A stretch of 37,845 nucleotides of DNA, taken from contig NW_003129871.1 of the NCBI RefSeq assembly GCF_000003605.2, positions 122,456 through 160,300 of the forward strand. The letters are read 5' to 3'. Both the position numbers and the translations under genes were made by a program. Of the stretch, positions 1-37,845 are shown one piece after another; the first letter of the stretch is position 1, and every line of letters starts with the position of its first letter. Source of the DNA: Saccoglossus kowalevskii (Eukaryota; Hemichordata; Enteropneusta; Harrimaniidae). Below the pieces are notes generated by a model. That model had not been told where the DNA came from, made no database searches, and saw only the letters and a list, made by a program, of their open reading frames with translations.

Positions 1-352
1 CAGATTTTTACCCAAAGCTAATCAAATCTGCGCATTAGTTTGGAGCATCTGTGTGCCAAGTTTCATCAAAATCCAATGAGTGGTTCTTTAGATATCAGTT
101 GAAAAGTCATGAAACAGCTAAAAATCAGCTAATTATCATGCAAATTAGGTAATTAATATGCATGGATTTTTACCAAAACCTAATCAAATCTGCGCATTGG
201 CCCAGAGCATCTATGCACCAAGTTTCATCAAAAACTGATGTATGGTTCTTGAGATATCAGTGGAACAGACGGACACACATACACACACACATACACACAT
301 ACAGACACACTAATTGCAAAGACTCCCTTTTTGTGCTTCGCACACGGGAGTC
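1..352 (+). mobile_element. 3' end of a pearl/HINE-like element
   Basis: Two copies of a 162-bp core unit (starting at 4 and 166) are followed by a CA-rich microsatellite (about 273-310) and a terminal hairpin, GACTCCC at 321-327 pairing with GGGAGTC at 346-352. Core repeats of about 160 bp, then a microsatellite, then a hairpin end is the layout of oyster 'pearl' elements, now usually placed with Helentron-associated elements. The left end is outside the window. Confidence 0.65.
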
Positions 353-2359
353 AAAAACTAATCTAACTGCAAAACAAAATAGTCAACTGTTATTAGAAGA
401 TACAACACCCAGCAGTACAGGAAACAAGTGGCAAAATATCAAAGTAACGGAAAGCTGATGAAGTCAATTTATAATTTAGGTGGTCAGACGACGACGACGA
501 CGACATCAAGAAGAGCTACTTTAAAATCTCATTGTTGAAATTATGGTATGAAGAAAATAATTAAATATTTTGAAATTAATGCTTTAACAGGAAAACATAT
601 TGTCACCCACTGCCTCAATCTGGGTTGGGAACAACCAGCTTTCAATACCAGCATGTCTGGAAATCAAAATGTTTAGTCCAACTTGGGGAATTCACTGCTG
701 CAATTGCTTACACAACCAGCTGCAATATTATTAGATCTTACGAAATATCCAAAACCTCTTGATGGTTAACAATTAACTATTGAAGCACCAACAGTCAAAT
801 TTTGTGCCAACAAACAATTGAATCTATTTCTAATAGATTTCTATAATCTCTGAGTGTAACTCTGCATACTATAATTGTACCCACCAACAATTTGGTGTAA
901 ATTTTGGCTTATTTTTCTACAATATTTCTTGAATTTTACACCCAAATGGACATAATTTATTATTCGCTACACGTCTAGATCGGAATTTGTTTGGAAGTAA
1001 AGAAATAAAATAAATTATGTGGATTTTATTTTATTATGAAGCATGACCAAAAGTTGGCTTGGACTTGGTGTTTTAAGAAAATAATTGTACACAGATTTCT
1101 AAGTGATTTTAAATTTTTCTGATGTCACATAATGCAATCTTTCTTTCAAATATTAATAAAATAAAACTGAATTATGGAAATGTTTCAAACCCACAATCAT
1201 GAGCTACACAATGAGATATGAGAGGAAAGTATTAAACAATACAATTGTCACAAATTTGCGACAAAATATCCATGTGCTTTTCTTCTAACCAGGCGATACT
1301 GAGAGAAAATTTCAGTAAATATTTGAGGAGGATTCTGTTTTATATTATTATTTAATAAATACAGTGCTGTTTTTTTTAAAAACATATTTGTATATACAAT
1401 TACAATGCTAATTCATGTGAATGATATTGATTATAGAATTGAATTGTGGGATCTGGTAGATTGTTTTATAGATAGTAAGGTTGTAATGAGTCTCTGAGAT
1501 AAATAAATTCTAGTTAATAAAACAAGGCAGTAAAGACATCAACAGTGTCACTGTGATTATCCGCATAATCATTGCTTTTTTCAACACAAGTTAGTGTTTT
1601 TAGTGTTTGCAATTTCACATACGTTAATTCCAATGATATCCTTTGACTATAGCCATACACTATGGCTATTGACTGCATATCGGAACACTGCCAAGGTTTT
1701 TGTATTTTTGTTGAATCTCCTTTTTCTTTAATGATTTTATCTTACCTTATTGCACATCTCTACTAGATGGGAATATACATCAAGGATTAAACTTTTACTA
1801 AAACTTACTTTGACTATAGACGTCTATAATAGGGGGGGGCAAGGGTTATTTTCGTTCAACGTAATTGCAATATTTTTTTATTCGTACAACGTAAATAGAA
1901 AAAATAAATTCCGTAATTCTGTAATCACCGGCTAGACGTACAATGCAATCAATGAATAATTTTTTTCGTACAATGTAAAAATGTGTCATTTTTCTCGGTA
2001 CGTACAAGAATTTACATCCTAATAAAAAAATCATAAAAAATAATCCAGGGAAATTACATTTTAGAAACTGTAAAACGACTAGATGATACAATTCACTACA
2101 AAATTGAATGTTAAGACGTAAAAGGCCCTCTAACCGAATGAAGAGCATTACGAAGGTAATATGCGCATGCGCCTCTACACACGGCGCAGTAATGGGGGAG
2201 AATTTGAGTTCGAGAGTTCTTTGGACCATTCAATGTTCCATTTTTAACATTGTAAACTGTAAAAACGTTTTTTTTCCTTTGTAAATTGTAAAAAAACCTT
2301 TTTATTTCCCATAAAACTGTACCAGTTACCCCCCTTGCCTCCCCTCTATAATTACCCAT
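353..2359. other. Flanking DNA without recognised genes
   Basis: AT-rich sequence with a short (GAC)n run at about 487-506. The region 1840-2330 holds several imperfect copies of a TTTACATTGTACGAA-like motif on both strands, which may be a decayed inverted-repeat element. No coding region is supported. Confidence 0.5.
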
Positions 2360-2557
2360 GTGCTATTACTGTAAAATCTTCACTAGAAGCTGTGGCTTTT
2401 ATTAAAATGATACAATGTAACAGAGGAGATGTGGCTTCTATTAGAGCATCTACATATATGAGAAATGATGAATATTTGGTTCTCAATTGTTCAAAAAGAA
2501 TATGTGTGGCTTCCAATAGAGATGCAGCTTCTAATACAGATTTTACGGTAATAGAGC
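2360..2557. mobile_element. MITE with imperfect terminal inverted repeats
   Basis: 2365-2392 (ATTACTGTAAAATC...AGAAGCTG) is the imperfect reverse complement of 2525-2552. Internal copies of GTGGCTTCTATTAGA occur. The open frames on both strands here are products of this symmetry. It lies just downstream of the calpain-15 stop codon, so it may be in the 3' UTR. Confidence 0.6.
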
Positions 2558-2582
2558 AAATATCAAGCATGTTATGCATCCA

Positions 2583-2792
2583 TTAACCTTTTCAACACCA
2601 TTTCCTCCTTTTCATCAAAAATTCACAAAATAATCCTGTTTATAGTCTGCACTTCGCTTCAGAATATTGAAACAAAAATAGCCAGATTTCTTTTGAGTAA
2701 AAACTGAAAATTGACTGAAATTTTTTACGGTATGTTGGTTCCAAAAGTGCAGCAAAATTTGGGCAACAAAGACTGATAGTGATAAAGATTAA
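2583..2792. mobile_element. Family A MITE (TTAACCTTTTCAnCACC ends), decayed copy
   Basis: The left end TTAACCTTTTCAACACCA matches the copies at 8726 and 14219. The right end GATAGTGATAAAGATTAA is a degraded form of TGGTGGTGAAAAGGTTAA. TTAA is present at both ends. Confidence 0.55.
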
Positions 2793-2867
2793 AATGCTAA
2801 TTAATTCACAACATGGTTTAGTAAAATATAAATATGATAATTAGGTTCCAAAAGATAAAACACCAGA

Positions 2868-3039
2868 TTATAAAGGCCTGACTGAATGTAGTCCAAATAC
2901 ATCCTGTGATATGTACGGTATATGTGACTGTCCTGCTCCCCAGTTATCAAGAGTGTCTTGAGAGGACATTCTGTGTGTAATCCGATGTACAATGGTAAAA
3001 CCACTGCCTTCCAGCTGACTTAAAACATTTAACACTTGC
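2868..3039 (-). CDS. CAPN15: Calpain-15 exon 14: C terminus and stop
   Basis: Acceptor after a T-rich tract ending CAG at 3040. The exon encodes [20 protein letters not shown] and ends [12 protein letters not shown], then TAA at 2870-2868. The QVL.LSQLEG.GF..THR block and the terminal RPL agree with family members, so the C terminus is complete. The 3' UTR was not delimited; an AATAAA on the minus strand lies at 2403-2398 inside a MITE. Confidence 0.97.
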
Positions 3040-6000
3040 CTGAAAAAAAAGAAAAGAAAACAGCTTTTACAGAAACTGAAACTAAAAGTAAAATGAGATC
3101 TGACATGAATTTAATGAAAGACTATTCGTTTGTCACAATTACACCTACCATATTTTTTCTATTGAAAGTGCATCTCTAACAGAAGCGCATATAAACCAAA
3201 AATGTAATCAGACTGAATCATTAGGAATAGGACTTATTTTAACCACAGACACACCTCTGTGATTTTTTCTTGTTTGTGTATGACCCCTTTTATCTTCACT
3301 GGAAGATATTATAAGTTTATAAATATCATTATTTGTATTATATTTTTATCTTTAAGTTTATATACTGGGTAGTAATTTAAATGGAATGCTGTGTTTGGTG
3401 TGCTTGGTGAAAGGAGTCAACCTGGAATATTAAACTGTGCTGAGAATAAAAATCAACAGCCATCCACACGCACAGAAAAAAGGCACCATGCTGCCATTGC
3501 CAGAGATTCGTGTACATTTAAGTTACCTGTGTAATGGCGGTACACTGTCGGTTGTCACCAAACATCCCCTGCTGGACACCACATTGAAACTATTAGTACA
3601 ATCGCACTTGATGTGCAATGAGCGGTCTTGATGGCGGTTTTCAACGACGACAATCAAACCTGCCCAACCATGATCTAAATAGTAACATGTGACACCTTCA
3701 CGAGCCTGAAATGAGAGGTATAAAAATATTAATTTTGTGATGTGATTATTTCTGAAGTTTAAAATTCATTCCATATCCTCTGAGGGGCATGTTATCTAAA
3801 TTAAAATATTGCAGCCTGAGTATTGATGTTTGTGCAAATAATATATTGTAATATATTGGATTGATACACACACACTTACAAGATGTATTTATTAGTCTAG
3901 CATAAATAAAGGCAAATTGAAGGAGGTGAACCTCCCTTTGCCGTTACTGCTTCATTCTCTATTTAGACTTTCCTTAATTTTTTGAGGCAGGAATGACTTG
4001 TCATAGACAATTTTATGAATATTCAATACTCATTAGCATAACGAAAATGGTGATGAGAGTGTTGATTTTTCTGGAGTACATTTTGTATTTATCTCTGACA
4101 GAGGACAATAAAATGGTGTTTGTTAAAACAGTTTGGGTTCACATGTGTCTTGTTAAAGATGTACGTCAAAGAACGCAAGTACATTTTTCATTTCTTATAT
4201 ATACATGTACAATATTTACATTAAAAGCACATCGCTAACAGAAGTGCACATGAACTAAAAATTGCATTTACTGTATGCATTATCATTTTAAAATAACTTA
4301 TTTTACTCATAGACATGCATCTGTCATTCATGTAAGCACATGCGCTGCAAATACAGCATATAACATTTATGTGTATGCAAATCCCCTGACTGACACAGCA
4401 TCTATATCCTATTTGCTCTATCAGTATTTTGCAATTGTGTAAATAACAATTTCTATAGGCATTTCTATAGTCAAAATAATTCAGATTTTACAAATTTTTT
4501 TTTTTATACGTGCTTTCTATTGAAGATGCTCTTTTAATAGAACAATTATGGTACTCCAAGATTGAAATATAATATTACACTAACAATGGCGACACGTATT
4601 AACTAACCTCATGTCGTTTTCCCGCATGAACAGCGACTTGAATGACAGAGTCTGCGAGACACGTCATAGTTGGTGAGGTCTGAGACAGCATGATTGGTTT
4701 GGAACTATGTATGGTTAAGGTGTAACTTGGTAAATGCGTTTTCCGTACTGGACTCTTTGTACCTGAAAATCAATTTAATGAAGTTATCAAGTCATAATTA
4801 ACACGTTGGCCTTTTTTGTGCCTTTTCTGTGAACTCTCTGAAGTATATGCCCAATTGGGAGTCTCTATTATTATTAGACATCTGTCACTGTATTTCTCTA
4901 AGTTATAGAATGTTGTAATTTTGCAGTATTGCACAGGGTGTTTGCATCCTACCTTATTTGGAAATGCAAATAAATATGTAATATTTTTATAAGATGGTAG
5001 GGATGTTGTTCCACTAATTTGTGCCACCTTGTCCCAGTTCAGAAATTTCAGCTTGGTGCAATACACCCAAAACACACATTTTGTCTTACATTGATCTCTT
5101 ATACACTTCTAATACAGTCCATATGCTAGTACTGTTGTGTAGATAGGAAAAAGCATATTTTATATTCTGACTCCTTTAATTAAGACACCTTAAAACATAC
5201 ATGAAGACAAAGTATTGAGAGAGTATTGATAGACGTAGCTAAGATCAATGCGGCCCTGTACTGTCTTCTTTGGGGTATCCTCATAATAACTTTATTACGC
5301 AGATCTATGGAAAGAGAGCCAAAATACAGATCTGGAAGTTCTCACAAAGGCTTACATGAAAGAGGGAGACCTCAACTTGTTTAAATTCTACTAACAGTAT
5401 TCACAATGACAGTGACAGGGTTTTTGCCAGGATTTTAGCCAGCCACCTGTTTACATTTAGATTCTAGGCAGGCACTCCACATTTTAGACAGTTACAAAAT
5501 TACATTTGATGGGCACAATTGCTACAGATCTGTCCCGTTTTTTAATGAAAATCATGAGTAAATGAGTAAAAATAACCCCAAATAATCAACAAAAAATCAA
5601 ATGTAAATCTGTGTTTACAGACTAGAGACTGCTGCTACATACATTGATGACAGCAATAACACACAGCAGTTTTATACATCAATCTCATCAATTTCAAACC
5701 AGGGGTTTTTCTAAACTGGGGAACAGGGGTGCAGCGCACTGATACTCTCGGCTGGCGCCCTCTTACCGAATCGCTGATTGAGCTTTCAAGTCATAAATAT
5801 ATTTCTTGAGCCGCGTACTTCTGTGCTACCGTACAACATGAAATCTTTCTCAAATATAACTTTCTCTGTGAAAACTTCCCAGCAACACAAGCTGACAATG
5901 TGTCTAGACACCAAATACACTAAAATTACTCCAAAAATATTTCAATGGCTATATTTACACGGCACAGAAACCTTCGTATATGGTGTTTCCAGGTCAATCG

Positions 6001-9000
6001 CCTGTGTGTGCTCCCTCTTGTTAATTTTTTATAGTAAACCCCCTGTCAAACCTAACACTGCATGTTTGGTGATCTGGGGAGAATTTAACCTAATTTTTAC
6101 TGCTGAGTGACTGAGGGATTCTCAGTCTCTCTGGTGTGAGGCTAATCACTGAACCACACCCAGGTTAAATGAATGTTTAAACATTACCTTGCATATCCAC
6201 ACCAGTGGTCCAATGATTAAATGCAGCACACACAATAACATACAAGCCTGGTTCCAGCATTGCATCACAACCAACAAATCCCTTGACTTGTCTTCGGCAA
6301 TATGCAGCTACTTTATACATGCCGCTGGTGGACATCTGTGAGGTCTTTAACACTGTTATCATTAGATCCAGCGGACTACGGGCATTCTTTGCGGAACCTC
6401 TGATGGCACAAGTCAAATATTTTACCATAAATAACACAATTAGGACCAATGAGAATTTATGTACAGGCAGGCACATGTTCTACAATGGGTCCTACATTGG
6501 ACCTACCTTCTGGCAAAACAGAAATCTACTTATACATATATCATCTTTTTTTTAGCTTACATGTTCCATACATATTTTGATCATGTATCATGATCATATT
6601 TTTTGTATAGAAATTATTTTCACTGATTTTTGACAAGTTGAATGTAAAATATAGAAAAAAAGGTATACTCACTGGTTTTTATTTTCACTGAATCATTCCT
6701 TCAGCGAAAACGGCAAAAGTTAATTCCAAGCGAAAATACTGTGATATACTTTATTTTAGCTGGAATTAATTTTCGCTGAAAAGACTTTTTGAGTGTTTTG
6801 TATGGAATTTATTTTCACTGATTTTTGACAAGTTGAATGTAAAATATAGGAAAAAAGGTATATTCGCTGGATTTTATTTTCACTGAATCATTACTTCAGC
6901 GAAAATAGCGAAAATTAATTCCAAGCGAAAATAAAGTATTCTACAGTATTGCAATCATAGAAACAAAAAGTGTCAGGATTATGTTCATGCACAGTTATTC
7001 TCACCTCTCAGTTTCCTGAAAAAGTCCTAAATCAACCTCTGTGGGTTCATTTACTTGTAACATAGTAACCTGTAATGGACCACCAGCATAGTCTGGAAAC
7101 ACACCAGACAACCTGGCTTCTGACCAATCAGTTCTGGCTTTACAGATGTCTATGCAATCAAAGTAACTGAAATAAAGTATCGGAGTAAACTTGAATTTCA
7201 AATTGGAACCTAATTAAGATTATATAATTCTATTATTGGGATTAATAACAGGTTGCTATAGTGATTTGATTGGTTGAATTGTGAAGGTTCCTTACTTCAT
7301 CATGTCGTCCAGCGACATCCAAAATACTCCTTCTGCAGCTCCGTGTACCATCAAGGCATCTCGTAAATCCGGCGTCCACAATGGAGACTCATCAGACCAA
7401 TCTCCTTTCCATGAATAAGTGCCCCAAGGATTCCTTAATCTGATCAATCTGTATTAGTGTATAGAAAGAAAGTTATTGCATAATATGGGAATTCGAATCA
7501 CCAACAGTATACTAAATTTCAATTCACTTAAAGCAAACTGTTGTTAAAAGAAGGTGGCATCTTATGTGATCTTATGTGTTCATATGCATGTGTAGCAAAC
7601 ATGAATTCATTTACACATAATCTGAAACGATATGACTGCCAAACCATAGCCCTTTAAAGAACACAAAATAAACGTGTTGATAATAACTATTTAGACATCA
7701 TTAGACACAGAGTCAACGAAAAGGTTGATATGATCCAATAATATATGATAATAAGTACTAATAAGTACTAGTAGCTTGTAGCAAATCTATGTAGAATAAA
7801 TTTTATGATTTTGTATGCGGTATAATTTTGTTGGTATTATTTTGCTGTTCTACATCAAATTAACCAGAATGAAACAAAAAAAAACGATGCATCACATGAA
7901 TGAATCCCAGCTTTCTGACCTTATATGTGCAGCTTTCAAATATTTCCCGATGTTTGCTTGCTCACGAAATTAAAAACACAAGAATAATTAATGGTCCTAG
8001 ACTTTTCACTAGCCAAGCTGGTGGATATGCATCTGAAATGCATTGATAGTTGATTCTTTGATTGAACTGGATGAATTTAATTACTTGGAATTTCAGAGGA
8101 TCTTATTATGCTACTGTAGCTGTGTTTGACAGGTGTCCCATGCGACAAACATGCATATGCAAAATACATTGTCTGTTTACATGAAATTTGATCATGCCTT
8201 GCACACTGATTGAGATGCTCTAAAATGTTTGTTTGTTTTTTTTCAATTAGTTCAACAGACTGTGGCACTGGTGGTATATGTAAATGCTGATATAGTTGAC
8301 AGGTTAAGGTGTGAGGTGCGACTGTTATAACCCCCACACCCATCCCTGTCCCCTTATCAACACCACAGAGAAACATCATATCATGCCAGTCACAATGTCT
8401 GTCTGTTCAAATCAGGCGTTTGTGGAGAACCAGTGCATATCAAATGTGATAAAGACAAAACTTGGAGAAGAAATTAAATACTGGCTAAATATTGATATAG
8501 CTGTTTGATCCCAGTAAAGATAACGTCTAAATAAAAATGTACCAAATATAGACAAGTTTTAATACTAACAAATTCCCAGTGATAATTGACACAGCACTGC
8601 ACTAGAGTGGAAATTCCAATGAAAAAATACTTAACAAAACCAGTAACACATGGTGAGAATGAAATAATCGTTACATTTAGAATATTATATGTGTCCTTTA
8701 GATAGGTTCACTGCAAGATCCTGCATTAACCTTTTCATCACCACTCTTGCCAAAATTATTCTGTACTTTTTTCTTATATTCCTTAATAACGAACAAAATT
8801 GTCAATTTCCAATTTTCACTCAAAAGATTTAGATGTTTTTGTTCCAATCTCATGATAAATTAAATTTAAATTTGTGATGCAAACTGGTGGTGAAAAGGTT
8901 AACATGAAAATATTTTTGGGGTATTCATAATGTGCTATACATATTTGACGAGGATCAATTTTGATGAAATAAGGGTATCTCAATGTAATGATCCCCTCTC

Positions 9001-12000
9001 AATGATCGCAATGTCAATATTCAAATTCAAAACCATATCGCTCAAAATGTGCTATACACATTTGACGAGGATCAATTTTGATGAAATAAGGGTATCTCAA
9101 TGTAATGATCTCCTCTCAATGATCGCAATTTCAATATTCAAAACCATATCGCTCAAAATGTGCTATACACATTTGACGAGGATCAATTTTGATGAAATAA
9201 GGGTATCTCAATGTAATGATCTCCTCTCAATGATCGCAATTTCAATATTCAAAACCATATCGCTCAAAATGTGCTATACACATTTGACGAGGATCAATTT
9301 TGATGAAATAAGGGTATCTCAATGTAATGATCATCTCTCAATGATCGCAATTTCGATATTCAAATTCAAAACCATATCGCTCAAAATGTGCTATACACAT
9401 TTGACGAGGATCAATTTTGATGAAATAAGGGTATCTCAATGTAATGATCCCCTCTCAATGATCGCAATTTCAATATTCAAAACCATATCGCTCAAAATGT
9501 GCTATACACATTTGACGAGGATCAATTTTGATGAAATAAGGGTATCTCAATGTAACAAGTCATTGTCAATGACACGTCCCCGTTCCGTTCATATTTGAGT
9601 GACATATACATTCAAAGCAGATCATGACCGAAATGCACCTGCATATGTACAACACATTGTACTAAATCTGAACAAAATCCATCCATGCATGACTGAGATC
9701 TGGTTCCGGAATTGTGAAAATACGTGATTTTAATGCATTTTCGGTCTTAAAATGGCCATCATTCAGCTATTGTTAAGCGGATCATGAAACAAATGCACAT
9801 ATCTATTTGTGACATGATGCACCATGTGTGTGTGAAGTTTGAACTTGATCAATCCAGACATGTCTTGGATACGGATCCAGAACTGAATTCTTTAAGAAAA
9901 TGGCCGCCAGTCGGCCATTTTGAACTTGATCCGGGAAAAAAAAATGATGTGCATCAAGGTCCTATTATGTTTAATGTAAGTACCAAATTTGAATGAAATC
10001 CGTCCATGCATAACTGAGATCCGGGTTCGGAATGGTGAAAATGTGCGATTTCAATGCATTTTCGGCTTAAAGCGGCTGCCATTTGGCTATCGTTAATGGG
10101 ATCATGAAACAAATGCACATACATATTTGTGACATGATGTACTTGTGTGTGTGAAGTTTGAACTTGATCAATCCAGACATGTCTCGGATACGGATCCAGA
10201 ACTGAATTCTTTAAAACAAAATGGCCGCCAGTCGGCCATTTCGAACTTGATCCGAAAAAAAAAAATGACGTGCATCAAGGTCCTATTATGTTTAATGTAT
10301 GTACCAAATTTGAACGAAATCCGTCCATGCATAACTGAGATCCGGGTCCGGAATGGTGAAAATGTGCGATTTTGATGCATTTTCGGCCTTAAAATGGCCG
10401 CTATTCGGCTATCGTTAATCGAATCACGAAAAAAATGCATGTGCATATGTCCCATATAATGTGTGATATATGAGTGAAGTTTGAACATAATCGGTCCATG
10501 CATGTTCGAGATACAGGTGATCACGGACGGACGGACGGACGGACGGACGGACGGACGGACGCACACAGGGCAAAACATAAGTCCCCGTTTTCGGACTCCG
10601 TCCGAACGGGGACTAATGATCCCCTCTCAATGATCGCAATTTCAATATTCAAATTCAAAACCATATCGCTCAAAATGTGCTATACACATTTGACGAGGAT
10701 CAATTTTGATGAAATAAGGGTATCTCAATGTAATGATCCCCTCTCAATGATCGCAATTTCAATATTCAAAACCATATCGCTCAAAATGTGCTATACACAT
10801 TTGACGAGGATCAATTTTGATGAAATAAGGGTATCTCAATGTAAGGATCCCCTCTCAATGATTGCAATTTCAATATTCAAATTCAAAACCATATCGTTCA
10901 AATTTTTGTGACAGATGTGCGGTTCCGGCTTTTCACACAAAACGCAAAATCTTTGCAGTGAACGGAAATTCACCAATTATAAGCTAATCTCTAAAAACAA
11001 TTTCATTATACGTACAACTTTCACTGATCCTCACATGCTTACAGTGCATGGTTAAATGTAAGAGCATATACATGCATAGTAGTTTGGTTATGACTTCTAA
11101 TAACATTGCTGCAGGGACTTTGTAAGAAATAATGACCAAACAAACATAAGGAAAATGTAGAGTTCTACATGTTTACGTCAGCCATATTTTCAGTGACCTA
11201 CTTATTCAACAGAGCACGAAGAAAACATCACAAGCAATGGTGATTAAAGCAATTTCTTACCTGTGACCACATACTAGTATATCCTGCACATCCAGCACAG
11301 AGTACGCATGTCGCGGCCGTAAACCAATATCATGATAATCTTTATTGTTTACTTTCATATTACCTCCTCCACATGACGCACCCATCAGAAAACTGAAATA
11401 ATATGAAGTGATACAGAAATCAATATAATTGCACTTCATTGCCATATATGGACATTAGAACTCTTGAATTGTAATCAGAAGCCAGATTTATATTGTGAAT
11501 TACAGCACCCATTTCTTGCTACAAACTAATCGAAACAAATCCAACTTTTTTAGTGTAGCACATAGTTGTTAATGAAAATTTGACTCAATATATCTTGGCC
11601 ATGATTGGCTTGCACTTTTTACACAGGAATTTCTCAATGTGAACAGCTAAATTAGAAACCAAAAGAAAAATTGAGCTATCCAAACTAGTTTTTGAATTGC
11701 TGTAAACCATTTATTTTCACTGACATTTATATTTCACTATTTTGATGTTTTGAGCATATTCACTGTGTTTTAATCTCACAATTTTTTCAAGGAAACACTG
11801 AGTTTTATTTTTATTTTACATGTTCACAAAGATATAATTTAGGAGATGTTACTTATCAGCGAAAATAACAAAATTAAAACCAAGTGAATAATTAATGCAC
11901 TTATGAGTCTTGATGGAATTTTTCGTTGAAGAATATGTAGCGGTTTTAAATGTTCTGCATATTTACAATTTGACTTGTTATGAAGCCTTTAAAAATGCTT

Positions 12001-15000
12001 GAAGAAATTTTCGTTGTTTTCCTTTGTTTCACCAACTGCTTTCATATCTTTACATGAATCTATGGCCTACTGAAAGTATAACTGAACTGACAGAATATGT
12101 TTCACTTACCCAGCTTCTTTGGAACTCAATAATTTAGCCCATATCAGATCTTTATCAACAACCGGATCATTGGCGTTCAAACTGGAAGCTAAAGGGAAAC
12201 AAAATGTACAAATAGAGTAGCAATTGTTTACTTTGAAATTGATGCAAAAACCAGGAAATCAGTCTGAACCAATCAACTATTTACATAATGTTACTGTATA
12301 GAACTAGGTTTTATTATTTCTTTTTATTCATTTAACTGACAGTGTGCCATTATTTTGTGGTATTGCACTAGGTATTTTCATCCTACCATATTAAGAAATG
12401 CGAATTCCAAATATGAAGCAATTACACTCATAAGTGTTCTCTAATAATAAAAATAAATGTGGCAGCCCGCAGGGATTGACCGGACACCATACAAAGAAGT
12501 TCGCTAAATCTGTTCTAAACGTTTTGGATTTCGGCATTTACATGATCTATCCTCGGGAGAAAAAGACGTACAATTATAAGGTTACTATGAGGATACCGCA
12601 AAGTATGCACTCAGACAGTACACGGCCGCATCGACTTCCGCTGCATGTTGGTTGATACTCCCGCTGTACAGTCTTCGTGCATACTTTTCAGTATCTTCGT
12701 AATAACCTGATAATAGAAAGAGTTGGTTAGTAGAGGCCAAGTATGAGACTTACAATGCAATGGTAGACTCTCACACGGCGATCCAGTCAATGTAGCTAAT
12801 CCTTCAATACATCTACCAGACACTAATGCTTCATAACATCCATGCATTTTAGCCATGGCTTTCTCAATCAACGGAACCCAAAGCTGTCTTCGTTTAGCCT
12901 ATACATTGTATCAGAGGGTTAGAATTAGTATGTTAGACAGACATCAAACTGTACACACACATATAGGTATACAACATTCTCCCTGTGAATCAATTAATGC
13001 AAAAACGCCAATCCACACTGGTAAATCATTATTAGTAAACAGAAAAAATTAACTTAGACCACATTCTGTATTTTAGCAAGTACCGTAGAGCCAATGCAAA
13101 TCAGAAAACACAATAAAGTTTAATGATGAAATGCCATGCTCTGAATCTGGAAGATTATGTTACAAAAACCAGTGGAACATTATTATGAAACAGTTAACAT
13201 ATTATGATCCTATTTTAAGATGGCAACCATCACAAAACCACATTTAACCACTTTTCTTGAGATAATCAAACAGTGTCAATTATCCTTCAAGCAACATGTA
13301 TGTAACACATTAGTTTTGGAACATGACTTACTATTGGAAGGCTAATACGGCCGACCCAATCAAAAAATAATTATATTTTGTTATTTTGTCGGGCGGGTAT
13401 GGTAATTGGTATATGTAATTACTATACCTACTGGTATATCATATCACGATTACCCTATGATACAAGTAAAACCTTTTTGATGATCAAAAAACACAACTAC
13501 AGCAAACTAACATGAAACTGAGAGCTATAGCACTATGAATAACTGTCACCATTATTAGATCACAAGATGTGAACTGTACATAAATATTAGTATATCTGAG
13601 ACATACCTGAGAATAGACAAGAAATCCATTTTGATCACAAGGAAACAGATCATCTATAAGAACAGTTTGCCAGATACCATCTTTACACAGTCTTAACTGG
13701 TAAGCACCTTCTGGTGTATATTCTTTGGTTATCAACACTTTCTCGATCAAGTCTGGTCTTTCAGCTAACACTGACAATGCACTTAGAAACCTAGTCGTAA
13801 AGGATACAGATTGTTATACGCTGTCACACAATCTATGATACCGGTATGTGATTTGGCAAAAATTGACGGATGATCACAAAACCACATGCATCATGGAAAC
13901 AGTATGTGTGTTATGGTTTGTGTTTAGCTCAGGCTGTTGTGCATAACTGGAAGATTACTCATTTCTATGTGCAATTCACTTTTATCATGCCGACTATTTA
14001 CAGTCAAAGCATTACTTTCACACTGATGGCGAATCATCCATATTGCATCGCTATCGAAAACTGCAAATTATCCAGCAATGGCCCTCTGCAGGATAAAAGT
14101 GAATTAAAACTTTACAAGCATCATTGATGGCAAGAGTCTTGAGCCACAACACTTGCTTTTGCCCCTAAAAAGTGTTCCATTCTCCATCGTCCTCGCATCC
14201 ACTTTCCCGTTCCAGTGATTAGCCTTTTCACCACCAGACATTTTTCTGCACTTTTTTTCCTTATATTTTTTCAATATTCAAGGAAATGAACCCCAGTTGT
14301 AGAGCCAACAGAGACAAAATTTATTCAATTTTCAGTGACAATGAAGGAAAGTTGCAGACTATGAACGGAACTATTTGGTGAATTTGTGATGAAGAGAAAA
14401 ATGGTGGTGAAAAGGTTAAAGCGCGGTAGTCGACACGCTACACATGCGCGAGATATATGGGACTCATATAAACAAAGATGGCGACTTTGACTGTTGCGCA
14501 GATCAACGAGTATGAACTGACACGTTTCCAAGCTTTAATTAGATAATTTTCATGTGATTGGAAGATATCGAAGGAGTCACCGGCGGTAATCAGTGCAAGT
14601 CGTGCCCAGGTCAAACCTCATACTTGTGATTTCCATTTGAAGAGTGCATTGGATTGTGGGAAAATCAATGTTTATCAACACAAATGTCGAACGACTACCG
14701 CGCTTTAAGATAACCATGGTAATTGGAACAGTGGATATAATAATAACATATAATAATGAATTTATTGCATCCTTAGAAATAATTTCCATTGGTTGACAGC
14801 AATAAAATGTTAGTAATAAAGTACAATACATATAAAACTAAAGTAAAAGTAAAATGTCAGTTATTGTTATTTCTGATTTCAAATATTTTGTATAAGTATT
14901 CACCAACTTGTCTTATTAGTACGTCTTCTCTTGAACTCATAATATATTTAAATATCTGGTTATCACTTTTCAGTTCTTCTAGAATATTGATATTATTAAA

Positions 15001-18000
15001 AAGCTTTTGTCTTTCTGTTTGGTACATTCCATGAAGAAATGTTCATCATTTTCAATTTTGATCGTGGGAACATTGCTTACAGATTCTGTCTTCTAAAGGT
15101 ATTTTGGGTTGGGTATGTCTACCCTTCTCAATTTCTAATACACGACTGCTTATTCTGAAACGAGTCATTATGATTTTATGTTTCAGATTACATAAGAGCA
15201 ATTATGGTTCAAAAGTGTACGAGTCTTTAAACTTTATATACGTTCTTAGTTTTCTATTATCACTCAACTTCCAGAACTCTACATACCTTTGTCGGATGTT
15301 TTTTATTTTACTGTGTGGTAATTTTTGAGGTATGACAGACGAGGACAAGTTTGTAATATTTTCAGAGATCATGTTTTTTACTGATGTAAACCAATTTCAA
15401 TTTTGTTGTTTTTGTTCTTCAAAAGCTTGTTTTGTAATATTACTGTCTGGTAAAGCACTAATACGATACCAGTATTTAATAAGATTTTCCTGAATATCTA
15501 CAAGTAATGGAAATTTACCAAGTTCAGCTCTGCATGCTGCATTAGAGGAGAATTTACTTACACCTAGTATTTTTTTGCAGAATTTCAAATGTAACTGATA
15601 TGATGACAGTTGAGAATGGAAGACTATCTAGGGGACAAAAACAAAACTTGTGACTCTACCTCTCAACAAAATCTTGGGGGCTATTTGAGAACATGGTACA
15701 TTGTAATTGTTCCTATTCGCAGAGCATTTCTAATAGAAGTGAATGTAAACCATTAATTTTGGACTGGAATATTCAAATATGAGTTATATTGGTTGCAGAT
15801 ATACCACTGTCATTTAAGTAAATATCTGCACTACTAACACTGTAAAATACTTTATTTTCACTTGAAGTAATTTTCGCCATTTTTGCTGAAGGAATGATTC
15901 AGTGAAAATAAAATCAAGCGAATACATCTTTTTTTTCTATATTTTACACTCAAACTTCAGTGAAAGTAAATTCCATACAAAACACCCCAAATTTCTTTTC
16001 AGTGAAAATTAATTCCAGCTAAAATAAAGTATTTCACAGTAGAGCAAACACCATCAAGGTCAACTGTCGCACACATGAAACTAAAAAAAAATAGTATCAT
16101 TGCATATCACTCTACATATATAGATATCAAAATTGCATCTTATTTATTTTAAAAATCCTGGATACAAATGATATTAATTTATTATTAATAAATATTTATT
16201 GTAAATGTAAAAAACATTGTAAAATGCTGAAAAACCTTAATTGCTTTTGAAATTAGATCGTTATCAACGAGAATCACCTAGAAGGGATGATAACACCAGT
16301 TAAGCTGATTCCATCTACTGGACTTTGGAACAGTTCTGTTAAGAATAATTTGGTAGTCAGCTACCTTGCTCACAAGTCCAAACACAGCCCTGATGCAGTG
16401 TAGTATATGCAGACAAGAATAAATTCTATAGAACAACTGTTTTCATAATGAGTGCTGTTATGCAATTAAATATCAGAAAGCAGAATAAACATCAAATAAA
16501 TTAGATGAAATATTCCAAAATAGCAAAAACGTCCAGACAATTTCTGTACATGAACAAATGTGATACATCTTTATCTAAGGCATCTATTTCTTGTTTGTAC
16601 ACGAATTTCCCAAAATATTCAGCTCAGAATGGTAATTGAGACAAAATACCAAAATTATTTGAGAAAAAAATGAAAATTGACTCAAATTGTGTCTGTTGGC
16701 TCCAAAATTAGGGTTCATTTCCAGAAATATTGCAAAAATAAAAAAAAAAAAGTGCTGAAAATTTTTGGACGAGAAAGTCTGGTAGTGAAGTAATTAAGTT
16801 CATTTAATTGACTTCTCTGGAGAGTCCTTTTGTTGTTGTGGGTCACTATTACCACCACCTAAGTTGGCAACATGAACACACGGCCTGTTTTTTTAAAATG
16901 AACAGCAAAAATGCTAACTCACCAGCAATTACCCAGGATTCCCTGCGAGATATCTGATGGAAAGGGAGTGCGGAAGACAGCCCACGGTGTTTTCATTTCA
17001 CTTCTAGTTGAACAAGATATTTCTGTAGGTCTCAACCACTGACATACTCTAGTTTCACCACGTTCTTCAGGATTATAGTAGAGAGACTTGGGTGTGGGTC
17101 GAAACGAATCATCCACAAATGGAATTTTTTCCTATATGAAAACAATAACACCATATATACATGAGAGTTCAGATATTTTACGTTTAACACATGTTTTATT
17201 TAACATCTTCACATAGATGACCCTTATCTATTCACATTATAAATATAGACACACTAGCCCTCACAAAGTTCAATTAATTTTCCTTAGTTGCCATTGGCAA
17301 CCAAATTCAAACTGCTGGTGGCCAACTGGTAAATTAGGTAGCCAAAGACAAAATTGTTGATTGCCAGAATGTATTATGTTTTACGGTTGTATAATAAAAT
17401 ACACAGAAAAACTAATTATGTTAAAATTCAGTTATTTCATATGCAATGTCCCATGTATAAATTTTGGCCAACACTAATTCACTGACAGGATGAGATCCAC
17501 TTTTAGTCACATTTAATTGCATAATCTTATTAGTATTATACATCTATTTCCTCCTTGTAGTAATAATGCAATGTGAGATAGCCGCCTAAAATGTTGACGA
17601 AAAATCATTTTGTGCTGTTTGCGCTCAACGACGAGATTCTATTTCTGCCACTCGCTATATCGCATAATAATGCGGGTAACAAACGTTAAAGGGCAATGGT
17701 CATCATGCGCAAGATACGAGTCTCACATGGCGACTTTGACTGACTGTTGTGTAGACTGATGAGTACAAACTAAACTGTTACCAAGCTTCAATTAGGTATT
17801 TTTTAAGATGATTGGAAGGTATCAAAAGAGTCGTAAACGGTAATTGGTGTAAGTCCTGCCAGGGTCAAAACTCATACTTGTGATTTCATTAGAAAAAGCG
17901 CATTGGATTGTGGGAAAATCAATATTTATCAACATAAATCTCACACTTCACGGCGCGGCGACCACCACCATTTACTTTGACAAATAACACAAGTGGCAAA

Positions 18001-21000
18001 ATAATAGTGTACATGAGCTGTGAGTTACCTGTGAGCAGAAACCAATGATTTTGGAAAATCTCTCCCAGGCACTTTCCTCATCATTCTTTCTCTTGGATTC
18101 AGCAACAATGCTTTTCGACGTATATTTGTAGATAAACCATCAGATTCCACATCTTTTGTATCAGCAGGGTCATAGTCACACAAAACACACTTTGAACTTT
18201 TAGTAGAGTTTTCCAGAGTACATCGCGGACAGTCCCACTTCTTACCAATAGGAGCTGCTGTTGTTGCTATCGATGTGGAGGCAGTTGGAGTTGTTGGTGA
18301 AAGATTGACAGTGGGGAGAAAATCAGGATGCGGGGCCTGACACATACAGCATACGTTGACAAGATTGGTGTTGTGATAGGTACAAACAGGACAAGGCCAC
18401 TCATTGGAAAGTGGCGTTAGCGGTGTTGTAGCATTTGATGTGGCATTCACAATTCCACAAGCAGCGCATTCTTTGGCATCATCAACATTCATGACTGTGC
18501 AAGCTTTGCATTTCCAGGTTTTTATTCTCACAGCATTCACTCGTGCAATCTTTCCACCTGGAGATTTGGGTATAAATTTAACAGATTCTCGTGTGAGATC
18601 AATAGTCGCTGAATCCTCGTCACTCTCCTCCAGTAAATTGTGATCAGTGCATTGCTTACTATCTGACATATTATTCAGTGCATTATCCAGCATGCGTTCA
18701 TTTTTACACGAACCTACATCAAAATCCATTTCTGACGTGCCTTTATGTTCACTTAAAACATTATTCGAGTTTTCAATGTCCACATCTATTACAGAGGGAG
18801 TTTGACATGTTGATGGAATTTTCAACTTGGCTATTCTAGGAGCTTTACACACTTTGCATGCTTTGCCGCTGTATTTTCCCTTGTTTTTGTGAGAACAACT
18901 AGCACATGTCCAGAAGGCCGCCTGAGAGTTATTAGTTGCACTTTGCTTTGTTTGAAGGCTAGACGCAGGCTTCAGAAAGAAGTCTCTACATCATCTTTTG
19001 TGAGATTGACTAATGTGCTAGCAGTTTCAACCACTGGTTCAATGTCAGATGGTATAACCACAGGCTCAGTCGCATTTTTCAATTCCTGCTTAGGCTTTAT
19101 AGCCTTCAATCTTCTGGTCGGGAGTACTTCATCAGTCGGTTTAACTATAATTTCTTTTGGTCGCTTAGGTGATTTAACAATAGGTGATGTTTTCTGTGCA
19201 TTTCCAAAACGATCAATGTTTTTCGTAGGTTCATTTGACAACCGAATTGAGTCTATTGAAAGCTGAGGTAATGATGACAGTTTTCTGGGAGCTTCACACA
19301 CACTGCACGATTTTTCATTATTAGCATTCTCCAATGTGCATCGCTTGCATTTCCAAGTACCCGTAGTATCGTCTGTAAAATTATGTTTAGTATTGTCTAA
19401 GACAGATGGGATAATGTTATGCTTAGAGGAGTCTGTCTTACCTTCCTCTGAGTCTGCAACCAAATCAACTTCCATTGGTTCAGGTGTTGGGGATGAACCA
19501 TTCTGAGTGACTTGGTTCACGTTCCTCTGTGTTTCACACATGTGACAGACAGTAGAGGCTAGTGGATTGGCAAATGTACAATGCACACAATTCCAGTTAG
19601 ATTCATTTGATGCCATGTTTGGTTTTACGTCGCACTTCGTAGCATCTGGTACGTTGATGTCTGCTTTTTTATTCTGGTTCTTTACAGTACCATTTCTGTC
19701 CAAAGTGAGAGAGAAAGACATCATGCCAATCTTAACTACAGTATATGCAATAAGTTAAAATCTCTGAAATCTGATTCACACTTCCCAGGCAGGATATTGT
19801 TAGTCAGTATCCTTTGCATACATGCTGCTCCCTCCCTTTCCATGTACACTCACACATTTTCACATTTTCCAGGAAATACATTTGGCTACATGTATTCACA
19901 CCCCCGGATTTGATCTCTTCCTAGCCTTTACGAATAAAGTTGAATGAATGTTGTGGGCATTCACAAGACAGATATCAACAGAAAAAGAAACAATTTGGGG
20001 GTCAAGTAGTACCGGTACCGGGGTATACTGTTTAAAGGCAGAGGTAACTCCAGTATAGCCTAATCATAGCAAAGTTAAACACAATTAAATTTACAATGGA
20101 GAATAAAAGGTAGACTAATAATGTAAACAATGTTGTCCAAAGCATTTAGTATTAGATTACCATAGACACCATTGTGGAAAGTGGTGGAGAACCAACTATT
20201 GTAAATAGATTTTTTTCAGGTGGAATTAATTTTCTCTTCAGTGATGCTTTATGGGCAATCAATACAGATTTGGGAAATAATACATCAAAATGTAATCCGA
20301 AACTTTCCCACTTATCATGTAGTCAATTTATTTGTAAACAAAGTATTGTATGCATGATATCCTATCTACCATAGTGTAAGGAGCTGTGGATGTGTCTTTG
20401 TATTGGAGTCTTATTCTGTATACAGCAGTGAGATGTCAGGGGAAGCATGGAATAGAAAAAATTATGTAAAGTTATTCGACTACTTGAAACCTCGGGCTGT
20501 TCAGGAAATATTTCGGCAATTCGATCCTAATTTTTAATATTTAAAGAGCAAAGTTCGTGACGTCATAATCGATAAGGGTCCCATGCGAGTGCACAACATG
20601 GTAAAACAAATTTACATGAGATTCGTACCGGTGCTGAGTGACCACCGCCGCCCTGTATCTAACTAGTATAAACACGAAATCAACTTTTTAGAAGTGTTTA
20701 CACTAGCGAATCAGAGCCGGAATTCGTTTCAGTTTCGTGTCATCGTGGACGTAATCGTGCCCTCATTTGGCGTTTCGTTTTCGGTAATTAGGAAGACAGG
20801 TCCCAACAAGTTGTCAACATTGATGCCACGAAAACGGAACACCCACACATGTCCCAGATCACAAAGGTGATACTTACTCATTCAGTGTTCCCGAATCAAC
20901 ATGGTCACGACGTCGCCCACATGCAAAACATATCCCTTCACTGCCATTGTTCTTTGTCAGGCATACGTCACAGTCCCAAATTAACAACACCTCATCACGG

Positions 21001-21143
21001 TCATTTGCATCCGGTTCTGGCGTGCAATTTTCAGCTCTCGGCCCCGGTCTGGGCGCACCACAGACAATGCATTCGTTTACCCCAGACTCGTTTTGTAACG
21101 TACACGATTCACATACCCAGGGCCGGGGAAATAGTATTCCCAT
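2868..21143 (-). CDS. CAPN15: Calpain-15 (small optic lobes homologue), gene span
   Basis: This is a non-classical, intracellular calpain cysteine protease with N-terminal zinc fingers. Fourteen coding exons were joined by splice sites and phase: 21143-20878, 19695-18990, 18921-18029, 17131-16923, 13790-13607, 12898-12754, 12188-12110, 11392-11261, 7448-7296, 7166-7005, 6399-6188, 4762-4608, 3705-3527 and 3039-2868. They encode about 1215 residues: eight W-x-C-x2-C...C-x2-C fingers, then the CysPc core ([25 protein letters not shown]), then a C-terminal SOL-homology region ending GLHSVRPL, which matches the vertebrate C terminus as I recall it. Phases agree at every junction from exon 4 to exon 14. 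Exon 3 ends in phase 2 but exon 4 opens in phase 0, so at least one small exon between them is missing from this model. Human CAPN15 is about 1086 residues with five fingers and fly SOL is near 1600, so this protein is finger-rich. The family call is very secure; the 5' end and the exon 2/3 junction are less so. Confidence 0.95.
3168..3270 (+). repeat. Dispersed repeat R, copy 1
   Basis: The signature is TGCATCTCTAACAGAAGCGCA followed about 60 bp later by CTTATTTTAACCACAGACACA. Related copies lie near 4215, 15720 and, reversed, near 34320. It is non-coding, in the intron between exons 13 and 14. Confidence 0.5.
3527..3705 (-). CDS. CAPN15: Calpain-15 exon 13: SOL-homology region
   Basis: Acceptor CATTTCAG at 3706. 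It encodes [20 protein letters not shown], then [17 protein letters not shown] and TDSVPPLH. These blocks are almost identical in vertebrate calpain-15. Donor CACAG|GTAACT at 3526, phase 2. Confidence 0.97.
4215..4335 (+). repeat. Dispersed repeat R, copy 2
   Basis: CACATCGCTAACAGAAGTGCA followed by AACTTATTTTACTCATAGACA, diverged from copy 1 at 3168. It lies in the intron between calpain-15 exons 12 and 13. Confidence 0.45.
4608..4762 (-). CDS. CAPN15: Calpain-15 exon 12: SOL-homology region
   Basis: Acceptor GATTTTCAG at 4763, phase 1. The exon encodes [15 protein letters not shown] and [18 protein letters not shown], corresponding to the vertebrate segment with YSSRLVMVEP and the LADAI helix. 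Donor GAG|GTTAGT at 4607, phase 0. Confidence 0.93.
4763..6187 (-). other. Calpain-15 intron with repeat fragments
   Basis: 4924-4990 matches 12355-12420 (TATTGCAC...CATCCTACC...GAAATGC). 5249-5292 is a fragment of the fold-back element at 12573-12712. No exon is seen in the rest. Confidence 0.5.
6188..6399 (-). CDS. CAPN15: Calpain-15 exon 11: SOL-homology region
   Basis: Acceptor GCCATCAG at 6400; one base completes Arg. It encodes [33 protein letters not shown] and [12 protein letters not shown]. CDxMLEPGxYxxVCxAFNHW is a calpain-15 C-terminal signature. Donor G|GTAATG at 6187, phase 1. The overlapping plus-strand open frame is only a shadow of this exon. Confidence 0.96.
6600..6735. mobile_element. 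Family B MITE, truncated copy
   Basis: The sequence repeats the last two thirds of the neighbouring full copy (TTATTTTCACTGATTTTTGAC and CCAAGCGAAAATA) and joins it directly. It may be a tandem or self-insertion remnant. Confidence 0.6.
6736..6952. mobile_element. Family B MITE, full copy
   Basis: Terminal inverted repeats of about 28 bp: left AATACTGTGATATACTTTAT, right ending GTATTCTACAGTATT. Internal motifs CGCTGAAAA and AAATTCCAnGCGAAAA are shared with copies at 15838 and 27719. It is non-coding, in the intron between exons 10 and 11. Confidence 0.75.
7005..7166 (-). CDS. CAPN15: Calpain-15 exon 10: core/SOH boundary
   Basis: Acceptor TTATTTCAG at 7167. It encodes [19 protein letters not shown] followed by a beta-rich stretch ending GLFQETE. 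YFDxxDICK marks the end of the CysPc domain and DWSEARLSG opens the SOL-homology region. Donor AG|GTGAGA at 7004, phase 2. Confidence 0.97.
7296..7448 (-). CDS. CAPN15: Calpain-15 exon 9: catalytic Asn
   Basis: Acceptor AATACAG at 7449. It encodes [38 protein letters not shown] and SLDDMM. Asn of RNPWG is the third member of the catalytic triad; the Trp after it is also conserved. [12 protein letters not shown] is the usual end of the protease core. Donor AA|GTAAGG at 7295, phase 2. Confidence 0.98.
8726..8902. mobile_element. Family A MITE, best-preserved copy
   Basis: 177 bp bounded by TTAACCTTTTCATCACCA (8726-8743) and TGGTGGTGAAAAGGTTAA (8885-8902), an almost perfect inverted pair with TTAA at each end. 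It sits about 25 bp from the start of the satellite. Confidence 0.75.
8926..9575. repeat. 111/117-bp satellite, left block (about six units)
   Basis: The units read CTATACACATTTGACGAGG ... GGGTATCTCAATGTAATGAT ... AAACCATATCGCTCAAAATG. Unit length is 111 bp, or 117 bp when a 6-bp AAATTC duplication is present. Both are multiples of three and there is no stop in one frame, so the block reads as a 222-codon frame of near-identical repeats. I see no promoter, splice signal or protein similarity and treat it as non-coding. The last unit (about 9551-9575) is diverged. It lies in the calpain-15 intron between exons 8 and 9. Confidence 0.85.
9576..10613 (+). mobile_element. Pearl/Helentron-like non-autonomous element inserted in the satellite
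   Basis: 1038 bp bounded by the perfect inverted ends GTCCCCGTTC (9576-9585) and GAACGGGGAC (10604-10613). It contains core repeats: CCATGCAT-anchored units start at 9683, 10004 and 10325 (321-bp spacing, apparently dimers of roughly 160 bp) with a partial unit at 10496. Then comes an (ACGG)n microsatellite (about 10525-10561) and a terminal stem-loop (10580-10614). Satellite units flank it on both sides, so it inserted after the array formed. It has no coding capacity. Confidence 0.72.
10525..10561 (+). repeat. (GGAC)n microsatellite
   Basis: About nine units of GGAC just before the terminal hairpin of the pearl-like element; such a tetranucleotide tract at this position is characteristic of that element type. 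Confidence 0.9.
10614..10900. repeat. 111/117-bp satellite, right block (about 2.5 units)
   Basis: It resumes with TAATGATCCCCTCTCAATGA, in the same orientation as the left block, and ends near AACCATATCGTTCAAA. It is the continuation of the array split by the element at 9576-10613. Confidence 0.85.
11261..11392 (-). CDS. CAPN15: Calpain-15 exon 8: catalytic His
   Basis: Acceptor TTATTTCAG at 11393. The exon encodes [14 protein letters not shown] and [15 protein letters not shown]. The His of [11 protein letters not shown] is the catalytic histidine. Donor CACAG|GTAAGA at 11260, phase 2. The intron that follows in the gene (11260-7449) is the longest, 3.8 kb, and holds the satellite and the inserted pearl-like element. 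Confidence 0.98.
11700..11910. repeat. Possible decayed Family B copy
   Basis: CTGTAAACCATTTATTTTCA at the left and CAGCGAAAATAACAAAATTA near the right recall Family B, but most of the sequence has diverged. It lies in the intron between exons 7 and 8. Confidence 0.3.
12110..12188 (-). CDS. CAPN15: Calpain-15 exon 7: protease core
   Basis: A 79-nt exon after a CCCTTTAG acceptor, encoding [20 protein letters not shown] and SSKEAG. The [14 protein letters not shown] block is typical of calpain-15. Donor GG|GTAAGT at 12109, phase 2. Both junction phases agree with the neighbouring exons. Confidence 0.96.
12573..12712. mobile_element. Fold-back MITE with about 48-bp arms
   Basis: The left arm AAGGTTACTATGAGGATACC (from 12578) and the following AAAGTATGCAC and CAGACAGTACA blocks reappear reversed at 12661-12708. 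A fragment of the same family is at 5249-5292. It starts about 40 bp past the exon 6 donor. Confidence 0.7.
12754..12898 (-). CDS. CAPN15: Calpain-15 exon 6: protease core
   Basis: Phase 0 start after GTATAG. It reads [20 protein letters not shown], then [19 protein letters not shown] and PCESLPLH. The LWVPLIEKA helix and EGLATLTG turn are conserved calpain core elements. The donor is CATT|GTAAGT at 12753, phase 1. A fold-back element lies only about 40 bp downstream of this donor. Confidence 0.97.
12899..13606 (-). other. Calpain-15 intron, no feature seen
   Basis: This intron lies between exons 5 and 6. I see no exon, repeat or RNA gene in it. Confidence 0.4.
13607..13790 (-). CDS. CAPN15: Calpain-15 exon 5: protease core PC1
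   Basis: The first base completes the Trp codon of GNCW. The exon then reads [26 protein letters not shown] and [10 protein letters not shown]. This is the conserved first protease half around the catalytic helix and the following beta strands. Acceptor GACTAG at 13791 and donor CAG|GTATGT at 13606 are both good, and the exon ends in phase 0. The intron to exon 4 is 3.1 kb and packed with repeats. Confidence 0.97.
14219..14419. mobile_element. Family A MITE, abutting another insertion
   Basis: CCTTTTCACCACCA (14223-14236) is the perfect inverse of TGGTGGTGAAAAGG (14402-14415). The left flank is TTAG (mutated TTAA) and the right TTAA (14416-14419) is also the left TTAA of the next element. 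Confidence 0.75.
14416..14708. mobile_element. Family C MITE, TTAA-flanked
   Basis: 293 bp with perfect 17-bp inverted ends TTAAAGCGCGGTAGTCG (14416-14432) and CGACTACCGCGCTTTAA (14692-14708). Taking TTAA as the target duplication, the element proper starts AGCGCGG. A TTAA target is typical of piggyBac-type transposases. A diverged copy lies at 17686-17973. Confidence 0.8.
14850..15625 (-). pseudogene. Non-LTR retrotransposon 3' remnant (post-RT C-terminal region)
   Basis: Minus-strand frames reconstruct, in order, the C-terminal part common in invertebrate non-LTR retrotransposon ORF2 proteins. First [20 protein letters not shown] and ELGKFPLL...LIKYWYRI (about 15620-15400), then [14 protein letters not shown] and [12 protein letters not shown], then a zinc-knuckle-like RICKQCS...EHFFMEC, then [19 protein letters not shown] near 14860. 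Stops and frame changes separate the pieces, and the reverse transcriptase itself is absent, as expected of a 5'-truncated, decayed copy. It lies in a calpain-15 intron in the same orientation as the gene. Confidence 0.75.
15720..15825 (+). repeat. Dispersed repeat R, copy 3
   Basis: GAGCATTTCTAATAGAAGTG followed by ATGAGTTATATTGGTTGCAG and ACTGTCATTTAAG, a diverged relative of the copies at 3168 and 4215. It abuts a Family B element. Confidence 0.4.
15838..16041. mobile_element. Family B MITE, reversed copy
   Basis: CACTGTAAAATACTTTATTT at the left and TAAAGTATTTCACAGTA at the right are inverted ends. The inner sequence is the reverse of the copy at 6736-6952. Confidence 0.72.
16570..16797. 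repeat. Decayed Family A relative
   Basis: The interior (ATGAAAATTGACTCAAATTG, TGTTGGCTCCAAAA) and the right end TCTGGTAGTGAAGTAATTAA resemble Family A copies at 2583 and 14219. The left end is not identifiable. Confidence 0.4.
16923..17131 (-). CDS. CAPN15: Calpain-15 exon 4: start of protease core, catalytic Cys
   Basis: The exon starts after CATATAG in phase 0 and reads [10 protein letters not shown], the family entry motif before the protease core. It continues with [11 protein letters not shown] and [12 protein letters not shown]. The Gln of QG would form the oxyanion hole and the Cys of GNCW is the nucleophile; both are present, so the enzyme looks active. The donor GTGAGT at 16922 splits the Trp codon (phase 2). 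The preceding exon end (18029) is in phase 2, so a small linking exon is unplaced. Confidence 0.96.
17686..17973. mobile_element. Family C MITE, diverged copy
   Basis: It begins TTAAAGGGCAATGGTC and shares long stretches with 14416-14708, including TGGCGACTTTGACTG, CTCATACTTGTGATTTC and GCATTGGATTGTGGGAAAAT. The right end GACCACCACCATTTA is a degraded inverse of the left. It lies in the intron where the missing calpain-15 exon should be. Confidence 0.65.
18029..18921 (-). CDS. CAPN15: Calpain-15 exon 3: zinc fingers 5 to 8
   Basis: The acceptor CTCTCAG ends at 18922, preceded by ACTAATAAC, a good branch-point sequence. Finger 5 (residues 328-349, WTCASC...CKVC) has two extra residues between the Cys pairs. 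Fingers 6-8 follow at 460-479 (WKCKAC...CAAC), 499-518 ([10 protein letters not shown]...CCMC) and 553-572 ([10 protein letters not shown]...CVLC). The linker between fingers 5 and 6 is acidic and Ser-rich and contains VIDVDI (368-373) and EESDED followed by ATIDLT (ending 434), both SUMO-interacting-like. The rest of the linkers are Thr/Pro/Ser-rich and probably disordered. The donor CAG|GTAACT at 18028 is strong and leaves phase 2. Confidence 0.85.
18922..18989 (-). other. Proposed 68-nt intron between calpain-15 exons 2 and 3
   Basis: The finger-4 frame hits TGA at 18974-18972 and the finger-5 frame is offset by one base. An intron from GTAGAG (18989) to CTCTCAG (18922) restores the frame in phase 0 and has an ACTAATAAC branch-point-like sequence. 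The donor is weak. A one-base assembly error is the alternative. Confidence 0.5.
18990..19695 (-). CDS. CAPN15: Calpain-15 exon 2: zinc fingers 3 and 4
   Basis: The exon opens after a strong pyrimidine tract and CAG at 19697-19696, phase 2, which joins exon 1 without a stop. A CTGTAG acceptor further upstream would create one. Finger 3 (residues 123-142) is WNCVHCTF...CHMC; its TF pair plus Met is the ubiquitin-contact signature known from NPL4-type NZF fingers. Finger 4 (203-222) is [10 protein letters not shown]...CSVC. Between them lies [12 protein letters not shown], which resembles a SUMO-interacting motif. A further possible intron (19441-19373, 69 nt) lies inside. The 3' boundary is inferred: the frame meets a stop at 18974-18972, so a short intron with a weak donor at 18989 is proposed. 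Confidence 0.8.
19373..19441 (-). other. Possible 69-nt in-frame intron (exitron-like) in calpain-15 exon 2
   Basis: GAAG|GTAAGACAG at 19441 is a strong donor and TTTTACAG at 19380-19373 a good acceptor, both in phase 1. Removal of exactly 23 codons keeps the frame and leaves fingers 3 and 4 intact, shortening only their linker. Retention also keeps the frame open. It may be a constitutive short intron or an alternatively retained one. Confidence 0.45.
19696..20877 (-). other. Calpain-15 intron 1, no feature seen
   Basis: No exon or repeat is recognised. The CTGTAG acceptor-like site upstream of the chosen one would create a stop if joined to exon 1. Confidence 0.5.
20878..21143 (-). CDS. 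CAPN15: Calpain-15 exon 1: start codon, zinc fingers 1 and 2
   Basis: This exon encodes two RanBP2-type fingers: residues 9-28 (WVCESC...CIVC) and 56-75 (WDCDVC...CFAC). The first has the usual CT dipeptide and Asn; the second has CLTKN instead of CTxxN. I chose the ATG at 21143 because it has A at -3 and G at +4. An in-frame ATG at 21224 is in a poor context (T at -3) and would add 27 residues. The donor is GTAAGT at 20877, leaving phase 2. The upstream region faces the GAB gene. Confidence 0.82.
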
Positions 21144-21224
21144 ACTACGCCATTGTCGGTCGAAACAATCAAGATTTGCAGGAGAATAACCTTTGCTTAG
21201 GCTATAGCAAACAACAACATACAC

Positions 21225-21862
21225 TCGGCAATAAGCTTACTTCCTGTCGCTTGTTAACCAAACTTACTTTATAACCACGTTTCTCATTGGTCGAATATTA
21301 ATAAACTTATTTCCGGAAGTTGAATTTTTACCGTTGTTGATATGTTTTCACTGAATATATAATGACAGTCTATACAACAAATAGTTTACTCTCGTTTGCC
21401 TGATACATAGCTATAAAAACAGTATAATATAATTTACGTTTTCGAAGCCAGGTAGAAGTAAACAAATTGAACGACTACCGGGAACGCCCACCAGCGTCCG
21501 CCCAATCAACTACTGTCTCACCTTGGAGAGCGACTTTACATTTTTAGTAAATATTTTCGTTAACAATTAAATACAACTTTTAAAAAATTGTATATGAATA
21601 TATAATTAATGAGATATAATTATTTCAAAAGTCGAATTATTATAAATGAAGGCCAAGAGGTAACAAGTAATAGCACCATCATTATGTCGAATAACGCTGC
21701 TGTGATCGACGAGATAGCGTCGGCCATTAAAATAATAACCCACGCAACTCTTACTTGCAAGTTTGAGACCATAGTTGATTTCCGTCTGCAAAAACAAGCT
21801 TTAGACTCATCACGACTATCCATGTTTCCTGAAGATAATACAACCCGATAGTCCAAGTAGTG
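21225..21862. promoter_or_regulatory. Divergent intergenic region, probable bidirectional promoter
   Basis: Only about 640 bp separate the 5'-most in-frame calpain-15 ATG (minus) from the GAB ATG (plus), so both promoters and 5' UTRs must lie here unless there are distant non-coding exons. I see no clear TATA box with a defined start site. A short plus-strand open frame (21609-21851) stops 11 bp before the GAB ATG and could act as an upstream ORF if transcribed; it has no recognisable protein features. Confidence 0.6.
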
Positions 21863-21928
21863 ATGGCGGACGTCGTATGTACAGGGTGGCTAAAAAAATC
21901 GCCACCCGCCACTAAAATGTCGATCTGG
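21863..21928 (+). CDS. GAB-family exon 1
   Basis: Twenty-two codons from an ATG with G at -3 and +4, reading VVCTGWLKKSPP, the first PH strand of GAB proteins. The exon ends in Trp, and the donor TGG|GTATGT at 21929 leaves phase 0. The position of this intron, just after the KSPP motif, agrees with my recollection of vertebrate GAB genes. Confidence 0.93.
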
Positions 21929-24900
21929 GTATGTATAAAGTTTGCAATACTTTATTCGTAAATATTCGTGAGTGTTGTGTTTCTTGAAGTGCTGTACGTT
22001 AAATAGCGACAATGTAAACTGCAATGTAGTTATAATGTAAATACTTGTCATAACATTCCATAACGTTCATGTTCGTGAGTTCAAGCTCCGTGTAATTACT
22101 GTGAGTGTAATTGTTTTTCATCAATAACTAGTCTGGGGCTTCAATGACGAACTCGACTGTCTCAGTGTCTATGGATCTGTTTTTCATCAGCTTGTTTCGT
22201 CTTTTTTTCATGTGTTCATACACCCACCCGCCATTTTTTTTGCTCGATCCCGTTATTGTTACGTTGTTTTATTACAAGTATATTGCTTTTTCGAACCACC
22301 CCTCGAAGAAAATAACGTCCAAGACTCCTTCGATCACGACACATGTGACGTAATACAATATCCTTTGAACATAATTCGCTCCGCAGTTCTTGTCATATTT
22401 GACCTTTTACGCCCGTGTTTACGGTTCACGTTGTGGTATTCATTTCATCCCTTGACGCATTCGCAATTTGACAGCTGACCCCAGGTCTACATGTTTCCTT
22501 CTTATTTTTTGTAGTGTAAATGTCTGTGATCCATGTTGCGCATGTTTGTGTTGCTGTAGCGAACAATTTACATCGTCCATGACGGCGTTTCTTTTTTTCT
22601 TTTCCATGTAACTCATTTGGACTTTGCTGCTAAAAATAAACACGGTCGTGCTGATCTTCCCACGATTGATTCTTGACATTGGCTTCATTTATGCTGCATT
22701 TTTCACTGCAGGGAGTGCCTATAGCCTCATGTACATCCTGGGGTCAGGTTAGTTCTGTTGCCCCTTCACTTCTTTGATGTTGCCAACAAAAATTAACATC
22801 ACAAGCGTAATATGTGCACTAATGTAAACTAATATGTTGTCTTGTGCACAGTAATTTATTGTGGTGTCATTATTGGTAATTTATAATGTGGATGATGTGC
22901 ATTTATTCAACACTTCAGCATGTTTACAAGTTCTGTAATACAAGTTAATAATAATTTACATGAGATACATCCTTGATTGCACTTGTGAAGCCCTGTGGTG
23001 TGAATGGTTATTACTATTTGTATGCCAGTACACATATTGTTATGCTAATGATTCACCATTGACAGTGAAGCTAGTTTTGTCTAACCGCATCCAGTTCAGC
23101 ATTAAATCATCATTAAGTGCATAACATCTATAATCAGATTTCCATAACTATTATTAAAGGAGACCACATATTCTGGTTAAAAAAAAAAAAAACGTGTCTT
23201 CATTTTTATCCGTGATTCTTTTAATGCAAATGAGTACTGCAGATTCAAACCCTTGTGGTGCTGATATTGTTGGTGGCTGTAGTGATTCATTGTGTACCTA
23301 TTGATGACTTCTTGACATCAAAAAGCTAGTATGTATTTATTATGCGTTATCATTTACCGCATCTCATGATTTGTTTTAAAGATGTACAGAATGATTTTTT
23401 GATTCTTAAAATAATAATTGTGGACTCGCTTCTTAAAATTATACTGCAATCTCTGTATGTTTACAGCTTTTATTAATGATAGGTAGACCTTGCATCATCA
23501 TTGGCTGCATCAGTAGTACTAAAACATTGAATGTAATGCTGTTTACAAACAGTATGTTATAGCCCCTGTAAATGTCACCACTTAATCTCTATTCCCCTTT
23601 TTTGCCATCATTGCTGATAATATAAACAGTGTGAAATGCACATTAACACATTTGCAAGAGCTACATTTAATTAATTCCTAGGTATGTTGACACACACATG
23701 TAATTGTTAACGAGATTCAATTTGTCCAGGGTGCCAAATCATTTGATAATGTAGATTACCCGGTAACCAATGGTAACGCTTAGCATGATAAAATATCAAA
23801 TAGCATTCATAAAAGAAAAATATGAAAACCATATTCTATTAGATGTGCATCTCCAAAAGTCAAAAAGTTTTTATGTTTTAATAGTTATACCAGTACATGT
23901 GTTAAAATAGTTGCTTGTTCACTTCAAAGGCTTCATGTTGTAAACAAATTTATAACCAGTCTTCACAATAGTTTCCCGGAAATTGTCTTATCACTAATTA
24001 CAAAAGAGAACTATTACTTTGTATCTGCAAGAAAACGAACATCGATAAATAGAGTATAAAATGGGCTTTTTAAAAATCAAGAATGTAGCAAAAGAGACAG
24101 GGCACAAACTCTTATGCACACGTTGTAAATGTATAACTATTGGACCAAATTCTACAATATTAACTTTGTAATTCATCAATGTCTGTGCATGTTCTCCTTT
24201 GCTTTGAACATCTTGTTTAATTTCCCAACCATAATAATGTAATAAACCTTTAAAGTCAAACACTTGAATCATAATCACTAACACAACAATTTTACTCTCA
24301 AAAGGGGGTGCCACTGTTTTTAGATTTAATGCATTAGTGAAAACTACATTGTACCAAATACATAGAATTGAAAATATGATTAAGAATGGACAGTGTAGAA
24401 GTTACTTAAAATGTGGAAATTATAAAAGCACTACAAATTTTGCTGCGTGAAAATGGAAAACAATGTCTTCGGCTTCTATTTGGGTTTAAAAATGTTAATT
24501 TCAAAATGGCTGAACACTAGGAATTATTCAGTTTCACGAAATTCTTGTCCGCAAAAGTGTTTTAGCTTGGACAGTCCTTGCATTGTAATTCCTGTAAGGA
24601 ATCTTCAACTAGTGAAGAAGCTAAGTCTTGTCTATCTTTGAAGACCCTGTGATACATTATATGATAGTAATACTATATTTCCGTTGAATTCCCATTAGAC
24701 AGCAAAAAATAATTATATTTCAAAATTGCCAGCTGCCATACTCTTGTAGCTTCATCCATTTTCTTAATGTAATATTATTCATATCTTTCTATCCGGAGGC
24801 CCTAGGTTTATAAGAGTGTCATATCCATATGTTGACGATTATAATATTTCATTATGAGTGAGTCGAAACATCCCCAGGCATTTCTGATCTGTTATTTGTC

Positions 24901-26307
24901 TGATGCTCTTTGGTGGGAAAGCTGCTGATAATAAAAGTTACATACTTACCTTTTAGTTTATCTAATAATGATTTTTTGCAGATCTGTCATATTACCGGTA
25001 GTCATGTTAAATTATTTTAAGTTGAAATCTATGTTTTCTAAGCTATTTCCTGGTGCTGGGGAAAATCAGTGATATAAATACACACAGGGATTTGTTGTTG
25101 TGTTTTTTTGTTTTTTTTCTGGCAAATGTTGTCATATAGCACCAAATATATTTTAGTATAACAAGGAAATGTCTTTTCAAGTGTTTATGAAACAGAAAAA
25201 AAAAATAGATCCTGTTTATTAAAGTTAAAGAAAAGTTGAATACCATTTTTAGCTCCGTTGTTGACTTCTTATTGAAAATGGCTAGCCTGATTGCTTTGAT
25301 ATTTTATATGCTGGTGTTGTCGGTGGACCAACGTCAGATTTGTTCATTTTGTAATGTTACCGGTACATTCAATTTTCTAATTTTGGTGAAAATTGTTGTC
25401 AATGTTGTTTTTAATAATGTCTGCCCAATTGACTTCATGACGATAACTTTTTCTAATTTTAGTGAATATTTCTGTGTCATTTTCGGTAAAAAAGGCAAAG
25501 TTTTCAGAAACTGAAAAGAGCAAGATGAACAGCTATTATTGAATAATGGTAGTCATGGATTATTAAATTACTGTTCTGAAATGTTCAGTTATAAAAAGAC
25601 ATGTCCTTTTTTATTGAATGATAATTGTAGATTTATTGCTGTTGTTAAATTGTATACATGTCACAATTACTAACTTGTTTGCATATTCTATGTGTAGGCA
25701 TCACAATTTTGTCATTCTAAGGCAAACCAAAGAAGTCATTTTTGTGTCTGGCATACATTGGCTCAAAAGGGGTTTCCCATGATTTTTTTTTCTTGGTTTC
25801 TGCCAAAATATTGTGAAGATAAAAAGAAATGGCAAAAAAGTTAAAACAGCATAGAACTTGAAACAATATTTTTTTTTAGCCTAACCAACTTTTTGTTGAA
25901 TGGTATATCCCCTATCCCTAATTTATCCCTAATTTTTCCAATGTTTGTTAGTGCCACCGAATATAACATAAAAACTTGAATCTATTTTTTGTAGAAATTT
26001 TGGAAGGACAGATGGTGTGTGTTGAAGAAACGTGGATCCACTTACTATTTAGAGTATTATAAAAATGAATGGGCCACGAGACCCAAAGGGGAAATCGACC
26101 TCAGTAAATGTGAGCAAGTCATCGAAGGACTAGAATTCGAGAACCGAAGAAATTTGTTAAACGCTCACATTTTTAATATTGTGACAAGTAAAAGGACTTA
26201 TTACCTTGTGACTAAAACAGAGGATGATATGTTTCGATGGGTGAGAAATATCTGCCGAGTTTGTGGATTCATCAACGAGGAACCGCCGCAGACTTCAGAA
26301 GTTACTG
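21863..26307 (+). CDS. GAB/DOS-family docking protein, first two coding exons (PH domain), 3' part missing
   Basis: GAB proteins are scaffolds that bind phosphoinositides through an N-terminal PH domain and, when tyrosine-phosphorylated downstream of receptor kinases, recruit SHP2, PI3K and GRB2. Exons 21863-21928 and 25995-26307 join in phase 0 and give about 126 residues, nearly the whole PH domain. It opens MADVVCTGWLKKSPP, then WKDRWCVL, LEYYKNEW, IDLSKCEQV, a YYLV strand, and the C-terminal helix DDMFRWVRNICRVCGF. The KSPP and CxxCGF features are GAB-specific rather than general PH. The Pro-rich and Tyr-motif tail that defines the rest of the protein was not found in the remaining 11.5 kb, so it either lies beyond the window or in unrecognised exons. 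The family call is secure; which paralogue it is cannot be said. Confidence 0.93.
21929..25994 (+). other. GAB intron 1 (4.1 kb), no gene or clear repeat seen
   Basis: First introns often hold regulatory sequence. The first 800 bp are less AT-rich than the rest, but I cannot name specific sites. Short open frames here have no recognisable features. Confidence 0.5.
25995..26307 (+). CDS. GAB-family exon 2: rest of PH domain
   Basis: The acceptor is TTTTTTGTAG at 25994; the exon starts KFWKDRWCVLKKRG and ends EEPPQTSEVT, with donor G|GTAAGT at 26308 (phase 1). The basic strand KDRW and the invariant Trp of the C-terminal helix (FRWVRNICRVCGF) are present. The PH helix is followed directly by an acidic/Pro tail, as in the family. 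Confidence 0.95.
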
Positions 26308-27718
26308 GTAAGTTTTGTTTTCCAACATCACTTGGTTGTTAGCGCACGTAATTAATTAACTGTAATTTAATTGTTAATTTACACTGGATTTAATTTCACA
26401 ATTTTGATATTTGATCATATTTTTATTTTAAGTTTTATTATTTAAACAATTGTTCTATTGTTATTTAGTTAGCTGATTTAACTTATAATAATAAAACCCT
26501 GTGAATAATTAATACTGTTACAGTAAATCTCTGAGCTAAGGTAGAGAAGCTAAACTGTTGGTTTGTGATAGAACATAGATAGGTCTGGATCATATGCATT
26601 CAATGATAGAGGATGATTTCTAGAGGATTTTACCTACTAGCTCATATTAAATGCCAAAAATTAGTAATTAAACCTCAGTTATTTTTGTTTTGAGGTGGAT
26701 GAGTTGTTAATAGAAACATTAAATAATTTTTTAGTAGGTCTTATGTAGATTTAAGTTGAGATATTAATTTTAAACTGAAAAAATGTAATACAGTTTGTAC
26801 ATTGAAAACAAATCACTGAAAGATTCCAAACTATCGATAGTTTGATGTCTTGCCAATAATATGAAATGCCAAGGATGGTGGATATCATCTCAATATGGGT
26901 TTTTTTTTTTGATAGGTGTTTCAGTTGTCTTCGCAACATCAAACATGTTTGTTTTTTTAGCCGAGGGACCCAATTAATAGCATGATTGGCCAAATAATTT
27001 TAGAAATATGGCTGAAAGGCTACTGTGTATGTGCACATCATTTCTGTCTTGAGGCAAACTATGTAATTGCGGTTGAATATAGCTGTTGACGTAATTGCAA
27101 ATGAAAGGCATTCTCTAGATGATGAAGGGCCTCGGGATACATTTTGTCTGGAGTTATAGATCCAGAATACAGTTATATTAGAGTTATATATCGATTATAT
27201 GTATTCAAGATATTTTGTTAGTATATTTCCTTATATTTAAATTTTTTTTTAANNNNNNNNNNNNNNNNNNNNNNNNNNNNNNNNNNNNNNNNNNNNNNNN
27301 NNNNNNNNNNNNNNNNNNNNNNNNNNNNNNNNNNNNNNNNNNNNNNNNNNNNNNNNNNNNNNNNNNNNNNNNTTTTAACCTACTGAGCTCCACATATTTG
27401 TTCCCTCCAAAATTTTGATGTTACATTTTGCATGCATTTTTTGTATTTTTCTGTAATTTTCTGGTTAATTTTAGGCCAAATGAACTTAATTCCTATTGTC
27501 TGAAGGTTTTGGAAAATTATGGAAAAAATTATGCAGATTTATTTGCTGAATGGTGAAAAAAGTGTGAATCTCATGGTTAGGAATATCTTCTGTTTGAACC
27601 ATCGAGACATAAATTATATTTATTGCATTCTGAATATCTGTGTGTGGATGGCTTCCTGTAATTGACCTTACATTTTAATGTAACCCATGGCATCCTTTCA
27701 AACTACCATTTGAAATGT
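26308..27718 (+). other. GAB intron 2, first part, with assembly gap
   Basis: 27253-27372 is a 120-base run of N. The rest is AT-rich and has no recognised exon. Up to the right edge, this and the following segments are presumably intronic to the GAB gene. Confidence 0.6.
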
Positions 27719-27907
27719 ACTGTGGAATACTTTATTTTCGCTGAAAAGGCTTTTTGGGCGTTTTGTATGGAATTTATTTTCACTGATTTTTTGGCGAGTT
27801 TAATGTGAAATATAGGAAAAAAAGTATATTCGCTGGATTTTATTTTCACGAAATCATCCCTTCAGCGAAAATAAATTCCAAGCGAAAATAAAGTATTCTA
27901 CAGTATT
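27719..27907. mobile_element. Family B MITE, plus-oriented copy
   Basis: ACTGTGGAATACTTTATTTT at the left, AAATAAAGTATTCTACAGTA at the right, and an interior nearly identical to 6736-6952. The high similarity between the copies suggests fairly recent activity. Confidence 0.78.
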
Positions 27908-30900
27908 CTAATTACTATTATGTCACTAATATGTGCAAGATTCAAGTGGTAGTTACAATGTTCCTCTCGTTGTTATAGCTGTTCACTTCCTTGTTCCTCT
28001 AAAGATGGTAACTTTTTTCGTTGTATGGTTTTATGGTTCATTGTTTGGTCTTTGGACTTTGCTATCTCTGTCTTAGATTGGTGTTTAACCAGCTTGGCAG
28101 AATTCTGGTTTCCATGCTTACAATTTGTGTTTATTATGTTGGACTTGATTTTCATAAATTTTAGCTTGATTTGTATTGAAATTATGAAACTATTGCATGC
28201 TATAGGAAGCAAGTCTATGTCATGGAGTAATATTTTATGATACACTCTTTAAATTGGGCATGAATATTTTAGTGTTGAAAATTAATGTCGGTATTAACTT
28301 GTGTATGGCTTCTGCTGCTGAGATAGAGGCTGCAGCAAAGGCCGCTTGTCTTTCGAGGATTTACTGGAATTTCAACATGCCTTGCACATATTCACAAACA
28401 TAAATTTAAGACAGACAAGCAGCCGCTGCTAACTAGTACAAAAATGTGTAAAATGTAAAAACAACGAGCTGTGGATGTTTTGTGGAGTCAAAGGTGCCAT
28501 CAAATAAACATAGAGCAAATAAAAGGTCTTGTGAATTTTTGATTTTCCCTGACAGTGTTTAATCACACTCTGATGACCATTTTGAATTGAATACTGGTCA
28601 AAGTACATAAATTGATGGTCGTAATCCAAAAACTTACTCAGGTACCACAAAAGGGAGGTTGAATTTATAATATTTTTCATAATTAACATAATATCCCAGC
28701 ATCTCTGAGTCTATGTCGTTGTGTACCTGTGACCCACTCCTTTATTTAAAGAGGAGAATTAATTTTTTCAAATTGAATTTCGTTATATTGCTAGACTACA
28801 TTTTATGGGTTACTGAAGTAGGATGATACTGCAATAAAACAAATATTTTAAATATTCTACAGCATTTCCTGTTTGTTGCTGGTTTTTATTTTAATGTTCT
28901 GTGAATTTGTTGTTGCATTGGAATTCACAATTTTTTTTTTTTATTATTATCATGCATAAATGTATACATTACGTTTTAAATTAACAGAAAGAAATACAAA
29001 AAGATTGGGATAGTATTAATTTATGCAGTGTAGCCGCTGTATTAGTGAAAAACACAATTTAATGAACCAAAAATGTGTGCTTGTCAAGTTGAACAGTAAA
29101 ATGATTTTGACCATGGCTACCTCTGTCATTTACATGTATGTATGCATGTGCTACTGATAGAGAAAGTAATCTTGGGAGTGGACATCCGCCATTTTTCACT
29201 GCATGGCAACTATTGCAGTGAAAAAAGGCTGAAAACTCTTAGAAAATGGTACTTTGGGATGGTTGTTGAGGCTCCTCTAAATAGTGTAACAAGATTACCC
29301 CTGTGTGTGTGTGTAACGCATATAAATTTGATTGTTCAGGATTACCCGGTACTTCAAAGTTGAGTTCCAGTTGTTTTCTCAAATTTTCACCGGCCCATAC
29401 AAATACGTGGTACAGTCTTAGCAGCGTGGAACGTCTTGTGACGTAGCTCCGCCTTGTGACGTAGCTCCGCCTCTGAGGATAGTATTGGAACTAGAAAATG
29501 ACAGTCATCGTAGTTTTATCAGGCATGTCTTCGTTGTTGGAGATTGGTGTATGATTTATATCAAGGAGTTAATCTGCATGCGTAAGAGCCTCTAATGTTT
29601 TGTCACGATTTTCAGATGTGGAAGTGACTGTTTGAGATTATTATTAATTCAGCAGGCGAGGTCCTAGTCTGTGGTAAATGTGAATTGTATTAAGGCAGTT
29701 TGAGCCTGAATAAATTTTGGCACTACTGGGCTTTGTTACTGCACATATGCAATGCATTATGGAAGATTTTATAGATTTGAATAAATATTTGTGTCTCACT
29801 ATTGAAATCAGTGTAGAAATGCCAATTTTGACCATTCCCCTATGACATTTCAGACTCTTGGATGCAAATAGGTGCCAAAAAAAAGCAAGTTTTTTTTTTT
29901 ACAGAGCAGTACATTCTATTGCTAGATAATAATGATTGAACTAAAGTTGTTGGTTATGCCCAACAATAGTGTTCGTTTGATAACTCAATATACTTTGCAA
30001 ATGTGTTTTGGAATGCTAGTCTGTATTATTCGTCCAAAACTCACATGAGTTTGTGTTGCTTGTTTGTTGCCTGTGCAAGTACATGTAGCTCTGGCTCCAC
30101 AGCGATATCAGAGTGGGCGGCATCACATTTAAACCACTCAAACACTGTCATGGATCATGCTGCAGCAAAATTCAAACCCAATGTGCGATGACTGTGATGC
30201 GTAAGAGATAAACAAGGTAGATGGTTCAAAATATCTACATTATTAATCGGGTATGAATTCTCAGGTCAGTTTATGTTATGGAACGTTACTAAGGGTTAAC
30301 TCGAACTATCCTCAGATTACTTTTCACTATAGGTTTCTATCAGGGAATGGTAACCTAAGCCACACATCCTTCCTTTCAGCATCCTTTTTTCTATTGTGCG
30401 TTGCTGACCCTCTCTGTGTCAGGCCAAAAAAAAAATACCCAAGTTAAGGTCATTCAAGGCCTTCGACCTGATCCTTAGGGGTGAACAATTTATAACTTTA
30501 TTTCTTTTTGAAAGTGTTTATAATTATTGACATATCAACAACTTTAATTTTAATTCTTTTTGTATTGTTGTTTAAAGAAAGCTAAGAAGTAAAATAATGG
30601 ATATATTTGGAGCAATTTTAATAGGAATCCATGATAAATGTTTTTTTCATTAAATAATCAATAGTATTCATCAAAATTCACTAATAATTCCTAAAATCCC
30701 ATCTACGTATTTCATGTATGTAATTGTGGCTGTCTATCGCACACATTCGATCAGGTCCAAAAAACTGCGAGAACTGTGTTCTTGTAATGGTAACACAAGT
30801 ATTAGAGACTATGGTAGACTGTAATACATATATAAATTAGTATGTCGTTTATTTCGGTAGAGAAGTCTGGCATCAATATACAATGAGAACCATCCACTCT

Positions 30901-31993
30901 AAACATATATATAAACCACATGATTATATATTATTTCATGCATAAAATAAAACCGTATTATAAAAATCATGGAAATTTGATCATTTGTTTTAAAGTTATT
31001 GTATTGATCGTAAAACCTTGTGTAAAGGCCTATTAATTATGAAGTAACTGGGTCAAAAAATCAAAAGTTATGGTGTTCGAGGGATATAGTTTTCTAAACC
31101 TAATACATTGCACTGTTCATCAACTGAGTTAGTTACTTGTCTTCACTTAAATAAATTCTATTAGGCAATTCTGCTTTGGGAGCGTGTTAAACACAACTAA
31201 CTTAGTTATGTTCGTTGTTAATCTTCGCTCAAACACTGCAGAAACACCATTAAAATGTTTGTCCTTTAAATTTAAATGCGAGGACACAACTCAAGAGTGA
31301 AGTGTGCATACCAGACTAATCTTAATAAAAAATGTGTCACTTTGAATATTGATTTTGCAATATAGTCCATTTTCAATCGCCAAACAGAGAATCCTGATTC
31401 GCTGACGTACTGACACCCTAAGATGATGTAAACTCATCTCAACCGAAGATACAAAACTGCTCACAAATGTTCGGCTTATTGGCAAAGTGGATATTCTGTA
31501 GCTGTTCCGTTATTACAGTACACATGTTACTTGACATGCCGAATTTCAAACAAAATTTAACAGTTATCATTCAACTTCCTTATAATCAAACTTCCTTGAT
31601 GAAATGGTCTTGCACTGATTCTTAAAGATATCACATTGTAACCTTGTTGCAGTACTAATGGAGTACTAGTAAGTGAATCTCCTTTAGTGTTTGCACCATG
31701 CTTGGCAAATTAGGTTAGACACAGTTGGGCCGCAGATATCAAGGACATATTTTCAAAAAAAATTGCCTTGGACTTAGATTGATTAATCCAAAGGGCTTCA
31801 AGGCATTTATGTGAGACATCTAAGTAAGGAAAACTTGACTGTTGCTATAAGGTGCATGTAACCTGAATGACAGACAGAGAGACTAGGTGCAGTTGTAAGT
31901 ACAGCGGACAAGTAGGTATCAATATGCTAGTACTGTATGGGCTATGTATTTGTACTAGGGTTAGTAATTTGATAGGAATTTGAGATACTGTAG
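27908..31993 (+). other. Presumed GAB intron sequence
   Basis: Contains the hairpin at 28329 and an 18-bp direct duplication CTTGTGACGTAGCTCCGC at about 29433-29468, whose GTGACGTAG core resembles a cAMP-response element. A modestly GC-richer stretch at 30085-30190 is open in one frame but has no donor or known motif. Confidence 0.4.
28329..28430. other. Imperfect hairpin with about 23-bp arms
   Basis: GCTGCAGCAAAGGCCGCTTG (from 28329) pairs imperfectly with AAGACAGACAAGCAGCCGCT (from 28408) across a loop of about 55 bases. It could be a short inverted-repeat element; the loop is rather long for a typical microRNA precursor. Confidence 0.3.
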
Positions 31994-32248
31994 TTGTCGG
32001 TTTTATCAGGAATGGTAGCCAAGACCATGAGAAGCTATAATAGTGAATTAGGTCACATTGCGAATTCCAGTGATGTATGCCAAAGACGTAGCGACTATGA
32101 CATAGATACAATGACACCTGGCATAGTTACAATGACACCTGACATAGTTAATTCAGTCTTTATGATGAAATTCGTAGAAAATTACTCCAAACGAAAAGCT
32201 CTTGACTCAGACAAGAATTTTGCATACAAGATTAGGCAAAAAACATAA
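31994..32248 (+). other. Open frame with an upstream acceptor; weak candidate GAB exon
   Basis: A TTTTATCAG acceptor lies just before 32011, and its phase (two bases, then codons) would fit the phase-1 end of GAB exon 2. The frame then reads polar, Tyr/Ser-containing sequence (RSYNSELGH, RRSDYDIDTMTPG) to a TAA at 32248. It has no clear donor and no GRB2, SHP2 or PI3K binding motif. A 21-bp direct duplication (about 32109-32150) lies within. It could be a last exon of a short isoform or chance. Confidence 0.2.
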
Positions 32249-33234
32249 CAATAACTATTAAAAATGTTATTTTCAAAATTAAAATAATATAAGCAGTTCT
32301 ATACATTGATAGACATTATTTGTGAACGTAGATGTAATGCAATTTTGCTGCATGTCATTAGTTACTTTGCTTAATTAAAAATCCTCCCACGTCTCTTGAA
32401 TGACAATGTATCTATTGCGAAATGTTTTCTTAATTACATTCTCTACTTCAGTATGACCTCAAAAACTATTTCCACTTTTCATGCTAAGTGACGTCTTTTG
32501 AGTTATAAGAAATTGTGTCCTCAGGGGGCTGTGGTTATATAAAAACTGAAGCCCAGGAAATTTTTTCGATATTGATGCTGAGCCCATGCTCCCAGTTCTC
32601 CCAAGAAAAAGTCACACTGTGAGATTTTGAAAAATAAAACAATATTCAGTCCATCTAAATGCTCAAACATGGTGAGCAATTTGCATATTAGTATCATCTA
32701 AATTGCATATTCATAGTGTCTCCCTTGCATATAAATTCTCCCAACAAACATATCATATTCCTCTGATGAAGAATAGTCAAAATCTGCTGTGCTTAAAAGT
32801 GTGAGAGAAATCCTGGTGTACATTTCCAGTGTGTGTTGTCTTGCATCATTTGTCCTATACTTGGATGTTTTTGATCTTACGTTTTTTTTTACTGCAATTT
32901 ATTTTGCGTAAACGCATTCACTACTAATAGACTAAATACGATATTCTATTACAAGTACATATAGCTCAACTGTAGGTTGGCAAGTGCGACAGAGATTTTG
33001 TCATTTGTGACAAAGACAAGTTGAAGATTCAACATTAATGACAGGCGTTTTGTAAGATATTTATGTTCAGTTTTGTTATTCTTCAATCCTGTAAGTCCTA
33101 TGAAAATACAGGCTACACGTCGATGTAAAGTATCATTATGGTGTCAGTATTTTGTATTTCAACACTTGATATTATTATATGTACATACATGTACCTCAAT
33201 TACACGCACTTCTTAAATAGAAGTGTGCTTAAAG

Positions 33235-33401
33235 TTAAAGGGGGGGGAGTCGTCACCTGCTCATGCGTCAGATGGCCAGAGCGTGTAATTGTTTACAAAC
33301 AAGCATCTACCCAATGAGCCTTTGCGCTTTTAGCGTGCATTGTTATCGTCGCTTGGGACTCAATTACTGCGCATGCGCAGGTGACGACCCTCTCGCTTTA
33401 A
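33235..33401. mobile_element. TTAA-flanked MITE, Family C-like ends
   Basis: 167 bp with ends GTCGTCACCTGCTCATGCG (left) and CTGCGCATGCGCAGGTGACG (right) and TTAA at 33235-33238 and 33398-33401. The terminal pattern TTAAAG(n)GTCG...CATGCG resembles the 14416 element, suggesting one superfamily. Confidence 0.75.
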
Positions 33402-33406
33402 TATAT

Positions 33407-33520
33407 AAAAGCGAAGATAACATTGCAAAATAAAAAATGAAAAGGCTCATAGATAGACCCTTCTTAGTAAACGACGGCACGCTATGTCACATGCACAGGT
33501 GATGACTCCCTCGCTTTTAA
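33407..33520. mobile_element. Second, truncated copy of the neighbouring MITE
   Basis: Its sequence (AAAGGCTCATAGATAGAC, then CACAGGTGATGACTCCCTCG, ending TTAA at 33517-33520) matches the inverse of the left half of 33235-33401. The other terminal repeat is missing. Confidence 0.6.
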
Positions 33521-34319
33521 CCTTTAGCAAAAACTGCATTTATTGTAGAAGAGATCATCAAAATTGGACTTTGTCTTAGTTTGACCGTAAATATTCTACT
33601 TGACTTGTCATTTAGTTAAAGCACGTAAACTATCGGTAGCAAATACAGAACTAGTGTGTGCAATTCAAATGAATTATGTTTCTGGTGTGCCAGGTTTTAA
33701 TACTGGACATACATTAACATTAACAGTAACTATCCTTCTCCATCTTAATTTTCATTTTTACAGTGTTATTTGAGATGCATTTTAGTAGCAATATTCTGAA
33801 CATCGAAACCAAAAACAAAGTACATAGTTAGATTAGTGGGAAATAGTAGTTCCTGGAATCCTGGTAACCCAGGGGGAAAAAAATATTGCACATTTTGTAA
33901 TTTCTATATTTGCACATATGAGACTGATTTACTGTGCTTTCTGAAAGATTTAATGATGGATTTAAATGAGTAAAGTTTGGACAATGACATCACAAAGACA
34001 ATATTTTATGGACATGCCTGGGATGATTTCAGTTGATCTCTGTGCATCACGTGGATACTGATACAGTACATTCTGTTCCTTCTATTTAAGTGTCTCTATA
34101 CTCTGTAGTTACATGTAGTGCTGTTTATATTATAAATGTTATATTCAGGTTCTAAATGAACATTGTCTGAATAAAGTTCCTTTATCTGTTTACTTGACTG
34201 ATTCAGGTCATGTAAGAAACAGATGATTATTCTTCAAAATTAACTATTTTATGGCTTGGTGCCCTTCATATAATATTAACTATATTATTCCTATACTGTA
34301 TTTGTTGTTATAGTAGCAT

Positions 34320-34435
34320 GTGTACTGACGTTTAAATGACATAGGTGTGTCTGTGGTCAAAATAAGTCATATTTTAATGATCAAGTAATATGATAAATAA
34401 ATACTGTTTGTGTATTTATTGGAGATGCACAATAT
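34320..34435 (-). repeat. Dispersed repeat R, reversed copy
   Basis: CATAGGTGTGTCTGTGGTCA and TATTTATTGGAGATGCACA are the inverse of copy 1 at 3168-3270. Confidence 0.45.
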
Positions 34436-35574
34436 ATGGTACGCTAAACAATTTTATGAAATTTAGCCTTGAAACTGCATACCCTCCCTGCTCTACACTT
34501 CAATCCCTGTGAGAAAAATATATAAATTTTCACAATAACAAGGTCGTACATGCATAATATAAGAATAGTGTGATATCCGATGAAGGTTACACACAAATTG
34601 GAGAAGTCTCACAAATTGCAGGATGATCACGACAAAAACGTCTTTCCAGGAATAGTAATGCAATTGAGTGGTTCTGTGTAAGAACTGGTTTTACTGTTCA
34701 TCTTGGCATTATTGCTTAGTGTTTTTAAAAGCATGGTATTTGTTAGATGAATTTTAAATACAACAATTCTCATTTCTATTTACGTAGTCGAACCTTTCCA
34801 AGAGTCTACTGTGTATCTTTGATGCTATTGGTTAGAAAATACATTCCACTATTTAAAGCAAGATCTTTTTCGTATATCTTGTACTTCAGTCTTGTAGATT
34901 CTATTTTAAAATTAGCATATCAATAAATTTACTTTTTTTGAAAATTCAAGCCTAATGGTCATTATGGGGAGGGGAGGGCTTAGGGGGGGGGTCATAAAAC
35001 TACAGTAGAACATTGTAAAATTGAAACTAAGCAAGGATAATTTTCATGTAGGAAAAATAGACGAGTATGTTGTTACTAAATATAGCAAACATTTCCTGTT
35101 TCTCATCGGCCATTAAATTGTAATGTTTGTCATTTAAGGTTCCGCTACAATAATTTTTCAATCATGTGGAAACTAATTCATAATAATCTGTCTGGTCACA
35201 ATTGAAATATTTTGGAATAATGCATTTGTGAATTTATTTTTTTTTGGTTGCTGTCTACATAGCTGGAGAGTCAGGGGTCAGAGGTCATGCTGTTCTGACT
35301 ATGGCAGCAATGTCATTGAGACTGTGTGATGGAGTAATATGTTGTTGTTATTTAACAGTTCTGATCTTTATTTGGTATAGACATACATGTTGACTGAACA
35401 TTCTTTAAAAGGGTGTGCTTATTTATGGTTTATGAAATCATGGGAGATGGGTGAAAGGGTGACTAGTAGATTTTTTTGTTAATTTTGTGGTGTCTAATTA
35501 ATACATTTCAATTTGTTCTAAATTTACCAGAATTTTTTTTATGCAATTTTTCATTTTCTCAATGTCTAGCTAGC

Positions 35575-35652
35575 AAATCTTCCTTCCACCCCCTTGTATC
35601 CAAATGGTTGATTCCACACATGCATGGGATGATGTGGTTGATCGACAGGTTT
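35575..35652 (+). other. Weak candidate exon after a strong pyrimidine tract
   Basis: A long T/C-rich tract ends in TCTAG/CTAG near 35574. A frame then reads VDSTHAWDDVVDRQ before CAG|GTTTAC. The charged composition and the acceptor are suggestive, but the phase does not clearly match GAB exon 2 and no family motif is visible. Confidence 0.15.
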
Positions 35653-36756
35653 ACCAAGAGTATAAGAACAAAGTTTTTTGTGTTTGTTGTTATACATATA
35701 TGTATGTGACTTGTTTTAATAAAACCACGGTTGTTGAATGTTCCATAGGAGATTGTGATCTAGTACTGATCTATACATGTAATTTTTGTCAGCCATGCTC
35801 TTTTTGGTTGGCAATAAATTACGTCACTGTCTGCTTGCTTGCTTATATCGTTTATTTCTTGAAGACATTTGATTCTGACTGACAAATGACAATTAATATA
35901 GCGATCAACTTATTTATAGATTCTCAAATCACGTAAAAGTAACAGCAAAGTAGCACAGTTGGAATTTTAAATGATTTTATCATCTAATGCGCATTGTCCT
36001 CATGTGATTCTTTTCGTACATGGTACCATGTTCTATGACTATTATCGGTTTTATTTTTAGTAACAAGCTCTCGTAATCGGGACAAACGCTATTACGGTAT
36101 TACCCCGGGCACGCGCCCAGGGGCCTGAACATACAAAATCGGGAAAAATTGGGGGTGGGCGCTTACCCGAGGACCACCCCAAAAAAGATTTTAAAAAGTT
36201 GTTTTTGGGATCGTATGATAAGGTCAAATAAAGGAATGCTTCGTACACTTTGTACACGTACTTATTTCTTGATTTATGCGAGGTTTCAATAAACGTGAGA
36301 CTCGGTCAAGAACTGTGGGAACACTAAGACACAGGGTCGAATTTCAAGAATAAAACTTGTTTTATGTCAGCGAATGAAGTTGTATTACTCACTGAAATTG
36401 GCTACAAAGTATGGTAAGTATTGTAATCAATGCAAGGTTACATTTTTAGTAACCGTGATCAGTGCAAGTCGAAACTGCCGGGAAAAACTACCGCTTGTAA
36501 TCCAAGATGGCGATGACCTCATTAGCATAATTTTGTTCACGCACGTATTGATACATCGTATCGTAATTACTGAAGAATAGCAGACAGGGTTATGAAACAA
36601 ATAAACGTTTTATTACTGATGTGAAATGTTTACAAACTATTGTAAATACATAAACATATCCAAATGGCGATACATAAAAAACAGACTGAAAATAAACTCT
36701 GGTCGACCTCATTAACATGATTTATTCACACACCCACACACATGACAAAATTATGA

Positions 36757-37080
36757 TGCAACAAGTTCCCATCGTCGGCATGCCTCATTTATGGTTATCG
36801 TAATGGACTTGAGGTCGGCAAAATGTTTTTTCTTCAACGACAGAAAAATTATCCACATGACCGTAATGCCATAGCTGTGATGAAGGATGGAAAGAAAGTA
36901 GCAAGTTTACGACGTGATGTCTCAAAAGTGCTAGCTCCCGTTCGCAGTCAGCTGGCACCGGTGTCGCTGGGTGTATATGATAAAGGGAAGTTGTGCAACC
37001 CAAATTTGCCGAGTTCGCAGTTTTTCGCCAATAAAAAAATAACTAAGGCAAAAACTCATGGTATTTCAGCATTTTTGTAA
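36757..37080 (+). pseudogene. HIRAN-like domain reading frame within the inverted repeat
   Basis: Between a TGA at 36754 and a TAA ending at 37080 one frame reads IYGYRNGLEVGKMFFLQRQ, then NYPHDRNAIAVMKDGKKVA and LRRDVSKVLAPV. This follows the HIRAN pattern: Gly-Tyr strand, L.R...N.hD.NAI.V, G..V, lPR..s..La. HIRAN domains bind DNA ends in helicases such as HLTF and also occur in many uncharacterised marine-invertebrate proteins. After about residue 70 the similarity is lost. There is no convincing start codon, so it is probably a captured or decayed fragment, or one exon of a longer gene. Confidence 0.55.
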
Positions 37081-37370
37081 TAAAGAAATTATTCTCTATC
37101 AATAATCCGCCCAAAACAGGAACATTCCTACTAATTCTTGTGTTTTTTCGACGCTTTTTGAAAAACCTGCGATTAGGCTGCGAAAGTAGAACATTCCGGA
37201 GGGGATGAAACGGAAGAGCCAAACTTAACGCGTAAAAATAGAACGCGTATTTTGACCTCTACGTGGCCAACCAATGGCTGGACACGGATACGTTTGCGGT
37301 CGTTGCCAAAAAGCCCCGCGTCCATTGCCTGGCGATGCTCTTCCGTTTCACCCCCTGTGGAATGTTCTAA

Positions 37371-37505
37371 TGACTATGAACGGGAGCTAGCACTTTTGAG
37401 ACATCACATCGTAAACTTGCTACTTTCTTTCCATCCTTCATCACAGCTATGGCATTACCGTCATGTGGATTATTTTTCTGTCGTTGAAGAAAAACCCTCA
37501 AGTCC
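37371..37505 (-). pseudogene. Second, frameshifted HIRAN-like copy in the right arm
   Basis: The inverse copy of 36810-36950. Relative to the left arm it lacks 11 bases around the LEVGK codons, which breaks the frame. It retains the DNA for NAIAVMKDGKKVA. This shows that the right arm is not under selection as coding sequence. Confidence 0.55.
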
Positions 37506-37845
37506 ATTACGATAACCATAATGAGGCATGCCGACGATGGGAACTTGTTGCATCATAATTTTGTCTTGTGTGTGGGTGCATGAATAAATCATGTTAATGA
37601 GGTCGACCAGAGTTTATTTTCAGTCTGTTTTTTATGTATCGCCATTTGGATATGTTTATGTATTCACAATAGTTTGTAAACATTTCACATCAGTAATAAA
37701 AGGTTTATTTGTTTTATAACCCTGTCTGCTATTCTTCAGTAATTACGATGCGATGTATTAATACGTGCGTGAACATAATTATGCTAATAGGTCATCGTCT
37801 TCTTGGATTACAAGCGGTTGTTTTTTCCCGGCCGTTTCGACTTGC

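Follow-up and report, generated by a model that had tools for sequence, protein, structure and literature searches.

A palindrome whose two arms each carry the remains of a HIRAN-type coding sequence was found at one end of a 37,845-nt stretch of Saccoglossus kowalevskii DNA (NW_003129871.1, positions 122,456-160,300 of the forward strand, assembly GCF_000003605.2), which is referred to here as the window. The palindromic stretch, at 36464-37845 of the window, is probably ordinary, being the remains of either a fold-back mobile element or an inverted duplication. Ranked likeliest, with about an even chance of being correct, is an origin as a mobile element of the fold-back type that has decayed and is non-autonomous; both HIRAN copies are relics.

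The window as a whole has a G+C content of 34.8% and contains one gap of 120 N, away from the palindrome. Pfam matches elsewhere in the window fall into two regions:

13.5-21.2 kb, minus strand: RanBP-type zinc-finger frames and a calpain fragment
26.0-26.3 kb, plus strand: PH-domain frame

We take the genes concerned to resemble calpain-15 and GAB, respectively. Tandem arrays were observed at 8925-9555, 9659-10439 and 10614-10881; in this region (8925-10881) two arrays of 111-bp units (5.6 and 2.4 copies), overlapped by the long open frames 8930-9598 and 10474-10911, flank an array of 321-bp units.

Structure of the palindrome

Self-comparison by blastn and an alignment of the arms, together with the analysis of the core, distinguished the following parts:

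36464-36950, plus strand: left arm
36951-37186, no strand assigned: left-only segment of 236 nt between the left arm and the left inner repeat, its right-arm counterpart probably deleted
37187-37219, plus strand: left copy of the inner inverted repeat, beginning with TA (30 of 33 positions matching)
37220-37336, no strand assigned: centre (loop) of 117 nt, not common to the arms
37337-37369, minus strand: right copy of the inner inverted repeat (30 of 33 positions matching)
37371-37845, minus strand: right arm, reaching the last base of the window

The two arms lie in opposite orientation, are at least 487 nt (left) and 475 nt (right) long and are separated by 420 nt. Their identity of 93.4% over 488 alignment columns (blastn E 0.0) agrees with the initial annotation, which had described inverted arms of nearly 490 bp. 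Between the arms there are 19 substitutions in 474 ungapped sites (about 4%), comprising 10 transitions and 9 transversions, as well as three gaps of one base, one of them at 36788, and one gap of 11 bases. In a single-strand DNA fold of -599 kcal/mol, a value that has no shuffle control at this length, the outer arms pair along their length and the inner repeat pairs separately. The symmetry of the span 36464-37845 is evident, whereas its left boundary is not: since the right arm continues up to the window edge, position 36464 only mirrors that edge and does not mark a demonstrated end of an element. The true arm may be longer.

Tandem subrepeats are frequent, though not universal, in the arms of fold-back elements. 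No tandem array was detected in 36464-37845 at a score threshold of 50, and the arms therefore lack this feature of fold-back elements; the stretch does contain a 30-nt direct repeat (83% identity, copies 190 nt apart, E 0.15). No other copy of the arm was found by blastn within the 37.8 kb window. A different, dispersed repeat was noted at 6635-6950, 15836-16041 and 27731-27907, where comparison of the window with its own minus strand gave several inverted pairs of 79-91% identity, and is perhaps an older short mobile element. Directly left of the palindrome, an 11-base direct repeat found nowhere else in the window (36054-36064 and 36443-36453) encloses 378 nt, perhaps as the target duplication produced by some other insertion.

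The inner repeat is well above chance expectation. Among 500 randomisations of the core no local score exceeded 25, against 51 for the repeat, and 100 randomisations gave at most 26 matches in 33 positions, against 30, both sets being first-order Markov draws and not exact dinucleotide shuffles. The second inverted repeat claimed by the initial annotation is therefore real, but it is colinear with the outer repeat. Its distance to the outer arm is one base on the right and 236 nt on the left. The simplest history is that outer and inner repeats belong to the same palindrome, whose left arm measures at least 756 nt and whose centre measures 117 nt, and that about 236 nt have been lost on the right. 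A single alignment bridging the 236-nt gap was not chosen by the aligner (gap cost of about 59 against a gain of 51), so the one-palindrome reading rests on the order of the parts, the one-base spacing and the significance of the inner repeat itself. The opposite event, an insertion of the 236 nt into the left arm, was set aside since inspection by eye revealed no target duplication at the borders of the segment.

The inner repeat begins with TA at both sides, and the G+C content of 37187-37369 is 51.4%, compared with 37.5-38.6% in the arms and the left-only core. Given these two features, it could instead belong to a separate small terminal-repeat element. They also favour a history in which two copies of a HIRAN-bearing element inserted facing each other, with an unrelated, TA-flanked terminal-repeat element of 183 bp (37187-37369) between them. 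This history is unlikely, as it makes the single base between the right inner repeat and the right arm a coincidence and the second outer ends that it calls for are not visible.

Also quite unlikely is an assembly artefact, in which two alleles, or a fold-back read, would have been linked in inverse orientation at the end of a contig. The palindrome lies exactly at the end of the window, the record has its 120-N gap elsewhere, and 4% substitutions could separate the alleles of a marine animal with high variability. An artefact fits poorly with arms that differ by substitutions, by small indels and, if there is one palindrome, by an indel of 236 nt, and the unshared 117-nt centre joins the arms without a gap.

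HIRAN relics in the arms

Three frames in the arms bear on the HIRAN assignment:

36757-37080, plus strand: stop-free left-arm frame with similarity to HIRAN (Pfam PF08797; matched stretch 36799-36948)
37373-37495, minus strand: right-arm HIRAN piece of 41 residues (residues 1-39 matching profile positions 26-65)
37471-37556, minus strand: right-arm frame with the start of the HIRAN-type open reading frame (28 aa), broken by the 11-base gap and with no Pfam match on its own

The initial annotation had recognized a HIRAN-like segment in each arm from motif pattern, and comparison with PF08797 bore this out. The left frame matched with 29.9 bits (E 4.9e-7, residues 15-64) against a cut-off of 24.7, and the right piece reached 24.9 bits (E 1.8e-5), barely above that cut-off. 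Coverage of the 96 profile positions is partial in both cases (17-67 for the left, 26-65 for the right), and the left frame scores 23.4 bits, below the cut-off, when begun at the ATG at 36823. Five of the six PDB sequence matches of the left frame were HIRAN chains of HLTF (E 0.0034-0.0045), the sixth being an unrelated ribosomal protein (E 1.3); these back the HIRAN call more weakly than Pfam does. A single-sequence structure model had a mean pLDDT of 46.4, too poor for comparison with the beta-barrel fold. The openness of the left frame over 107 codons was considered as evidence for a gene and rejected, given that 489 of 2000 Markov randomisations of 36464-37370 contained an equally long stop-free frame on either strand. 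Searches with both pieces by tblastn (E up to 1) found no HIRAN-like sequence in the window outside the two arms.

Neither copy is intact. When the arms are aligned, a single additional base is present at 36788 on the left, and 11 bases (36814-36824 of the left arm) are missing on the right. In the left arm the first residues of the domain lie in another frame and the remainder is read in the frame 36757-37080, while the right arm keeps the beginning of the domain in register and loses the frame thereafter. The two copies had been described as one intact and one frameshifted; in fact both are broken, at different places (36788 and 36814-36824). The suggestion of a working DNA-end-binding domain within a fold-back structure is likewise unsupported, both copies being frameshifted and drifted, and no HIRAN product is expected here.

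Past the gap in the right arm, all five of the codons that differ between the arms change the amino acid, the first of them adjoining the gap. In the PDB alignment, one of the changed codons falls on the second asparagine of the HLTF stretch DPNNPYD. Residues N90 and N91 of the HLTF HIRAN domain were mutated in work described in the available part of PMC4666394, and the asparagine pair of DPNNPYD is presumably this pair. The differences between the arms and the non-synonymous codons fit drift without selection, although the numbers are small and prove no more than that.

Origin of the palindrome

Under the fold-back reading, both arms would go back to the 5' portion of a gene coding for a protein with a HIRAN domain at its start, each arm comprising about 290 nt of upstream DNA followed by the start of the coding frame, both pointing inwards. 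An inverted duplication would have created the palindrome, and the subsequent loss of about 236 nt on the right would have given the inner repeat its separate appearance. The unit may have been moved by the transposase of another element binding its two outer ends, with the HIRAN piece as a passenger that came either from a parent element by descent or from a host gene by capture.

This reading is supported by the long arms with a short centre that pair along their length in the DNA fold, by the HIRAN match in both arms and the drift-like differences between them, by a CpG content unlike that of most of the surroundings, and by the existence of published fold-back elements with very long repeats and no remaining transposase. 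Counting against it are the lack of a transposase match to Pfam in the five frames of the stretch that were scanned, short of all six reading frames, the lack of another arm copy in the window, of a tandem array in the arms and of any visible target duplication or outer end, and the position of the gene piece inside the repeats, where Pack-MULEs have it between them.

The CpG observed/expected ratio of the stretch is 1.17, compared with a mean of 0.60 over 351 segments of the same size from the rest of the window. Eleven of these 351 segments are as high, and the best six of the eleven start at 20.5-21.3 kb. The high ratio suggests that this DNA has been in place for less time than most of its surroundings or differs from them in origin, although it could instead result from local methylation. 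The CpG-rich region at 20501-22682 (ratio up to 1.35) surrounds the most upstream of the scanned minus-strand zinc-finger frames (20874-21224) and is perhaps a promoter CpG island.

A one-off, non-mobile inverted duplication affecting the beginning of a HIRAN gene or gene relic, through template switching or hairpin repair, was ranked second and is doubtful. It would account for a palindrome with a short centre and for the lack of further copies within the window, and a plain inverted duplication would look identical to a fold-back element. Less readily explained are the CpG ratio, higher than in most of the surroundings and suggestive of incoming DNA, and the tblastn result, which gave no source gene in the window outside the arms, though such a gene could lie beyond it.

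A more far-reaching proposal is an animal fold-back family whose two long inverted ends each encode a HIRAN protein, and in whose intact members HIRAN would bind the transposition hairpin or free 3' ends and so aid the element's own movement; this we regard as very improbable. If the arms recur in the genome, each with a HIRAN start, this would suggest a transposon family that employs a DNA-end-binding domain. A lone relic would have little importance beyond annotation.

Comparison with known systems

The HIRAN domain of HLTF (PDB 4xzf and others) is similar to residues 18-77 of the left frame, including the conserved aspartate-asparagine stretch. The present sequence differs in being a frameshifted fragment, with no helicase or RING part seen alongside it. 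No system combining HIRAN with a transposon was found in the titles and abstract openings of the open papers retrieved, which is no proof of absence; HIRAN does not occur in the available main text of PMC3537659 and, in the available part of PMC5512222, occurs within the reference list alone.

Mutator-like elements and Pack-MULEs resemble the palindrome in having terminal repeats of more than 100 bp, and non-autonomous Mutator-like copies may hold fragments of host genes (PMC5225508, available part). In Pack-MULEs, however, it is the region between the terminal repeats that holds the captured fragments, whereas the gene piece here is inside the repeats, and Mutator-like elements have an 8-10 bp target duplication and a transposase, whereas the five scanned frames gave no transposase match (compared with the same part of PMC5225508). 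The same source also assigns Muta1, an active element with long repeats, to the fold-back class.

Fold-back elements with very long inverted repeats from which the transposase has gone are described in the available part of PMC4079207. Three differences separate Tetris, a fold-back element of Drosophila virilis, from the palindrome, as far as the same text goes. Its arms contain tandem repeats of about 220 bp, whereas no tandem array was found in the arms here; its copies are without conserved open reading frames and that text mentions no gene piece, whereas each arm here has the start of a HIRAN gene; and its target duplication is 8-10 bp, whereas the right end of the palindrome lies beyond the window. 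In its very long inverted repeats, short middle and lack of an intact transposase, Tetris is like the palindrome described here.
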